NCBI GenBank assembly: GCA_014728215.1
Contig: WJLZ01000032.1
Span: 1-64,000, forward strand
DNA: 64,000 nt
DNA from: Chitinivibrionales bacterium
GTDB lineage: Bacteria; Fibrobacterota; Chitinivibrionia; Chitinivibrionales; WJKA01
Direction: 5' to 3'
The notes beneath the pieces are model-generated. The model saw only the letters and a list, made by a program, of their open reading frames with translations, had not been told where the DNA came from and made no database searches. Of this stretch, positions 1 through 64,000 are shown piece by piece. Within the stretch, counting starts at the first letter, position 1; each line of letters begins with the position of its first letter. Made by a program: the position numbers and the translations under genes.

Positions 1-1818
1 ATGATGGATATCAGCCGGGTGTATCGAATTAAGGGCGACGGTCCCAATCCCCAAAAACTCTGGTTTGCCACTGCGGAAGGCGTCCGGGTACTTGACCTCG
101 AGACATTCGAATGGATCCGTTACGGACTTGATCATGGGCTGGTATCCGAGATCGTTTCGGACCTCTGCTTTGTCCGGGGTGTTCCCTGGCTCGCTACCTG
201 GAACGGAGTGCAATATTTCGATTCGTCACAGCGGCGTTTCATACCGGTTCCGTTCAAGCGTGATATGATCGGTGCACGGGTCCTTGCAATGGAATATGTG
301 GAGGGCGCGGGGGTATATTTCTCGGTTGACGGCAAGGGGTTGTTTCTTCAGGAAAGACCCGATACCATTGCCCGCCATATAGATATACCATCCGTAAACG
401 CCGCCGACCGAATAACCTGCATCAAGAATACCGGCACCCGTCTGTATATCGGCGTAGAGAACCGCCGCCTCTTTACGGCGAATACCGGTAATCATAACTT
501 TACTGAAATACCCTTTACCTGGGACCGGTCGCCAAAAACGCTTGTCTGGGATGTTATCGAGCATGATCGCACTCTCTGGGTGGCCACCTCTGATGATGGC
601 GTCTGGACAAAGGCGGATACAGCCGATACACTCCGTATGCTCGATGATTTTCCGGCAAAGGGGGCCTATGTTTTTTATGAGGAAGATGATGGTTTCTGGT
701 GCGGAACTCCCTTCGGACTCTGGCGATATCATGACCGGAACAGGGCCTGGGTTCAATTTATCCATCCTGAGGCCAAAGGTCCTACCGATTTTCAGGTTTT
801 TGCCCTTACCGGTGTTCCTGATATGCTCTGGTATGGAAGTATGGATCTGGGGGCGGGGTATATCAAAAAAGAGAATGTGGAGTGGCGGCCCATGCGCGCG
901 GGGCTTTCCAATCCCAATGTAGCGGCTATCATTGCAAATGAGACCATGGTATGGACCGCCTATGGATATCAGGGTGGGTATATCGATAAGTTTTTTGCCG
1001 ATAATGTGCAGTATGATCGCAACTATGGCTCCATGGCCGGTATTGGTGACGATCATGTTCAGGCCTTTGCTTTGTGTGACTCGGTGCTCTTTTACGGCAG
1101 CTACCGAGGTTTCGGGTATTTTGATTACCGAACCCGGTTGTTCCGTCATTATGAAGCCGAAGAACAGCTGCCCTTTGGCGATATCGCCGCTATTGTATGC
1201 CCCCAAAAAGGTCCTGTCTATCTGGCAAGCCTCTTTGGAGTAATTGAGTTTTATCCTGAAAAAGATTCCTTTGCCGTACTCGAGGAGACCGGACCCTTTC
1301 GGATTACATCACTACTGCTTTTTGAAAACAAACTCTTTTGTGGTACACTTTCCCACGGGGTAGTAAAAATGGATCGGGAGAGTCGAAAGGTCGATACTCT
1401 TTGGGGAGGTATTAAAGGCAGTATCGTGGGACTCTCTGAATATGAGACAGAGAATGGAAGTAGCCATGTTTTTGTTGCCACAAAGAGAAACGGATGTTTC
1501 GCTATAGAAACATCGTCAAATAAAGTATCTTCTATTGAAATGCCCCGTGATAAATCGAGGAGCCCCAAACAATATGAAAATCATTGTATGGCGATGAGGA
1601 AAATTGGAAACAGAATATGGCTCGGTACACGAGAAACCGGTGCAATTGTTTATAATTGTTCGACACGCCGATGGAAACGATTCGATTATTACGACGGGCT
1701 GGTGAGTGATCAGGTCCGGTCGTTCCATGATACCAACAGGTATATCTGGATTGGATGCTATGGTGGGATCAACAGAATCGATAAAGCATATGTAAATGAA
1801 ATACTGCAAAGCAAATGA
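1..1818 (+). CDS. Two-component-regulator-propeller-type beta-propeller protein (5' end at window edge)
   Basis: The 605 residues are built of repeated beta-propeller blades with the pattern (I/L)W(I/V/L)(G/A)T...G(V/I)...D, as in LWVATSDDGVW near residue 194, IWLGTRETGAIVYN near 538 and IWIGCYGGINRID near 585. Blades like these form the sensor propellers of hybrid two-component systems and also stand-alone secreted proteins. No transmembrane, histidine kinase or DNA-binding part follows the propeller. The frame is open from base 1 and no signal peptide is visible, so the true N-terminus probably lies upstream. The stop overlaps an ATG of the next frame (ATGA), so it is probably co-transcribed with the TPR protein. 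Ligand and partner are unknown. Confidence 0.75.
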   Translation: MMDISRVYRIKGDGPNPQKLWFATAEGVRVLDLETFEWIRYGLDHGLVSEIVSDLCFVRGVPWLATWNGVQYFDSSQRRFIPVPFKRDMIGARVLAMEYVEGAGVYFSVDGKGLFLQERPDTIARHIDIPSVNAADRITCIKNTGTRLYIGVENRRLFTANTGNHNFTEIPFTWDRSPKTLVWDVIEHDRTLWVATSDDGVWTKADTADTLRMLDDFPAKGAYVFYEEDDGFWCGTPFGLWRYHDRNRAWVQFIHPEAKGPTDFQVFALTGVPDMLWYGSMDLGAGYIKKENVEWRPMRAGLSNPNVAAIIANETMVWTAYGYQGGYIDKFFADNVQYDRNYGSMAGIGDDHVQAFALCDSVLFYGSYRGFGYFDYRTRLFRHYEAEEQLPFGDIAAIVCPQKGPVYLASLFGVIEFYPEKDSFAVLEETGPFRITSLLLFENKLFCGTLSHGVVKMDRESRKVDTLWGGIKGSIVGLSEYETENGSSHVFVATKRNGCFAIETSSNKVSSIEMPRDKSRSPKQYENHCMAMRKIGNRIWLGTRETGAIVYNCSTRRWKRFDYYDGLVSDQVRSFHDTNRYIWIGCYGGINRIDKAYVNEILQSK

Positions 1819-1868
1819 CAGCCTTAACAGGAATTGCTGTAATAAACGTTGCTATGGAAGGAATTGAT

Positions 1869-3449
1869 ATGATGAAACGTATTCATGTGCTTGGAATGGT
1901 TGTTACCGTTCTTGTCATAAATGCATCGTCGGTCTCAAAGGCTGATGATTTATCCAAAGGGCTTATGGCCTTGAAACGCGGGAATGCACAGCTGGCGGTC
2001 AAATTCTTGAGCAAAGCCCATTCAGAAAATTCCGAATCCTTTCGTGCCAATATGGGGTTGGGCAATGCATACCTTATGCAGAAGAATTATGAGAAGGCGC
2101 TTCCCTATCTTAATAAAGCGGTTTCACTGGACCCTCGCAGTATCGGCGCCCGGGCAAATCTGGCCAGTACCTTTTCAGCGCTGGGCAAACCCGACAGGGC
2201 TATCGAGCTGTATACGTCGATTGTCAAAGAAGAGCCTGACAATGCCGAAATACATAACAATCTTGCTGCAGTCTACCATGTAAAGGGAGCTATAAAGAAA
2301 GCGATTAATTTATATAATGAAGCTATCCGGCTCAATCCTCACGAAGCGAGATATTATGTCAATATAGGAAAAGTATATGAGCATACCGGCAATAACGAGC
2401 GGGCCATTGAGCTGTATGAAAAGGCGCTCGAACTTAATTCGCGATCACAAGAGGCGCTGATTTCTCTTGGACAGGTTTATCGAAATAAAGCCGAATACGA
2501 AAAAGCCAAAGAGCTTTTTCTCAAGACGATTTCTTATTATTCCGATTCCTGGGAAGCCCAGGGAGAACTGGGGACGGTTCTTGAGGTTGAAGGTCTGCTC
2601 GATCAGGCGATTTACCGGTACTTTCAGGCCCTGAAAATTAATCCCAAAAGCGATAAATTTATGGAAGCCCTTGCCATGGCCTATGCAAAAAAGGGTGATC
2701 TCGACAAGGCGATCAGCTACTTTCGTCAACTGATAAACCGTCACCCGGGATCGGCGCGCGCCCATGGAGAACTCGGGGTGGCCCTTGTTCAGAATAAGGA
2801 TTATTATACCGCGGTGGGGGAGCTGAAAATTGCACTTGAAAAGGACCAGGAAAATATCCGCTATCTGAACTCACTTGGTATTGCTTATCTGAAGCTGGAG
2901 AAATACGAACTGGCCGCCGGTTGTTTCGAGGATGTTCTTAAGAACAATGCAAACAATGAAGAGGCCCGGCTCTACATGGGGATTACTACATACAAACAAA
3001 ACCTCCCGGGAAAGGCCGAAAAATATCTCAAGGGTGTTCTGGCGCTTTCACCGGCCAATGCCGATGCCCGCTATTATACCGGCATGGTTGAATTAAAGAA
3101 AGAGAAATATGATGCGGCTGTTGCCCAGTTTACCGAACTAAAATCCTTCGCGCCCCGGGATCCACGGGCATGGTACGGGCTGGGGGTTACCTACTCCCGG
3201 AAAAAAAATACCACAAAAGCTCTCGAATACCTTGTGAAGGCTGTTGAGCTTGATGAAAAAAACAATGAGGCCCGCTGGGAACTTGCAAAAATTTATGAGT
3301 CGACAGGGGCAAAGGAAGATGCGTATCGCCAGTACAAGAAAATCCTGCTTATCGATCCCGAGTTCCACCTTAAAGATGTAATCAAAGATCGCATGGAAGA
3401 ACTTCGGCAGGATGGTATTGCTGAAGATGACGAGTGGCGGAATTATTGA
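1869..3449 (+). CDS. Secreted tetratricopeptide (TPR) repeat protein
   Basis: The chosen start (ATG ATG AAA) gives a clear signal peptide (MMKRIHVLGMVVTVLVINAS) and has AAGGA about 8 bases upstream. An alternative ATG at 1815 overlaps the previous stop but would bury the signal peptide. The mature protein is almost entirely 34-residue TPR units, roughly 13-14, with the usual W/L..LG..Y...G.Y..A...F..A....P pattern. TPR solenoids are protein-binding scaffolds. Location is probably periplasmic or outer-membrane associated. Its pairing with the propeller gene suggests a shared envelope or sensing role, which is inference. Confidence 0.8.
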   Translation: MMKRIHVLGMVVTVLVINASSVSKADDLSKGLMALKRGNAQLAVKFLSKAHSENSESFRANMGLGNAYLMQKNYEKALPYLNKAVSLDPRSIGARANLASTFSALGKPDRAIELYTSIVKEEPDNAEIHNNLAAVYHVKGAIKKAINLYNEAIRLNPHEARYYVNIGKVYEHTGNNERAIELYEKALELNSRSQEALISLGQVYRNKAEYEKAKELFLKTISYYSDSWEAQGELGTVLEVEGLLDQAIYRYFQALKINPKSDKFMEALAMAYAKKGDLDKAISYFRQLINRHPGSARAHGELGVALVQNKDYYTAVGELKIALEKDQENIRYLNSLGIAYLKLEKYELAAGCFEDVLKNNANNEEARLYMGITTYKQNLPGKAEKYLKGVLALSPANADARYYTGMVELKKEKYDAAVAQFTELKSFAPRDPRAWYGLGVTYSRKKNTTKALEYLVKAVELDEKNNEARWELAKIYESTGAKEDAYRQYKKILLIDPEFHLKDVIKDRMEELRQDGIAEDDEWRNY

Positions 3450-3517
3450 AGATTCACCCTGAATTTCACGAAAAATCACAAATGAAAAATACTTTGTGAA
3501 TTCGCAGAATTAGATTT

Positions 3518-6349
3518 CTACAAATATTCCTTCAAATATTTGCCGGTCTCCGATTCGGGGCGATTCGTCAGTTCTTCGGGGGTGCCAGCGGCAATAATCC
3601 GGCCACCTCTGTCACCGCCTTCCGGACCGATGTCGATGATATGATCGGCGCATTTGATAACATCGAGATTATGTTCGATAACGATAATCGTATTGCCTTT
3701 GTCGACAAGTTCCTGAATGACATTCATGAGCATGACAATGTCTTCGAAATGAAGGCCTGTTGTTGGCTCATCGAGGATATACATTGTTTTCCCGGTGGCT
3801 CTTTTCGACAACTCGGCGGCAAGTTTTATCCGCTGTGCTTCACCGCCCGAGAGGGTGGTTGCCTGCTGTCCGAGATGAATATATCCGAGTCCGACCCGGG
3901 AGAGAATCGAAAGCTTTGTTTTTATTCCCGGTATTTTGTCGAAAAAGACCAGTGCTTCATCAACCGTCATCTCCAGTACATCGGAGATATTTTTCCCTTT
4001 AAAGGTGATTTCGAGGGTTTCCCGGTTGTAACGTTTCCCGCGGCATGTTTCGCACTCGACATAAACATCGGGCAGAAAATGCATTTCTATTTTAATCAGG
4101 CCGTCTCCCTGGCAAGCCTCGCACCGGCCGCCCTTGACATTGAAACTGAATCGTCCGGGAGCATACCCCCGTATTTTACTTTCCGGGAGCATGGCAAAAA
4201 GGTTCCGTATCGGATCGAACAGTTTGGTATAGGTGGCAGGATTTGACCGCGGTGTCCGCCCGATAGGAGACTGGTCGATATCGATTACCTTATCGATCAG
4301 CGAAAGCCCTTTTATCTTTTTATAGGGAAGGGGGGTGAGTTTTGAGCGATATAACTCTCTGGCCAGGGCCGGATACAAGGTCTGGTCGATCAGCGTACTT
4401 TTCCCCGACCCCGAAACACCGGTAACACAGATCAGTTTTCCCAGCGGAAATACGGCATTGATATTTTTCAGATTATGGCCCGATGCCCCGGTGAGGGTTA
4501 TCGACTTTCCCGAACCTTTACGCCGACTTCTCGGCAGAGGAACGGTTTTCTTTCCTGACAAGTAGGCGCCGGTAACCGATGAATTATTTCTGGCAATGCT
4601 TTTCGGCGTTCCCTGAGCAACGACTTCTCCGCCCTGTGTTCCTGCGCGGGGACCGATATCGATCAGGTAGTCGGCGGCGAGAATTGTCTCTTTGTCATGT
4701 TCGATAACAACGACCGTATTACCGAGATCGCGCAGAGAAATAAGGGTGTTGAGAAGGCGCTTGTTGTCGCGCGGGTGAAGTCCGATACTGGGTTCATCGA
4801 GGATATAAATAACCCCGGTAAGCCGTGAGCCGATCTGGGTCGCCAGTCTGATTCGTTGGGTTTCACCACCCGATAATGTGGATGCCATTCTGCTCAGTGA
4901 GAGGTAGGATAACCCTACATTGATTAGAAAATCGAGTCGCTGGTTGATTTCCGCAAGTATCTGACGGCCGATTTGCATCCTACTTTTAGATAATTTGAGA
5001 TCACTGGAAAAGAAGGCTTTGAGATTCTCGATAGCCAGATCGGAGAGTTCACCGATGTTTTTACCGTTGACACGGACCGCCAGACTCTCTTTTCTCAGCC
5101 GACGGCCATTACAATGGGGACAGGGAGTCCGGGTCATGTACCCTTCGATCCACCGCCTGATTTCTTCGGAAGATGATTCCTTATATCGCCGCACAAGGTT
5201 GGGAATGATTCCTTCAAATTCCCGTTTAAACTGCCCGTATCCTTCCCGCGACCGCGACTGCCACCGCATGAGAATTCGTTCTTTGCCCGCACCGTAAAGG
5301 ATGATTTTTTTGAACCGTGCAGGAAGATCTTTAAACGGACGGTTCATGGGGATATCGAAATGGGAGCAGACCGATTCGAGTATCTGACGGCTCCAGCTTC
5401 CTATATTCGTTGTCGCACTCCAGGGTTCCAATGCGCCGCCGATCAGGGTTCGTGAAGGATCGGGAACGACAAGGTCCTTGTCGATTTCCATCAGATAGCC
5501 GAGACCGCTGCATTTTTCACAGGCGCCGAAAGGACTGTTGAAGGAAAACATGCGGGGAGACAGCTCATCATAGCTGATATCGCAATGCGGACAGGTAAGG
5601 AGTTCCGAAAACATGACTTCATTACTACCGATACGATCGATTATGACCATATGATTCGCACTGAGCTTGAGAGCCGTTTCAAGGGATTCGGTAAGCCGGT
5701 TACGAATACCCTTATGGTTGGTAAGACGGTCAACAACAACTTCGATAGTATGCTTTTTGTTCTTGTCGAGAGTAATCTCTTCGTCGAGCGATCTTATTTC
5801 ATTGTCGACACGGATGCGAATATATCCGTCTTTCTGGAGTTTTTTGAAAAGCTCCCGGTATTCTCCTTTACGGCCCGATACAACGGGAGAAAGAATCTGA
5901 AACTTTTCCTTCTCCGGAAAAGCCATAACTTTATCGGATATTTCCTGAACGGTTTGCCGGCTGATAGGGCGTCTGCAATTATAGCAGAATGGATCGCCGA
6001 CCCGGGCATAGAGGAGTCTGAGATAATCGTGGATTTCGGTAATTGTCCCGACAGTCGAGCGTGGATTATGACTGATTGTTCGCTGCTCGATACAGATGGC
6101 GGGAGAGAGGCCTTCAATGGAATCCACATCGGGTTTTTCCATAAGCCCGAGAAACTGCCGGGCATAGGCAGACAACGATTCAACATACCGCCGCTGGCCC
6201 TCGGAATAGAGCGTGTCGATAGCAAGGGATGATTTTCCCGAACCGGACAGACCGGTAATGACAGTCAGGCTGCTGCGGGGTATGGTAACGGATATATTCT
6301 TGAGATTGTGCTCGCGTGCACCTTTAATAACAATGTCGGAGGTATGCAT
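3518..6349 (-). CDS. uvrA: Excinuclease ABC subunit A
   Basis: Damage-recognition ATPase of nucleotide excision repair, acting with UvrB and UvrC (neither is in this window). At 943 residues it is canonical length. Two ABC modules are visible: Walker A GLSGSGKSSLA near residue 33 and GVSGSGKSTL near 640, with signatures LSGGETQRI near 490 and LSGGEAQRI near 830. Zinc-finger cysteine pairs are intact (CPHC/CEKC and CEAC/CETC). It ends the minus-strand run that starts at argF and lies 19 bases behind the last receiver gene. No LexA-like box is visible just upstream, so it may be read from the upstream unit. Confidence 0.97.
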   Translation of the reverse strand: MHTSDIVIKGAREHNLKNISVTIPRSSLTVITGLSGSGKSSLAIDTLYSEGQRRYVESLSAYARQFLGLMEKPDVDSIEGLSPAICIEQRTISHNPRSTVGTITEIHDYLRLLYARVGDPFCYNCRRPISRQTVQEISDKVMAFPEKEKFQILSPVVSGRKGEYRELFKKLQKDGYIRIRVDNEIRSLDEEITLDKNKKHTIEVVVDRLTNHKGIRNRLTESLETALKLSANHMVIIDRIGSNEVMFSELLTCPHCDISYDELSPRMFSFNSPFGACEKCSGLGYLMEIDKDLVVPDPSRTLIGGALEPWSATTNIGSWSRQILESVCSHFDIPMNRPFKDLPARFKKIILYGAGKERILMRWQSRSREGYGQFKREFEGIIPNLVRRYKESSSEEIRRWIEGYMTRTPCPHCNGRRLRKESLAVRVNGKNIGELSDLAIENLKAFFSSDLKLSKSRMQIGRQILAEINQRLDFLINVGLSYLSLSRMASTLSGGETQRIRLATQIGSRLTGVIYILDEPSIGLHPRDNKRLLNTLISLRDLGNTVVVIEHDKETILAADYLIDIGPRAGTQGGEVVAQGTPKSIARNNSSVTGAYLSGKKTVPLPRSRRKGSGKSITLTGASGHNLKNINAVFPLGKLICVTGVSGSGKSTLIDQTLYPALARELYRSKLTPLPYKKIKGLSLIDKVIDIDQSPIGRTPRSNPATYTKLFDPIRNLFAMLPESKIRGYAPGRFSFNVKGGRCEACQGDGLIKIEMHFLPDVYVECETCRGKRYNRETLEITFKGKNISDVLEMTVDEALVFFDKIPGIKTKLSILSRVGLGYIHLGQQATTLSGGEAQRIKLAAELSKRATGKTMYILDEPTTGLHFEDIVMLMNVIQELVDKGNTIIVIEHNLDVIKCADHIIDIGPEGGDRGGRIIAAGTPEELTNRPESETGKYLKEYL

Positions 6350-6368
6350 GGGTCAATATAAGTCGGGG

Positions 6369-6803
6369 TTAAATTAATTCCGCCTTCCGGGCGGTCTGAT
6401 AGAACGCGCGGTGGTACTCCAGCCATGAATGTTGTATGCCCTCGGCGAGTTTATATTTGTCGAAGGGTTTGAAAAAAATAGCACATTTTGAAATACGTTT
6501 GATTTTAATAAGAGTATGTTTGGGATTATACCCGAATCCGGTCATTAAGGCAACTTCAGAATTGACCTGTTTATTGCGGAGGGCGGCTAGAAATTCGTAA
6601 CCGTCCATCTCGGGCATGGCAATGTCGGTTAAAATCAGAAAAAATGGCTGTTCCTCGAGAAGCTCGATGGCATGGGATACCGAAGAACTGGGAGCAATAT
6701 CCCATCCAAGCGAATGGAGGAAAATAGCCAGAAAATCCAAAACATCTTCTTCGTCATCAACAACGAGTATCGTGTTACTGATCTTTTTGCTTGAAAAGTT
6801 CAT
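6369..6803 (-). CDS. Stand-alone response regulator receiver protein (CheY-like)
   Basis: A single receiver domain of 144 residues: acidic pair in VVDDEED, phospho-acceptor Asp in LTDIAMPEMDG, conserved Thr in MTGFG and Lys in FKPF. No output domain is present. The start overlaps the end of the preceding receiver gene by 29 bases, so the two are translationally linked. Together with the next receiver, two small membrane proteins and a KaiC-like ATPase it forms a compact signalling cluster. Its cognate kinase is not in the cluster. Confidence 0.88.
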   Translation of the reverse strand: MNFSSKKISNTILVVDDEEDVLDFLAIFLHSLGWDIAPSSSVSHAIELLEEQPFFLILTDIAMPEMDGYEFLAALRNKQVNSEVALMTGFGYNPKHTLIKIKRISKCAIFFKPFDKYKLAEGIQHSWLEYHRAFYQTARKAELI

Positions 6804-7155
6804 CGGTTTTATCGATTAGCTCCTGTTTGCCGAATGGTTTAGTAATATATGCATCTGCTTTCATTACGTGCAAGCCGACCATTTCATCAAAGCCTTCCGA
6901 TTTTGCCGTCAGAATCGCGATGGGTACACCGACGAATTCGGGATCTTTACGGATTATTTTAAAAACCTCCCATCCGTCAAGCCTGGGCATACGCAGATCG
7001 AGAAGGATTGCATCGGGCTTATATGATTTTGCCGTTCCATACGCAGCTTCCGGATCAAGAATCGTCTGGACTTCATAGTCTCTGGTTTCAAGCACAAGCT
7101 TGACCAGATCAGCAATGTCTTTCTCGTCTTCAACAACTAGTATCTTCTTTGACAT
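6775..7155 (-). CDS. Stand-alone response regulator receiver protein (CheY-like)
   Basis: The start at 7155 gives MSKKILVVEDEKD, directly the first beta strand of a receiver domain, and has GAGGG a suitable distance upstream; an in-frame ATG further upstream is unlikely. Signature residues: acidic pair in VVEDEKD, acceptor Asp in LLDLRMPRLDG, Thr in ILTAKS and Lys in ITKPFGK. At 126 residues there is only the receiver. It overlaps the next receiver gene by 29 bases. The two differ in sequence, so this is not a recent duplication. Confidence 0.88.
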   Translation of the reverse strand: MSKKILVVEDEKDIADLVKLVLETRDYEVQTILDPEAAYGTAKSYKPDAILLDLRMPRLDGWEVFKIIRKDPEFVGVPIAILTAKSEGFDEMVGLHVMKADAYITKPFGKQELIDKTDELFKQKDQ

Positions 7156-7165
7156 GTAATTACCC

Positions 7166-7465
7166 TCACCGTTTGAGGTGTTCTGAAAAAAGCCAGTTCC
7201 AATATCGGAAGCAAACACCGGCAGCAACTAATATGGCGGCAAATCGAATAATCATAGGGAGTGTTTCGGAGATAGTAAATCCGATACTTCCATGCAGCGT
7301 ATCGATTGTAAAGGCAATGAAGATAAGCATGCATGTTCCGTAGAGAATCCGGTAATAGGGTGCGATTTTGAGCGCTTCTCCAAGCCGCCTGCTCAGGTAT
7401 GAAAGCAGCAGCATAAGCAGGATCACCGCCATATCGCAAACAAACAAGTATTTCAATAAAAACAT
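7166..7465 (-). CDS. Small membrane protein, function unknown
   Basis: Ninety-nine residues with three hydrophobic stretches (about residues 3-22, 43-60 and 70-90), consistent with a three-helix inner-membrane protein. I do not recognise the family. It sits 5 bases downstream of another small membrane protein and 10 bases upstream of a receiver gene, all on the minus strand, so it is almost certainly part of the KaiC-receiver transcription unit. A membrane anchor or sensor for those soluble signalling proteins is a reasonable guess only. Confidence 0.7.
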   Translation of the reverse strand: MFLLKYLFVCDMAVILLMLLLSYLSRRLGEALKIAPYYRILYGTCMLIFIAFTIDTLHGSIGFTISETLPMIIRFAAILVAAGVCFRYWNWLFSEHLKR

Positions 7466-7470
7466 AAGAG

Positions 7471-7776
7471 CTATTTTCGGGGTTTTTTCATTATATAGTA
7501 CAGCAATACCGAATTCCAGCCCGCCGCAATGCTTCCACCGATAAGAAGCAGGGTCTGGGCGGTACGCAATATTTTCGATTCGTTACCGACAATAAGAATG
7601 CTGCAAAACAGCACTGTCCAGAGTATTAGGGCGATCATGAAGCCCAGTTTCGGTGACGGTTCGGTGAATTTTTTATGGTAGAATGCAGAGATCATGTAGC
7701 AAAAGAGCACCAGGCCGGTGGCGCCGATCAGATATCCAATGAGAAGAAGCTCAGAGGCTGTGATCTGATTTCCCAC
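7471..7776 (-). CDS. Small membrane protein, function unknown
   Basis: A 101-residue protein with hydrophobic segments at about residues 10-30, 46-64 and 74-95 and a positively charged tail (MKKPRK). Family not recognised. It begins 2 bases after the stop of the KaiC-like gene and ends 5 bases before the next small membrane gene. The shared size and topology of the two suggest that they form a pair in the membrane, but no sequence identity between them is obvious. Confidence 0.7.
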   Translation of the reverse strand: MGNQITASELLLIGYLIGATGLVLFCYMISAFYHKKFTEPSPKLGFMIALILWTVLFCSILIVGNESKILRTAQTLLLIGGSIAAGWNSVLLYYIMKKPRK

Positions 7777-7778
7777 AG

Positions 7779-8552
7779 TTATTTTCCTTTGCCGAATGCG
7801 TTAACAAATGCATCCTGCGGCGTCGAATGGGTAATACCGCTCATGATACCTTCCCTGCCTGCGAACTTGGCTTCGACTTCAATGCCTTTGGATGTTACGT
7901 TGAAACATCTGATGTCTTTATGATGATGACTTCCGCGCATTTTAAGCACAATAAGCGCCTTCTGGATTTCACTGTCGACCTCCACATACCTGAGCAGAAA
8001 ATAGGAGTCGACAATAAAGGGTATTTTGCTCGTCACATGATCCATTTGACCCATGAGACTGTCGTTTTCCCGTAAAAGGATACTGGTCACTTCTTCCCGC
8101 TTCAATGAATTGATAAACTGCCGCTCTATTTCCCTGAGCTCGAATTCATCGAGGGACAACGACTCGAAATGGGTCATGCTGTCGATAGCGACCCGTTTGA
8201 TATTCATTTTTTCGATTATCTCGACGAACTCACCGTCGAGTTTTTCGAATTCTCCCAGTGTTGTCTGGGGATCTGAGAAAACGACTTTCAGAAGTCCCTT
8301 TTCTTCCAGTGCCTTGAAATCCCATCCGAACTGAAGCGCATCGTGATAATATTGCTGAGGGAATTCCTCGAAAGTAATTATCAGACCGGGTTCGTTGTGT
8401 TGGGTGATTCCATTATAAATGAATTGCATGGCCAGGGTGGTTTTGCCGGTACCCGGAGCACCTTCAATAAGGTTGGCTGTACCGGGCAGCAATCCGCCCA
8501 TAAGCATTTTGTCTAAAGCCTTTATGCCAAAAGAAATTCGTTGGTCACTCAT
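7779..8552 (-). CDS. KaiC-like RecA-superfamily ATPase
   Basis: A single KaiC/RadA-type ATPase domain of 257 residues. Walker A is GAPGTGKTT near residue 30, after the family-typical GGLLPGTANLIEG lead. A Walker B-like strand (RVAIDSMTH) lies near residue 145. Circadian KaiC has two such domains; single-domain relatives are widespread in archaea and some bacteria as signalling ATPases of unsettled function. No KaiA or KaiB is present here. It is followed by two small membrane proteins and two lone receivers, so an ATP-driven signalling module is the likely context. Confidence 0.85.
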   Translation of the reverse strand: MSDQRISFGIKALDKMLMGGLLPGTANLIEGAPGTGKTTLAMQFIYNGITQHNEPGLIITFEEFPQQYYHDALQFGWDFKALEEKGLLKVVFSDPQTTLGEFEKLDGEFVEIIEKMNIKRVAIDSMTHFESLSLDEFELREIERQFINSLKREEVTSILLRENDSLMGQMDHVTSKIPFIVDSYFLLRYVEVDSEIQKALIVLKMRGSHHHKDIRCFNVTSKGIEVEAKFAGREGIMSGITHSTPQDAFVNAFGKGK

Positions 8553-8570
8553 AGTATGTACCTCGGAAGG

Positions 8571-9497
8571 TTATGATAAAAGATACTGTATTACCGCTTT
8601 TTGTACATGGAGGCGGTTTTCCGCCTCATCCAAGGCTATCGATTGTGCCGAGTCGAGTATCTCAGAGGTAATTTCCTGTCCGCGGTGGGCCGGAAGGCAG
8701 TGAGACACAAGAACATCACCGGGGGCACGGGAGAGTAGTTCGGTGTTTACCTGATAGCCGTTAAATATCCTTTCTCTATCCGTTGCTTCATTTTCCTGTC
8801 CCATGCTTGTCCAGACATCGGTATAGATAACCGTTGCATTTTTTACTGCCTGCAAAAGATCCTGTGTTATCGAAAGCGTGCAGTTCTTTTTTTTGGCTAT
8901 CTCCAGACAGGCGGCCACGATTGTTTGTGGGGGTTCGTATCCCTTTGGACAGGCCAATGTAAAATTATATCCTAATTGCATCGCCAATGCCATAAGTGAT
9001 GAACATACATTATTACCATCGCCAATGAAAACAATTGTCCCGCTACCATCTTCTCCCCGATGTTCCCGGAGGGTGAGTGCAAAGGCTAATGCCTGGCATG
9101 GATGATAATAGTCGGTTAAGGCATTTACCACAGGAATAGAACAGGCCCGGGCGAGTTGAACAACGGTTGAGTGAAGATAGGTTCTGGCGATTATCAGATG
9201 AACCCATCGTTCGAGATTCCGGGCAACATCATCAACTGTTTCGCGTTTACCGAGCTGCACCATCCTGGATTCGAGATTGATCGCATGGCCCCCGAGTTCG
9301 TTCAACGCAGTTTCAAAGGTGATTCGTGTTCGCAAAGATGGCTTCTCGAATATCAAAACCCCGGTTTTCCCTCGCAAGATATCCGGTTCCCGCTGAAGCC
9401 TGTCCTTTTTCAAATTCTGCGCAATCGAAAGTATTTCGCCAATCTGATCGCCGGTATAATCAAGGAGTGTCAGAAGATCTTTATGTGGTTGTGCCAT
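8571..9497 (-). CDS. argF: Ornithine carbamoyltransferase
   Basis: Transfers the carbamoyl group of carbamoyl phosphate to ornithine to make citrulline, in cytoplasmic arginine synthesis. The 308-residue length is typical. The carbamoyl-phosphate loop is SLRTRITFE near residue 54, the HPCQ motif is near 133 and the ornithine-side HCLPAHRG motif is near 267. The HCLP motif favours ornithine over aspartate carbamoyltransferase. It is the first gene of the minus-strand run and has an AT-rich region in front of it. No other arginine genes are in the window. Confidence 0.93.
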   Translation of the reverse strand: MAQPHKDLLTLLDYTGDQIGEILSIAQNLKKDRLQREPDILRGKTGVLIFEKPSLRTRITFETALNELGGHAINLESRMVQLGKRETVDDVARNLERWVHLIIARTYLHSTVVQLARACSIPVVNALTDYYHPCQALAFALTLREHRGEDGSGTIVFIGDGNNVCSSLMALAMQLGYNFTLACPKGYEPPQTIVAACLEIAKKKNCTLSITQDLLQAVKNATVIYTDVWTSMGQENEATDRERIFNGYQVNTELLSRAPGDVLVSHCLPAHRGQEITSEILDSAQSIALDEAENRLHVQKAVIQYLLS

Positions 9498-9924
9498 AAC
9501 AAAATAACGTTAAAATAAATAGGATATTTACTGCCTGTTCGGGGCAGAGAATAAAATAAAATACATCTTTTTCCTCCCCGTCTCACAATACTAAACACTC
9601 TTTTCATAGAATATTTTCAAATCGCCCAAAAAAGATCATATATAATAATGTACAAAAACAACATTTTTTCCTTGCATGACCCTTATGCAATCCAACATAT
9701 TTAACTAAATTAACAAAATATCATATAACCGATGGTCAGTATTTATATGCTGGTGTTACGGTAATTCTTCAATGGAGGGAGGGTTGTAGCCAATAGAAAT
9801 GCGTCTTTTAACAGAAATGCTGAAAGGATGTTGTAACGGCAAAAGCCGTAAAAGAATGTCGTGGCTGCTTCTCTTGCCGAAATATAGCGGGCAGCCGAGA
9901 GTGTAATTAACGAGGAGGCTTACA
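9498..9924 (+). other. Divergent AT-rich intergenic region, argF/spoVG
   Basis: This 427-base gap separates the divergent argF and spoVG genes. The first part (about 9540-9740) is strongly AT-rich and likely carries promoters for both directions, but I cannot place a convincing -35/-10 pair. A small hairpin ACGGC-AAAA-GCCGT lies at about 9836-9849, upstream of spoVG. An open frame on the minus strand here has no protein-like composition. No RNA gene is recognised. Confidence 0.4.
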
Positions 9925-10245
9925 GTGGAAATAACTGAAGTAAGAATAAGTTTGCGAAGTGAAGAAAAGCTTAAAGCATTTGCAAGCGTTACATTTGACA
10001 ATTGCTTTGTTGTGCGTGGCTTAAAGATCATTAATGGTTCGGATGGCTATTTTGTATCGATGCCCAGCAGGAAGCATAAGGATGGGACCTATCACGATAT
10101 TGCACATCCTATTAATAACGAAATGAGGAAGACCATCGAAGACAGAGTATTGGACGAATTTGAGCAGGAATTGAACAGATCCGGTCAGGCTGAAGAGCGG
10201 GAAGCTTTTCATCATGAAAAAGAGATCCCTGCTCACGCTGAATAG
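9925..10245 (+). CDS. spoVG: SpoVG-family regulatory protein
   Basis: The N-terminal two thirds match the SpoVG family closely: [22 protein letters not shown], the [10 protein letters not shown] loop and [11 protein letters not shown]. SpoVG is a small nucleic-acid-binding regulator found in Firmicutes, spirochaetes and other phyla, affecting septation and virulence genes in different hosts. Translation starts at GTG with GAGGAGG 7 bases upstream. The last about 25 residues are charged and not family-typical. The gene stands alone between an AT-rich region and a tRNA, and ends before a strong hairpin. Confidence 0.9.
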
Positions 10246-10281
10246 ATGCCTCACATATTCCTGAAGATTTTTTATACATGG

Positions 10282-10311
10282 CGGGTGTTTTCCGGAAATG
10301 GAAAATGCCCG
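10282..10311 (+). terminator. Hairpin downstream of spoVG
   Basis: A 12-base-pair stem (10282-10293 with 10300-10311, two G-U pairs) encloses a 6-base loop, 36 bases after the spoVG stop. The following bases (TTGTATT) are only moderately T-rich, so it may be an imperfect intrinsic terminator or a 3'-end stabiliser. Confidence 0.45.
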
Positions 10312-10390
10312 TTGTATTCCGGACAATAAAAGATCCTTTTTACCTGCAGTATACCCAAATACTATTTTTAGAAGCTTATATCTCGAATGT

Positions 10391-10465
10391 TGGGGCGTCG
10401 ACAAGCGGCAAGTCACATGGTTTTGGTCCATGTATTCGGAGGTTCGAATCCTCCCGCCCCAGCCA
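10391..10465 (+). tRNA. tRNA-Gln (anticodon TTG), CCA encoded
   Basis: A full cloverleaf can be folded. The acceptor stem is TGGGGCG with CGCCCCA (10391-10397 and 10455-10461). The anticodon stem CATGG/CCATG holds a loop reading TTTTGGT, so the anticodon is TTG and reads CAA. The T arm is GGAGG-TTCGAAT-CCTCC. Discriminator G at 10462 is followed by an encoded CCA at 10463-10465. It sits between spoVG and rplY on the plus strand. Confidence 0.95.
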
Positions 10466-10514
10466 TTTTTATAGAATATACGATACAAAGCGTACTTATA
10501 AAGGAGGAACTAGC

Positions 10515-11168
10515 TTGAATATCGAAAAGCTAACCGCGCGCATCCGAACTTATCAGGGAAAATCGAGCGCCCGAAAATCCAGAGAAAGTGGATGGATTCC
10601 GGCTGTTTATTACGGAAACAATCGGGAGACGAAAAGTATTGAAGTCAGTGTTCCGGAGTTTGGCGTATTGCTCCGTGCCGGAAATGTTTCCCATCTTATC
10701 GACCTGAACCTGGAAGGTGAAAAGGATTCGATTGCTATTGTGAAGGAAATTCAGAGAGATCCGATTATACCGGGACATATCTTTCACCTGGATTTCCAGC
10801 ATGTATCAATGGATGAGAAAGTCACAGTCGAAATACCGGTGGAAATATCCGGTACACCTGTTGGTGTCAAAGAGCAGGGTGGCATTCTGGGACATCCGGT
10901 AAAAACCATTACCGTTGAATGTCTTCCCATGAATATCCCCGAAAAAGTAGTGGTTGATGTTTCCGGTCTTCATATCGGCGAATCGATTCATCTCTCGGAT
11001 TTAAGTGTCACCGATGCTGAAATCAAAGGTTCTCTGCAGGAAATGATCGCCAATGTAACACCGCCGACCAAAGCGAAGGAAGAAGAAGCCGAAGCTGAAG
11101 AAGGTGCTGTAGAGGAAGGTGCTGCCGGTGGAGAAGCTAAAGAAGGCGGAGAAGCCAAAACTGCATAA
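10515..11168 (+). CDS. rplY: 50S ribosomal protein L25/general stress protein Ctc
   Basis: Binds 5S rRNA in the large subunit. The start is TTG at 10515, with AAGGAGG at 10501-10507; upstream in-frame ATGs run through the tRNA gene and are not plausible. The first about 95 residues are the L25 domain (GKSSARKSR, WIPAVYYG). The next about 90 form the TL5/Ctc C-terminal domain (EIPVEISGTPVGVKEQGG). A Glu/Ala/Gly-rich tail of about 35 residues ends the 217-residue protein. It is followed by pth, a common pairing. Confidence 0.93.
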   Translation: MNIEKLTARIRTYQGKSSARKSRESGWIPAVYYGNNRETKSIEVSVPEFGVLLRAGNVSHLIDLNLEGEKDSIAIVKEIQRDPIIPGHIFHLDFQHVSMDEKVTVEIPVEISGTPVGVKEQGGILGHPVKTITVECLPMNIPEKVVVDVSGLHIGESIHLSDLSVTDAEIKGSLQEMIANVTPPTKAKEEEAEAEEGAVEEGAAGGEAKEGGEAKTA

Positions 11169-11234
11169 GCCCGGCAGTAAAAAGAAATTATCCGGTAACA
11201 GGATGCTGGAGTCCCGGAAGCCGGTGATATAACT

Positions 11235-11849
11235 ATGTGGCGGATCTTTGAAATTTTTGGTTTAACTAAATATCTGCCAAAAGGGATCGAATATTGTGTG
11301 TTCGGTATCGGCAACCCTGGTATTCGTTATAGTGACACCCGTCATAATATCGGTTTCAGAGTAGTCGATACTCTCTGCCGATCACTCGATATCAAGGGGA
11401 ATCGCCGGTTGAAACAGGCGCAGATTACATGGGGAACAAGCCCGGAGGGCAGGTCGATTCTCTGTATCAAACCGCTTACCTATGTTAATCGATGCGGTCC
11501 TGTCCTTAAAAACTGGTTAGAACGCTGTCGGCTTCCCTTATCCTCGTGTCTGGTAATAACCGATGATCTGCATCTTGACCCTGGAGTAGTTCGTTTACGG
11601 CGCGGTGGTTCTGCCGGCGGCCATAACGGATTGAAATCGATCATTGGATCGGTCGGTAAAGATTTTCCCCGATTGCGATTCGGAATCGGAAAGGTTCCCG
11701 CGGGAACAAGTACTATCGATTTCGTTTTAGGAGAATTCTCGGCAGAAGAAGAAACAATTATTGCTTCGGCAATAAATCGGGCTTCCGAAGCCGTACTCTT
11801 CTTTTTCAATAATGGAATCGATGCAACAATGAATAAATATAATACCTGA
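11235..11849 (+). CDS. pth: Peptidyl-tRNA hydrolase
   Basis: Releases peptides from peptidyl-tRNAs that drop off ribosomes. Family motifs are GIGNPGIRYSDTRHNIGF near residue 24, containing the catalytic His and conserved Asn; DDLHLDPGVVRLRRGGSAGGHNGL near 110; and the terminal VLGEFS region. The start used adds about 17 residues before the usual first strand; a later start could be real, but no better ATG or GTG is seen. The gene follows rplY and precedes rpsF with small gaps. Confidence 0.93.
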   Translation: MWRIFEIFGLTKYLPKGIEYCVFGIGNPGIRYSDTRHNIGFRVVDTLCRSLDIKGNRRLKQAQITWGTSPEGRSILCIKPLTYVNRCGPVLKNWLERCRLPLSSCLVITDDLHLDPGVVRLRRGGSAGGHNGLKSIIGSVGKDFPRLRFGIGKVPAGTSTIDFVLGEFSAEEETIIASAINRASEAVLFFFNNGIDATMNKYNT

Positions 11850-11920
11850 TTTTTTTTCATCCTGTCCCGGATTAATCCTGTCGAAAAAACCCGGGGCCAT
11901 AAGTCCAAAGGAGGTTTAAT

Positions 11921-12283
11921 GTGAAACGACCCTATGAAACAGTGGTTGTTTTTGATGGATCACTTTCAAGCGAAGTCCTTCAACAGGAACAAAAGAAAGT
12001 TGAAGATCTGATCAAACAAAACGGTGATTTCGAAAAACTCGATCATTGGGGAAATCGCCGTCTCGCCTACGAAATCAACAAAAAGAGAAGCGGTCATTAT
12101 TCTCTTTTTCAATTCCAAAGCGACAAAAATGTAGCCGAACAAATGGATCGGGCTTTCAAGCTTAACTCGAATATTTTGCGTCACCTGACAATCGTTCGGG
12201 AGCCTGATAAAAAAAATAATCCTAAAGGAAAGCAATCCTCAGCGAATACAATTACTGCAAAATCGAACGAGGAGGAGAAATAA
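11921..12283 (+). CDS. rpsF: 30S ribosomal protein S6
   Basis: A small-subunit protein that pairs with S18 on the platform. The 120 residues begin MKRPYETVVVFDGSL and contain the conserved GNRRLAYEINKK segment. The start codon is GTG with AAAGGAGG just upstream; the ATG two bases earlier runs straight into TGA. The C-terminus is a charged, Asn/Lys-rich tail. It is first in rpsF-rpsR-rplI, an order shared by most bacteria although here no ssb gene lies between rpsF and rpsR. Confidence 0.95.
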   Translation: MKRPYETVVVFDGSLSSEVLQQEQKKVEDLIKQNGDFEKLDHWGNRRLAYEINKKRSGHYSLFQFQSDKNVAEQMDRAFKLNSNILRHLTIVREPDKKNNPKGKQSSANTITAKSNEEEK

Positions 12284-12286
12284 ATT

Positions 12287-12526
12287 ATGCCACGATATAA
12301 TAAAGGTCCCAGAGTTAAACGATCATGCTGGTATTGTGCCAATCGGGTTGAACCCGATTATAAAAATTCCGATGTATTACGAAATGGCGTTACCGACAGA
12401 GGCAAAATAATGCCGAAACGGACTACAGGCACTTGTGCAACGCATCAACGGAGAGTGGCCCGGGAAGTCAAACGGGCGCGGCATCTGGCGCTCTTGCCCT
12501 TTGTGGCCGAAAATATCCATGGATAA
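12287..12526 (+). CDS. rpsR: 30S ribosomal protein S18, zinc-binding form
   Basis: Seventy-nine residues with the S18 core (RGKIMPKRTTGTCATHQRRV, then AREVKRARHLALLPF). An N-terminal CWYC pair plus a Cys in TGTCATH would form the zinc site of the C+ type of S18. It starts 3 bases after the rpsF stop and forms the S6-S18 heterodimer with its product. Confidence 0.96.
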   Translation: MPRYNKGPRVKRSCWYCANRVEPDYKNSDVLRNGVTDRGKIMPKRTTGTCATHQRRVAREVKRARHLALLPFVAENIHG

Positions 12527-12597
12527 GAATGTGCCGGCGATCACAGGCACAGGTAATACAGGAATAACGTTTTCATACCAGATTGGAGTACAATACA

Positions 12598-13050
12598 ATG
12601 GATGTAATTTTAAAACAGGATTATGGAAAGCTCGGCAAAACAATGGATGTTGTTTCTGTCAAAGAGGGCTATGCGCGTAATTTCCTCTTTCCTCGCGGAA
12701 TTGCCGTGCTGGCCACGGAGGGGAACCGCAAAGCCGTTGCCGAGGCAAAAAAGGTAAACGAAAAGCGTGAAGGCAAAAAGATCAAGGAAGCCGGGGAGCT
12801 GGCCCAAAAGATCGAAAAGGTTCCCTGTACTATTCCGGTGAAGGTTGGTGAAGAAGACAAAATGTATGGTTCGGTGGGTTCCCAGGAAATCTGTGATTTC
12901 CTTAAAAAGGAAGGGTTCGATATTGAACGCAGCAAGGTTATGCTTGAAGAGCCGATCAAACAGCTCGGTGTTTATACCATCGATATCGATCTTTACAAAG
13001 ATGTTATTGCCCATTTGAAAGTCTGGGTTGTAAAAGATCAGGGCAGCTGA
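12598..13050 (+). CDS. rplI: 50S ribosomal protein L9
   Basis: The start at 12598 gives MDVILKQDYGKLG, the canonical L9 N-terminus; an ATG 15 bases earlier is in frame but less likely. GGAG lies about 10 bases upstream. The N-terminal rRNA-binding domain (VKEGYARNFLFPRGIA), the long connecting helix (about residues 45-75) and the C-terminal domain are all present in 150 residues. It completes rpsF-rpsR-rplI. Confidence 0.96.
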   Translation: MDVILKQDYGKLGKTMDVVSVKEGYARNFLFPRGIAVLATEGNRKAVAEAKKVNEKREGKKIKEAGELAQKIEKVPCTIPVKVGEEDKMYGSVGSQEICDFLKKEGFDIERSKVMLEEPIKQLGVYTIDIDLYKDVIAHLKVWVVKDQGS

Positions 13051-13101
13051 CCCAATTTGTTTTTTTTCAATTCAAGCCAATGAGGAAAATGAGGAATATA
13101 T

Positions 13102-13992
13102 ATGGAGCTTAAAGGATGTTATGTCGCTTTGGTGACACCTTTTTTGTCCGACGGTGCTGTTGACGAAGACGGGTTACGTTCGAATATCGAATTTCTGATC
13201 TCCAAAGGAGTCAGCGGGGTTGTTCCCTGCGGAACGACCGGAGAATCGGCTACCCTTTCATGGGAAGAGCACAATCGTGTTGTCGATATCGCCATCGATG
13301 AAGCCAAAAAAAGAGTGCAGGTTATCGCCGGTGCAGGGTCCAACAACACCGCCGAGTCGATCAAGGCCGCCCGGCACGCCCGGGAACAGGGGGCCGATGC
13401 TATATTATGTATCACTCCTTACTATAATAAACCGACCCAGGAAGGCCTCTTTCAGCATTATAAAGTGATCACCGACGAGGTGGATATCCCCGTGGTGGCA
13501 TATAATGTTCCCGGAAGAACCGGGACCAATCTTCTTCCCGAAACTGTCGAGCGACTTTGCGAACTCCAGAATGTTGTCGCAGTTAAGGAAGCGAGCGGTG
13601 ATGTGGGGCAAATATCCGAGATTCATCGCCGGTGTGGGGACCGGTTAACCATCCTTTCGGGTGATGACGGTTTGACGTTCCCCATAATCGCCTGTGGCGG
13701 CAAAGGCGTGATTTCGGTGGTTGGAAATATTCTTCCCGATGCCATGTCGGAAATGATTTCCCTGTATCTGCAGGGGGACAGTGCCGGTGCATTAAAAATC
13801 CACGAAAAATTGTTGCCGATTTGCCGAGCACTCTTTTTTGAGTCCAACCCGATTCCAGTAAAAACCGCCATGAACTACCTTAACCTGGCAGCAGGTCCAC
13901 TTCGTCTTCCCCTGACTCCGATGAGTGAAAACAATAAACAGAAACTCATCACCGTACTCAATGAGAGTAATGTAGATAAAATAAAAGGGTAA
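13102..13992 (+). CDS. dapA: 4-hydroxy-tetrahydrodipicolinate synthase
   Basis: Condenses pyruvate with aspartate semialdehyde, the first step of the lysine/diaminopimelate branch. The TIM-barrel family motifs are present: PCGTTGESATLS near residue 42, YNVPGRTG with the proton-relay Tyr near 133, and VVAVKEASGD with the Schiff-base Lys near 161. Its 296 residues are normal length. It begins about 50 bases after rplI and is separated from dapB by 5 bases, so both are probably read with the ribosomal-protein genes or from a promoter in that gap. Confidence 0.96.
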   Translation: MELKGCYVALVTPFLSDGAVDEDGLRSNIEFLISKGVSGVVPCGTTGESATLSWEEHNRVVDIAIDEAKKRVQVIAGAGSNNTAESIKAARHAREQGADAILCITPYYNKPTQEGLFQHYKVITDEVDIPVVAYNVPGRTGTNLLPETVERLCELQNVVAVKEASGDVGQISEIHRRCGDRLTILSGDDGLTFPIIACGGKGVISVVGNILPDAMSEMISLYLQGDSAGALKIHEKLLPICRALFFESNPIPVKTAMNYLNLAAGPLRLPLTPMSENNKQKLITVLNESNVDKIKG

Positions 13993-13997
13993 CCCCT

Positions 13998-14801
13998 ATG
14001 CCATTAAACGTTATAATTGTCGGTGCGCTTGGAAGAATGGGCCGTGAAATCGGCTCGATTGTTTTAAATGATCCATCGCTGAAGCTTGCCGGGTGTGTTG
14101 AAATTCCCGATCACCCGCTCAGCGGCATCGATTATGGCGAAGCACTGGGCAAAGGAACCATATCAGTACCGGTTTCCGGCGATATTGATGATGTTCCCTG
14201 TGAAAATGCGGTCATCATCAACTTTGCCTTACGTGATGCGGTTGATTCGTTTTTGTCAAAAGTCGAAGGAAAAAATACGCGAGTTGTTGTCGGTACTACC
14301 GGTCTCAGCGATGCCGCGATTGCTTCATTTGAGCGAATCAGCACTGCAATTCCTGTTGTATTGAGTCCGAACATGAGCCTTGGTGTCAATCTTCTTTTTT
14401 ACCTTGTGGAACAGACCGCAACCCGGTTGAAAGATGAGTTTGATATCGAGATTATCGAAGCTCATCACCGTCATAAAAAAGATTCTCCCTCGGGAACCGC
14501 CCGCCGGCTTGGAGAAATAGCCGCATCGGCACTCGGTCTTTCCTACGATGATACTGTTCGCCACGGCCGTTCCGGTATGATCGGCGAGCGAACAAACAAA
14601 GAAATCGGTATGCATGCCGTTCGCGGAGGAGAAATTGTTGGTGATCATACGGTGCTTTTCGCAGGCGCCAACGAAAAAATAGAACTTCGACACATGGCGC
14701 AGAGCCGGGCAACCTTTGTCCAGGGGGCAGTATTTGCCGCAAAATGGCTTGCACAAAAGGAACCCGGATTGTATTCTATGCGTGATGTGCTCGAGCTTTA
14801 G
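13998..14801 (+). CDS. dapB: 4-hydroxy-tetrahydrodipicolinate reductase
   Basis: Reduces the DapA product with NAD(P)H. The N-terminal Rossmann motif is VGALGRMGREIG, the GTTGLS loop lies near residue 98, and the substrate site EAHHRHKKDSPSGTA is near residue 153. The 267 residues match the family. It directly follows dapA and gives the second committed step of diaminopimelate synthesis for peptidoglycan and lysine. Confidence 0.96.
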   Translation: MPLNVIIVGALGRMGREIGSIVLNDPSLKLAGCVEIPDHPLSGIDYGEALGKGTISVPVSGDIDDVPCENAVIINFALRDAVDSFLSKVEGKNTRVVVGTTGLSDAAIASFERISTAIPVVLSPNMSLGVNLLFYLVEQTATRLKDEFDIEIIEAHHRHKKDSPSGTARRLGEIAASALGLSYDDTVRHGRSGMIGERTNKEIGMHAVRGGEIVGDHTVLFAGANEKIELRHMAQSRATFVQGAVFAAKWLAQKEPGLYSMRDVLEL

Positions 14802-14836
14802 CTCCCGGTAACCATTAGCTGTTCCGTAGGTCTCTC

Positions 14837-16417
14837 ATGACAAAATCCTTTTGCTTCTTTCTTTGCGCCGTTTCTTTATGCTTTCCTCTTTTTGCCGCTC
14901 ATTCGAACACCAGCTCAGGCAATGTATCCGAATTATTCCGTCAAAGCGATATGCTTCTTGCCCAGGCCGAAGAAATAGTCGATGAAGAATTAGATGAAGA
15001 ATTAATTGTTGAAGAAGAAGAGAAAAAAGCGGATAAAGTTCTACCCGAGGCGCCGTCTCCGGAAGTGAAATCTGAGGAAACGGTGGTTGATACCCAAATG
15101 GAATCCGAAGAGATCGTGGAGGATGCTGCCGGGGAGACCGCTGAAAATGTTGCCGAAGAAACCATGGAAGAGGCTCAGGAAGCGGTGGATGAGGTTCCGG
15201 TGCCGGAGCCCGAAGAAAAACCATTGCGTAAGTCTTCCGATAATGAAATCGACATCGATGATATCCTTGTTGAAGAAGGGCGGGAGGAAGAGTCTGCCGG
15301 CGAGGAAGAGGTGGGTGCGGAAGAAGATGATATTCTCGTGGAGGAGAGCAGTCCGGAGGTGATTGTCACCGAAGAAGAGGGTGGAATTGTCGAAGAAGAA
15401 ACCGTGCCGGAGGAGGCTGTTGAAGCTGCTCTGGAAAGCATCCCGCCGGTTGTCGATACCCAAGCCGTTGTTGTTGCTCCTGTCAAGGTTGAAGAAGCCC
15501 GGTCCATAAATTTCGCCCGTAATCTTGAAGATTATCGTTCTCCCAAGCTTGCCATGCTTATGTCACTTTTCGTGCCCGGACTTGGACAGGCCTATGCAAA
15601 AAAATACTGGAAAACCGGTCTTTTCGCAGCCGTTGAAATCGGTGTTGTGGGAGCCAGTGTCGCCTACTATCGCAAAGGACTGGAGCGCGACAAAGACGCC
15701 CGGGAGCATGCCGATAAATATTTCGACTTTTCCAGGTTCGAATCATACTACACTACACTGAAAACCAAGCTGGAAGACCGCTATCAGAGTTCACAACTCG
15801 AACGTACCTATGCCGATACGGTTCTCGACAGTTATTTCGGGTATGGATACCAGCCTGATACCCTGAAAAAGCATTATGCGGCAAAAAATGAAGAATTTTA
15901 TGCAATGGTCGAATGGCACGGCTATGTTCAGGGGTGGACTGATTGTGTTCCCCGCCTGGACACCGATCATGGATATGGAACGCTGGGAGAAAAGATCGCC
16001 GATCCACAGAGTGTTGCCGGTGACACCGTCTATATCTCGGGCGATACGGTTATAACCACCAGCAGCGCCGAAGCTCCGCATCTGGAAAACGGCGTTCCTT
16101 TCAAGCTCGACAGACGTGTGGGCGGTAAAATGGATCCTAAGAACGATCAGAGCAAGTATGGCTTTTCCGGCTATTATAATCAATATAAAGATATCGTCTA
16201 CGACAAAAACAAACAGTTCAGAATTTCCGGTACGATTCTCTATCTGATGATTGCAAACCACATTGTCAGTGCTATTGATGCCGGTATCACGGCGAAGCGG
16301 CATAATGAGATGCTATTAGGCAGGCAGAGTTTCTGGCAGCGAATCGATCTTGATCAGCAGTGGGTCAATACCGGTTCGGAAAAGGTAATCGGCTGCGCAT
16401 TGAGGTACAAATTTTGA
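14837..16417 (+). CDS. Secreted protein with acidic low-complexity linker and DUF5683-like domain
   Basis: The 526 residues begin with a signal peptide (SFCFFLCAVSLCFPLFAAHS). Residues about 35-220 are a low-complexity, extremely acidic Glu/Val region. From about 230 comes a folded part with the DUF5683-like signature LAMLMSLFVPGLGQAYAKKYWKTG followed by a transmembrane helix (GLFAAVEIGVVGASVAYY), and a second hydrophobic segment near 475. DUF5683 proteins are envelope-associated and uncharacterised. The stop overlaps the TTG start of a second DUF5683-like gene, so the two are translationally coupled. The acidic linker could span the periplasm or bind cations; this is inference. Confidence 0.7.
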   Translation: MTKSFCFFLCAVSLCFPLFAAHSNTSSGNVSELFRQSDMLLAQAEEIVDEELDEELIVEEEEKKADKVLPEAPSPEVKSEETVVDTQMESEEIVEDAAGETAENVAEETMEEAQEAVDEVPVPEPEEKPLRKSSDNEIDIDDILVEEGREEESAGEEEVGAEEDDILVEESSPEVIVTEEEGGIVEEETVPEEAVEAALESIPPVVDTQAVVVAPVKVEEARSINFARNLEDYRSPKLAMLMSLFVPGLGQAYAKKYWKTGLFAAVEIGVVGASVAYYRKGLERDKDAREHADKYFDFSRFESYYTTLKTKLEDRYQSSQLERTYADTVLDSYFGYGYQPDTLKKHYAAKNEEFYAMVEWHGYVQGWTDCVPRLDTDHGYGTLGEKIADPQSVAGDTVYISGDTVITTSSAEAPHLENGVPFKLDRRVGGKMDPKNDQSKYGFSGYYNQYKDIVYDKNKQFRISGTILYLMIANHIVSAIDAGITAKRHNEMLLGRQSFWQRIDLDQQWVNTGSEKVIGCALRYKF

Positions 16418-17118
16418 GAGCAACGTTAAAACAGATACTTGTTACCGCACTCCTGCTGGGTAGTATTTCGACCCTCCGGGCCCAGGTTACCATCGATGAA
16501 GAGGTCGAAACCGACAGCATCGATATTTTTGCCTACAAGGAGCCGGATAAAAAACCGGGGACGGCAATGTTTGCTTCCATACTCCTGCCCGGCCTGGGAC
16601 ATCAGTACCTCGGAAAACCGCGGCGGGCAATCGCCTATTTTACTGCAGAAGCTTTTTTTATTTTCGGCCTGGCCTATTCGGAGTCTTATTCCCGAAAGCT
16701 TTTTTTCGACTCTGAAGTTTACGCGTGGCAGTATGCCGGTGTGCCGGGCGGAACAGGAGCAGATGATTTCTTCTGGCAGAATGTGGGAAAATTCATGGAT
16801 TCCGACGAGTATAATCGGATACTTGAACTCAATCGTACCGATGATATCGGATCGCTGAAATATGTTGGGGATAACCTCCAATGGCGATGGCCTAACGACT
16901 CTCTCAGAGAAGAGTATAACGAACTCCGTTCGAGGGCGACCCGGTATCATGTGACCTCAAATTTCTTCCTGGTAGGAATGCTCCTCAATCGGGTCGTTGC
17001 CTTTATCGATGCCCGGGTTTCAACAAAATATAAGGGCATTCGCTCCAGCTTTTCTGTCCAACCATCAAAAAATCAGGCATTTACCCGATACCGCCTCGCT
17101 GTAACCAAAGAGTTTTAA
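16414..17118 (+). CDS. DUF5683-like envelope protein
   Basis: The start chosen is TTG at 16414, overlapping the previous stop by 4 bases and preceded by GAGGT. It yields a signal peptide (RATLKQILVTALLLGSIS then LRAQ). A longer ATG start at 16360 lies inside the upstream gene. The core motif FASILLPGLGHQYLGKPRRA is followed by a hydrophobic helix (IAYFTAEAFFIFGLAY), matching the preceding gene's domain. A second hydrophobic segment (FFLVGMLLNRVVAFIDA) is near residue 190. Probably an inner-membrane or periplasmic partner of the upstream product. Confidence 0.7.
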   Translation: MRATLKQILVTALLLGSISTLRAQVTIDEEVETDSIDIFAYKEPDKKPGTAMFASILLPGLGHQYLGKPRRAIAYFTAEAFFIFGLAYSESYSRKLFFDSEVYAWQYAGVPGGTGADDFFWQNVGKFMDSDEYNRILELNRTDDIGSLKYVGDNLQWRWPNDSLREEYNELRSRATRYHVTSNFFLVGMLLNRVVAFIDARVSTKYKGIRSSFSVQPSKNQAFTRYRLAVTKEF

Positions 17119-17155
17119 CAGCCCCGCATTCAGAGCTCTTTTTAAGCCAAAAATC

Positions 17156-17207
17156 TTGAACGCGCACAAATTGTATGGTATATTATAATAAATACAATAT
17201 ATAGTGA
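17156..17207 (+). promoter_or_regulatory. nrdR promoter with probable NrdR box
   Basis: TTGAAC (17156-17161) and TATATT (17179-17184) are 17 bases apart, a plausible sigma-70 promoter. Immediately downstream, ATACAATATATAGTGA (17192-17207) matches 14 of 16 positions of the published NrdR box (acaCwAtATaTwGtgt). A site covering the transcription start would repress, giving NrdR autoregulation. A second weaker match lies at about 17164-17179. No ribonucleotide reductase gene is nearby. Confidence 0.55.
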
Positions 17208-17276
17208 TCCTTTTATTTCAATGAAATCATCAGTCATTGATTGAAAAGAAGATGTCAATTTAACGGGAGAAGTTGA

Positions 17277-17729
17277 ATGAAATGTCCTTTTTGCGGGTAT
17301 GAGCAGGACAAAGTTGTTGATTCGCGTTCAAGCAGGGAGGGGCGCGCTGTCCGGAGACGGCGGGAGTGTCTGAAATGTGAAAAACGTTTTACCACCTATG
17401 AATATGTCGAGACCGCCCCTTTGACCATTGTCAAGAATGATCAGCGGCGGGAGCCTTTTGACCGTCAGAAGCTCCTGCAGGGTATTGAAACCGCGTGCAA
17501 AAAGCGGCCGGTCGGCAAGAAACAGGTGGAAGGTGTTGTCGACAGGATCCTCGACCGGGTCGAAAAACTTGCCAAAATCGAAGTGCCCAGCCAGGAGATC
17601 GGAAAACTCGTAATGGAAGAGTTGAGGCTTTTAGATGATATCGCTTATATCAGGTTTGCATCGGTGTATCGTCAGTTCAGTGATAAAGGCGAGTTCGTTT
17701 CCGAAATCAAAGAGATGGGTGTTGAGTGA
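17277..17729 (+). CDS. nrdR: Transcriptional repressor NrdR
   Basis: Nucleotide-sensing repressor of ribonucleotide reductase genes. The N-terminal zinc ribbon has its two cysteine pairs (MKCPFCGYE and CLKCEKRFTTYE). The ATP-cone domain follows from about residue 48 (VVKNDQRREPFDRQKLL-like). Its 150 residues are canonical. The monocistronic gene has a probable NrdR box on its own promoter and a hairpin terminator after it. Confidence 0.96.
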   Translation: MKCPFCGYEQDKVVDSRSSREGRAVRRRRECLKCEKRFTTYEYVETAPLTIVKNDQRREPFDRQKLLQGIETACKKRPVGKKQVEGVVDRILDRVEKLAKIEVPSQEIGKLVMEELRLLDDIAYIRFASVYRQFSDKGEFVSEIKEMGVE

Positions 17730-17782
17730 GACCGGAGACCGGAAAGGTCATTTTATTTTTCGAGGCAGTAAGGGAAAAGAAT

Positions 17783-17818
17783 AATGCTCTTTTGAAGCTG
17801 AACTTGCAAGAGAGCATT
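17783..17818 (+). terminator. Hairpin terminator between nrdR and a convergent small gene
   Basis: AATGCTCTTTTG (17783-17794) pairs with CAAGAGAGCATT (17807-17818), 12 base pairs with one G-U, around a 12-base loop. TATTGT follows on the plus strand, and CTTTTCCC follows on the minus strand, so it could act in both directions for nrdR and the convergent gene ending at 17860. Confidence 0.55.
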
Positions 17819-17859
17819 TATTGTAGTGCAATCTGAAAATAATGCTGAGCACGATTACA

Positions 17860-18075
17860 TTAATCGCACTGTATTATACTTCCACCGCCGCTTGTTTTGT
17901 CAAAGAAATCTTCTTTGAAATAATAGAAACCCTGATCATCTTCGGAATAGAACCCCTGAACTTCTTCGGAAAAGAATTTACGAAGCGCAGTATCCTGATT
18001 CTCGGTTTCGATGATCCGATGACGCAAAGGGTTTTTTACTTCCGGGGTTACAAAGGCAATTGAAAATTTCGGCAT
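17860..18075 (-). CDS. Small conserved-looking protein, function unknown
   Basis: Seventy-one residues beginning MPKFSIAFVTPEVKNPLRH, with an ATG preceded by AGGAG at a good distance. The sequence is soluble, acidic and aromatic-rich toward the C-terminus (QGFYSEDDQGFYYFKEDFFD). I do not recognise a family. Base composition and the strong ribosome binding site favour a real gene over the overlapping plus-strand frame, which lacks one. It lies between convergent nrdR and divergent dacB. Confidence 0.6.
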   Translation of the reverse strand: MPKFSIAFVTPEVKNPLRHRIIETENQDTALRKFFSEEVQGFYSEDDQGFYYFKEDFFDKTSGGGSIIQCD

Positions 18076-18189
18076 GCTTTATTTCTCCTGGTATATTGTC
18101 ATAAACATTGCTGATTACAGGTTCATAAAATACATATTCTATCAGGGCCGAGGAAACAGGAATTGCCATTTTAGGAAGGTTTTTTTTTA

Positions 18190-19647
18190 ATGCGCCCGCT
18201 TAACCTTGTTTTTGCCCTTGTTATTCTCCTTCTCTTTCGAGAACCCCTGTTGGCGTCTCCTCCCCAGGGCAAGTCTGCGCTTTTCAGGAAAATTACCGCA
18301 GCTATTGCCGAAAAAGATTATCCTTCCGGTTCGGTTGGTGTTTGCATTCAGGATGTTTCATCGGGGAAGACGATTGTTGCAGTAAATGCCGATTCATTCT
18401 ATATTCCGGCATCTGTTTCAAAACTGGTGACCGGCGCAATGGGCCTCGAACTCCTGGGACTTGATTACACCTTTCAAACCAATGCTTATATCGACGGCGA
18501 TCTGAATCGGGAAAGCGGTGAGCTTGATGGTACCCTTTATATTCAGGGAAGAGGGGATCCGGGATTTCTGGTGGAACGGATGTGGCTTTTTGTGCAGCAT
18601 CTTTCCCATCTGGGAATTACATCCATTCGTAAGGATCTTGTGCTTGATGATTTCTTTTTTGATTCGGTTTTCTGCGGACCGGGATTTGGTGAAGAAAAAA
18701 CGAGCAGGTCGTATGAAGCAACCATTGGGGCGCTCTCGGCAGGATTCAATTGTGTCGCGATTCACGTTCGCCCCGGTGATACGGTTGGCGCTCCGGTGCA
18801 GGTCGATCTCTTCCCTCCACTTAAGGATGTTCACCTTGTTGCGACTGCAAAAACGATCGCACCACTCAGGAGAGATAAAATCGAGGTGAAAACCGAGAAG
18901 GTCGATGACCGGACCGGGGTGTTTGTGTATGGAAGTATGCATGTGGATGCCGAACCCCGGTATATATTCAGAAAGACATGGCATAGCTGGAAAAATTTCG
19001 GTAATACGCTTCAGGGGCTTTTTGATAAGAGCAAGATAACCCTCGCCGGCACCGTGCGCCACGAAAAAGTACCCGATTCACTGGAGAAACGAGGTCCTTT
19101 CTATACCTTCGAATCGCTTCCTTTCACAGAATATCTCCGCCACATGTTCAAATACTCCAGCAATTTTGCCGCCGAGATGATTTTCAAAACCATCGCTGCA
19201 GAAAACGATTCGATTCCCGGTTCATGGGAAGGGGGAGAAAGGGTAGCGCTTGAGTGGTGGAAAGATAACGGACTGCCTGGTACGCCGGTAATAAAAAACG
19301 GTTCAGGGATGGGAAAGGTGAATCGTCTGAAACCTGCGCAGGTGGTCGCCCTGCTCAGGCATGCGCACGGGAAAAAAGAATACGCTCCCGATTATGTTTC
19401 CCTCCTGTCGGTTGCCGGCGTTGACGGTACCCTTAAAGACCGGTTTGCCCGGTCACGGCTCAAAGGTATTATGCGGGCAAAGACCGGTACCCTCAATGAT
19501 CACGGTGTCAGTACGCTGGCCGGGTATGTGCTGATGCCCGAAAAAACCTGGGCCTTTGCACTCCTGATCAATAATAAAAATGTCTCCCAGATCACCCATT
19601 GGGAACTGCAGCAGGAGATCCTCCATCTGGCGGTACCTTCCGAGTGA
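18190..19647 (+). CDS. dacB: D-alanyl-D-alanine carboxypeptidase/endopeptidase (PBP4, class C)
   Basis: Cuts D-Ala-D-Ala and meso-DAP cross-links in peptidoglycan, in the periplasm. A signal peptide opens the 485-residue protein. All three penicillin-binding motifs are seen: SVSK with the nucleophile Ser at about residue 75, SSN near 324, and KTGT near 430 (MRAKTGTLNDHG). The AAGG ribosome site lies 10 bases before ATG. Like other PBP4s it carries a large insert between the first two motifs. The convergent MORN-like gene ends 26 bases after it. Confidence 0.93.
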   Translation: MRPLNLVFALVILLLFREPLLASPPQGKSALFRKITAAIAEKDYPSGSVGVCIQDVSSGKTIVAVNADSFYIPASVSKLVTGAMGLELLGLDYTFQTNAYIDGDLNRESGELDGTLYIQGRGDPGFLVERMWLFVQHLSHLGITSIRKDLVLDDFFFDSVFCGPGFGEEKTSRSYEATIGALSAGFNCVAIHVRPGDTVGAPVQVDLFPPLKDVHLVATAKTIAPLRRDKIEVKTEKVDDRTGVFVYGSMHVDAEPRYIFRKTWHSWKNFGNTLQGLFDKSKITLAGTVRHEKVPDSLEKRGPFYTFESLPFTEYLRHMFKYSSNFAAEMIFKTIAAENDSIPGSWEGGERVALEWWKDNGLPGTPVIKNGSGMGKVNRLKPAQVVALLRHAHGKKEYAPDYVSLLSVAGVDGTLKDRFARSRLKGIMRAKTGTLNDHGVSTLAGYVLMPEKTWAFALLINNKNVSQITHWELQQEILHLAVPSE

Positions 19648-19673
19648 GGGGAAAAGCCCTCCAGAAATGACCG

Positions 19674-20411
19674 TTAATAGGCGGTTCCACCGATCTGCTT
19701 GCCCTTTTCAAATTCAACTTTACCGGCAAGACGGCCCGATGAATTATAATTGTAGCGCTCTCCATGGTATTTACCTTCGAAATAGGTGCCCTTCTCGGAC
19801 ATATTGCCGTTTTCGTAATAAAGCGCATAGGGGCCATGGAGTGTATTGTCTTTATACATTTCCTCTTTTTCGAGATTGCCGTTGTCGTACCAGACTTTGA
19901 GCGGGCCGTTCCGATCGCCGTTTTTGTAGGTGATCAGTTTCTTTTTGTTTCCATCGGGCATATAAACAATTTCTTCACCCTCTTTTTTGCCGTTAACAAA
20001 GGTGACTTCCGATGCTGTTTTGCCGTCTTCGAAATAATTCCTGTGAGTCCCGATTGCCGTATCGTTGACAAATTCACCTTCGCTCTTTATCTGCCCGTTT
20101 TTGTACCAGGTTATATCCTTACCGTCTTTTTTTCCTTCTTTATACATGCACTCCCTGTATTTATTCCCGTTATCGTAATAGACCACGGTCGTGCTGTCGG
20201 GGTCACCATTTTCCATATGCTGGATCGACTGGACCTGCCCACCCGGAAAATAGATAACAATTTTACGGATATTGTTTGGTGATCCCTGATACCACTGGAT
20301 TTTCTTGGGACTTCCATCAGGATGTTTTTCGACTACCTGTTCGGTCAGTTCTTGTGAACACCCCAGAATTCCAATCGCCAGCGCTACCCCGATGAGTCGT
20401 TTGAAATGCAT
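19674..20411 (-). CDS. MORN-variant (YwqK-type) repeat lipoprotein
   Basis: The 245 residues start with a lipoprotein signal (IGVALAIGILGCSQ; lipid Cys near residue 18). The rest is a chain of about eight 20-25-residue repeats of the form W.NG...E..Y..G...G....Y..G, the MORN-like variant seen in YwqK-family proteins. YwqK proteins have been annotated as antitoxin-like, but such repeats are also common in surface lipoproteins, and no toxin gene is adjacent. A beta-rich outer-membrane or periplasmic scaffold is the safer reading. Confidence 0.82.
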   Translation of the reverse strand: MHFKRLIGVALAIGILGCSQELTEQVVEKHPDGSPKKIQWYQGSPNNIRKIVIYFPGGQVQSIQHMENGDPDSTTVVYYDNGNKYRECMYKEGKKDGKDITWYKNGQIKSEGEFVNDTAIGTHRNYFEDGKTASEVTFVNGKKEGEEIVYMPDGNKKKLITYKNGDRNGPLKVWYDNGNLEKEEMYKDNTLHGPYALYYENGNMSEKGTYFEGKYHGERYNYNSSGRLAGKVEFEKGKQIGGTAY

Positions 20412-20536
20412 GACCGCTCCTTTCGCAATGGTTTTGAGAAAACTATACTATTTAAAATGTATTTCGACCCGATATCAGTCAAATAGTAGGGAGATGTATT
20501 TCCGGGTGTCCTGAGTTTATTTTAAACGATAGAGTA

Positions 20537-20552
20537 ACTACTCCATTACTCC
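20537..20552 (-). repeat. Two 8-nt units, GGAGTARK type
   Basis: Read on the minus strand this is GGAGTAAT followed by GGAGTAGT, two tandem octamers in the gap before hisA. The same octamer type occurs four times in tandem on the plus strand at 24375-24406. Confidence 0.5.
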
Positions 20553-20575
20553 ATTTTTGACCGGAGTTTCCCAGC

Positions 20576-21343
20576 ATGAGATTTCGTCCCTGCATAGACC
20601 TTCATGACGGTACCGTGAAACAGATTGTCGGAAGCACACTTTCCGATTCCGACCGGAATGGTCTTGTCACCAATTTCGAGTCGGAAAAGCCGCCAGCCTT
20701 TTATGCCGGATTATACCGTAAAGACAATCTGCTGGGTGGTCACATTATCATGCTGGGTCCGGGCAATGAAAAGGCTGCCTGTGAAGCCCTGGCGGCGTAT
20801 CCCGGAGGAATGCAGGTCGGCGGTGGAATAACGCCCGATAATTCCCATGTTTTTCTTGATGCCGGGGCATCCCATGTTATCGTAACCTCCTATGTCTTTA
20901 ACAACGGCACGATCAATCGGGATAATCTTGAGCGGATAGTATCCACGGTGGGCAAAGACCGTCTTGTGCTGGACTTGAGTTGTAAGAAAATGGGTGATCA
21001 CTATGTTGTTGCCACGAATCGATGGCAGAAGCTTTCTTCAATGAAAATCACTCAAAATACATTGGCCGAATTATCGAAATACTGTAGTGAATTTCTGGTT
21101 CATGCCGCCGATGTGGAGGGGAAGCAGCAGGGGATCGAGAAGAAGCTTGTTGCACTGCTCGGTAATTGTTCTCCTCTTCCGGTAACCTATGCGGGTGGGA
21201 TACGGGGTCTTGAAGATCTGGAGATTATTCTGACAGAGGGGGGTGACCGGGTCGATGCCACTATCGGAAGTGCTCTTGATATTTTCGGAGGTAAGGTTCC
21301 CTATGCCGATGTTGTCGCGTGGCACCGGAACCATGTTGCATGA
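20576..21343 (+). CDS. hisA: Eukaryotic-type HisA: ProFAR isomerase
   Basis: Catalyses the Amadori rearrangement of ProFAR to PRFAR in histidine synthesis. The sequence follows the plant/fungal (HIS6) subfamily rather than the usual bacterial HisA: FRPCIDLHDGTVKQIVG, SEKPPAFYAGLYRKDNLLGGH, PGGMQVGGGIT, SHVIVTSYVFNNG, RLVLDLSCKK and NRWQK. The catalytic Asp in CIDLHDG and the second Asp (VHAADVEGKQQG) are kept. At 255 residues it is full length. No other his genes are nearby; a kinase-like gene and a family B polymerase follow. Origin by transfer is possible. Confidence 0.9.
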   Translation: MRFRPCIDLHDGTVKQIVGSTLSDSDRNGLVTNFESEKPPAFYAGLYRKDNLLGGHIIMLGPGNEKAACEALAAYPGGMQVGGGITPDNSHVFLDAGASHVIVTSYVFNNGTINRDNLERIVSTVGKDRLVLDLSCKKMGDHYVVATNRWQKLSSMKITQNTLAELSKYCSEFLVHAADVEGKQQGIEKKLVALLGNCSPLPVTYAGGIRGLEDLEIILTEGGDRVDATIGSALDIFGGKVPYADVVAWHRNHVA

Positions 21344-21367
21344 ACCCGAAGTTGTTACCTGGCGCCT

Positions 21368-22036
21368 ATGAAAAAAATGGTATCATCGGAATGTGCATCT
21401 GTCCCGTGTCCGGTAACCGCTCTCTGTATTATGGGACATTCGAATGCGGGCAAGTCTCCCCTGGGAGAATATCTGTGCTATAGCTGCAGCGGCCGGTCCG
21501 AAAGGCGGCACCATCTTGATTTCGGAGAGCATCTCCGCCGGATTGCCCGTGATGATCTTTCCTATGGTTTTGATGCAGGCGACCGGGCTTATGTGCGGAC
21601 CGTTCTTGATGGTACATTGCTTGATGATGCGCATTTTTATATTGCCCGCCGGATTATCGAATGGTTTCTGAATAGCAGGGGCTTCAATCGGGAACACGAC
21701 CTGCTGCTCCTCAACGGAATACCCCGTCACCAGAGGCAGGCAGAGGGGCTTGCCCGTATGGGGGTGGTGGTAGGGAAAGTAATCTGTCTTTCCTGTTCGC
21801 CCGAAGTTGCTTTGGAGAGAAAACGTCTGGCCGATCGGGGCGAGGGACATGAAAACCGGAGAGCGCGGGGTGACGGTTCGATTGACATATTCAGAAAAAA
21901 AATCGAATCGTTCGAACGCGAGACCCTGCCGCTGCGTGACTATTATGCCAATGCCGGGGCGGATATCCTGTATGTCGATGTAGGTGAAAAGACGGCCCCG
22001 AAAGGCATGGCTGAACAGGTTAAGGATTTTTTATAA
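21368..22036 (+). CDS. Adenylate-kinase-like nucleotide kinase
   Basis: A P-loop protein of 222 residues. Walker A is GHSNAGKS near residues 23-30. A LID-like basic segment (ERKRLADRGEGHENRRARGD) lies near 160-180, and the conserved NGIPRHQRQA segment near 117 matches the adenylate kinase GFPR region. Overall it resembles adenylate kinases with a divergent P-loop, so the exact nucleotide substrate is uncertain. Its stop overlaps the ATG of the polymerase gene by 1 base, so the two are co-translated. It follows hisA by 24 bases. Confidence 0.7.
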   Translation: MKKMVSSECASVPCPVTALCIMGHSNAGKSPLGEYLCYSCSGRSERRHHLDFGEHLRRIARDDLSYGFDAGDRAYVRTVLDGTLLDDAHFYIARRIIEWFLNSRGFNREHDLLLLNGIPRHQRQAEGLARMGVVVGKVICLSCSPEVALERKRLADRGEGHENRRARGDGSIDIFRKKIESFERETLPLRDYYANAGADILYVDVGEKTAPKGMAEQVKDFL

Positions 22037-24345
22037 TGAATTTTCATGATACGGTCGATTGTTTTCTCCTGACCCGGTCTCACCGGGATTTTCGGGGTAC
22101 CTTCGAAATGACATTCCATGCAGTTACCACCAGCGGTGCAACGGCACGAATAGTAATCGATAATTACCGTCCGCTTTTTTTTGTACCGCAAAGTGTTCCG
22201 CCGTCGCTGACCCGCCTGTGTGCGGAACGGGCAGACCGGGGGCTTCGTGCAATGGACGGCACGTCGGTGGATTGTTGCTACTTTTCCACCTGGGCGTCTT
22301 ATCTCGAATGTGTGCGGCTTCTTCGGTCGCAGGGTATACCCGCCTTTGAATCGGATGTCCATCCTGTCGACCGCTATCTCATGGAGCGGTCTGTAAAGGG
22401 CGGGTTCGAGATGCGATGCGATTACCCCGAAAAAGCACATCATCTCGAAGTCCGCAATCCTCATATCAGGGGTAAAGACGTGCCGTTTAACTTGCGGGTA
22501 TTGTCACTGGATATCGAAACCAATGCAGATACCGGCCAACTGTACAGTATCGCCTTCTCGGGGCGGAACAACAGCGCTTTTATTATCGGCGACATGGAAA
22601 ACAGACCGGAAATCGTTTTTTGCAGCGATGAAGTCGATCTTTTAAAGAAGGCATTTAATGCTTTGCGGAAGGAAGATCCGGATGTTATTATCGGATGGAG
22701 CATTGTTGATTTTGATTTACGGGTCGTTCAGGAGCGATGTGAACTGCATAAAATTCCCTTTCGTATCGGGCGGGAATCGGTTGCTGCGGTGATCGAGGTC
22801 GGTCAGGGAGATACGGTCCGCCGTATCGCCCGGGTCCCCGGACGGGTTGTTCTCGATATCCCGGTCATGCTTCGCACCCATTACAGTACCTTCGAAGAGT
22901 ATTCGTTGGAGCATGTCGCTCAAACACTTCTGGGCAAGCACAAGATTATCACCAAAACCGACAGGGAGAAGATCGATGAGATCAATCGGCTCTTTGCACA
23001 GGATAAGCTGTTGCTTGCGCGGTACAATATCGAAGATGCTGTTTTAACCCGGGAGATATTCGAAACAACAAAAATCCTTCCCAACGCTGTTGAACGTGTC
23101 AAGCGGTCGGGGCATCTCCTCGACCGCCCCGGAGGAAGTATTGCCGCGTTCGATTATCTTTACCTTCCCCGGCTCCACCGGGCAGGGTATGTTGCCCGTG
23201 ATGTTGCTGATGTGGAAAAACCTGCGGTCCCACTCTCGGGCGGCTATGTCATGGAGTCAAAACCGGGGATCTACGAAAATGTACTGGTATGCGATTTCAG
23301 GAGTCTCTATCCGTCAATAATTATGACCTTCATGATCGATCCGCTGGGGTATGCCTCGAAATCGGATAAGCGGATCACCGGTCCGGTAGGACCGAGTTTT
23401 GCCCGTGAAGAGACCATATTGCCGAAAATCATCTCCGAGCTGATGATTGCGCGGGCGGAAGCCAAAAAGGCCGGTAATCCCTATCTGTCACAGGCAATCA
23501 AGCTGCTTATGAACAGCTTTTACGGAGTTTTAGGCACCCCTGCCTGCAGGTTCTTTTCCCATGACCTTGCCGATACAATTACCGGTACGGGGCGGCACAT
23601 TTTAAAAGAGACAGTTAGGCATATCGAAAAAACGACCGGGTATGATGTCATTTACGGTGATACAGACTCACTCTTCATTCTCCTGGGTAAAGGGTTTGAA
23701 GACCGGGCCGGTGAGATCGGCGCAGAGATTGCCGCAGAGGTTACCGCATGGCTCCGCCATGAAATCCGGGAGCGGTTCAAGGCCTATTCGACACTTGAAC
23801 TCGAATTCGAAACCCATTTCCGTCACTTTTTCATGCCCACCCTCAGAGGCGGGACCCAGGGAAGTAAAAAACGGTACTGCGGCGCGGTGGAACAGAACGG
23901 AAAATTAATCCTCCATTTCAAAGGCCTCGAATCGGCCCGTTCCGACTGGACAGCACTGGCAAAGGAATTTCAGCACGAAATATATATGCGGGTATTTACC
24001 GGGAAGCCTGTTGAAGAGTATATCCTTTCGGTAGTCAAAAAAGTGAAAGAGGGCATCTTCGATGACAAGCTGGTCTACCGGAAACGTCTCCGCAAGTCTC
24101 TGAACGACTATGCCGGTCATGCTCCGCCCCATGTGCAGGCAGCCCGACTTCTGGATTCACCCAGACACAGTATTGCCTACTATATCACCAGAGAAGGTCC
24201 CCAGCCCAGAGAAAAGAGGACCGCACCGCTGGATTACAACCACTATATCGACACTCAGCTCAAACCAATCGCCGATTCGATTCTCGAGTGGACCGCCCAT
24301 GATTTCGACTCAATTGTCACCGGCCAGCAGGATATGTGGGGGTGA
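22036..24345 (+). CDS. polB: Family B DNA polymerase (Pol II type)
   Basis: A replicative-fold polymerase with proofreading, probably for repair or bypass synthesis. The exonuclease site LSLDIETN is near residue 156. Polymerase motif A is CDFRSLYPSII near 422, motif B is KLLMNSFYGVLGT near 489, and motif C is YGDTDSLF near 540, with both catalytic Asp residues. At 769 residues it is close to E. coli Pol II (about 783). It forms a tightly packed trio with hisA and the kinase-like gene, an unusual neighbourhood for this enzyme. Confidence 0.93.
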   Translation: MNFHDTVDCFLLTRSHRDFRGTFEMTFHAVTTSGATARIVIDNYRPLFFVPQSVPPSLTRLCAERADRGLRAMDGTSVDCCYFSTWASYLECVRLLRSQGIPAFESDVHPVDRYLMERSVKGGFEMRCDYPEKAHHLEVRNPHIRGKDVPFNLRVLSLDIETNADTGQLYSIAFSGRNNSAFIIGDMENRPEIVFCSDEVDLLKKAFNALRKEDPDVIIGWSIVDFDLRVVQERCELHKIPFRIGRESVAAVIEVGQGDTVRRIARVPGRVVLDIPVMLRTHYSTFEEYSLEHVAQTLLGKHKIITKTDREKIDEINRLFAQDKLLLARYNIEDAVLTREIFETTKILPNAVERVKRSGHLLDRPGGSIAAFDYLYLPRLHRAGYVARDVADVEKPAVPLSGGYVMESKPGIYENVLVCDFRSLYPSIIMTFMIDPLGYASKSDKRITGPVGPSFAREETILPKIISELMIARAEAKKAGNPYLSQAIKLLMNSFYGVLGTPACRFFSHDLADTITGTGRHILKETVRHIEKTTGYDVIYGDTDSLFILLGKGFEDRAGEIGAEIAAEVTAWLRHEIRERFKAYSTLELEFETHFRHFFMPTLRGGTQGSKKRYCGAVEQNGKLILHFKGLESARSDWTALAKEFQHEIYMRVFTGKPVEEYILSVVKKVKEGIFDDKLVYRKRLRKSLNDYAGHAPPHVQAARLLDSPRHSIAYYITREGPQPREKRTAPLDYNHYIDTQLKPIADSILEWTAHDFDSIVTGQQDMWG

Positions 24346-24374
24346 TTAGTCCCTGTTCAAAATTGACTTTCAAT

Positions 24375-24406
24375 GGAGTAGTGGAGTACTGGAATGATGG
24401 AGTGAT
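24375..24406 (+). repeat. Four tandem 8-nt repeats (GGARTRNT)
   Basis: Units are GGAGTAGT, GGAGTACT, GGAATGAT and GGAGTGAT, exactly 8 bases each, starting 30 bases after the polB stop. A period of 8 cannot be coding. The same unit type occurs inverted at 20537-20552. Confidence 0.65.
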
Positions 24407-24487
24407 GTTTCGGTGGTTTTTTCCTGAAATCCGCCGATGAATTCACCACAGAACGGTGTTGATTTGAGGTCTTTGGTTTATTATGGT

Positions 24488-24501
24488 TGTTTGGCCAAAC
24501 A
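24488..24501. promoter_or_regulatory. 14-bp palindrome upstream of TIGR02147 gene
   Basis: TGTTTGGCCAAACA is a perfect 14-base palindrome 60 bases before the start of the first TIGR02147-family gene. It has the form of a homodimer operator. Which protein binds is unknown; autoregulation is a guess. Confidence 0.4.
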
Positions 24502-24561
24502 CATTAATAATATATTTAGAAGAGAACTAACAGGATTTGAATTTGATGAACAAGCCCACTT

Positions 24562-25380
24562 ATGCCTGATATTTATGAATATACCGACCATCGATTATTT
24601 CTTCTGGATGCCTATCACAAACGGAAACTCGAGGATCCCCATTTCAGCCACCGGTATATAAATTCCCGCCTCGGATCAAAATCCCCCAGCCTCTTTACTC
24701 ATATAATCCAGGGGAGGATGAAAATATCCGAGAAAATAGTCCTCAGGCTTGCAAAGACGTTCGGTTTGAATAAAAGGGAAACCGAATATTTTTTGCTGAT
24801 TACAAAATTCACACAGGCAACGGATGAACAGGAGAAGCGCTATCGTCTACAGGATATCTCCAGATTCATGCATAAGAATGTGAAGATAATTCAGCCTCAC
24901 AAATTTGAGTTTTACTCCAGATGGTATCATTCGGCCATATGGGCACTTCTTACCTTTTTCAAATTCAAAAATAATTTCAAATCCCTTGCCCGGATGGTCT
25001 ATCCCTCAATTACTCAGAGCCAGGCAAAGAGCGCCATAGATCTTCTCGCCAAACTTGGATTTATCAGAAAGGGCCCCAAGGACTTCTGGGAACCCGAGGA
25101 ACGGTGTATCAGTACCGGTGATACGGCTAATTCGGTGGCAATCAGTGATTTTCATATTCAGACCATGGATCTTGCCAGGAATGCCATGGATAAGGTCCCC
25201 AGAAACGAACGTGAATTATCCACCATGACAATAAGCATCTCCGAAAAATCCTTCAAACAGGTAACCGACAAGATCAGGGAATGTCGGCAACAGATTCTCA
25301 GTATTGCGCGGGAAGATACAAATCCCGACCGGGTATATCATATCAATTTCCATATCTTTCCCATGTCAAAAGACACCTGA
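24562..25380 (+). CDS. TIGR02147 (DUF4423-like) family regulator
   Basis: At 272 residues this belongs to the family first defined as a large paralogous set in Fibrobacter succinogenes. Typical features are an N-terminal helix-turn-helix-like region (DPHFSHRYINSRLG, SPSLFTHIIQGRMKIS, ETEYFLLITKF), a central FYSRWYHSAIWALL segment, a winged-helix-like SQAKSAIDLLAKLGFI, and an ELSTMTISIS tail. It aligns throughout with the next gene, so the two are diverged tandem paralogues. The members are thought to be transcription regulators, often beside surface lipoproteins, as here. A 14-bp palindrome lies upstream. Confidence 0.85.
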   Translation: MPDIYEYTDHRLFLLDAYHKRKLEDPHFSHRYINSRLGSKSPSLFTHIIQGRMKISEKIVLRLAKTFGLNKRETEYFLLITKFTQATDEQEKRYRLQDISRFMHKNVKIIQPHKFEFYSRWYHSAIWALLTFFKFKNNFKSLARMVYPSITQSQAKSAIDLLAKLGFIRKGPKDFWEPEERCISTGDTANSVAISDFHIQTMDLARNAMDKVPRNERELSTMTISISEKSFKQVTDKIRECRQQILSIAREDTNPDRVYHINFHIFPMSKDT

Positions 25381-25517
25381 GCGCGGTACGCCTTTGCTCT
25401 CTATCGCTGTTGGAAATTAAAGCTCACATCCTATGGACAAAAAATTTGTTCTGGAACTGTACTGTAGGCCTGAAACATATGTATTTTAATTCTAATCGTT
25501 AAATGCAGGTTCACAAT

Positions 25518-25534
25518 GTGGACAAAATGTCCAC
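25518..25534. promoter_or_regulatory. Perfect inverted repeat before second TIGR02147 gene
   Basis: GTGGACA-AAA-TGTCCAC is a perfect 7-3-7 inverted repeat 50 bases upstream of the start at 25585. A second dyad (GCATT...AATGC) follows directly at 25535-25551. The position fits an operator or a short transcript-leader hairpin. Confidence 0.5.
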
Positions 25535-25584
25535 GCATTAAAGAAAAATGCTTGCATTTTTATCTGCAGAAATAGGAAGCTTAG

Positions 25585-26427
25585 ATGTCGGGTGTATTCG
25601 AATATTTTGATTATAGACAGTTCTTGATGGACATACTTGCAGAAAAGCAGAAAACCGCTTCCCGTCTTTCCTCCCGTGCTCTTGCCGGAAAAGCAGGGAT
25701 AGATCCGAGTCTTTTTTCCAAGGTGCTTAAGGGCAAACGAAATATCTCCCCGGAGCAGGTGCTCAGGCTTTCGGAGGTTCTGGAACTGGATAAAAAGAGC
25801 ACCGAATATTTTGAGCTTCTTGTTCGTTTTTGTCAGGCACGCAGCCATGAAGCGAAACGCCTGTATTTTGATAAGCTCTTGGAGCAGAAAAAGTATCCCG
25901 AAGCTGCGCCGTTGTCGCAGGAACAGTATACATTCTATAGCGTGTGGTATCATACGGTTATCCGGGAGCTGCTTCATTTTTTCCCCAGGCCTCACGATAC
26001 CGGAGCGATCGCGAAAATGCTTGTTCCCGGTATCAAGCCTTCCGAGGCAAAACAGGCCATTGATCTTCTCGAGAAACTAGGTATTATCAAAACCACTTCC
26101 GACGGCGGATTTGAGCTGGCGGATGTATTTATTACCGCGGGCACGGATATTCAGAAACAGGCGATCAGGAATTTTCAGATATCGATGATGGATATTGCCA
26201 AAGACGCGCTGGTGCGGTTTCCAAAGGAAAAAAGAGAAATATCGACTTTAACGTTGAGTCTGTCTGAAGGAGGTTTTAAGGAAGTTGCCGAAGCGATACA
26301 ACATTTTCGCAGAAAACTTATGGAGATCGCCAATAATGATTCTAATATCAGCGGCGTGTACCAGATAAATTTTCAGGCCTTTCCGGTCACCCATGTTTGC
26401 AGAGAGGATATTGATAATGCTGGTTGA
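25585..26427 (+). CDS. TIGR02147 (DUF4423-like) family regulator
   Basis: A second member of the Fibrobacter-type paralogous family (280 residues). It shares with its neighbour the EYFDYRQFL/EYTDHRLFL start, the ASLFSKVLKGKRNIS-type helix-turn-helix region, the FYSVWYHTVIRELL centre, the SEAKQAIDLLEKLGII segment and the EISTLTLSLS tail. Its end overlaps the start of the lipoprotein gene by 11 bases, so regulator and lipoprotein are coupled. A perfect inverted repeat lies upstream. Confidence 0.85.
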   Translation: MSGVFEYFDYRQFLMDILAEKQKTASRLSSRALAGKAGIDPSLFSKVLKGKRNISPEQVLRLSEVLELDKKSTEYFELLVRFCQARSHEAKRLYFDKLLEQKKYPEAAPLSQEQYTFYSVWYHTVIRELLHFFPRPHDTGAIAKMLVPGIKPSEAKQAIDLLEKLGIIKTTSDGGFELADVFITAGTDIQKQAIRNFQISMMDIAKDALVRFPKEKREISTLTLSLSEGGFKEVAEAIQHFRRKLMEIANNDSNISGVYQINFQAFPVTHVCREDIDNAG

Positions 26428-27085
26428 CAGATGCTGTGGACGACTGCTGGTCTGTGCATTGATCCTTACCGTTCTTCTCAAAATTTCCTGCTCCAATGCG
26501 CCTGTGCAGACCTCCGACGGCAGTGGTTCGGAAACGCCGAATTCTGCAACGGTCATTTCATCCTGTGGCCGTATCGAAGGGACTTCGAATCCATATTCAG
26601 CGATCGGAATATACAGCAGCGATTATATACCCTATAATGATTCGGGGTTCGACACATCGATGATCGCCGATGACAAGGGACGTTTTGTTTCCGGCGTGCT
26701 CGATTCGGGAATATATAATGTACTTTCTTTTAGTGCCGTCCCGGGTACCGGGGCCTTTTTCAGCGGCATAAATTCAACCCCTTCCGCACAACCGGATACG
26801 GTAATCCTTCCGCTGAAACCGGTTGGTTCGGTAACAGGAGTGGTTAGCGATACATTCGATATATTACGTGAAGACCTTCCGGTGTATATCCCCGGTTCTC
26901 CCTATCTGGACAGTCTTGATAACAACAACAGGTTTGTATTGCACGATATTCCTGAAGGTGAATTTGATCTCCATACTAAAGATGTTGCTTCACATAAGAT
27001 AATGACAGATACCTTAAATGTGGATACTTTGTTTAATATCACCGCAGGTGAACGAAAGGACTTGGGTAGAATAAAGCTCGAGTGA
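26417..27085 (+). CDS. Secreted lipoprotein-like protein with carboxypeptidase-regulatory-like fold
   Basis: The start at 26417 has AGAGGA upstream and overlaps the regulator gene by 11 bases; an ATG at 26393 is also in frame. The 222 residues start with a hydrophobic signal ending ...LLKISCSN, an imperfect lipobox because Lys sits at -3. Two beta-rich repeats follow (FVSGVLDSGIYNVLSFS and FVLHDIPEGEFDLHT), typical of transthyretin-like carboxypeptidase-regulatory domains. TIGR02147 regulators are often found next to such proteins. Function unknown; an outer-membrane surface protein is likely. Confidence 0.65.
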   Translation: MLVDRCCGRLLVCALILTVLLKISCSNAPVQTSDGSGSETPNSATVISSCGRIEGTSNPYSAIGIYSSDYIPYNDSGFDTSMIADDKGRFVSGVLDSGIYNVLSFSAVPGTGAFFSGINSTPSAQPDTVILPLKPVGSVTGVVSDTFDILREDLPVYIPGSPYLDSLDNNNRFVLHDIPEGEFDLHTKDVASHKIMTDTLNVDTLFNITAGERKDLGRIKLE

Positions 27086-27106
27086 GATAACATCTTTTAA
27101 ACATAG

Positions 27107-27240
27107 GAAAGGAGGTGATATCTAATTACGACTGTAGGAGAAAAATAACGGGAATCCTGTAACCCCGCCAAGAGTTGCTCAGGATCCCCGGAGTAAAGGT
27201 GACCGTCGTGCATGATATACATGCACCGTCCCTTTTTGTA
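27107..27240 (+). promoter_or_regulatory. Structured leader with near-perfect anti-16S sequence
   Basis: AAAGGAGGTGAT (about 27108-27119) complements the 16S 3' end almost fully, yet no obvious gene starts after it. Downstream are a 9-bp bulged stem (27150-27159 with 27180-27188) and a 7-bp hairpin (27208-27214 with 27220-27226) followed by a T run near 27233-27237. The next gene starts only at 27289 with its own ribosome site. The layout suggests a leader peptide plus attenuator or a small RNA; it matches no riboswitch class I know. Confidence 0.35.
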
Positions 27241-27288
27241 TTTGTTGCTCACTTTTTGGAGTTAACGCCTGTTCAAGGAGAATTCGCT

Positions 27289-28086
27289 ATGATCACGAAA
27301 ATAATATATTGCACACTTTTTCTGACGGTCTTTTCTGCAAGTCTGCATGCAGTACCGTCCTATTTGTGGTATGCGACCCACAGTATAGAGGATTATTCTG
27401 TTAATGGCTCGTGCGGCTGGTTAGATCCTATGAAGCCTCATGATGAAGCTGACGGCTTTGCTGCCGCTGTACAAGGTCATAATATAACCAATAGCTGGCT
27501 CCGTTACAATCGGAGGGATTCCGAGTGCACGGCATTCAGATGGTCGGGAACATCCGCGGAAACCAATAATGTCGATTTTCTGTTTTATTCCGGCCATGGA
27601 TGGGGAGATGGCCCCTATCTTGGGTGCAATGGTGCGTACCTGATTACCTGCTGGATTGACATACAATTCGGAGGATCGGGATATCTCAAGTGGGTACAGG
27701 CCTCAGCCTGTGAATGGTTTGTCGATGAGATGTATGATAGGGCCGGTTCGGGATTAAATGAGCATGAGCGGTGGGGTCCCGCATTCAAAGGGGTTCACGC
27801 TGTCCAGGGCCATCGGGCCGCGACATACGATCATAATTATTCCAATGAAATCTCGGATGAATTCTGGGACCGCTGGGTGGACAATGGAGAGTCGCTCTAC
27901 TGGTCGTGGCGCCAGGCGCAGATCCATTGGATATACACGGTTACCGGCTATCCCGGTCTTCAGCCGGCAACGGGAGCGGCCAATTCCACCTATGGCTATG
28001 AGACCTGGGCCGCTGCGGGAAATGAAATGGCGCCGGACGGCATGGGGTGGCTCGGTTGGGCGACTGTCGGTGATCCTGATTATTAA
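27289..28086 (+). CDS. Secreted clan CD cysteine-peptidase-like protein (DUF6345-like)
   Basis: The start at 27289 has AAGGAG upstream and yields a clean signal peptide ending SASLHA. The mature protein carries a clan CD-type dyad: His103 in DFLFYSGHGWG and Cys141 in WVQASACEW, the spacing and strand context seen in caspase/gingipain/C13 folds and in DUF6345 proteins. It is 265 residues long and rich in Trp. Its partner, a secreted protein, follows 36 bases later. Protease activity is inference; the fold assignment rests on these two motifs. Confidence 0.6.
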   Translation: MITKIIYCTLFLTVFSASLHAVPSYLWYATHSIEDYSVNGSCGWLDPMKPHDEADGFAAAVQGHNITNSWLRYNRRDSECTAFRWSGTSAETNNVDFLFYSGHGWGDGPYLGCNGAYLITCWIDIQFGGSGYLKWVQASACEWFVDEMYDRAGSGLNEHERWGPAFKGVHAVQGHRAATYDHNYSNEISDEFWDRWVDNGESLYWSWRQAQIHWIYTVTGYPGLQPATGAANSTYGYETWAAAGNEMAPDGMGWLGWATVGDPDY

Positions 28087-28122
28087 TTAAATTCGAGGAA
28101 ATTAACGAGGAAGGAATACTTT

Positions 28123-29115
28123 ATGATAAAGAGAATTATGTTTCCGATCACTTTCCTGTTGCTGGTGATCGGGAACACACACGCTGCAGACCTGGAAAAA
28201 AACGAGTTGGTCGATACTTTTCTTAATTCCTGTTCAACAACGAAGCTGCCCCTGTCGGCAGATCTTACCTCATTCGGTATACGCAATGCCGAACGCGTTA
28301 CCGAACGGCCGGTTGCATACAAAGTTAAAAAAACGCCCTACTCGGAAAATCGCCTTCTTGAAATTTCAGCGATAGTAAATTGTGCTTCGAGCGGTGAAGT
28401 CAAAACCAGAGGCGCCTGCACAATCGTTGAAAATGCCGATAACAGCGTTCGTACCGGATATGACGAACAGCGGGGGCGGTATTTCTATTATAATAGTACC
28501 ACCGAGAAAAAACCCCTTGCAAACACCGGCAAGACCGAACTCAGTGCATTGAAAGCTGAGGCACAGAAATATCTTAATGAGCTTCTCGGGAATGATGCCG
28601 GGAATTTCGTATTCGCCAATACCGAAACGGATTGCGTTCAGGTGCGCGGTGATGCCATTCCCGTGATTTCTAAACAAAGCTATCGATTCACCCGGAAAGT
28701 GAATGGACGGCATATTATCGATAATACCGCTTTTTTCAAAGCCACCTTTGCGGGGAACCAGGAACTGTGTGCCATGGAGTTTTCAAATCCGGTTCTGGAA
28801 CCGGTGCAGATAAAAACGATGGTCAAGCCCGGGGTGACGGGTGAACGCCTTACGAAATGGGCAGAGAATAAAGAAAATGCAGTTGCACCACCAAATAATA
28901 AAATCAAGGTGAACCGTGTGTCTTCACTGAAACCGGTCGAATCGTATTTGGCAATGACGGAAGGGGAAGAGGTTTATATTGTTCCTCACGTCTCATTCTG
29001 GTCGGAGCTCAATTTAGACAATGGAGATTCATATAGAAGGTTCATTCATCTTTGCATGGATGCTCAACGGACGCCGAATCTCGATGAGGCCATGATCGAG
29101 AACACAGGCAGATAG
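28123..29115 (+). CDS. Secreted protein, possible propeptide- or inhibitor-like partner
   Basis: A signal peptide (FPITFLLLVIGNTHA) opens a 330-residue protein I cannot assign firmly. A central stretch (SYRFTRKVNGRHIIDNTAFF then KATFAGNQELC) resembles the core of FTP/PepSY-type protease propeptides. It is co-directional with the clan CD-like gene, 36 bases apart, with its own AAGGAA site, and a 13-bp hairpin ends the pair. In several DUF6345 proteins a propeptide-like region precedes the catalytic part in one chain, so here the two may be split. This is a hypothesis. Confidence 0.5.
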   Translation: MIKRIMFPITFLLLVIGNTHAADLEKNELVDTFLNSCSTTKLPLSADLTSFGIRNAERVTERPVAYKVKKTPYSENRLLEISAIVNCASSGEVKTRGACTIVENADNSVRTGYDEQRGRYFYYNSTTEKKPLANTGKTELSALKAEAQKYLNELLGNDAGNFVFANTETDCVQVRGDAIPVISKQSYRFTRKVNGRHIIDNTAFFKATFAGNQELCAMEFSNPVLEPVQIKTMVKPGVTGERLTKWAENKENAVAPPNNKIKVNRVSSLKPVESYLAMTEGEEVYIVPHVSFWSELNLDNGDSYRRFIHLCMDAQRTPNLDEAMIENTGR

Positions 29116-29127
29116 TTGATACCTCCA

Positions 29128-29158
29128 GGGAATTACCGGCGGCATGCCGGTAATTCCC
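29128..29158 (+). terminator. 13-bp perfect hairpin after the secreted pair
   Basis: GGGAATTACCGGC (29128-29140) and GCCGGTAATTCCC (29146-29158) form a perfect stem with a 5-base loop, 12 bases after the stop. The T tract that follows is short (CCTTTCC), so it could be a factor-independent terminator with weak tract or an mRNA end stabiliser. Confidence 0.6.
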
Positions 29159-29461
29159 GGCCTTTCCGCAGGCTCCGGAAATGGCCGGTTACCAATGGCG
29201 TAGTGGAATTGTTCGGCAAGGCTGGAAGTTTGGCTTTTACTGTTGCTGCAAGTAAATGGCTTAAAAGCAACAGATTATTCAACACATAAATTGGTGGTCA
29301 AGCTTGTCCCCGTGAAACCGGGAGCGTTACGGTTGGCGGGAATTCGTTGTTTGAATTCCTGTTTGGCTTTCGTGTTTACGGCGCATTCAACAGGCATAAA
29401 GCGGATAGTCGTGAAAAAGTAAAAGTGCTTAAATACAACCAGGAATCGAAAGGAGATTGTT
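29159..29461. other. Intergenic stretch without recognised content
   Basis: About 300 bases between the hairpin and the DUF1508-like gene. Open frames exist but none has protein-like composition or a ribosome binding site. I see no repeat, RNA gene or promoter that I can defend, apart from AAAGGAG directly before the next GTG. Confidence 0.4.
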
Positions 29462-29797
29462 GTGGCAGGCAAGTTTATCATTCAGAAAATGAATGACAAC
29501 GAGTATTATTTCAATTTAACGGCAGCATCGGGAGAAAGGATCCTTACAAGCGAGAAATACGAATCAAAAGGGCAAACATTGAAAATGATATCAGCCGCCA
29601 TACGGAACGCTCCTGTTAACAAGAGATATAAAAAGAAAGTGTCGGGACTCAATAAGCCGTATTTCATACTCAAAGATGCACAGGGGGTCATTATCGGTGT
29701 AAGTGAAATCTACAGCACCGAAGCGGCTCGGGACAATGGGATCGTGTCGGTCAAAAAAGCAGCGCCCTGGGCGTCAATTGATGATTTTACGATGTAG
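29462..29797 (+). CDS. DUF1508/YegP-like small protein
   Basis: The 111 residues begin GKFIIQKMNDNEYYFNLTAASGERILTSE, matching the YegP/DUF1508 pattern (F.i.k...G.y.F.L.a.nGe.il.Se.Y), with a second copy of the motif (KPYFILKDAQGVIIGVSEIY) in the C-terminal half. Start is GTG behind AAAGGAG. Family function is unknown. Its neighbours are non-coding on both sides, so it is probably monocistronic. Confidence 0.75.
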   Translation: MAGKFIIQKMNDNEYYFNLTAASGERILTSEKYESKGQTLKMISAAIRNAPVNKRYKKKVSGLNKPYFILKDAQGVIIGVSEIYSTEAARDNGIVSVKKAAPWASIDDFTM

Positions 29798-29896
29798 GCG
29801 AATCGCGACTTCAGGAGACGGAGCTAGTTTAGAAGTTTAAGGAATCATCTCCAACCCCGATTCCGTCACGATCCGGTGCGGCTTAAACGACACCGG

Positions 29897-30007
29897 CTAC
29901 CACTCGAATCCCGTGCGGTTGCGGGGATCGTTGCGAAAGGCATAGCGTCCTGCGCTGCGGATTTCACGTTCGGCTACCATGAGAAATGTCCAGGCTTTGT
30001 TGCAATA
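29897..30007 (-). pseudogene. Possible gene remnant (37 codons)
   Basis: On the minus strand this open stretch reads as a protein-like segment (KAWTFLMVAEREIRSAGRYA then FRNDPRNRTGFEW) with no start, and a stop on either side. Its codon composition looks coding, unlike the flanking bases. The source family is not recognised. The 600-base gap holds nothing else I can name except a small hydrophobic ORF nearer 30200. Confidence 0.25.
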
Positions 30008-30190
30008 CTATTTTTAATGCCTGCATAAGTATTGTTCAATGGTCTTCCGGAAATTTTGCCATACTTACTCCTGCTCAGGCATTGCTGACCATGAAACAAT
30101 ATCCTTCGATACGTAATCTGGAAAAGTATATAAGGAGAATCATTAATCTTTGATTCTTTTCGCCGGCATTACAACTGGAATACCATTATA

Positions 30191-30292
30191 TTATGTCCTG
30201 TACGATAAAAAGCAGATGTTTATGATGTTTATTAAGAGGCAGATTAAGATGAGATCAGGGATGAGTCCCACCTTGTTGTCGCGTTGAAGCAT
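30191..30292 (-). CDS. Candidate 33-residue single-helix membrane peptide
   Basis: ATG at 30292 is preceded by GAGAGGAG, a strong site. The peptide has a charged head (MLQRDNKVG) and one hydrophobic helix (LIPDLILICLLINIINICFL). The leader in front contains an 8-bp hairpin (CTATGCGC/GCGCATAG, 30337-30357), a 7-bp hairpin (about 30389-30406) and three tandem octamers. Size, hydrophobicity and a structured leader resemble type I toxins or small membrane regulators. It could equally be chance. Confidence 0.35.
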   Translation of the reverse strand: MLQRDNKVGLIPDLILICLLINIINICFLSYRT

Positions 30293-30306
30293 GGTTTTTT
30301 TCTCCT

Positions 30307-30330
30307 CTCGTATGCTCGTACGCTCGTTTT
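30307..30330 (+). repeat. Three tandem 8-nt units (CTCGTNYK)
   Basis: CTCGTATG, CTCGTACG and CTCGTTTT follow each other at a strict 8-base period, just upstream of the small minus-strand ORF. Unit length equals that of the tandem octamers at 24375 and 47492 although the sequence differs. Confidence 0.45.
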
Positions 30331-30444
30331 CCCTCCCTATGCGCACATTGCGCATAGCTATAAAAAAGCATTTACAACGTGGGGTACAAGGGGTGGAAAC
30401 CCCTTCCATCCCTTAATCTAAATCATTTGTTAATTATGAAGACA

Positions 30445-31029
30445 TTAAAATTTAAACGTCGCTGCGGCAACGACGGTTTTTCCGATGGGGTCTGCGCCCA
30501 GTTTGATATCGAACCGGTCGGCGTTGCTGAAAGTGAGTTTTTCGTTGAACCGCTGTGCGCCTTGGTAAGCGTCGATGATACCGAAGACATAGCTTGACGC
30601 TGCCAGAGTGAGGGCCGCGCCCAGGATGACTTTTTCTTCGGTGGGAAGTCCCCCCTGTTCATCGTCGGGTTTAAGGGCGGTGGCTTCATGGTAAATATTC
30701 GTTGGATCGCCGGTTTCGCTGTATTCCCGGACATAGAAGGTATCGGTATTGAGTTTTTCCCACCGGGAGAGCATATAGTAGGTGGTAAAGAGGCCCGTAT
30801 AGAATGCCGAACCGGTGATAACTCCTCTGAAAAATTCCCGGTTGTATAACTGTCCGGTACCCGGAAGGGATGCCGAGAAGAATGCCGAGGCCAGCGGATC
30901 TTTGGGGATGGCATCATAGTTGTACCTGGAAACCTCAGGCTGTAAAACGACCGTACTCTCAGCCTCCCCCGCGTGGGCGGGAAGGCCAAGAGCGGTACAA
31001 ATCATGAGCAAAATAATAGTGTGTTTCAT
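30445..31029 (-). CDS. DUF5683-like secreted/envelope protein
   Basis: The 194 residues start with a signal peptide (TIILLMICTALGLPAHAGEA). The core ASAFFSASLPGTGQLYNREF and the following hydrophobic helix match the DUF5683-like pattern of the genes at 14837 and 16414. A second hydrophobic segment lies near residue 140. It ends a minus-strand run (beta-barrel protein, lipoprotein, this gene). Function unknown. Confidence 0.65.
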   Translation of the reverse strand: MKHTIILLMICTALGLPAHAGEAESTVVLQPEVSRYNYDAIPKDPLASAFFSASLPGTGQLYNREFFRGVITGSAFYTGLFTTYYMLSRWEKLNTDTFYVREYSETGDPTNIYHEATALKPDDEQGGLPTEEKVILGAALTLAASSYVFGIIDAYQGAQRFNEKLTFSNADRFDIKLGADPIGKTVVAAATFKF

Positions 31030-31040
31030 ATTGCTATTCT

Positions 31041-32066
31041 TTAATATACTTTGTGTTCTTTGTGTTCGATCACGTTTCCGTCTTTGTCATAGAAGGTCGC
31101 TTCGCCGTCACCCATTTTTTCATCGTGGGTGAACTCTATCCGTAATATTCCATTGGGACCCCCTTCGTACACCTTCCCTCGCCGCTGATAATCACGTTCA
31201 AAATAGATCCGGAAATAGAGCTGGTCCGATTCGCTGTCTTCCCAGGGAAGGTAGAATTCGACAATACCTTCGTTGTCCTGATAGCGGTGGTATGGTTTGG
31301 CTTCATCGAGGGTGTTTTTATGAATGACAGTCAGATAATAAGTGAAGGAACGCGAACCTTCATCATGATGATCGCCGGTTTTGGCGTCGTAGTAGTGGCC
31401 CTCGCCGGACTGAGTATAATTTATTCTATCGATCGAATCGAGTTGGAAGGAGGTGGTATCGCCTTTACCGAGGAAATCGGTTTCACTGATATTTTTTGCC
31501 CAGAACCATGAATTTCCGGGTTCCAGCTCTCCGAGGACCGGGTTGGAGAATTGGATGTGCACCTGAAGGGAACAGACTTCATTTCGTTTATACCCCTGGG
31601 TCTGACGTTCCCGTCCGATAAAATACCAGGAATAAACGGCGTCGATCAGATTGGTTTGCAGTTGAGCGAGTGAATCAATACGGTCGCCGGTATAACGGGC
31701 TTTGACTTCGGCGTATCCGGTTGCAAGGCGGTCGGGATCTTCTTCGGTAGGCTTGTCGTTTACTTTTTCAAAGTAGACGAGGGTATCGCCACTCCAGGAG
31801 ATACCGTTGTCGACCATCCAGTCTTCGGCCGCCCCCGACTGGGCTTTGGCCAGCCGTTTTGCCATGCCCTGGCCGCTGGAGACCGCTGCTTTGACCGTTT
31901 CCTTGTTGTTGTTTTCTTCGTTGATCGCCTCAGGACGTTCCATGGCCTTGCCGATATTGGCGAAAAGTTTCAGACCCCGCTGGCCTGCACCAAAGGGATT
32001 GAGACCGCAGCCGGCAAAGACCGTACAGATTATCGCACCAACGATAAGCGATTTGAGTAGACGCAT
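31041..32066 (-). CDS. Secreted lipoprotein, function unknown
   Basis: The start at 32066 has AAGGAGGGAG upstream and gives a lipoprotein signal (LIVGAIICTVFAGCGLNPFG); an ATG 48 bases earlier lacks this. The 341 residues have no domain I recognise. The C-terminal 80 residues are beta-rich with MORN-like traits (GRIYEGGPNGI-type, GEATFYDKDGNVIEHKE). It is followed 11 bases later by the DUF5683-like gene and probably forms a unit with it. Confidence 0.65.
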   Translation of the reverse strand: MRLLKSLIVGAIICTVFAGCGLNPFGAGQRGLKLFANIGKAMERPEAINEENNNKETVKAAVSSGQGMAKRLAKAQSGAAEDWMVDNGISWSGDTLVYFEKVNDKPTEEDPDRLATGYAEVKARYTGDRIDSLAQLQTNLIDAVYSWYFIGRERQTQGYKRNEVCSLQVHIQFSNPVLGELEPGNSWFWAKNISETDFLGKGDTTSFQLDSIDRINYTQSGEGHYYDAKTGDHHDEGSRSFTYYLTVIHKNTLDEAKPYHRYQDNEGIVEFYLPWEDSESDQLYFRIYFERDYQRRGKVYEGGPNGILRIEFTHDEKMGDGEATFYDKDGNVIEHKEHKVY

Positions 32067-32455
32067 AGCTCCCTCCTTACATATGTGGTTATCTATAAAT
32101 TTACATTTTTTCATTCGGGCCAGAAAACTACAATGGGCATGGAACCCAGGTAGTGAAAGATTTTTTTCAGTAATGCGATCATGGTTCAGTCCTTTTCTTT
32201 ACTTCTGTCATTCTGCCTCCGGGTTCTGTGATGCAAAGGGTATGCCATGAAGACAGGCTGGTTGTAAGATGTGAAATAATAATAAGTTACAGGTATTTGT
32301 GTGAAATCGTGGCATAGGTAAGTGTCACCGGTGATACGAAATATCGATGGGTTGTGTCAAAAATGATACTGGGAAGATTTGGAGTGGAGAAGTGATGGGG
32401 AAGTGGAATGCCGGGTTTCGTCGTTGGCTTTTTGCCCATTACTCCAGTTCTTTCT
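32067..32455. other. Intergenic region with one dyad
   Basis: About 390 bases between two minus-strand envelope genes. It contains the near-palindrome at 32322-32337 and, near 32375-32450, loose GGAGT/ACTCC-rich sequence akin to the octamer repeats. A minus-strand promoter for the lipoprotein gene is expected here but I cannot place it. Confidence 0.35.
32322..32337. promoter_or_regulatory. Near-palindrome GTGTCACCGGTGATAC
   Basis: A 16-base dyad with one mismatched pair. It shares the pattern GTRTCAYYGGTGATAC with a second intergenic dyad at 33709-33724, so both may be sites for one regulator. Confidence 0.35.
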
Positions 32456-33514
32456 TCAGAAGTCCCATCCGAATCCGAGCATGAGATAGGGGCGGTCGGC
32501 AAAGGAGATATGGTTGATCAGGGTAAGGTCGATCCGGAGGTGGCGGGTGTTGTAGGAGAATCCCCAGAAGAGGAGGGAGAACATGAGCCGGTCGGGATTG
32601 TAGAAATCGAGATTGTCTTCGGAACCCAGTATCTGGAACAGGCGGAGGGGCAGGTCGACAGGGTTCATCATGTAGTATTCGAATCGGAAACTCCAATCAA
32701 GTTTTTTACCCCAGTAGATCCGGTAGGCCGGGGCGAGGTAATAGGTGGTGATAAGCCGCGTGTTGCCGGACGCCGAACCCTGGTTTCTGAAATTCAGCGA
32801 GGAATAGAGATTGATCCGGTGGCGGTTGTTGAAGGTGAGTCCCTGAGTGGCGAACAGACCCAGGGCCCGGTCTTCTTCAAGCGGGAACCCGTCACCCAGA
32901 TGATCGGTTATCTGTGATTTGGCCCCGTAGAGTTTGAGGCCTCCGCCCGCCTTGTAGGCGTGGCCGTTGAACGGCACGGTATAGGGACAGGACTTCAGGG
33001 TTATCAGCGAGAAATTATCACCCAGGGTCATGCTGCCGGTCTCGAATATCGGAATACCGGCATAGAGAATATCGATTGTCATGATTTGGGCAAAGGTGAA
33101 ATAAAAATCGAATATCGGCAAGGGGAGCACCGCCGTATCCATGGTGGCGCCGTCATCACGTTCCTCGATAAGTTTAACCGAGGTTATATTGGTCCGTATA
33201 CCGCCCCGCCAGGGATGGCCGATTTCGGGGGTCTCCGAAAAAAAGAGCTTATGAGCAAATCCCTTGCGGGAGATATCGTTCACCGGAGCAAAGTAACTCT
33301 TATCAGTATCCTCATTCTCCCCGGATCCATCATTCTTCTCATCTCTCTTTTCATTGTTTTTAGCCCGATCAACCTGCCCACTCGGCTCCACTATGATATC
33401 ACTTTCCCCATCCTGATCGACAAGCAGCAGATCATCGTCACCAAACGATGCGGTTGCAGCAAATCCCATAATGATAAGGCAAACAAAAACAACATTAAAA
33501 AAGCGGAAAATCAT
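32456..33514 (-). CDS. Outer-membrane beta-barrel-like protein
   Basis: A signal peptide (FFNVVFVCLIIMGFAATASF) is followed by a charged linker (residues about 30-75, Asp/Glu/Lys-rich) and about 270 residues of alternating amphipathic strands ending in an aromatic (GFGWDF), the usual C-terminal signal of outer-membrane barrels. No specific family is recognised. It faces the receiver-kinase gene divergently across 310 bases. Confidence 0.6.
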   Translation of the reverse strand: MIFRFFNVVFVCLIIMGFAATASFGDDDLLLVDQDGESDIIVEPSGQVDRAKNNEKRDEKNDGSGENEDTDKSYFAPVNDISRKGFAHKLFFSETPEIGHPWRGGIRTNITSVKLIEERDDGATMDTAVLPLPIFDFYFTFAQIMTIDILYAGIPIFETGSMTLGDNFSLITLKSCPYTVPFNGHAYKAGGGLKLYGAKSQITDHLGDGFPLEEDRALGLFATQGLTFNNRHRINLYSSLNFRNQGSASGNTRLITTYYLAPAYRIYWGKKLDWSFRFEYYMMNPVDLPLRLFQILGSEDNLDFYNPDRLMFSLLFWGFSYNTRHLRIDLTLINHISFADRPYLMLGFGWDF

Positions 33515-33708
33515 CGGTACTCCTCATCCATTGCTTGCTCCCCTGATAAAACAAAAAGCATGCCACCATTCTCCCTGTGCCGCCTTTGAAGAGGTTTTTC
33601 CGGGAATGCCGGCGGAGCGGTGCAATATATAAAGTACATCAAAAGATGGCCCGATAAAAAGCGTTTTCATTCCATCGTGAATGTTCAGGAAAGGGGGGAG
33701 AGGGAAGC

Positions 33709-33724
33709 GTATCATTGGTGATAC
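33709..33724. promoter_or_regulatory. Palindrome GTATCATTGGTGATAC
   Basis: Arms GTATCA and TGATAC are perfect around a 4-base centre. It lies upstream of the sigma-54 promoter, where an enhancer-binding activator could bind, and matches the dyad at 32322-32337. Confidence 0.4.
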
Positions 33725-33779
33725 ATTTTATCACACGATTAAAAGGGTTGCCATATAATATTGATTGGCTGTTTTTTCA

Positions 33780-33796
33780 TGGCATTTTATTTGCAT
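33780..33796 (+). promoter_or_regulatory. Sigma-54 (RpoN) promoter
   Basis: TGGCATTTTATTTGCAT has the invariant GG and GC exactly 12 bases apart, as in TGGCACG-N4-TTGCA; only the two bases after TGGCA differ from consensus. Transcription would start near 33806, 20 bases before the receiver-kinase ATG. An NtrC-type activator with GAFTGA is encoded at 37090-38445. Confidence 0.6.
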
Positions 33797-33825
33797 TAAC
33801 CCTTGCTCATACTGGAGGAATTGTT

Positions 33826-35112
33826 ATGAATAGTGATGATACTTGTATTGGTGCGGGAACTGTTTTAGTTGTTGATGATGAAGCGTTGATCAGGCAATCG
33901 GTGCGTGATATACTCGAGGATGATGGTTTTTGCGTGATCGAGGCATGTAATGGTGAGGAGTGCTGTTTTTTGCTCGACTCGCATCAGGTGGATCTGATTT
34001 TGATGGACATTCAGATGCCGGGCCGCAATGGTATGGAGACATTCAAGGAGATGATACGGGCGCGGTATAAGGTCGAGACGATCATGATATCGGGGCATGC
34101 TGATATTACGACTGCGGTGGATGCGATCAAGTCGGGGGTTGGTGATTTTCTGGAGAAGCCTTTTTCGGTGGAGCAGCTTCGGAAAAGCGTACAATCCGCT
34201 TTCAAGCGCCGGGGTGAGAACCGCAATATGGAGATATCACCCAACGGGCAGGAGAGTAGCTATGAGATCAATGATGAGATCGGCCGGGGCGGCACTGCAA
34301 CGATCTATCGAGCCGTACAGAAGGACCTGGATAAGGTGGTCGCCCTGAAAATGCTTCATCCGCACCTTACCGATCCCCTCTCCTTTGGTGAGCGTTTTGC
34401 GAGAGAGGCCCGTATTCTGGCATCCATGTCCCATCCCCACGTGATCCAGGTTTTCGATTACGGACAGATTTCAAAGAGCTATTATCTTGCCATGGAGTAT
34501 GTGGAGGGCACTTCCCTTGGGGCATATATTTCCCGGCGAAGGGGGGTTCCCCGGTCTGTTGTCGCGCTTGTTGGTATGGACATTTGCCGGGCGCTCGAGC
34601 ATGCTCATGCACGGGAGATTATTCACCGGGATATTAAGCCCGAAAATGTGCTGATTTCACGGCAGGGTTACTGCAAGCTGGCCGATTTCGGTATTGCTCG
34701 GTGGATGCAGGAGCGGGGGAAAAATATCACCGATCCGGATTTTGTTGCCGGTACGGCCGAGTTTATGTCGCCCGAGCAGGTGGAGGGCAAAAAGGTGGAT
34801 CACTTCACGGATATCTTCTCCACAGGAGTCCTTCTGTATGTAATGATGACCGGATATCAGCCCTTTACCGGAGAAAATGCGGCATCGATCATGTATTCTA
34901 TTGTCCATAAGGAGCCTGTGCCGCCAGCCGAAATGAACCCGAAAACCGGATCAAAGATGAACCGGATAATCAACAAGTGTCTTCGGAAAAAAAAGGAGAA
35001 GCGGTTCCGTTCAGCGGCTCACCTGAGTAAGGCCCTCGAATCGACACTTACCTCCAAGGAGTGTGCCGGTGCCCGTCGGATAATACAAAATTATTTCTTT
35101 GGAAAGGAATAA
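33826..35112 (+). CDS. Response regulator receiver-Ser/Thr protein kinase fusion
   Basis: The start at 33826 follows GGAGGAA; a longer frame upstream crosses the promoter. Residues about 10-125 form a receiver domain (VVDDE, acceptor Asp in LMDIQMPGRNG, Thr/Ser in MISGH, Lys in EKPF). From about 145 comes a complete Hanks-type kinase: glycine loop IGRGGTATIYRA, Lys in VALKML, catalytic HRDIKPENV, DFG, and the GTAEFMSPEQ activation segment. Aspartate phosphorylation probably gates Ser/Thr kinase output. It heads a run with DUF4390, NtrY-like and NtrC-like genes. Confidence 0.9.
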   Translation: MNSDDTCIGAGTVLVVDDEALIRQSVRDILEDDGFCVIEACNGEECCFLLDSHQVDLILMDIQMPGRNGMETFKEMIRARYKVETIMISGHADITTAVDAIKSGVGDFLEKPFSVEQLRKSVQSAFKRRGENRNMEISPNGQESSYEINDEIGRGGTATIYRAVQKDLDKVVALKMLHPHLTDPLSFGERFAREARILASMSHPHVIQVFDYGQISKSYYLAMEYVEGTSLGAYISRRRGVPRSVVALVGMDICRALEHAHAREIIHRDIKPENVLISRQGYCKLADFGIARWMQERGKNITDPDFVAGTAEFMSPEQVEGKKVDHFTDIFSTGVLLYVMMTGYQPFTGENAASIMYSIVHKEPVPPAEMNPKTGSKMNRIINKCLRKKKEKRFRSAAHLSKALESTLTSKECAGARRIIQNYFFGKE

Positions 35113-35147
35113 TGGGACAGAACTAATTATTTTAGTTAAAGAAGAAT

Positions 35148-35726
35148 ATGAATTTCATAATCGGTATACTGGTTGGCGCAAAGAGTATCGCTCTCATTGC
35201 CGGAATGATCGCTTTCGGCACGTCGGATATTACTATATCTCCACCGAAACTGGTGCTGACCCCCAATGAAATCCAGTTGAGCTGCCGGCTCGAAAACGGA
35301 TATACCAGAGATCTTCGGAAACTCTCCCAGACCGGTACTGAAATAATTGTCTACCTTTTTGTTGAAGTCAAAGAGGAGGATTCCAGAGAGCTTGTCGCCA
35401 AGGTATCATCCGAACACACGCTCTTCTATAACATGCTCGATAAGGAATATGTTGTGTACCGTCAGGAGAACGATGCAAAAGAGACCTTCGGCGAACTCGA
35501 TTCGGCCCTTGCCGTGGTATCCACATTCACCAGTGTGCCGGTAGTATCGATCCATAAAATAGAGGCAACGGGCGATTACTTTTTTGAAATTTATTCGATT
35601 TTAGGAAAAACAAAGATCGAGGCGCTTGATGATAAGGAGATCGATTTGATGTACTATTGGGATTACAAGCGTCCTTCGGTGCGCACCGAGACGTTCAAAG
35701 GCTCGGTCCTTCTGTATGGAAAATAG
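35148..35726 (+). CDS. DUF4390-like secreted protein
   Basis: An N-terminal hydrophobic signal or anchor (IGILVGAKSIALIAGMIAFG) precedes about 165 residues of beta-rich sequence. Proteins with DUF4390 are commonly encoded directly before NtrY-type kinases, the position seen here. The domain probably sits in the periplasm and may feed a signal to the kinase. Assignment rests partly on context. Confidence 0.6.
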   Translation: MNFIIGILVGAKSIALIAGMIAFGTSDITISPPKLVLTPNEIQLSCRLENGYTRDLRKLSQTGTEIIVYLFVEVKEEDSRELVAKVSSEHTLFYNMLDKEYVVYRQENDAKETFGELDSALAVVSTFTSVPVVSIHKIEATGDYFFEIYSILGKTKIEALDDKEIDLMYYWDYKRPSVRTETFKGSVLLYGK

Positions 35727-35789
35727 GAGGTCCCGAGGGGGGAGTTATCCACGATTTCCGATTTGGTGACTCGAGCGGGAAAGAGCATT

Positions 35790-36959
35790 ATGATTAAAGG
35801 GTTATCACTCAAAGCCAAGACATTTATTCTGCTTTTCTGCATTGTTCTTTTGGCGACCGTGCCGCTGATAGTCTATTATGTCAAGACTGCTCATGCTCTT
35901 TCGGCGCTGGGTGAAGATCCTGTTATCGAGTCGGTATTGACCGGTGCGGTGGATAATGTGCAGGGGAGTGAAACCCGGGAAGCCGCGGCGTCGGCACTGA
36001 AACGCTATCAGCAGATTACGGTTTTAAAAGACGCCATTGTGTCGCAGGTCCTTCTGTTCAGCCTGGTTTATTTCGGCTGTGTCGTTTGCATTTCGCTGAT
36101 TGTGGGCTACTTTTTTATCTCCCGCATAACAAAGCCCCTGGCCAATCTGACCGGCGCCACACAGCAGCTTGCCCGGGATAATCTCGATTATACGATCCCC
36201 GAGGATACGGGGGGAGAGATCGGACAGCTTATCAGGTCTTTCAACACCATGGCCGAAAAACTGAGTGTTGCCCGAAGGGAAAAACTGATTGCCGAGCGAA
36301 AGGCGATGTGGCAGCGGGTCGCGAGGGTTATCGCCCATGAGATCAAAAATCCCCTTACCCCGATCAAGCTCTCGACCGAGCGGATGTACGAAAAATATCT
36401 AACCGAAAGTAAAGATTTTCCCGAAGTAATCAAGAGCACGACTTCTACTATCCTCTCCGAAATCGGTAATCTCCAGAACCTTGTCGATACATTCCATACC
36501 TATGCGAAATTTCCCGATCCTGTGTTAAAAGATGAGAAACTCAATGATGTTATCCGCGACTCCGTTGCCCTTTTTGGTGGGGACAAGGTTGCAATCACCT
36601 GCGATCTTGCCGATACGGTCCCGATTCTCAAACTCGACCGTCGGCAGATGGGTGAGGCATTGAACAATCTGATAAAGAACAGTATCGAGGCTATCGGAGA
36701 AACCGATCACGAGGGCACAATCGAGATGAAAAGTTTCTGTGAAAACGGCACGGTTATTATCGAGATAGCCGATAACGGCTGCGGAATTACAAAGGAAAAT
36801 ATGGAACGCCTGTTTCAACCATACTTTACAACAAAAAAGCACGGCAACGGTATCGGCCTGGCCCTCACCGAGCGGATAATTAATCTTCACGGCGGAAAAA
36901 TCGCGGTGGAATCGAACGTCGGCGAGGGGTGCAGATTTACGATACGAATGACTGTTTAG
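35790..36959 (+). CDS. NtrY-like sensor histidine kinase
   Basis: The start at ATG 35790 is preferred over an upstream TTG at 35763. Two transmembrane helices (about residues 8-30 and 85-112) enclose a short periplasmic loop. A HAMP region follows (ITKPLANLTGATQQLARD-type). The phospho-acceptor box is RVIAHEIKNPLTPIKLS, with ATPase boxes NNLIKNSIEA, DNGCGI and GNGIGLAL. It pairs with the NtrC-type regulator 130 bases downstream. Nitrogen sensing cannot be assumed; the family also controls envelope and redox responses. Confidence 0.9.
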   Translation: MIKGLSLKAKTFILLFCIVLLATVPLIVYYVKTAHALSALGEDPVIESVLTGAVDNVQGSETREAAASALKRYQQITVLKDAIVSQVLLFSLVYFGCVVCISLIVGYFFISRITKPLANLTGATQQLARDNLDYTIPEDTGGEIGQLIRSFNTMAEKLSVARREKLIAERKAMWQRVARVIAHEIKNPLTPIKLSTERMYEKYLTESKDFPEVIKSTTSTILSEIGNLQNLVDTFHTYAKFPDPVLKDEKLNDVIRDSVALFGGDKVAITCDLADTVPILKLDRRQMGEALNNLIKNSIEAIGETDHEGTIEMKSFCENGTVIIEIADNGCGITKENMERLFQPYFTTKKHGNGIGLALTERIINLHGGKIAVESNVGEGCRFTIRMTV

Positions 36960-37089
36960 TATGGGGGCGAAAGTCTCGGGGCGTAGGTCGAAGAGGGAAG
37001 AAAGATGGTCGCACGTGAAACTAATGCCAATGGCTGTTTGTCTTTTGACCTTAGACATTGGACTCTCTTATTAGCAAGGAGCACCGGAC

Positions 37090-38445
37090 ATGCCTAAAAT
37101 TTTAGTTGTTGATGATGAAGCGAATATCAGGAAAACGCTGGCCGAGATTTTAGAGGATGAATCCTATGAGGTGATTGTTGCCGAGGATGCGCAGCAGGGG
37201 GTGCGGTGTTTTAAACAAGAGTATCCTGATATTATCCTGATGGATATTCTTATGCCCGGCAAGGATGGTCTGGAGGCGCTTGCGGAGATCAAGGGGCTTG
37301 GGGCCGATTGTGAGGTGATCATGATCAGTGGTCACGGAACAATCGAATCTGCGGTGAAAGCAATCAAGATGGGTGCGTATCATTTTCTTCAGAAACCGCT
37401 GTCGCTTATCGAAGTCAAACAGATAGTCCGTCATGCCTGCGACGCCAAGATGCAGCGGGATGAGTTGAAATCGTTCCGGAAAAAGGATGAAGAGAAGTAT
37501 GCGCTGGTGGGAAAGAGTGCGGTTATTCAGAAGCTGCAGCAGGAGATCAGGAAGATTGCGCCTACCAACGGACGGGTGCTGATCCGGGGAGAAAGCGGGA
37601 CCGGTAAGGAATTGGTTGCCTTTGCGATCCACAAGAACAGCGAGCGGGCAAAGGGCCCTTTTGTCAAAGTTAACTGTGCGGCAATTCCGCAAAATCTTAT
37701 CGAGAGCGAGCTTTTCGGTCACGAAAAAGGGGCTTTCACCGGCGCGGTGGCGCAGAAAAAGGGGAAATTCGAGTGTGCCCACAGGGGAACGCTTCTTTTA
37801 GATGAAATCGGTGACATGGATCTCAATACCCAGACCAAAGTACTTCGGGCGATCCAGGAGGGCGAATTCGAGCGGGTGGGAGGAACAAAAACTATTTCCG
37901 TTGATGTCCGGATTATTGCCGCAACCCACCGGGACCTCGAAAGCATGATTGCCGAACAGACTTTCCGTGAAGACCTCTACTACCGTCTCTGCGTACTCCC
38001 GGTATCCGTTCCCATGCTGTCGGAGCGGATCGACGATATCCCGATACTGGCCGAATATTTTCTGGACCTTTACTGCAAAGAAAACGGCGCCTCCCGGAAA
38101 AAGTTCCTTTCCGAAGCATTGCAGGTGTTGATGCGACAGAAATATCCGGGTAATATCAGGCAGCTTCGCAACATCGTGGAACGGGCGGCTATCCTGTCAT
38201 CCGAAATCGAGATTACCGGAGAATTCGTAGCATCCCTTACCGGAGAGGGAAGTGATAATGTCACCAGTGATCTTTTCACCCGGACCCGTTCGTTGCAGGA
38301 GGCAAAGGATGAACTGGAAAAAGCCTATGTGAAAACCCAGCTCGAACTCAACGATTGGAATATCCCCCGCACTGCCGAACTCCTCGGAATCCAGCGCACA
38401 AACCTTCACCGGAAGATACGGATGCTGGGGATTGAGCGAGGGTAG
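37090..38445 (+). CDS. NtrC-family sigma-54-dependent response regulator
   Basis: Receiver domain at residues about 3-118 (VVDDE, Asp in LMDILMPGKDG, Lys in QKPLS). AAA+ domain about 140-375 with Walker A GESGTGKE, the sigma-54-contact loop GAFTGA, and R-finger region. Fis-type helix-turn-helix at the end (NIPRTAELLGIQRTNLHRKI). The 451 residues are canonical. It is the obvious partner of the kinase just upstream and the likely activator of the sigma-54 promoter at 33780. Confidence 0.95.
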   Translation: MPKILVVDDEANIRKTLAEILEDESYEVIVAEDAQQGVRCFKQEYPDIILMDILMPGKDGLEALAEIKGLGADCEVIMISGHGTIESAVKAIKMGAYHFLQKPLSLIEVKQIVRHACDAKMQRDELKSFRKKDEEKYALVGKSAVIQKLQQEIRKIAPTNGRVLIRGESGTGKELVAFAIHKNSERAKGPFVKVNCAAIPQNLIESELFGHEKGAFTGAVAQKKGKFECAHRGTLLLDEIGDMDLNTQTKVLRAIQEGEFERVGGTKTISVDVRIIAATHRDLESMIAEQTFREDLYYRLCVLPVSVPMLSERIDDIPILAEYFLDLYCKENGASRKKFLSEALQVLMRQKYPGNIRQLRNIVERAAILSSEIEITGEFVASLTGEGSDNVTSDLFTRTRSLQEAKDELEKAYVKTQLELNDWNIPRTAELLGIQRTNLHRKIRMLGIERG

Positions 38446-38655
38446 GGAGAAGGGGTGAAAGGTGAATGAACGTTGAAGAGAAGGGGATAAGGGATCGGGA
38501 TACTAGACGACGATAATGGGATCCAGTATCCAGCAATACCACAACTATTTATGCGCTCGTTTTTTGCCTTGTAGTTAACAATCCCCCATGGTACAATAAA
38601 ACAGATCTCCGCATCATGCTTTTCACCAGTGCCTTTTTCCAGATATCAGTCGGTC

Positions 38656-40356
38656 ATGCAGCGAGAAATACAATATTTTATCAACAGTATCAATATTCCT
38701 GCGTGTGTAGTCGATTCCGGGAGGCGGATTGTGTCGGCCAATGCCGATTTTGCCGCCATGGTTGGCGTCGATTCCCGTTCTATGGTTACTGCATCTCTTT
38801 TCGATAACCATTGTCTTCTGGAGAGTACCGACAAACAAAAGGAGAAAATCACCCGGGCGATTGCCGGGCAGAAACGGGTCAAGCTCAGCAATGTGCGGGC
38901 CCGGAACGGCCGGGGTGAAGAGCTTTATTTCAAAATAAGCGGTGTTCCTCTGGCGCGGCTTTTTGACGAAAAGGAATTGATGCTTCTCCTCTTTGCCGAC
39001 AGAACTTCCGAGAAGAAAGTGATGGACAAGTACGAGACGCTCTATGTACAGGAGCGTGAAGAGCGGGAGAAGCTTGAAGAATTCAATGGCCGTCTCAACG
39101 ATCTGATCGGTGAAAGGACCAGGGAGCTTTCAAAGGCCCACAGCCGGCTGAAAAGAGCATATGCCTCGCTCAATGAAGAGCTTGAGATTGCAAAGAACGT
39201 TCAGGAAGGCCTTATCCCCAAAGAATTGCCGGAAATAATCAACATGCACTCCTGGGCGGTTTACATGCCTACCGGGAAAGTGGGAGGGGATCTGTATGAT
39301 ATCATTTTCACGCCTCGTCATAAAGTAGCGGTGCTTATTTTCGATGTCGCGGGCCATGGCGTCCCGGCGTCCCTGATCGCTGCAATGGCAAAGATGCTTT
39401 TCAGTCAGTTTATCGAGAAAGTCGAATCTCCGGCAAGAATATTTCATCTGGTCAACAAGCATGTCTCCCGGCTTATAAAGACCGGCCATTACCTGACCGC
39501 TTTTCTGGGAATCATCGATCCGGTTTCCCACCATATGGTCTATGCCAATGCCGGGCATTCGCAGCCCATTGTTTACCGGAAAAAAGAAAAAAGACTCATC
39601 ATGCTGAAAGCGCGTGGCTCATTTATCGGCCATACATCTCTTGCCGATATCGCCGAGTACAACGATGAAACCGTGCAGCTTCAGACCCATGACAAGCTGA
39701 TTCTGTACACCGATGGACTAACTGAAGCTGTTGATGAAAAGGATGAGATGTACGGGATCAAACGGTTGAAAACGGCCGTTGCCGATAACGGAGAGCAGCC
39801 GATCCGGGATTTTGTCGGGTCACTTCTTCTGGATCTCAACAAGTTCAGGGGCTCCGAACCTCTGGCCGATGATTTCACAATACTGTCTATCCAGCTGGGA
39901 GATCCGGAAAAGATTTTAAAAGAGTCCGGGTTCAGAAAAGGTGAACGCCCCCATATCCTTGTCCTTCATACACTCGATAAAATTGAAGATATCTGTTCGA
40001 GGGTCCTTGAAGATATGGATAATAATGGATATACCGGCAGGGATATCCGCCGGACCAAACTCTGTGTTCACGAAATTCTAACCAATGCGATAATCCACGG
40101 CAATAGAGGTGATACGGAAAAGAAAGTTGTTGTTCTGTTCAACGTGGATACCGAAAAGGTCGTAGTCAGCGCTATCGATGAAGGCGAGGGATTCGATTAT
40201 ATTCATTTGCCTGATCCTTTGAAGCCGGAAAATCTACTCAAGGAGAATGGACGAGGTTTGTTTATTGTTAAAAAATTTATGGATGATGTCGCTTTCAACA
40301 AAAAAGGCAACAGGATTACGATAGCAAAATATCCGGAGGGTCCCAATGGATACTAA
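38656..40356 (+). CDS. PAS-SpoIIE phosphatase-HATPase switch protein
   Basis: Order: PAS-like sensor (about residues 1-110), coiled coil (115-185), PP2C/SpoIIE phosphatase (about 190-420; GGDLYDI, FDVAGHGVPASL, YTDGLTEA), then an anti-sigma-type HATPase (about 430-565; HEILTNAIIHGN, GRGLFIVKKFMD). Kinase and phosphatase halves of a partner switch are thus fused. The start is uncertain: ATG 38656 or GTG 38629, neither with a clear ribosome site. Its end overlaps the STAS gene by 11 bases, which gives the likely substrate. Confidence 0.88.
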   Translation: MQREIQYFINSINIPACVVDSGRRIVSANADFAAMVGVDSRSMVTASLFDNHCLLESTDKQKEKITRAIAGQKRVKLSNVRARNGRGEELYFKISGVPLARLFDEKELMLLLFADRTSEKKVMDKYETLYVQEREEREKLEEFNGRLNDLIGERTRELSKAHSRLKRAYASLNEELEIAKNVQEGLIPKELPEIINMHSWAVYMPTGKVGGDLYDIIFTPRHKVAVLIFDVAGHGVPASLIAAMAKMLFSQFIEKVESPARIFHLVNKHVSRLIKTGHYLTAFLGIIDPVSHHMVYANAGHSQPIVYRKKEKRLIMLKARGSFIGHTSLADIAEYNDETVQLQTHDKLILYTDGLTEAVDEKDEMYGIKRLKTAVADNGEQPIRDFVGSLLLDLNKFRGSEPLADDFTILSIQLGDPEKILKESGFRKGERPHILVLHTLDKIEDICSRVLEDMDNNGYTGRDIRRTKLCVHEILTNAIIHGNRGDTEKKVVVLFNVDTEKVVVSAIDEGEGFDYIHLPDPLKPENLLKENGRGLFIVKKFMDDVAFNKKGNRITIAKYPEGPNGY

Positions 40357-40669
40357 GCTGTTCTCTTCAGAAAAACCTTTTCGGGTGATGCTTATCGGAA
40401 AGCTGTTTCGCAATGAAGATTTTATCACACTGGAATCGATCGTATCTCGATGCATAGAAGAAAACAGAAAAGAGATTGTTTTTGATTTGAGCCGTATGAC
40501 TTTTATCAACAGTCAGGGGCTTGGTATGATTGTCAAAATGTTCAGGATTATCAATGAATCCGGTGGAGATCTTCGACTTTTCAAACCTCCAAAGGATATC
40601 AAAGAGATAATCGACATTTCGGGCATTTCCCGCATTATTCCTGTTTTCAGTTCAGAAGAAGATTCCTAG
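40346..40669 (+). CDS. STAS-domain anti-sigma factor antagonist
   Basis: A 107-residue STAS domain with the family core VFDLSRMTFINSQGLGMIVK; the Ser in FINSQG is the usual phosphorylated residue. GGAGGG lies before its ATG, inside the end of the SpoIIE-type gene. Such proteins are phosphorylated by the kinase (HATPase) part and dephosphorylated by the PP2C part of a partner switch. No sigma factor is nearby. Confidence 0.85.
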   Translation: MDTKLFSSEKPFRVMLIGKLFRNEDFITLESIVSRCIEENRKEIVFDLSRMTFINSQGLGMIVKMFRIINESGGDLRLFKPPKDIKEIIDISGISRIIPVFSSEEDS

Positions 40670-40806
40670 CAGGCTAGTTTCCTTTCGGTCGGATTATCCC
40701 CCTATATATTTAGATAGTTTGCCCTGGTTTGTAATAATAAATATTTTTAACAGTCTCTAATAAGAGATTTTGAGAAATCAGTGCATATTGCCCGAAAAGG
40801 AAAAGC

Positions 40807-43794
40807 ATGGCAGACCGTATTTATGTAGGCACCAAAAGCCATCATCGAGACGCAATCGGCGAGCGAACCCGAAACCGCATCGTTAACGACCTTGGAATCG
40901 GAACGATTACCTCGGTCAGAAGCGCGACGGTCTATATCCTCAACGGCCGTTTATCTTCCGAGGATCTTAAGACACTGGCAGAGGGGCCGTTCACCGATCC
41001 GATTGTGCAGGAATATAAGATAAATGCCTCAATTTGCGATACTTTCGACTGGATGGTCGAGGTCGGTTTCAGGCCGGGCGTGACCGATAATGTGGGAAGA
41101 ACAGCAAAAGAGGCCGTGGTAATTACCCTGAAAAGAGATTTTCCCGAAAATTTCTCGGTTCATACGGCTACGCAGTACTTTTTTGAGGGAAATATCTCTC
41201 AAAAGCATGTTGAGCGGATTGCAAAGGAGATTCTGGCCAACGATCTGATTCAAACGGTCGATATCTATACCCGGGATGAGTGGCTGAGGGTCCACACGGG
41301 CAATTTCGGCGCTCCTGTTGTTACCGATGTCCCCGAGGTCGAGATGTGGCATGAGGTTAATCTTGCCGTCGATGACGGGGAACTGGAAAAAATCAGCAGG
41401 AAGGGCATGCTCGCCCTGTCGCTCGATGAAATGAAGGCGATTCGTTCCTACTACAGCAAGGATGAGATCAAAGAGCACCGCACATCACGGGGTCTTCCGG
41501 AAAACCCTACCAATGTGGAACTCGAGATTTTGGCACAAACCTGGTCGGAGCACTGCAAACACAAAATTTTTAGTGCCGGCATTACCTACTACGAAGAGGA
41601 CCGTCATCCGCAGAAAATTTCAAGCCTTTTCAAGGTCTATATCCGTAATGCCACCGAGAGTGTCCGGTCGATGAAAGGTGATGATGATATCTGTCTTTCG
41701 GTATTCAAGGACAATGCCGGGGTGGTGAGATTCAATGACACGTGGGCGGTTGTTTTCAAGGTGGAGACCCACAACAGTCCCTCGGCACTCGATCCCTACG
41801 GAGGGGCGCTCACCGGTATTGTGGGTGTTAACAGAGATCCTTTCGGGACCGGTCTGGGCAGCCGTCTTATCGCCAATACCGACGTTTTCTGCTTTGCCTC
41901 ACCTTTTTACGACAAGGAGATTCCGCCCCGCATATTGCATCCCAAGCGGGTATTCGAGGGGGTCCGGGAAGGCGTTGAGCATGGCGGGAACAAGAGCGGT
42001 ATTCCGACTGTCAATGGCACGATTGTTTTCGACGATCGTTTTTTAGGAAAGCCGCTGGTTTATTGCGGGACCCTGGGAATAATGCCGATCGAGATTAACG
42101 GACGAAAAGGGTACGAGAAAAAGGCCCTAATTGGCGATCATATCATTATGGTTGGCGGCCGGATCGGCAAGGATGGTATCCATGGCGCGACCTTTTCATC
42201 GGAGCCGCTCCACGAGGGATCGCCGGCAACCGCGGTCCAGATCGGCGACCCTGTCACTCAGAAACGGATGACCGATTTTCTGCTCAAGGCCCGGGATTTG
42301 AATTTGTACAGTTCGATCACCGACAACGGCGCCGGAGGATTATCGTCATCGGTGGGTGAAATGGCCGAGGATACCGGAGGCGCGGTAGTCAATCTCGAGC
42401 GCGCACCGCTCAAATATCACGGACTGGAGCCCTGGGAAATATTCCTGTCGGAAGCCCAGGAGCGGATGACCGTTGCAGTTTCGCCGGAGCAGCTCGATCA
42501 ATTCTTTGCCCTGGCAAAGGAATGGGCGGTCGAGGCGACCGATCTGGGGGAGTTTACCGATGATGGGTTCCTCGTCGTTAAATATAACAACGAAACAGTC
42601 GGCGAACTGGCAATGGAATTTCTTCACAACGGTCTTCCGAAAATGGAGCTTGTCGCCCGTTGGGAAACACCAAAGGAGAGCAAAGCCGGCCCCATTGTTT
42701 CGGACAATCCTGTACAGGATATTATCGACCTGCTCAAGCGGCTAAATATTTGCAGTAAAGAATATATTGTGCGGCAGTACGATCATGAGGTCCAGGGTGG
42801 AAGTGTGGTCAAGCCCCTGTGCGGCGCCCGTAATGACGGCCCCTCTGACGCCGCGGTAGTTCGGCCGTTGCTCGATTCAAATGAAGGTATCGTTGTTTCA
42901 AACGGCATTGTGCCGCGGTACAGCGATATCGATACCTATGCTATGGCTTCCTGTGCGGTTGATGAAGCCGTGCGGAATGCCGTATGCGCAGGAGCAAATC
43001 CCGATCACATGGCCGGACTGGATAATTTCTGCTGGTGTGATCCACTGAAAAGCAAGGATAATCCCGATGGCGAGCATAAGCTTGCCCAGCTCGTGCGGGC
43101 CAATCAGGCGCTCCATGATATGTGCCTCCATTATTTGACGCCCCTGATTTCGGGCAAAGACAGCATGAAAAACGATTACCGGATAGGATCAACCAAAATA
43201 TCGATCCCCCCAACACTTCTGGTAAGTGTCGTGGCAAAAATCGAGGATGTCCGGAATGCCGTTACCATGGATTGCAAAAAACCGGGTAATTATCTTTATA
43301 TAACAGGAAACACCTACCGGGAACTGGGAGCGAGCGAATACGCGTTGATGAAAGGCATTTCCGACAGTGCTGTTCCCCATGTTCATTCGCCTTCCCGGAC
43401 GTTAAAAATATACCGGGCCATTCATCAGGCGATTCTCAAAGGGCTGGTTTATTCCTGTCATGATGTTTCCGACGGTGGTTTAGGGGTTGCCCTTACCGAA
43501 ATGTGTTTCTCCGGGGAACTGGGAGCTTCGTTGTCGCTGGCTGATGTTCCTTCGCAGGGGTGTTCCACCGATACGGAGATACTCTTTTCCGAATCGCCGG
43601 GAAGAATTATTATCGAAGTTGCGCCCGAAAATGCGGCGTCCTTCGAGTCACTGCTCAAGGGGCTTCCCTGCGCAAAGATCGGAACCGTTGAAAAGGGTGA
43701 TATGATACGTATTATCGGGTTAGCGGGAGAACCGGTTTGTGAATTTTCCCGTATCGACGCCAAGGTTGCCTGGCGACAAACACTCGATTTTTAG
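40807..43794 (+). CDS. purL: Phosphoribosylformylglycinamidine synthase, PurL with N-terminal PurS-like domains
   Basis: Makes FGAM in purine synthesis, using ammonia from PurQ. At 995 residues it is between the small (about 740) and large (about 1,300) types. The first about 160 residues contain two PurS-like halves (RATVYILNG...VQEYKINA and HTATQYFFEGN...QTVDIYT). The linker SYYSKDEIKEH..E.LAQTWSEHCKHKIF and both ATP-grasp-like PurM folds follow (VETHNSPSALDPYGGA; LISGKDSMKND). It needs the separate PurQ encoded 18 bases downstream. Confidence 0.92.
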   Translation: MADRIYVGTKSHHRDAIGERTRNRIVNDLGIGTITSVRSATVYILNGRLSSEDLKTLAEGPFTDPIVQEYKINASICDTFDWMVEVGFRPGVTDNVGRTAKEAVVITLKRDFPENFSVHTATQYFFEGNISQKHVERIAKEILANDLIQTVDIYTRDEWLRVHTGNFGAPVVTDVPEVEMWHEVNLAVDDGELEKISRKGMLALSLDEMKAIRSYYSKDEIKEHRTSRGLPENPTNVELEILAQTWSEHCKHKIFSAGITYYEEDRHPQKISSLFKVYIRNATESVRSMKGDDDICLSVFKDNAGVVRFNDTWAVVFKVETHNSPSALDPYGGALTGIVGVNRDPFGTGLGSRLIANTDVFCFASPFYDKEIPPRILHPKRVFEGVREGVEHGGNKSGIPTVNGTIVFDDRFLGKPLVYCGTLGIMPIEINGRKGYEKKALIGDHIIMVGGRIGKDGIHGATFSSEPLHEGSPATAVQIGDPVTQKRMTDFLLKARDLNLYSSITDNGAGGLSSSVGEMAEDTGGAVVNLERAPLKYHGLEPWEIFLSEAQERMTVAVSPEQLDQFFALAKEWAVEATDLGEFTDDGFLVVKYNNETVGELAMEFLHNGLPKMELVARWETPKESKAGPIVSDNPVQDIIDLLKRLNICSKEYIVRQYDHEVQGGSVVKPLCGARNDGPSDAAVVRPLLDSNEGIVVSNGIVPRYSDIDTYAMASCAVDEAVRNAVCAGANPDHMAGLDNFCWCDPLKSKDNPDGEHKLAQLVRANQALHDMCLHYLTPLISGKDSMKNDYRIGSTKISIPPTLLVSVVAKIEDVRNAVTMDCKKPGNYLYITGNTYRELGASEYALMKGISDSAVPHVHSPSRTLKIYRAIHQAILKGLVYSCHDVSDGGLGVALTEMCFSGELGASLSLADVPSQGCSTDTEILFSESPGRIIIEVAPENAASFESLLKGLPCAKIGTVEKGDMIRIIGLAGEPVCEFSRIDAKVAWRQTLDF

Positions 43795-43812
43795 GATAGT
43801 GGAGCATAGATA

Positions 43813-44637
43813 ATGACACAAAAACTTTCAGTGATTATTCTCGCCGGAAACGGCGTCAATTGTGAGATGGAAACAGCTCATGCATGCCGGCTGGCGGGAT
43901 TTGAGGCCGTTGATATTATCACCGTCTGGGAACTTCTCAACGGTGATACCATGCTCGATGCTTATAACTTTGCTATTTTGCCGGGAGGATTTGTTGACGG
44001 CGATGATCTTGGCTCGGCAAAGGCACAGGCAAACCGGATTCTCAGCAGCGTTTCCCGCAAGGACGGTTCACCGCTTATCGAGCAGTTCACCCGGTTTATA
44101 AACGACGGCAAGATAATTCTCGGGATTTGTAACGGATTCCAGCTGATGATCAAACTGGGGCTTATTCCTGCATTGGAAAACAAATATATCGAGCAGCAGG
44201 CCACACTCACGTTTAACGATAGCGGCAAATTTGAAGACCGGTGGGTGAACCTGAAAGTGAACGACCAGTCGCCCTGTGTTTTCACCAGAAATATTACTGA
44301 TATGTACCTCCCGGTACGGCACGGTGAAGGCAAATTTATTGCCCGCGACACAGAGGTACTCGATATAATAAAATCCAACAATCAGATGGTTCTCAGCTAT
44401 GTCGAACCCGGATCTGATGAACCTACGCTCGAATACCCTTTCAATCCCAACGGCTCGCAATCCGGTGTTGCCGGTATCTGTGATTCATCGGGAAGAATTT
44501 TCGGACTTATGCCCCACCCCGAAGCCTACCTCCACAAAACAAACCATCCCCGGTGGACCCGCCAAGAGCTACCCGAAGAAGGCATCGGATTGAGCATTTT
44601 CAAAAATGCCCGTGAGTATATAAAGAGCAATCTTTAG
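43813..44637 (+). CDS. purQ: Phosphoribosylformylglycinamidine synthase glutaminase subunit
   Basis: Class I glutamine amidotransferase, 274 residues. The nucleophile is Cys in ILGICNGFQLMI near residue 103, and the His-Glu pair is in GLMPHPEAY near 235. The N-terminal GNGVNCEMETAHACRLAGFE segment is typical of PurQ. It follows purL by 18 bases and delivers ammonia to it. Confidence 0.94.
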   Translation: MTQKLSVIILAGNGVNCEMETAHACRLAGFEAVDIITVWELLNGDTMLDAYNFAILPGGFVDGDDLGSAKAQANRILSSVSRKDGSPLIEQFTRFINDGKIILGICNGFQLMIKLGLIPALENKYIEQQATLTFNDSGKFEDRWVNLKVNDQSPCVFTRNITDMYLPVRHGEGKFIARDTEVLDIIKSNNQMVLSYVEPGSDEPTLEYPFNPNGSQSGVAGICDSSGRIFGLMPHPEAYLHKTNHPRWTRQELPEEGIGLSIFKNAREYIKSNL

Positions 44638-44773
44638 AATAAAGCGGTTTCCGGGATGCAGGCAAAGAAGGGGGCGGGGTTCAGGAAAATATTGACAAAT
44701 CGATCCCTGAAAAATACCATTAGAGAGAGGAGACCGAGGGGGATACCTTTTCACAATTTACGGGGAACGAGTC

Positions 44774-45133
44774 ATGACCAGAACTGCATCAAAAGAATCC
44801 CCGGTCCGTATCGAAACCTATTCGCGCGGTCCGTATCAAATTCTCAGAATTAATGGTGGTAATTCAATAACCGATCTTTCCGAACTCAGAGATCTGGTTT
44901 CACACTATCTCGATAAAGGCAAGCGAAAAGTTGCCGTAAGCTTTTCATCGGCATCCTATATATTCAGCGGCGCATTGAAAGTGCTTATCGATTGCTATAA
45001 CAAAATTGCCGATCTCGGCGGCGATCTCTGCATAATCGAGCCTAATCCAAGCCTTTTCGATACTCTCGAAATGCTCAATATCGACCGGGTTATCGGCATT
45101 TATGTGTCGGAGGATTATTTGCCGGATAAGTGA
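44774..45133 (+). CDS. STAS-domain protein
   Basis: A 119-residue STAS fold. The core KVAVSFSSASYIFSGALKVL corresponds to the antagonist phosphorylation loop, with Ser in FSGA. It is unlike the STAS at 40346 in detail. It lies downstream of purQ and converges with a third STAS gene, with 35 bases between the stops. Confidence 0.75.
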   Translation: MTRTASKESPVRIETYSRGPYQILRINGGNSITDLSELRDLVSHYLDKGKRKVAVSFSSASYIFSGALKVLIDCYNKIADLGGDLCIIEPNPSLFDTLEMLNIDRVIGIYVSEDYLPDK

Positions 45134-45168
45134 TCGTTACAGGGTTGTGTGGCGCGAGTGGTTAATTT

Positions 45169-45501
45169 TCACTTAAGATTTCTGACTACATTCAGGACCT
45201 GGTTTAAATTTGTCAATTCGAACAGGCGGTTGATATAGGAGCGGGGATTGGTGTTGGCATTGAGGACGATTACCTTTTTATTCTCCGACTGCATGCGGGT
45301 GTGATAGTAGACAATTATTCCCAGGCCGTGACTATCCATGAAATTGGTCCGAGTAACATCGATAATGATTGCTTTGGGATCTTTTTTGTAGATGGATTCG
45401 AGTTTCCGGGAAAATTTTTTAACATCGATATCGACAACCCTGCCCACAAGCTCGAGCAGAGGGATATCCTTATATTTCCGTTCGTGAAGTTCCAGGGCCA
45501 T
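45169..45501 (-). CDS. STAS-domain anti-sigma factor antagonist
   Basis: A 110-residue STAS protein, MALELHERKYKDIPLLELVG at the start and IIDVTRTNFMDSHGLGIIVYYH at the core, with the conserved Ser in MDSHG. On the minus strand, convergent with the previous STAS gene. Three STAS proteins within 5 kb of a SpoIIE-HATPase protein suggest that one switch reads several inputs. Confidence 0.82.
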   Translation of the reverse strand: MALELHERKYKDIPLLELVGRVVDIDVKKFSRKLESIYKKDPKAIIIDVTRTNFMDSHGLGIIVYYHTRMQSENKKVIVLNANTNPRSYINRLFELTNLNQVLNVVRNLK

Positions 45502-45676
45502 ACAGTGAAGTATCCTTTGATTGTACCGGGCGCAATGCGGTGTTTATAGTAAAATACTAAGAGTGCAAGGTGAAATAAAACATGCATCGCAAACCGGTAA
45601 CAGTAAGCCACGCTTCACTTAGCCGGTTTCATAGTGTATTTTTAGCAGCAATCCTGTAACGAAAGAAGTTTTTTTC

Positions 45677-46648
45677 ATGGAAAACACCGGCGTATCATCA
45701 CATTCAACGGCAAAAAAGGGAACCGGGTTTGTTTATCATGACAAATATGCCCGCCATCAATTGACACAGGGCCATCCTGAATGTCCGCAGCGTCTGGAGG
45801 CTATCCGTGAAATGATGGCGTCGGAGGGGTTTGATAAAAGGGTGTGTTCCCTTTCGCCCGTTGATGATATGGCGAAGGTTCTGTCTTTTGTAAGGAAAAT
45901 TCATTCGGAGGAGCATTGTGAATCGCTGAAAGAAAATCCGGAGACCTGGGAGGTTGCGATGCTCGCTGCCGGCGGAGCCATGGCCGGAGTCGATGCCGTT
46001 TTTTCGGGTCAGTGCAAAAATGTGTTCTGCGCACTCCGTCCCCCGGGACACCATGCCAACAACAACGGGCTCCATTATGACGGGCTCAATCAGGGGGAAG
46101 GGTTTTGTTTTATCAATAATATCGCCGTTGCAGCACGCTATGCTCAGGCTGCATGGGGATGTAAGGATATTCTGATAATCGACTGGGATATTCACCATGG
46201 TAACGGTACCGAATGGGCGTTTTATGAAGATCCCACGGTATTTTATTTTTCAACGCATGTTTTCTGGACCTTTCCCGGAACAGGACATCCGGGCAAAAAG
46301 GGACGGGGGGCCGGCGAAGGCTACACCCTGAACTGTCCTTTAGAACCTTACAGCGGCGATGATGAGATCCTTCAGGTGTGGGATGATACTTTTATTCCTG
46401 CCCTTAAAAAAGTGGATTTCAAAGCCGATTGCATGATGATTTCGGCAGGGTTCGATTGCAAGGAAAATGATCTTTTAGGCAACCTTGGTATCACCGATGG
46501 GGGGATTGAAGAGTTGACAAGAAGAAGTATGGTCCTTGCCGATGAGCATTGTGATGGACGGCTTGTTTCGGTATTGGAAGGCGGCTATACTCTTGACAGT
46601 CTTGCCGATGCAGTAAATACGCATATTACTACATTACTCACTAAATAA
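45677..46648 (+). CDS. Histone deacetylase/AcuC/AphA-family hydrolase
   Basis: A zinc amidohydrolase of 323 residues. Family motifs: HPECPQRLEAI near residue 34, RPPGHHA near 122, GEGFCFINNIAVAA near 145, the zinc site DWDIHHGNGT near 172, and SAGFD near 257. Bacterial members deacetylate acetyl-CoA synthetase, polyamines or other acyl-amines. It lies 12 bases before the selenoprotein gene, so it probably starts that operon. Confidence 0.92.
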   Translation: MENTGVSSHSTAKKGTGFVYHDKYARHQLTQGHPECPQRLEAIREMMASEGFDKRVCSLSPVDDMAKVLSFVRKIHSEEHCESLKENPETWEVAMLAAGGAMAGVDAVFSGQCKNVFCALRPPGHHANNNGLHYDGLNQGEGFCFINNIAVAARYAQAAWGCKDILIIDWDIHHGNGTEWAFYEDPTVFYFSTHVFWTFPGTGHPGKKGRGAGEGYTLNCPLEPYSGDDEILQVWDDTFIPALKKVDFKADCMMISAGFDCKENDLLGNLGITDGGIEELTRRSMVLADEHCDGRLVSVLEGGYTLDSLADAVNTHITTLLTK

Positions 46649-46660
46649 GAAGGGGTACCT

Positions 46661-46885
46661 ATGAAATTCAGAATCACCTATTGCGGCATGTGAAATTACA
46701 AACCTCGTGCTGCCGGTCTGGCAGAGGAGCTGAAAAAGAAATTTAATGCAGAATCGGAACTTATCGAATCGAGTGGCGGCGTTTTTGAAGTCGAAATGGA
46801 TAATGACCTGATATTTTCCAAGAAAAAGCTGAATCGATTTCCGGAGGAAGGTGAGATAGCAACGCTCGTTTCGCAAAACAAATGA
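46661..46885 (+). CDS. SelW/Rdx-family selenoprotein (UGA-encoded Sec at codon 11)
   Basis: Read through the TGA at 46691-46693, the frame gives 74 residues with the SelW signature C-x-x-U: YCGMU-NYKPRA, where U is codon 11. The rest also fits the family: AEELKKKFN, SSGGVFEVEMD, LIFSKK, NRFPEEGEI. AAGGGG precedes the ATG. The stop overlaps the next gene's ATG (ATGA), which supports translation past the TGA. A hairpin with a GGTCT loop follows the TGA. SelW-like proteins are thioredoxin-fold redox proteins. Without recoding, only a 10-residue peptide would be made. The selABCD genes are not in the window. Confidence 0.88.
46691..46727 (+). promoter_or_regulatory. Bacterial SECIS-like element
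   Basis: Directly behind the UGA, CTGCC (46710-46714) pairs with GGCAG (46720-46724) around a GGTCT loop, and CCT (46703-46705) pairs with AGG (46725-46727) across a 4-base bulge. The GGTCTG loop sequence is the one in the E. coli fdhF SECIS, and it lies 24 bases from the start of the UGA, close to its spacing there. It would bind SelB. Confidence 0.7.
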
Positions 46886-47490
46886 TTCACTACGAAGTAC
46901 ATCCGTGCAACCCCCAGCCGCGTTTTTTGAATCATGCAGCAGCATTGCTGAAAAATGAAAACGGTATTTGTGTGTATCCGACCGATACCGTATACGGCAT
47001 GGGGGCCTGTGCAAGCAATATAAAGGCTGTTTTAAAGATCGCTGAGCTTCTGAAAAAAGATAAAAAGCGGATGTTTTCCTATATCTGTACCAGTTTTTCG
47101 CAGGCGAGTGTGTATGCAAAAATCAGCAATGCTAATTTCAAGCTTATGAAACGGTATCTTCCCGGTCCCTTCACGTTTATTCTTCCGGCAACAAACTATG
47201 TTCCAAAGAAGATAAGTCCCAGAAGAAAGACCGTGGGAATCAGAATTCCCGATTGCCCGATCTGTCTGGAGCTTGTTCGTTTGATTGAAGAGCCCCTGGG
47301 AAATACATCGTTGAGGTTACCGGGGCAGGAGCGGGGAGATCCGAAAGCAATAAAGCCTGCAGTCATGCACGAAGTCGATATCATGCTTGATATCGGGCCG
47401 CTTCCCGACCCGCGCGGATCAACTATTGTCGATCTGACCGGGGATGTTCCCGAGATTATCCGGATGGGGAAGGGGGAGTGGGGAGAGTGA
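46882..47490 (+). CDS. Sua5/YciO/YrdC-family protein
   Basis: Probable L-threonylcarbamoyladenylate synthase-type protein, making the precursor of t6A in tRNAs that read ANN codons. The 202-residue YrdC fold shows VYPTDTVYGMGA near residue 34, KKDKKRMFSYICTSFSQAS (KRP..KP-like loop region) near 56, and RKTVGIRIPDCPICLELV near 115. YciO-type paralogues share these traits, so the exact role is not certain. It overlaps the selenoprotein stop by 4 bases. Confidence 0.82.
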   Translation: MIHYEVHPCNPQPRFLNHAAALLKNENGICVYPTDTVYGMGACASNIKAVLKIAELLKKDKKRMFSYICTSFSQASVYAKISNANFKLMKRYLPGPFTFILPATNYVPKKISPRRKTVGIRIPDCPICLELVRLIEEPLGNTSLRLPGQERGDPKAIKPAVMHEVDIMLDIGPLPDPRGSTIVDLTGDVPEIIRMGKGEWGE

Positions 47491-47491
47491 C

Positions 47492-47539
47492 GCGGCGATG
47501 CGACGACGCGACGACACGACGATGGGACGACACGACGAA
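47492..47539 (+). repeat. Six tandem 8-nt repeats (GCGACGAC type)
   Basis: Units: GCGGCGAT, GCGACGAC, GCGACGAC, ACGACGAT, GGGACGAC, ACGACGAA, all exactly 8 bases, starting 2 bases after the Sua5-type stop. The period is not a multiple of three. It ends 28 bases before the mazG start. Confidence 0.7.
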
Positions 47540-47567
47540 ATATGAAACTGTTTTTCAAGGAGCACCA

Positions 47568-48347
47568 ATGTCTGAAGCATTAGACAAATTTATCGAAATA
47601 ATAGCCCGCCTGCGTGGTCCCGGGGGATGTCCCTGGGACAGGGAGCAGACCCATAAGAGTATTCTCAATTGTCTTCTGGATGAGACCTATGAATTTTTTG
47701 AGGCTGCCGAGCAGGACAACGATGAGAAGATGAAAGAAGAACTGGGCGACCTTCTTCTTCAGGTGGTACTGCACGCTCAGATGGGTGCGGAGCGGGGCGC
47801 GTTTACTATCGATGATGTTGCCCGGGGGATAGCCGAAAAAATAATCCGCCGTCACCCGCACGTGTTCGGGGATACCGAGGTATCGTCATCGAAAGAAGTT
47901 ACTCGTAACTGGGAAGAAATCAAGCGCACGGAGAAGGGGATGCAGGACCGGAAATATCTTGTTGACGGCGTTCCCGAGGCTTTGCCGGCCCTGTTCCGGG
48001 CAGAGAAAGTGCAGCGACGGGTCGCCCGGATCGGTTTTGACTGGACCGATATGAAACCGGTACTCGATAAGGTGGAGGAAGAATTCGGGGAATTTCGTGA
48101 AGCTCTTGCGATGGACGATCAGGAACACGCCATGGAAGAACTCGGGGATATCATGTTTGCTCTTGTCAATGTTGCCCGCCATAATAAAATCTGCGCCGAA
48201 GACGCCCTCAGGATGACTGTTAAAAAGTTCATTAACCGGTTCCGATATATCGAAGACCAGTATAAAAAACAGGGAAAAGATATACGAAAAGCCTCTCTTG
48301 AAGAAATGGATTTGTTCTGGAATGAGAGTAAGGGAAAGGTTGGGTAG
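47568..48347 (+). CDS. mazG: MazG nucleoside triphosphate pyrophosphohydrolase
   Basis: Hydrolyses NTPs to NMP and pyrophosphate, clearing damaged or regulatory nucleotides. Start 47568 has AAGGAG; an earlier frame start runs through the octamer repeats. Tandem MazG domains over 259 residues: GGCPWDREQTHKSI then EEFFEA-type ETYEFFEAAE and EELGDLLLQVV in the first, VEEEFGEF and MEELGDIMFALVNVAR in the second. Typical for full-length MazG. Confidence 0.94.
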   Translation: MSEALDKFIEIIARLRGPGGCPWDREQTHKSILNCLLDETYEFFEAAEQDNDEKMKEELGDLLLQVVLHAQMGAERGAFTIDDVARGIAEKIIRRHPHVFGDTEVSSSKEVTRNWEEIKRTEKGMQDRKYLVDGVPEALPALFRAEKVQRRVARIGFDWTDMKPVLDKVEEEFGEFREALAMDDQEHAMEELGDIMFALVNVARHNKICAEDALRMTVKKFINRFRYIEDQYKKQGKDIRKASLEEMDLFWNESKGKVG

Positions 48348-48353
48348 GATGAG

Positions 48354-48455
48354 CTGCAAAGTAATACACCTGCCGAATTGGGTCAAATAATTAAGCACCG
48401 TCGCAAACAGCTAAACTCAACTCCGGCAAAAGCCGCCGGTTTATGCGGTGTCTGA
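48354..48455 (+). pseudogene. HipB-like antitoxin remnant (5' fragment)
   Basis: An open stretch reads QSNTPAELGQIIKHRRKQLN then STPAKAAGLCGV, matching the N-terminal half of the HipB-type XRE helix-turn-helix (ELGxxIRxRRKxLxLTQxxLAxLCGV). There is no ATG or GTG start, the expected LTQ is STP, and a TGA ends it mid-domain. No HipA follows. A decayed toxin-antitoxin locus is the simplest reading. Confidence 0.5.
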
Positions 48456-48766
48456 GAATTATAAGAAAAACAGAGCTTATTGTTGCCCCACTAAAATTAC
48501 AGATTGTTTTAGTAGATAATTCTACTCCTAAGTATATTTTTAATTGTAACAGGTAGACGCTTTTCTAATTTCCGGTTTCATGGCGCCTGTATTCAGTCAT
48601 TTCTGCTCCATGCTTCTTTTTCCAGAATCAAGCCATCATTCAATATATTCACGATTATCTTCTCTGATCATTACACTGTTAGTCTTTTTAGTGTTTTTGA
48701 GCTGTTCTTCATATCATTTGAGAGCAGGAAGTAGTTGTGAAAGAGCCCGCGAACAAAAAGGGTTAA
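48456..48766. other. Decayed intergenic stretch
   Basis: AT-rich at first, then hydrophobic-coding-like sequence near 48650-48715 in a different frame from the PAP2 fragment. No intact gene, RNA or repeat is seen. It may hold further frameshifted parts of the same PAP2 gene. Confidence 0.35.
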
Positions 48767-49000
48767 GCGCTGTGGGCCGCGGGATTTTCGCTGCTTACTA
48801 TGGGAACCGGCTGGGCGCGTGTAGAAGCACAGAAGCATTATCCCACCGATGTCCTCGTTGGAGCAGCACTCGGCAATTTCTGCGCCACCTTTGCTGCCGG
48901 TATTCTCTTTCCCCACTTGCCGGCGCCGCTTGAAGGGCTCGACATGCGGGTCGCGCCCGAACGGATAGAGTTCTCGCTGGTATTTCCACTCGCTAATTAA
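48767..49000 (+). pseudogene. PAP2-family phosphatase remnant (3' part)
   Basis: After an in-frame TAA the frame reads ALWAAGFSLLTMGTGWARVE then AQKHYPTDVLVGAALGNF, the third catalytic motif of type 2 phosphatidic acid phosphatases (SRxxxxxHxxxD, here ARVEAQKHYPTD), and runs to a natural end. The upstream PSGH motif and the membrane helices are missing, so only the last third of the gene remains. It overlaps the end of the convergent thioesterase gene by 8 bases. Confidence 0.65.
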
Positions 49001-49421
49001 CTTTATAAAACCGCGCCTGGGCCGTCACATGAGATCCACGGCCTGATTCCTGAGTAATCGCTGCCTTAACTTTATAGAGTTCTTTGTAACGTTCGGTAAT
49101 GGAACAGCGGATACCGAGTTGTTGCTGTGATTTGACCGGTTTCCGGTACCGGATATTCATCCGGCCGGTGTAGCCGACAACCCCATGGCCCATCAGGCAT
49201 TTGGCCATGGCCGAATCGATCAGCGCGGCGATCATACCACCATGCATCATGCCATCGTAACCCTGAAAGCTGTTGTAACAATAAAATGTACCGAGTAAAT
49301 CACCATTATCGTTAAAGGATATTTCAAAATTATCTCCAACCGTCCCTTTTTTATCGTTGAACATACATTGTTGATGATGCTCGTTTTTCAGTCTGCAATA
49401 GGTAGTATAATAGCTGTTCAT
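48993..49421 (-). CDS. Hotdog-fold thioesterase (PaaI-like)
   Basis: The start at 49421 has AAAGGA upstream. The 142 residues contain the hotdog helix QGYDGMMHGGMIAALIDSAM, with the His-Gly-Gly and Asp typical of PaaI/4HBT thioesterases, and RMNIRYRKPVKSQQQL as the next strand. Probably cleaves an acyl-CoA; the substrate is unknown. It seems intact although its neighbours are remnants. Confidence 0.82.
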   Translation of the reverse strand: MNSYYTTYCRLKNEHHQQCMFNDKKGTVGDNFEISFNDNGDLLGTFYCYNSFQGYDGMMHGGMIAALIDSAMAKCLMGHGVVGYTGRMNIRYRKPVKSQQQLGIRCSITERYKELYKVKAAITQESGRGSHVTAQARFYKVN

Positions 49422-49494
49422 CAGTATCCTTTCTCCTGATTGTTTTACAATTTCGGGCCCGGAAATGTTGCACAACGGAGAAACACGATATCTG

Positions 49495-49734
49495 TTATAC
49501 TTCTTTCAATGCCTGCTCGATATCTTTTGTCAAAACATCGGTTTGCTCGATACCGCAGGAAAGCCTCACCGTGTTTTTATTTACTCCAAACATTTCCCGA
49601 CGTTCTTCGGGCATATACAGCATTGTCGTGAGATAGGGGATACAGATAAGCGATTCGGTGGAGCCGAGACTGACCGCATTTACAATAGGTGTAACCATCG
49701 GTTTATTGCCGTAGGGGGTCAGTGGGTCGGTCAT
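49495..49734 (-). pseudogene. Cys/Met-metabolism PLP enzyme, internally deleted remnant
   Basis: The 79 codons match the C-terminal part of cystathionine gamma-synthase/lyase-type enzymes: VNAVSLGSTESLICIPY, then NKNTVRLSCGIEQTDVLTKD and IEQAL. About 12-15 N-terminal residues (DPLTPYGNKPMVTPI) resemble the start of the same family. The roughly 300 residues with the PLP lysine are missing. A good ribosome site (AAAGGAAG) remains, so a short product may still be made, but it cannot be catalytic. Confidence 0.6.
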
Positions 49735-50524
49735 TGCCGCACTTCCTTTCCAGATGGGCGTTCGTTATGGTGTATACTGTATCGGCCCGGCTCGACTTTG
49801 GCAGGGAGGCATGGATTTTTTCCAGATACTTTCTCCTCTTGATAATCCGAAAAGACCCGGGGAAATTGATATCGAAAACCCATCCCATTTGAAGTACCTT
49901 GAAATCGCTGAGTGATCTCATTTTTTCAACCCTGCCGATTCTGCCGTGAATAACATCATCATAAATGTCGGGCGATATTTCTGCGGTGTCGGGAAGGTCG
50001 AGTTCCAGCGCCCGGCTGCGGACAGTATTGTTACCGGCATAGTAATCGGTGACAACCTTCAGGATATCGATTTTATCGGCGTCACGGATAAGTTTGACAA
50101 AGAGAAGGCGCTCTTTGTTTGTATTATCGGGGATTTGGGCTCGATTGTGGCATGAAACCGCATTCACAACCAGGTTGGCGGCCTGAAGTGGGAGTCCCTT
50201 CAATAAATCGTTTTTGCGGATCTCATCAACCCCCAGAAGGGCATGGTTTTCCGATGCGCGATCAACGAATGTTTTATATCGGGCAAACTGTTTAAATCGC
50301 CCGATATCATGGAGACAGGCAATGATCTCGGCAAGATCAGAATTCTTTTTATCTAATCCGAGGTCATCGGCCAGCGTAAGAATTACTTTTGCCACCCTTT
50401 TGGTATGTTCTTCTTTGAGACGGACCGCTGCATTCATCTCCTCATCCCGAGAATAAAAGGTATGAATATATTTCGTAATCCGGGATTTTATTCGTGGAGC
50501 ATGAGCAATACATTCCTTTTCCAT
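49703..50524 (-). CDS. HD-domain phosphohydrolase
   Basis: The 273 residues carry an HD domain: KEEHTKRVAKVILTLADDLG, then ACLHDIGRFKQFARY with the metal-binding His-Asp near residue 72, and a downstream RDADKIDIL Asp. Such enzymes hydrolyse nucleotides or phosphodiester signals. No GYP motif is present, so a cyclic-di-GMP phosphodiesterase is not indicated. Start 50524 (MEKEC) has a weak site. Its end overlaps the remnant at 49495-49734. Confidence 0.75.
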   Translation of the reverse strand: MEKECIAHAPRIKSRITKYIHTFYSRDEEMNAAVRLKEEHTKRVAKVILTLADDLGLDKKNSDLAEIIACLHDIGRFKQFARYKTFVDRASENHALLGVDEIRKNDLLKGLPLQAANLVVNAVSCHNRAQIPDNTNKERLLFVKLIRDADKIDILKVVTDYYAGNNTVRSRALELDLPDTAEISPDIYDDVIHGRIGRVEKMRSLSDFKVLQMGWVFDINFPGSFRIIKRRKYLEKIHASLPKSSRADTVYTITNAHLERKCGNDRPTDPLRQ

Positions 50525-50528
50525 ACAA

Positions 50529-50736
50529 TTACCCAAGTTTTTCCGAACCGCTGTATACTTCCTCGGCATCCAAAACAACTGCTGCAGTTCCCGGATATTT
50601 GGAATCCAGCCATTCTTTCATTGTATCGAAATGCCGGCCATTGCTATGGCGGGAGACCGGTCCTTTAATTTGATACGATTTCCGTTCGTTGGTTATAAAC
50701 AGCAGTGAGGCCTTTGTTCCATTTATAATATTATTT
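50529..50736 (-). pseudogene. Pyridoxamine-phosphate-oxidase-like flavoprotein remnant
   Basis: Between two stops the minus strand reads INGTKASLLFITNERKSYQI, then a GPVSRHSNGRHFDTMKEWLD segment and TAAVVLDAEEVYSGSEKLG, the C-terminal half of small PNPOx-like FMN proteins (AYQ.KG...F..M..W....P...AVV...EVYS). No start codon or ribosome site and no N-terminal half. It ends 4 bases before the HD-gene ATG. Confidence 0.55.
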
Positions 50737-50765
50737 CATGTCTTATTAAAATAATTATCAGCATT

Positions 50766-51656
50766 TTATTTGTTCAGGATCGACAGAACAGTGTTCCATA
50801 CCCTTTTGATATCTTCGGCAACAGGGAGGTTGGTATATTCCACCACCGCGGCTTCAGCGATTTGGGCCTTGGTCACCATGGCATCGTATCTGATCGTCCC
50901 TGCGGCTGATAAACCTCGCTTCGTTGCGTCGGCAAGAATCCTTTCGGCGATCAACGGGTTGAGATCGAATTTATTGACACATACTACAGTCGGAATATTA
51001 AAATGGCGTGCAAGATCGGCAACCCGCTTAAGATCGTGTTCGCCCGACAAGGTCGGCTCGGTAACGATACAGATCAGGTCGGCGCCGGTAATCGACGCGA
51101 TAACCGGACATCCTATACCCGGGGAGCCGTCGATAATAATCAGATCCCGCTTTTCATTTCGGGCAATTGATTTTGCCTTATTCCTTACCAGCGTAACGAG
51201 CTTTCCGGAGTTCTCTTCAGCAATACCCATCTTCGCATGAACCATGGGACCATACCGGGTGCTCGACAAAAACCAGTGGCCATTGACCACATCGGTGAAA
51301 TCGATCGCCTTTTGGGGGCAGAACCAGGCGCAGACGCCGCACCCTTCACAGGCGACCGGATTTATTTCATACCGCCGCTTGTTCTGATTTGCCGCCGTGC
51401 TTTCCCGCACTGCATCATACCGGCATAATTTTATGCACGTACCACAGCCGGTGCATTTTTCCGGGACAATTGCGGCCCGCTTTCCGCCAATGAATTCATT
51501 CGTTTCATGAACCGATGGCGTGAGAATGCAGTGAAGGTCTGCGGCGTCGACGTCACAATCGGCCAGAACAGCGTTTTTTGCACAAGCGGCAAAGGAGGCC
51601 ACGATGCTGGTTTTGCCTGTACCGCCTTTTCCGCTTATTATTACCAGTTCTTTCAT
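50766..51656 (-). CDS. MinD-superfamily ATPase with inserted 2[4Fe-4S] ferredoxin domain
   Basis: A P-loop ATPase with the deviant Walker A GKGGTGKTS at residues about 9-17. After about 60 residues comes a bacterial ferredoxin insert with two full clusters: CTGCGTCIKLCRY and CEGCGVCAWFCPQ. The ATPase fold resumes after it (IIDGSPGIGCPV). Relatives occur in pairs in strict anaerobes and are thought to assemble or insert Fe-S or metal cofactors, as NBP35/Mrp-type ATPases do. It ends a seven-gene minus-strand cluster, 6 bases after its paralogue. Confidence 0.88.
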   Translation of the reverse strand: MKELVIISGKGGTGKTSIVASFAACAKNAVLADCDVDAADLHCILTPSVHETNEFIGGKRAAIVPEKCTGCGTCIKLCRYDAVRESTAANQNKRRYEINPVACEGCGVCAWFCPQKAIDFTDVVNGHWFLSSTRYGPMVHAKMGIAEENSGKLVTLVRNKAKSIARNEKRDLIIIDGSPGIGCPVIASITGADLICIVTEPTLSGEHDLKRVADLARHFNIPTVVCVNKFDLNPLIAERILADATKRGLSAAGTIRYDAMVTKAQIAEAAVVEYTNLPVAEDIKRVWNTVLSILNK

Positions 51657-51662
51657 ATTTTG

Positions 51663-52520
51663 TCAAACTCCTGTTGTGCGCATATTTAAACAAATCGCTT
51701 TCCACAGCGATTCGAATGTCTTTTTCATCTCCGGCAATACAAGGCACGCCATTGTTCCCATTGAGTATGCTTCCGCTATCCTGCGGTCATCGGGTATTTC
51801 ACCGATGATTTTTGCCCCCTGTTGGCGGCAATACTCCCGAGCCCGTATGTTATCCTCCTCATGACGGTTGACAACCACGCCGAATGGACGGTTCAGTTCC
51901 TTTACCATATCGACAGCAAGGCCAAGGTCGTTCAGCCCGAAGGGGGTTGGTTCGGTAACAAGGACGATATAATCGGCATCCTGGACCGCGGTTATTACCG
52001 GACAGGAGGTGCCGGGGGGGGCGTCAATAAGCGTAATACCGTTATCATCCGAATATTTTTTAACTTCCCTGATAAGCGGTGGACTCATGACAACGCCGAC
52101 ATCGAGTTTGCCGTGAAAAAAAGAAATACCCTTTGCATTGCCCGATTCAACCACACCGATACGGTTTCCCTTTTCGGTAATTGCTTTTTGCGGGCATACC
52201 CGTGCGCAGCCGCCGCATCCATGACAGAGTTCGGGGAAAACCATGGTTTTTTTTGCCAGACAGATAATCGCATTGTACTGGCATAGTTGTGCGCATAAAC
52301 CGCATCCGGTGCACTTTGACTCGTCAATTTCGGGGACAGGAGTAGAAATCTGCCGTTCGAAATCAAAGTTTGGCTTTAAAAAGATATGACCATTCGGTTC
52401 TTCAACATCACAATCGATATAGGTTACCGGATTTTTGTTTTGTGAAAGGACCAGGGCGAGATTCGTGGCTACTGTGGTTTTACCGGTTCCGCCTTTTCCG
52501 CTTGCTATTGCTACTTTCAT
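51663..52520 (-). CDS. MinD-superfamily ATPase with inserted 2[4Fe-4S] ferredoxin domain
   Basis: The paralogue of the downstream gene: Walker A GKGGTGKTT at residues 8-16, ferredoxin insert CTGCGLCAQLCQY and CHGCGGCARVCPQ, then TLIDAPPGTSCPV. The ATG overlaps the stop of the DUF5320-like gene by 4 bases. Two similar but non-identical subunits suggest a heterodimer, as in NBP35-CFD1 type scaffolds. That pairing is inference. Confidence 0.88.
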   Translation of the reverse strand: MKVAIASGKGGTGKTTVATNLALVLSQNKNPVTYIDCDVEEPNGHIFLKPNFDFERQISTPVPEIDESKCTGCGLCAQLCQYNAIICLAKKTMVFPELCHGCGGCARVCPQKAITEKGNRIGVVESGNAKGISFFHGKLDVGVVMSPPLIREVKKYSDDNGITLIDAPPGTSCPVITAVQDADYIVLVTEPTPFGLNDLGLAVDMVKELNRPFGVVVNRHEEDNIRAREYCRQQGAKIIGEIPDDRRIAEAYSMGTMACLVLPEMKKTFESLWKAICLNMRTTGV

Positions 52521-52798
52521 GATTTATTCTCGCTTACTACGGTATAATCGGCTTCAACGGCCGCTTTGTTACGGGCATTTTTGCGGTGGAAAAGCTTTTT
52601 CCTGAAAGTTTGAACTAATCCATTGGGATTCATAGCATCCCGTATAAGCGCACCGGCAACAGGTATAAGAGTACTGACAATCCCGGCCCGTCGCATGCTG
52701 AAACTACCGCGGGGAAAGAAAAATCTTTTGCACCATCCCCGTCTTCTTCCGGTCCCGGGTCCTGATCCGAGTGGTCCGGTTCCGTCTCTCTGCGGCAT
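52517..52798 (-). CDS. DUF5320-like small basic protein
   Basis: The 93 residues begin MPQRDGTGPLGSGPGTGRRR, the glycine-rich opening (MP..DGTGP.G.GP.TGR) of DUF5320-type proteins. A hydrophobic segment (RAGIVSTLIPVAGALI) lies near residue 38 and a charged tail follows. AGGAGG precedes the ATG. The family is found beside MinD/NifX clusters in anaerobes, function unknown. It overlaps the MinD-type gene by 4 bases. Confidence 0.72.
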   Translation of the reverse strand: MPQRDGTGPLGSGPGTGRRRGWCKRFFFPRGSFSMRRAGIVSTLIPVAGALIRDAMNPNGLVQTFRKKLFHRKNARNKAAVEADYTVVSENKS

Positions 52799-52828
52799 AG
52801 GGTACCTCCTGTAAATGTATGTGCGAAA

Positions 52829-53542
52829 TTAAATCGTAATTGATTCGCCGACACGGAATGAAACATAATTGTCACCCCAGGCATCTTTGAATAACCGTTG
52901 GGCCTCATTCCCCGAACAATGGGTGGGACCAACTTTGCAGACACCGAGATCGTGTAACTCATTAATTATGCCGGTAATTTCATGTGTCTCTTTCTGCATA
53001 CAATGAAATCCTCCGGCTGCAAGAGCAATTTCTTTTTGCTGAAATGAATCGGCGATGGTCCGTATCATGGTTGTGATTCCCGGATGGGCACAGCCGGTGA
53101 CCACCGAAATACCGTCGTTGCCTTGAATTACCAATGCCTGCTCGGAAATCGGAGCATTTTTATAGGTCCCGATTATTTCGCCGGAGACAAAGATGTTTTC
53201 GGCTATGTGAGTGGAACCGGCCGGTTCTATGAGGTTTGTTCCGTATTTTCTCACGTTTTGTCTGAACCGGTCGCTAAATCCGGAACATCCGTAAACTGTA
53301 CATGAGGGTTTCTTTTCCAGAAAACTCCCTAATCCGCCGGTATGGTCCCAGTGATCGTGTGATATGACCACAGAATCAATCGCATCGATATCAACATTCA
53401 TCGCCTGCATATTGTGAAGAAGCCATTCGCCGTTTTCGCTGGCGTCGAATAAAACCGTTTCATTTATAAGAAAAGAAATCCCCCATCCGGTGCGATAATC
53501 GCTTTCCTGTGTGTCTTTATCAAAAAGGACTTTCATATTCAT
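52829..53542 (-). CDS. MBL-fold metallohydrolase (COG1237-like)
   Basis: The metallo-beta-lactamase metal site is SHDHWDHTGG near residue 61, with further ligands in VTGCAHPG near 148 and PTHCSG near 210. Its 237 residues and overall pattern match the family annotated as dihydropterin ribofuranosyl-aminobenzene phosphate synthase-like. In this setting the true reaction is unknown. It lies in the middle of the MinD/DUF5320/NifX cluster. Confidence 0.85.
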   Translation of the reverse strand: MNMKVLFDKDTQESDYRTGWGISFLINETVLFDASENGEWLLHNMQAMNVDIDAIDSVVISHDHWDHTGGLGSFLEKKPSCTVYGCSGFSDRFRQNVRKYGTNLIEPAGSTHIAENIFVSGEIIGTYKNAPISEQALVIQGNDGISVVTGCAHPGITTMIRTIADSFQQKEIALAAGGFHCMQKETHEITGIINELHDLGVCKVGPTHCSGNEAQRLFKDAWGDNYVSFRVGESITI

Positions 53543-53622
53543 TCGATTTTTACCTTTATGTAATCAGAAGAAGCGAGTGGGCAGCCACCCGCTTTCTTCT
53601 GTGCCAACAACGAAAGGACTTT

Positions 53623-53994
53623 CTATTTTGTATCCGCCTCGAGTTCTGAAATACGTTTTTGTATGTCGGAGAGCGCATTCTGGAAATGCTCAGATTGCCC
53701 TTTAAGCATTTCCATTTCCTGCTCTTTTGTTGGCGTAGAGGGTTGAGCATAGGGTTGTGCTACAGGGTATCCCATGGGTGCTCGTTCCCGGCCGGTTAAG
53801 CCGGTTGCATAATACCGGTTACGTCGACCCCGACCGCCTCGACCAAAGCCGGCGCCGCGGCCGAAACCAAACCCGTATCCCCGGCCGCCGACCGGATTTG
53901 CATATCCCGGCGCCGAATATCCTGCGCAATATCCTGCTGCTCGTCCTGTCATCGGTCCCGTTCCTCCAGGACCGGTTCCATCTCCACCCGGCAT
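53623..53994 (-). CDS. DUF5320-like Gly/Arg/Tyr-rich protein with coiled-coil end
   Basis: Opens MPGGDGTGPGGTGPMTGRAAGY, then a Gly-Phe-Gly-Arg-rich low-complexity stretch (GYGFGFGRGAGFGRGGRGRR) to about residue 70, and ends in a short coiled coil (HFQNALSDIQKRISELEADT). Same N-terminal signature as the small gene at 52517. AGGAGG lies before the ATG. Likely a flexible adaptor or metal-cluster carrier; no catalytic motif is present. Confidence 0.75.
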   Translation of the reverse strand: MPGGDGTGPGGTGPMTGRAAGYCAGYSAPGYANPVGGRGYGFGFGRGAGFGRGGRGRRNRYYATGLTGRERAPMGYPVAQPYAQPSTPTKEQEMEMLKGQSEHFQNALSDIQKRISELEADTK

Positions 53995-54033
53995 AGTAGC
54001 CTCCTTTGTAAAATGGTTATATTAGCGTAACGT

Positions 54034-54219
54034 TTATTCTCGTGTCATCGGAATACCGCAGGTGGGGCAAACCTTTTGACTGCAGGGTTGTCCCCGCTGA
54101 TGAGCTTCTTTGCGGCCGCACTGTGGACAGACGCACGTGCCGTCCGGTCCGGCTGCAAAGGGGCCTCGCATTCGTCCCCGGCCTTTACCTCGGGGACCGG
54201 TCGCATTTCCACCCGGCAT
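54034..54219 (-). CDS. Small CxxC zinc/iron-binding protein with DUF5320-like start
   Basis: Sixty-one residues: MPGGNATGPRGKGRGRMRGP, then two cysteine pairs (CVCPQCGRKE and KVCPTCGIPM) plus another Cys (GQPCSQ), suggesting a rubredoxin- or zinc-ribbon-like metal site. AGGAGG (from 5'-AAAGGAGGTAC) precedes its ATG. The shared MPGG..TGP start ties it to the neighbouring DUF5320-like proteins. Confidence 0.72.
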   Translation of the reverse strand: MPGGNATGPRGKGRGRMRGPFAAGPDGTCVCPQCGRKEAHQRGQPCSQKVCPTCGIPMTRE

Positions 54220-54266
54220 ACTGTACCTCCTTTGTTGATTCTCATTCTAAAGTGCATAAAGACGGT

Positions 54267-54695
54267 TCATTGCCTGAGCAGAGGATCTCTTCCGCCCCAT
54301 CCTCGTCCTCTCCGCATTCTGCCGCAACGCCCAAGCCCCCATCCGCACCGGCCTTTCAGGCCCGATCCCGGAAGAAGGAACCGGGGCGTGTCCTGCAATT
54401 TTCCATTCAGCCAGGCATCCATCACCTGGTCGGTATCACCGGTTATGCCGGCAACAAGGGTTATTCCAGCATGCCAGATCATCGCTGCAAGAGGATTTGA
54501 AACAGCACCGCATATCAGTGTTTCGATTTGCATATCACGCATCGACCCCACTCGAATGGATGCCAGGGTGCAGGGAAGAGAAACAATTTCCTTGTGAATA
54601 TTTGCACCATCGCAAACATCCGCCACCAAAAGCTTATCGGAAAAATCAAACACCGTTGCTATGCGTGACTCTTCAATTGAACATGCAATTTTCAT
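54267..54695 (-). CDS. NifX/NifB-C-domain-like dinitrogenase iron-molybdenum cofactor family protein
   Basis: Start 54695 follows GAAGGAA. The first about 110 residues fit the NifX/NafY/NifB C-terminal fold (MKIACSIEESRIATVFDFSD, then IETLICGAVSNPLAAMIWHA and GIT.VAGITGDTDQVMDAW). The tail is Gly/Arg/Cys-rich (GRCGWGLGRCGRMRRGRGWG). No nitrogenase genes are present, so the protein is an orphan family member likely carrying some Fe-S or metal cofactor. First gene of the minus-strand cluster. Confidence 0.8.
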   Translation of the reverse strand: MKIACSIEESRIATVFDFSDKLLVADVCDGANIHKEIVSLPCTLASIRVGSMRDMQIETLICGAVSNPLAAMIWHAGITLVAGITGDTDQVMDAWLNGKLQDTPRFLLPGSGLKGRCGWGLGRCGRMRRGRGWGGRDPLLRQ

Positions 54696-54754
54696 TCGAT
54701 TTCCTTCACTGATCCGGAATCTGTTCTGAATCGCAATGATTCCGATGATAAGAT

Positions 54755-54796
54755 ATGCAAATACCGTGCACAAAGGGATTTTTGCAAAATGCGCAA
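54755..54796. promoter_or_regulatory. TGCA-motif cluster upstream of the NifX-like gene
   Basis: ATGCAAA (54755-54761), GTGCACA (54766-54772) and TTTGCAAAATGCGCAA (54781-54796) lie 60-100 bases before the NifX-like start. The motifs resemble the TTGCAT/ATGCAA series at 55741-55824, so one regulator may bind both. Confidence 0.4.
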
Positions 54797-54843
54797 GGAA
54801 ACAGAGGGGCTGGGGCTAAAGTGCGTTGCAATTTCACCACACC

Positions 54844-54887
54844 TGCACCATCATGATGGTGCAAAAATGCGCCCGGGTCCGCCCGGG
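54844..54887. promoter_or_regulatory. 20-bp perfect palindrome and GCCCGGG direct repeat
   Basis: TGCACCATCATGATGGTGCA (54844-54863) is a perfect palindrome. Eight bases later GCCCGGG occurs at 54871 and again at 54881, exactly 10 bases apart. The pair lies between the HTH-EIIA stop and the NifX-like promoter region and could be operator, terminator or both. Confidence 0.5.
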
Positions 54888-54974
54888 CGGTGAGCACATC
54901 GGTGGGCTCCCTTGTCCTTATGCAGAAATCGGATGCCGGAAGGAAGGCGGCGTAACCATTACCGGCGGTCCAAC

Positions 54975-55673
54975 TCAGCGCTTACCCTTCGCCTTTTTTT
55001 TTGGGTTTGACCTTTCTTTACTGATGATGATTCTGTAAATTGAATCAACATCGCCGGCATTGAGCAGTTTATCTCTGATCGTACGACGTTTCAGAAGTGA
55101 GCTGAGGTAGGCGAGCAGTCGTAAATATTGAGAATGCTGCTCTTTCCCTCCTGCAACCATAACAATAATCCGAATCGACTTGTCATCCAGTGATTCATAA
55201 TCGGTGATATCATGGGTGCTGATCCCCACTGCGGCAACGAGGTTTGATACCGACTGCAACCGGACATGGGGGACAGCTACGCCCAGGCCGATCGCCGTAC
55301 TCATCAGGTGTTCCCGGTGAAATATCTCCTGGGCAAGCTCATCTTTACCCGCGATCTCCTCCGCTGTCGATAAAACATCGATAAGCTCATTCAACGCATC
55401 AGCCTTGGTAATCGAATCGATAAAAAGTATGCGACTGGGCGAAAAGATTTTTTCGGTCTTAATTGAAGGCGGAATAACCGGTTTCCAGTTATGCACCAGT
55501 CGTTCATCCACCCATCGTTCGATTTCACTCCGTTTATACCGCCAGGAGGTACCGATTTTTCCGGAGGGTATTTTTCTGTTGAGTGTCCATTCATGCACGG
55601 TCCGCACCGATACTTTCAGGTACTCGGCGACCTCTTTCATGGTCATGATTTCATCACGGGGTGATGGGGCCAT
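54975..55673 (-). CDS. Helix-turn-helix-PTS EIIA fusion protein
   Basis: ATG at 55673 has AAAGG upstream; a GTG 12 bases earlier is also in frame. Residues about 8-60 form an excisionase/MerR-type helix-turn-helix (TMKEVAEYLKVSVRTVHEWT then IGTSWRYKRSEIERWV). The rest is an EIIA (fructose/PtsN type) domain with the phospho-acceptor His in GLGVAVPHVR near residue 137. A DNA-binding protein whose EIIA domain could be phosphorylated offers direct coupling of the phosphotransfer state to transcription. No PTS permease is in the window. Confidence 0.85.
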   Translation of the reverse strand: MAPSPRDEIMTMKEVAEYLKVSVRTVHEWTLNRKIPSGKIGTSWRYKRSEIERWVDERLVHNWKPVIPPSIKTEKIFSPSRILFIDSITKADALNELIDVLSTAEEIAGKDELAQEIFHREHLMSTAIGLGVAVPHVRLQSVSNLVAAVGISTHDITDYESLDDKSIRIIVMVAGGKEQHSQYLRLLAYLSSLLKRRTIRDKLLNAGDVDSIYRIIISKERSNPKKKAKGKR

Positions 55674-55740
55674 ACAAAACCACACCTTTCAATAAATGCC
55701 CTCTATCAAAACATTATATATACGACAAAAATAAACATTT

Positions 55741-55824
55741 ATGCATGCCAATGCAAAACCAAGTAATGGTTTGCACATATTTGCATGAATTTGCATAATA
55801 TTTGTTGCATTTGCATAAATGCAA
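55741..55824. promoter_or_regulatory. Phased TTGCAY repeats between divergent EIIA genes
   Basis: TTGCAC at 55771, TTGCAT at 55781 and 55791 are exactly 10 bases apart; two more TTGCAT start at 55805 and 55811. ATGCAT (55741), ATGCAAA (55751) and ATGCAA (55819) are the reverse or related form. One-turn spacing puts the motifs on one face of the helix, as for cooperative binding. The HTH-EIIA product is the obvious candidate binder. Confidence 0.6.
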
Positions 55825-55888
55825 TATTATTTTCATGGTGAAAATATCAGTCAGACCAGTTCAATGCCAGGCAAATAAGGAGCCTTTT

Positions 55889-56701
55889 ATGGGACTCGAA
55901 AATGCGATAGGGGAAGAATGCATTGTTGTTCATCCTTCGGGCGGCGATAAGGAGCGTGCTCTCCGCCAGGTGGTCGAAGCCGCAAAACATTCTGAAGTGC
56001 TTCGTGACATCAATAATGAAGATATATATCAGCGGCTTCAAAGGCGCGAGGAACTTGGATCGACAGGGTTTGGGAATGGTATTGCAATACCTCACTGCAC
56101 CTTTGAGTCTATCGATGAATTCGTGGTTGGTATAATCATAAGTTCCGAGGGCTTTGATTTTGCTTCGGTCGATGGGAAGCCGGTCCATATCCTTGTTTTT
56201 ATCATCGGCCCGCGCTCCCGGCGAAACGAGCATATTCACCTTCTTTCAGGCATTTCACGGGCGCTTAATTCGGAGCATGCTGTTGAGGAACTGTTGCAAT
56301 TGACCGATCCCGCCAAAATACGCAAAACGTTTATTCAACATTCGGAGCCCGAGACCGGAGGAATCAGAAAAATCGAATGGTCGATGGTTCAGGTTTTTGT
56401 TCAGGATGAAGGAAAATTCGAAGATATTCTTCAGGTCTTTTCCGAAATTGCAGAGTGCTCTATTTCTGTAGTCGAAGCCCGGGATGCCGGACAGTATCTG
56501 AATAATGTGCCGCTCTTTGCAGCCTTTCTTGATGATAAAGATCAGGGATATCACAGAATTATTAATGCGATTGTGCTGCGGTCGATGGTCAACGATACAC
56601 TCCGTCGTCTTTCCGATCTGATTGGTGATTTACAAAAGTCGCCGGGGATTATGATTGCAGTTCAGGATCTGGTTTATTGCATTGGTTCACTTAATTTCTG
56701 A
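55889..56701 (+). CDS. PTS EIIA-type protein with PII-like C-terminal domain
   Basis: Start 55889 follows AAGGAG; upstream in-frame ATGs lie in the repeat region. Residues about 1-150 are an EIIA (PtsN-like) domain with the acceptor His in GNGIAIPHCT. About 160-270 forms a second compact domain (WSMVQVFVQDEGKFEDILQV, then CSISVVEARDAGQYL), like PII-type ferredoxin-fold modules. It precedes a Kef-type antiporter by 15 bases; EIIA-Ntr proteins are known to control K+ transporters, so control of the antiporter is plausible. Confidence 0.82.
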   Translation: MGLENAIGEECIVVHPSGGDKERALRQVVEAAKHSEVLRDINNEDIYQRLQRREELGSTGFGNGIAIPHCTFESIDEFVVGIIISSEGFDFASVDGKPVHILVFIIGPRSRRNEHIHLLSGISRALNSEHAVEELLQLTDPAKIRKTFIQHSEPETGGIRKIEWSMVQVFVQDEGKFEDILQVFSEIAECSISVVEARDAGQYLNNVPLFAAFLDDKDQGYHRIINAIVLRSMVNDTLRRLSDLIGDLQKSPGIMIAVQDLVYCIGSLNF

Positions 56702-56716
56702 GGCGCCTGGATTCCC

Positions 56717-57991
56717 ATGCATACATCATTAGAAATATACGGAATTTTAGCAGCAGGCGTCATTGTCATCACCGGCTTTTTCGCCGGCAAGGGGATTCAG
56801 CGGCTCAAGCTCCCGTCTATTATCGGATTTATGCTGGTCGGGGTCATTCTCGGCCCTTCGTTTCTGAATCTTGCCGATGAAAGTCTCCAGCGTTCCTTTT
56901 CCTTTATTACCGAGATCGCCCTTGCCTTTGTAGCAGTGAGTATCGGGTTGGAGCTGAGTGTTGGTGCCCTCAAGAAGCAGGGAATCGGGATTGTGGCAAT
57001 TATCCTGGCAGAGTCTTTCGGTGCCTTTGTGCTGGTGACGGCAGTACTCTATGGGATTACCCGTGACTGGGCTGTTGCCTTATTGTTTGGCGCCATTGCT
57101 CCGGCCAGTGCACCGGCCGGTACCGTTGCGGTAATCAAGGAGTGCCGGGCCCGGGGGAGCTTGACCAAGGCGCTCTATGCGGTGGTCGGGTTCGATGACG
57201 GCCTGGGGATCGTCATCTTCGGTTTTGCCGCCGCGGTTGCCCGCATGATCCTGGAGCACGCAAACGGCACTGCCAATGGAATATCACCGTCCGCCTTTGC
57301 GCAGCCCCTGATCGAAATAATCCTGAGTATCGTGATCGGAGCAATCATGGCGCTGGTGTTCTGTATTCTTGCACGACGGCTCCGGAGTAACAACGACATA
57401 TTCATTCTCGGTGTCGGATTTGTCTTTGCCCTGACGGGGATCTGTTCGCATTTCCATTGTTCGCTGATTCTCTCCAATATGGTCTTCGGCATGATGATCA
57501 CCAACACGCAGCCGCACACCTTTACCACGCGGTTCGGCAATGAGATCTCCCGGTTCATGCCGCTGCTCTTTGTGCTTTTCTTTGCCCTTGCCGGAGCACA
57601 TCTGCACCTGCACGCTCTTGGGCGACTGGGTCTTTTGGGACTGGTTTATATGGTGGCCCGGTCGGCCGGCTTGATTCTCGGTTCCCGCCTCGGCGCAACG
57701 GTAGGAAAGGTCGATGAAAAAATAAAAAAATATATCGGCCTCGGTATTTTATCGCAGGCGGGAGTGGCCATCGGCTTGTCGCTAATTGTCAAAAATGAGT
57801 TTGCCGGTCTGGGGCCTGTGGTCGCGACGGCGGGAGATCAGATCATCACCAGAGGAGATCAGATAGGAACAACGGTCATCACGACGATAACGGCAACCTG
57901 CATTGTATTTGAACTGATCGGCCCAATCCTTACCAGACATGCACTCTCGAAGGCAAAGGAAATTCAGATTGACTCCACGACCTCTCGCTGA
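56717..57991 (+). CDS. Kef-type cation:proton antiporter (CPA2 family)
   Basis: An integral inner-membrane exchanger of 424 residues with 12-13 predicted helices. Family traits: IIGFMLVGVILGPSFL near residue 34, the core IAPASAPAGTVAVIKE near 131 and the DDGLGIVIFG ion-binding region near 153. There is no C-terminal TrkA-N/RCK domain, so regulation must come from elsewhere, perhaps the EIIA-PII-like product upstream. Ion specificity (K+ or Na+) cannot be told. Confidence 0.9.
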   Translation: MHTSLEIYGILAAGVIVITGFFAGKGIQRLKLPSIIGFMLVGVILGPSFLNLADESLQRSFSFITEIALAFVAVSIGLELSVGALKKQGIGIVAIILAESFGAFVLVTAVLYGITRDWAVALLFGAIAPASAPAGTVAVIKECRARGSLTKALYAVVGFDDGLGIVIFGFAAAVARMILEHANGTANGISPSAFAQPLIEIILSIVIGAIMALVFCILARRLRSNNDIFILGVGFVFALTGICSHFHCSLILSNMVFGMMITNTQPHTFTTRFGNEISRFMPLLFVLFFALAGAHLHLHALGRLGLLGLVYMVARSAGLILGSRLGATVGKVDEKIKKYIGLGILSQAGVAIGLSLIVKNEFAGLGPVVATAGDQIITRGDQIGTTVITTITATCIVFELIGPILTRHALSKAKEIQIDSTTSR

Positions 57992-58009
57992 ATCGACATT
58001 GTCGGCATA

Positions 58010-60439
58010 TCACTCGCTTATCTTCACGGTTAACTGCTTTGTCCCGATATTGCCGGCAATGTCTTCAGCGGTAATGGTATACACATTGGTTCCCCGGGGA
58101 ACTGCAATGGTTCCGCTGAAGGTGAAATCCTTGTTGTCATCGAGCACAAGCCCCACACCGGGGCCTTCGATCCGGCAGTACTTGAATATCTCCGGTAAAT
58201 AATCATCGATTTTAGCATCCAGCTCGATTTCAATATTCAGTTCCGACATGGTAACATTGCGCGGCATCGGCGGAAGATCATTAACGACATAGGGGTTTTC
58301 GAATGGCTCGATAATATCGATGAGCAAGGGACCGGGAAGATAATAGGTTTTTCCGTTCAGTACATTCGAGATATTGCCGGCCTTATCGACAGCCTTGATT
58401 GAATATTCGTTTTTCCCTTCTTCGAACGCGAACATCTCCTTGTCGCCACTTGACAAGACATATTCCTCCCGCGATCCGTTGTTTTCGGCCGTCACGGTAA
58501 TCTGTTCGTCGGGGGTGCGGTCCAGTACCTGGAGTGAGTATTGCCCGATTCTGGTGGCCTGCTGACCATGCCCCTGCATGATAAGTGTCGGGACACTGGT
58601 GTTGATCTGTGGCGATTCGTCGTCAATTGTCACCTGCATCGTGACCATCTTTTCATCGATCCCGTCATCGGCAACAATTTCGAGGGTGTATTCCCCGATA
58701 TCGGCTTCGGTAAGCGGTATCTCGTTCGATATAATCCCACTGGGAGATACCGTCGCGCGCCGTCCGTTAATCTCGACAATGACATCTCTTCCCGAACTCG
58801 TCTTGCCGTTGATTCGAATCACCCGCTGCCTGATTACCTGTCCATCGGTAGGAGAGTTGATTGCAAGCATCAATTCTTCGGTTTCCGGTTCGTAGGTCAC
58901 GCCCCGTTCGATTGATACCTCTTCATTATCGAGACTTGCAACAATCTCCAAAGGGTAATCCTGGGGTTCGTCGGGTATGGGAATTCTGTAGGAGAACGCG
59001 CCGGAACCGTCGACGGGAACCCGCGCTCCGTTTACCTCGATTTTTGCTCCGGGAGTTGTAGTCCCCATAACAGGAATCATAGGTTTCTCAACGACATCGC
59101 CGTCCTTTGGTGATGCAACATTTAAAATTAATCCGGCATTCTTTTTATACGTTACCAGAAAGGTCCGTTCGGTAGCACCGCCCCAGTCATCCCAGGCTTT
59201 CACTGTAATCCGGTTCGGCCCGGGTTCAAGCTCAACACTGCTTGCGCCTTCAGTTCCATTAATCGAATAGCTCGCGCCTTCACTAATTTCGATTTCAACC
59301 GGCAATTCAGGAGAAATAACTTCCATATTCTCGACAATGTTCGAGACATTGAGAACAAGCGCCGGTTGATACCGGACCGTAATCTCCTTTGACCGGGCAT
59401 CGTCATCTGATGTCGCCGTGATAGAAATCACATTGTTTCCAAGGTCAAGATCGACCATGGTGTTAAAACCGCCGCTGCCGTCAAGAGCGACCTCCTTGCC
59501 GTTGATTGTAACCACGGCGCCCTTTACTGCCGTTCCCTTGACTGAAAGTGGTGTTTCTTTAACCACCATGTTCTCCTGGGGTGAGAGAACATTCAGCAGC
59601 CCGGCCCGGCCTCCGGAGGTCGAGTCTTGGGCCTCACCCGTTTCTATGGTGTCAATAGTCGTTGTGTCCTGACCGGCCGTATCGATATCAGCCGAATCGG
59701 TGATAGCGGAATCGGTCCGGGTAGTATCGACCGCCAACGAATCAACATCTGATGTATCGGTGGAAGTCGAATCTGCCGTTGTATCGGTGATCGCTTCCAG
59801 CTCCGGAACGATTTCTTCGGCTTTCTGAGCGGCCTTGTCATCGACTTTTTCTATATTTACCTCGGAGCTGTTCTCTTTGATCACCGCTCTGGTCTTTGTT
59901 GAAACGGGTACCGCTTTTTGTGCTCCCCGTGCTTTGACCATGACCAGTCCTTCATAAACATCGATCGAGGTTTCTCCCTTTCCAACACTGATACCAAGTT
60001 TTGTTCCCCTAATCGATGCAACGGCGGTTGGCGTTTCAAAATCAAAGGTTGATTTTTTATTGGTCATTTTCTTTACATTGGCCCATATTTTACCGGTAGC
60101 AACTTTCACACTGGAATTGTTCGATTGTGCTTTCTGATCCATAAGGGCTTTGGACAGGGTTACCACGCTGTTTTCGCCGACCTTGATAATGGTCCCCGAC
60201 TTGAACTGAAGCTCTGCGCTTGATTCAACATAGGTCCGAATGTCCCATCCCATTCTGACCGGCATTCCCACCCGTCCGGGACGCCATTTGGGTGCGCCCT
60301 TGGAACGGACCTCAACTTTTCCGATCATGCTCTTTATCCGCACCGCCTGGTGACCTGATTGCTGTGCATAGCCGCTCCCGTAAAACGTGGCAAGCAGTAA
60401 GAGTGTCAATAATGTCCATCGGTTACACAATCGTTTCAT
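58010..60439 (-). CDS. FecR-domain surface protein with Ig-like repeats
   Basis: Start 60439 has GGAGG upstream and gives a signal peptide (WTLLTLLLLATFYGSGYAQQ). Residues about 30-150 are a FecR domain (IGKVEVRSKGAPKWRPGRVG, then FETPTAVASIRGTKLGISVG). A Thr/Asp/Ser-rich linker spans about 225-290. At least four Ig-like repeats follow, each with V..V.G....GA.V.VNG..V.(D/S)..G.F (for instance near 315, 470, 560). No TonB-linked sigma factor is near. Probably a cell-surface or periplasmic structural protein. Confidence 0.8.
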   Translation of the reverse strand: MKRLCNRWTLLTLLLLATFYGSGYAQQSGHQAVRIKSMIGKVEVRSKGAPKWRPGRVGMPVRMGWDIRTYVESSAELQFKSGTIIKVGENSVVTLSKALMDQKAQSNNSSVKVATGKIWANVKKMTNKKSTFDFETPTAVASIRGTKLGISVGKGETSIDVYEGLVMVKARGAQKAVPVSTKTRAVIKENSSEVNIEKVDDKAAQKAEEIVPELEAITDTTADSTSTDTSDVDSLAVDTTRTDSAITDSADIDTAGQDTTTIDTIETGEAQDSTSGGRAGLLNVLSPQENMVVKETPLSVKGTAVKGAVVTINGKEVALDGSGGFNTMVDLDLGNNVISITATSDDDARSKEITVRYQPALVLNVSNIVENMEVISPELPVEIEISEGASYSINGTEGASSVELEPGPNRITVKAWDDWGGATERTFLVTYKKNAGLILNVASPKDGDVVEKPMIPVMGTTTPGAKIEVNGARVPVDGSGAFSYRIPIPDEPQDYPLEIVASLDNEEVSIERGVTYEPETEELMLAINSPTDGQVIRQRVIRINGKTSSGRDVIVEINGRRATVSPSGIISNEIPLTEADIGEYTLEIVADDGIDEKMVTMQVTIDDESPQINTSVPTLIMQGHGQQATRIGQYSLQVLDRTPDEQITVTAENNGSREEYVLSSGDKEMFAFEEGKNEYSIKAVDKAGNISNVLNGKTYYLPGPLLIDIIEPFENPYVVNDLPPMPRNVTMSELNIEIELDAKIDDYLPEIFKYCRIEGPGVGLVLDDNKDFTFSGTIAVPRGTNVYTITAEDIAGNIGTKQLTVKISE

Positions 60440-60733
60440 TGAAATCCTCCGTAACGCAGAAGGGTATAGGTAATGGTTTGTATTCATATCATTGTCCCAA
60501 TTAAAAGGGGATGATTCCGGAAGGGCCTGGGCGGCCCTTGCACCCAGCTCGGAAAATGCTCTTGTGGGTAGCCCAACCCCCGGGCTTCGCCCGCCCCCAT
60601 ACTTGGGGGGAGGGGCTCAGAGATGAGCCTCACCATTCTTTCCTTTCTCTTCGTTGTCTCGAATCTTCTCCCCTTGTCATCCGTCATTCTTGTTGTCGTT
60701 TGTCGCTTTTTATTTCAACCTCAGCTTTATGCT
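60440..60733. other. Intergenic region, GC-rich hairpins
   Basis: About 290 bases between two large minus-strand surface-protein genes. Around 60575-60615 are runs of C and G with short dyads (CGGGC-TTC-GCCCG; CCCCC-ATACTT-GGGGG). They may end the T9SS-cargo transcript's neighbour or structure a leader. No gene is supported. Confidence 0.35.
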
Positions 60734-63700
60734 CTACCTGATCATAGTCAATCGTTTAACATCTTTAAATTTCCCTGCTGTTATGGAACAGAAATAGGCG
60801 CCTGAGGCAACGATTCTTCCCGCATTACTCTTTCCGAACCAGGTAACTTTATAGTTTCCCGGTTTATGGTTCCGGTTGACCAGCGTACGGACTACCCGGC
60901 CCCGGGCGTCGAATATGCGTATCGATACATGATAGGCGTCGGTATTCATCATTCCGTTCTTATTCCACCGGTAAGGGATCGTATATTTCAAGTTGACAAT
61001 AGGGTTGAACGGATTGGGATAGGGCGATGCCATGTTGAATTGCATGGGGAACCGTTCCAGAAAGTTTTTGTCCTGCGATGCAAAGACATTCAGGTATTCG
61101 GTTTCTTGGGCGCCGCCGAGTTCGATACTCTGCTTATCGGTGATTTGAAAACCCGAATCGGGGCGGACCACGAAAAGATAGACACCGGAGAGATTGTCGA
61201 CTCCCCGCCAGTTAATCTTCACCGGTTCATCACCGGGAGCAATACCGATATGGAAAACATTCTCATCTCTCCAGAACCGCCGGATATCGCTGGCGTATTC
61301 GGTAATCGGCTGTTTCCAGTCTTCGTGGGAGAAGAACAGGTAACGGCGATTCCCCATGCTTGGCGGCTCCGGACGGTCGAGATGGTCGTGGCCATTGAAT
61401 GCCTGTTCGCTGAATCCAAGGGTATTGTCGGCATCCCGTGACCGCATACCGGACAGCCCGACCTGAACCCGCCATTCGACTTTGCCGACATAGAAAGTCT
61501 TTGCCTTTTTCGCAAGCGATCGAGTGGTAAACGCCGGGGTGTTGTCGATAGTAAGGCGTTGCGATGAATCCGCAAGCATCCAGTAACCCTGCCAGGGTTC
61601 CAGGACATTCCCGGCTTCCACAAAGTCCTGTGTTGCAGGCTCCCATTTCCATAAGGTCGAGCCGTGGTCCCATCTTACCGGATAGGTATAGGGACAACCG
61701 ATCTGGTTCCAACCGTATTTATCCTTGCTGATTAAGACAGTCAATGGAGTATCGACCGGCTCCGGCCTGGTAAGCGATGATACCACCGAACCGGAATCGT
61801 CGGTATATGTTCCGGCAAGTGAAACGTTCGATGGATTGACCGATTTCCGCCAGTAACCTTTACCCGCCTCAACCGAGGCGATCTCCTTTGAAGGTTTATA
61901 ATAGTTGTAGATATCACGGGGCATCGATGATTCATCCCAGGTTGCGAGGTAGCCGCCGGCTTTGATACTGTCGGCATTATAGCCTGCTGAGGGGATACTG
62001 ATCATGTGCCATCCGGTGGTATCGTAGAAACGGTGACTGGTTGCTCCTGTTACGGTAAAAGTCTCCCCTACCGGTGTGGAATCGATCAGGTTGTCGGAAT
62101 CGACGGCGTAGGATGAGAATACATAGTTGCCGTCATATAAGGGATAATACTCATAAGTACCCGAGACATTTTTCTTGGGCATAACTTCTGTGGAATCATT
62201 CAAAGAAACCATGCTTGTCACAAAGGTGAAAACCGAATCGTAGTCGTCTTTTGCCGTAACGGTAAATCGAGCCGCACCATATTTCACTGCTTTTGATTGC
62301 AGTACCGTCGTGGGCGGGTCGTTTCTGTCGATGACTGTTACGACAAAGGTGTCGAGGGCAATGCCGCCGCGGACATCAGAACATTTCACGACAACGGTAT
62401 TTTTACCGACATCTTCGTCCCCCGGGGTCCAGGAGAGTGTTGCGGCATTAATTGTCAATGTCGAGGGGCCGCCTGCTATACCGAAGGTTATTTCATCGGC
62501 ATTGGGATCGTGGGCCGAGAGTGAGTGGTTCCAGATATCGTCTTCATACACCGAGGTATCGGGAGACGCCACAAGTATTGGCGGAATGTTTTTGATTTCC
62601 ACGCTGTCGTGGTTCCAGGCCGACCTGTTTCCGGCAGCGTCTTCGAGAACCGTTGCAAAATACCAGTATCCGGGCGCCGAGGTATTGGGGACAATAAAGG
62701 TCGTGTCGGTATACTCCCGGATAAAGCCGCTTGTGAGGTCGGTCACTTTCGAACCTGCGTTCCAGGCAATATATATCCGGTCGGCGTCGCCGAGGAGAGT
62801 AGAGTCGGTGGTGAGGGTGCATGCGATTGCGCTGTCACCGACAGTGGCAAGCGAGACGTTCAGCTTATTGACCGGTGCAATGCAGTCGCCGAGGGTAACC
62901 GTATCGGCGGCGCCCGGCGACCAGTTGCCGTCGGTATCGCGGACAAAAACAGCCAGATAGAGTTGCGCGCCGTTGGTCGGGCTTACCGCCGGTTCGGCCG
63001 TCGTGCTCGAAACGTCGACAGTGGTAATAATCTCTCCGGCGCCGGGGGCGGTGGGTGCTGCGGTCAGGGATGCACACACCTGCGTGCTCTCGGCATCATT
63101 ACTCGATGACGGTATCCAGGAGACAGTGACGGATGAACAGCTTGACGCCGTGGTGGTGAGACCGGTTGCCGGCTCAGGCCGGATGTTGATGTTGTACTGT
63201 GCCGTGGAGATATAGCTTGCCGCCAGGCCCGGTTTGAATGCCTTCGCTTTCAGGGTTGTTGAACCGTCAACGGTGACAGGGCCTTCATAGAGGGTCGATG
63301 ACTCGTCGGGATCGGTGCCGTCGGTGGTATAGTAGATCGATGTCTCTGTTGTAACACAGGTGATTTCGACGGTGATTGCCGAATCATAGGTCCCTTCCGG
63401 CATGCTGAATACCGGCATGGCAACACCGGTCCCTGCTGAAAAAATCGAGAAGTGCTTGATATACAGGGTAATAGTTTTATTGATCGAATCGACTTCCGAT
63501 TCTATGCCCTCCCACTGCAGGAGCGAATCGTTGTACCAGTAGCCGTGCAGAGCCGATGGCGCCGTACCGGTCGAGGCGAGTTGTGCCGAATCGTAGCTTA
63601 CGTTCATGACCAGGGGTGAATTGAAATGGAGTCCGTCGGGCGACAAATCGAACGCCTTGTCGATCATCTGTCCTTCGAGATGACCGGGAACATCGGCGGG

Positions 63701-64000
63701 AGCGATGTATTCGACCCCGATTGTTACCGATGAAGTGCAGGCGTCCGCGGGTACCGAAAGACTGTCTCCTTTATCGAGGACAATTTTCGATGCTGTTCCG
63801 GGGGTTTGTGCAAACTGTTGAGTAACCGAATAGCTTTGTGAAGCGATTGGGCTGTTTGCCAGACCTTGTTTAACGGCCAGGGCCTTGATTGTGGCGCTCG
63901 ACTTTAATGTTACGGCGCCATTGTAAAGCGTCGATGATATGTTCGGCTCGGAACCGTCGGTAGTATAGTAGATCGATGCGCCGGTGGTATCGCAGGCGAT
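60734..64000 (-). CDS. Giant secreted T9SS cargo protein with chitobiase-type repeats (5' end beyond window)
   Basis: The frame stays open to the window edge (1,089 codons seen). From the N-terminal side: chitobiase/hexosaminidase C-terminal-type repeats (SIYYTTDGSEPN... and SIYYTTDGTDPD...), a fibronectin-III-like region, a tandem Ig/cadherin-like region (DEITFGIAGGPSTLTIN; VVVKCSDVRGGIALDTFVVT), a long unassigned segment, and at the end a FlgD-Ig-like type IX sorting domain (ASPYPNPFNPIVNLKYTIPY, then GRVVRTLV, KVTWFGKSNAGRIVASGAYF). Likely exported across the outer membrane and anchored at the surface. The catalytic domain, if any, lies outside the window. Confidence 0.88.
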   Translation of the reverse strand: MACDTTGASIYYTTDGSEPNISSTLYNGAVTLKSSATIKALAVKQGLANSPIASQSYSVTQQFAQTPGTASKIVLDKGDSLSVPADACTSSVTIGVEYIAPADVPGHLEGQMIDKAFDLSPDGLHFNSPLVMNVSYDSAQLASTGTAPSALHGYWYNDSLLQWEGIESEVDSINKTITLYIKHFSIFSAGTGVAMPVFSMPEGTYDSAITVEITCVTTETSIYYTTDGTDPDESSTLYEGPVTVDGSTTLKAKAFKPGLAASYISTAQYNINIRPEPATGLTTTASSCSSVTVSWIPSSSNDAESTQVCASLTAAPTAPGAGEIITTVDVSSTTAEPAVSPTNGAQLYLAVFVRDTDGNWSPGAADTVTLGDCIAPVNKLNVSLATVGDSAIACTLTTDSTLLGDADRIYIAWNAGSKVTDLTSGFIREYTDTTFIVPNTSAPGYWYFATVLEDAAGNRSAWNHDSVEIKNIPPILVASPDTSVYEDDIWNHSLSAHDPNADEITFGIAGGPSTLTINAATLSWTPGDEDVGKNTVVVKCSDVRGGIALDTFVVTVIDRNDPPTTVLQSKAVKYGAARFTVTAKDDYDSVFTFVTSMVSLNDSTEVMPKKNVSGTYEYYPLYDGNYVFSSYAVDSDNLIDSTPVGETFTVTGATSHRFYDTTGWHMISIPSAGYNADSIKAGGYLATWDESSMPRDIYNYYKPSKEIASVEAGKGYWRKSVNPSNVSLAGTYTDDSGSVVSSLTRPEPVDTPLTVLISKDKYGWNQIGCPYTYPVRWDHGSTLWKWEPATQDFVEAGNVLEPWQGYWMLADSSQRLTIDNTPAFTTRSLAKKAKTFYVGKVEWRVQVGLSGMRSRDADNTLGFSEQAFNGHDHLDRPEPPSMGNRRYLFFSHEDWKQPITEYASDIRRFWRDENVFHIGIAPGDEPVKINWRGVDNLSGVYLFVVRPDSGFQITDKQSIELGGAQETEYLNVFASQDKNFLERFPMQFNMASPYPNPFNPIVNLKYTIPYRWNKNGMMNTDAYHVSIRIFDARGRVVRTLVNRNHKPGNYKVTWFGKSNAGRIVASGAYFCSITAGKFKDVKRLTMIR

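Follow-up and report, generated by a model that had tools for sequence, protein, structure and literature searches.

The segment 46661-46885 on the + strand of the window (the whole stretch of 64,000 nucleotides that was analysed) is, with very little doubt, a genuine selW-like selenoprotein gene, in which selenocysteine (Sec) would be inserted at codon 11 under the direction of a SECIS element; this call draws on homology, on conservation of the UGA, on covariation within the SECIS and on the presence of the Sec machinery. The full reading of the frame is MKFRITYCGM-UGA-NYKPRAAGLAEELKKKFNAESELIESSGGVFEVEMDNDLIFSKKKLNRFPEEGEIATLVSQNK-UGA, in which the internal UGA is followed directly by NYKPRAAGLAEEL and the protein ends in SQNK before the terminal UGA. 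The motif CGMU occupies codons 8-11, at the predicted N-terminal active site of the selW-like protein. That Sec is actually inserted in the source organism is something we infer from these lines of evidence. The features of the locus are collected in Table 1.

Table 1. Features of the selW-like locus and its neighbours (positions in the window)
Feature	Position	Strand	Basis or remarks
Histone-deacetylase family protein, upstream neighbour	45677..46648	+	PF00850, 257 bits
Shine-Dalgarno-like GAAGGGG	46649..46655	+	5 nt 5' of ATG; from sequence
selW-like ORF (predicted selenoprotein)	46661..46885	+	74 residues plus stop, Sec = codon 11; UGA=Sec translation, PF10262, NF041051
In-frame UGA, predicted Sec codon of CxxU motif	46691..46693	+	TGA in 89/90 loci, one TGC
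Bacterial SECIS apical hairpin (predicted)	46710..46724	+	stem 46710-46714 / 46720-46724, loop GGUCU 46715-46719; covariation
Sua5/YciO/YrdC (Sua5/TsaC-type L-threonylcarbamoyladenylate synthase)	46882..47490	+	PF01300; TIGR00057 over cut-off
MazG nucleoside triphosphate pyrophosphohydrolase, after Sua5	47568..48347	+	TIGR00444, 320 bits

The protein obtained by reading through the UGA scores well above the cut-offs of three family models: 74.2 bits against the Pfam Rdx family (PF10262; curated cut-off 22.6), 106.3 bits against the NCBIfam equivalog model for SelT/SelW/SelH (seleno)proteins (NF041051; cut-off 88) and 60.8 bits against TIGR02174, CXXU_selWTH (cut-off 34.2). The Rdx match extends on both sides of the UGA, and when the whole genome was searched in six frames, this locus was the sole Rdx match, with one TGA inside. 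In a profile search, the solved Rdx proteins 2FA8 (Atu0228) and 3DEX and Selenoprotein W (2NPB) came up as relatives, with matches that span most of the length; 2FA8, the best-matching of the solved Rdx proteins, has Cys where the selW-like protein has the predicted Sec. Based on family membership, the product is probably a small thioredoxin-like CxxU thiol or glutathione-linked redox protein. The family scores and the conserved UGA bear out the SelW-like selenoprotein with C-G-M-UGA at codons 8-11 that had been proposed in the first-pass annotation. An ORF finder that terminates at UGA listed no + strand ORF of at least 60 amino acids in the selW frame, and the further claim that the gene escapes standard gene calling is correct for ORF callers that treat every UGA as a stop, but not for Sec-aware annotation, for which NF041051 exists. 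When the window was scanned for other TGA read-through ORFs, no other convincing selenoprotein emerged; the remaining top candidates, judged by eye, resembled antisense shadows or stop-then-start junctions.

The UGA is conserved among both close and distant homologues. An Rdx gene is present in 10 of 101 related genomes (the source genome included), and each of the 10 carries a single TGA, at the same codon; in these relatives, neither C8 nor the Sec column varies. In a wider collection of 90 loci, in which some records appear twice under different ids and which yielded 80 distinct TGA sequences for RNA analysis, the equivalent of codon 11 is TGA in 89 and TGC in one. These loci carry the labels Fibrobacterota, Gemmatimonadota, Melainabacteria/Cyanobacteriota, Acidobacteriota, Planctomycetota, Pseudomonadota, Thermodesulfobacteriota, Myxococcota and Calditrichota. 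Of the two search patterns, one contained Cys; this could bias the collection only towards Cys forms, and hence does not explain the preponderance of TGA. Distant Cys forms may nonetheless be under-sampled, since the search favours relatives of the Sec-form query.

A pseudogene, in the form of a Cys-type Rdx gene interrupted by a nonsense mutation, would fit the single in-frame stop and the Cys members elsewhere in the family, such as 2FA8 and the TGC locus (L060). However, relatives across many phyla share the identical UGA, the frame 3' of it is conserved with codon statistics that resemble those of coding DNA, and the pairs of the SECIS covary. Conservation of the UGA and of the frame refutes the pseudogene reading, to which we give practically no credence. 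The first-pass annotation had held that its reading would fall if the codon-11 region were not conserved in relatives, and had suggested looking for Cys homologues at this codon; the region retains its UGA, and the search for Cys forms gave the single TGC.

That single Cys-form homologue comes from a Myxococcales MAG in which no selB was found. At this locus, a hairpin with a GGTCT loop can still pair, with two G-U pairs. The hairpin might be a relic of a change from Sec to Cys, although the conserved A-A-G-L-A codons could also produce it, and the Cys form itself may come from an assembly or sequencing error in the MAG.

The distribution of selB follows that of the selW-like gene. Among the related genomes, selB was found in 9 of the 10 with SelW, compared to 5 of the 91 without (Fisher p = 9e-9, with the relatedness of the genomes uncorrected); the sole SelW-positive relative in which it was not found is a 77%-complete genome. 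Similarly, selB scored over the cut-off in 29 of the 34 genomes of distant homologues tested, and the other five comprise four with the UGA form, which may be incomplete, and the only one with the Cys form.

A hairpin with the sequence CTGCC-GGTCT-GGCAG lies 17-31 nt 3' of the UGA. The published model of the bacterial SECIS specifies a loop of 3-9 nt, a stem of 4-16 bp, G in the first two loop positions, a distance of 16-37 nt from the UGA and an MFE of at most -7.5 kcal/mol (PMC13188914). The selW hairpin agrees with this model, with a 5-nt loop (GGUCU) that lies 21 nt after the UGA, a 5-bp stem, and an energy of -11.9 kcal/mol (-8.0 when the hairpin is taken by itself). Single-sequence energy does not set the hairpin apart from shuffled sequences (z ~ -1.3), another structure is preferred when a 90-nt stretch is folded, and SECIS-like geometry is found at 124 of the 2232 TGAs of the window (5.6%). 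Without covariation, the hairpin alone is statistically weak and within chance; the homology and the covariation are far beyond chance.

Standard pairs make up 95.8% of pair cells across the 80 distinct sequences (87.7 +/- 0.6 in shuffled data), and 35 pair cells have changed on both sides, compared to 7.7 +/- 2.1 after shuffling. The signal is lost when the pairing is slid by 1-3 columns, and the real pairing stands above all shuffles and slides. Changes on both sides are seen in four of the five stem pairs. Both partners of the pair 21-33 are third codon positions, largely free at the protein level, and over the 80 sequences the pair reads CG in 52, UA in 20, GC in 3, UG in 3 and AU in 1, with 1 unpaired. 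Taken together, the pair types require approximately 20 changes on the protein tree, itself a tree of few columns, and thus the covariation is not due to one inherited difference. The G at loop column 26 is invariant. No Rfam family matches the hairpin. A study of Epsilonproteobacteria described hairpins of this kind, with 5/6 bp and an invariant G (PMC4607533). The hairpin with an fdhF-like GGTCT loop that had been noted after the UGA is thus confirmed in its position and supported by covariation.

The source genome (~5.0 Mb, 96% complete) encodes the components for Sec insertion, and the search for selA, selB, selC and selD that had been recommended found all four; the first-pass annotation had named a lack of selB/selC as grounds for rejecting its reading, and this objection falls away. 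The tRNA-Sec gene selC, with a UCA anticodon (TCA in DNA), forms a single cluster with selA (508.8 bits, TIGR00474) and selB (349.5 bits, TIGR00475), and selD scores 373 bits. The selD gene (L027/L114, G000:C187:44584-45516, - strand) itself has an in-frame UGA, in the N-terminal active site SAAG-U-AAK, and is likely a selenoprotein gene, although a simple scan for hairpins 3' of its UGA detected no SECIS with at least 5 bp in the stem. In a peroxiredoxin gene (AhpC/TSA; L113, G000:C115:12900-13900, TGA at 446), a UGA occupies the peroxidatic position (FTFV-U-STE) and a hairpin with a GGUC-type loop comes after it; this gene likely encodes another selenoprotein. Other selenoproteins were sought by single family searches: formate dehydrogenase alpha had no match in the source genome, and the search for GrdA had none either, but its control likewise matched nothing. 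The presence of selC, selA, selB and selD, together with the UGA-containing selD and peroxiredoxin genes, indicates that UGA serves as both stop and Sec in this genome.

These observations bear on whether the genetic code is changed such that UGA specifies an amino acid other than Sec, for instance Trp or Gly, which would account for a frame that is clearly coding through an in-frame UGA. Under such a code, the selW-like gene would not be expected to end with UGA, as it does; moreover, the Sec machinery is present, the sole homologue that lacks the UGA has Cys at the aligned residue, and the other UGA cases sit at active-site positions of SelD and the peroxiredoxin. A changed code is refuted by the UGA at the end of the gene and by the family-specific position of the internal one, and we consider its probability negligible.

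For the selW-like selenoprotein, we propose that a ribosome starting at 46661 would arrive at the UGA at 46691, where the hairpin 17-31 nt past it would recruit SelB with Sec-tRNA(Sec), and codon 11 would receive Sec. Translation would then go on to the UGA at 46883, read as an ordinary stop, and the product would be an Rdx/SelW protein of 74 residues whose active site is C-x-x-U.

The terminal UGA (46883-46885) overlaps the ATG at 46882 of the Sua5-type gene as ATGA, just as the first-pass annotation had described, and the flanking genes are of the histone-deacetylase and Sua5 types it had named. The gene order SelW-Sua5-MazG is shared within the genus and by two genomes from a different family of the order. 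The window and the same-genus relative both have the overlap itself, but the other family has a gap between selW and Sua5; the deacetylase gene lies 5' of selW only in the same-genus relative. In distant relatives, selW has unrelated neighbours, for example ispF, phosphofructokinase and glutathione reductase. Since the neighbourhood is not conserved outside the order, it says little about the function of selW.

The overlap and the kept gene order would suit a role in which Sec is encoded mainly for regulation, with read-through controlling the Sua5-type gene by translational coupling at the ATGA. We consider this improbable, because the other family of the order has an intergenic gap in place of the overlap, distant relatives have other neighbours, and the SelW protein is itself conserved, and thus has a function of its own. 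A narrower version, in which the overlapping Sua5/TsaC-type gene would, within the genus, respond to selenium sensed through insertion of Sec at the UGA of selW, is a speculation to which we assign a similarly small chance. If it were true, ribosomes would stop at codon 11 when selenium is low and miss the ATGA, less t6A-tRNA synthase would be made, and tRNA modification would be tied to the supply of selenium.

Some other features of these neighbourhoods are of separate interest. In two Desulfuromonadales-type MAGs (L066 and L085), a glutathione-disulfide reductase gene lies directly 5' of selW. A glutathione-linked redox role has been suggested for the SelW-like family (PMC1088965), and this adjacency, in two cases only, fits that role as a hint. 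Between Sua5 and mazG, the window has low-complexity degenerate cgacga/cgacac repeats (47490-47541), and two convergent small STAS-domain genes that resemble anti-sigma-factor antagonists lie at 44774-45133 (+) and 45169-45501 (-).

The locus adds a little-studied order of Fibrobacterota to the range of SelW selenoproteins, with a SECIS that is well supported, and the set of 80 sequences provides a clean, covariation-supported SelW SECIS of use for annotation. It also illustrates that a reading of raw sequence can correctly recover a recoded gene. The selW-Sua5 operon overlap within the genus is a minor extra, and general knowledge of selenoproteins is unchanged by this locus.

The SECIS of E. 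coli fdhF is an apical stem-loop 3' of the UGA with the loop GGUCU. The selW hairpin has the same loop in an apical stem-loop, but belongs to a different gene, places the loop ~3 nt further from the UGA and does not have a bulged U in the same place. Bacterial SelW selenoproteins, the gaps in their annotation and read-through of the UGA in Campylobacter are already published. The SelW-like family was the most abundant selenoprotein family in the Sargasso Sea set (PMC1088965), was reported in a 2006 survey to have hardly any Cys forms among organisms that use Sec (PMC1794560), and is often missed in annotation (PMC4607533). The gene described here shares with the members in these three studies the CxxU motif and a SECIS directly 3' of the UGA, and differs in that it comes from a Fibrobacterota lineage; our search, which covered openly licensed papers, found no report of SelW in Fibrobacterota. 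A close parallel is the C. jejuni SelW (CJnc60; NF041051 SelTWH_Campy), likewise an unannotated UGA-containing ORF of ~80 amino acids, and our protein scores over the cut-off of that model. The C. jejuni protein is translated past the UGA, based on Ribo-seq and proteomics (PMC11955535), whereas the Fibrobacterota member is known here from its sequence.
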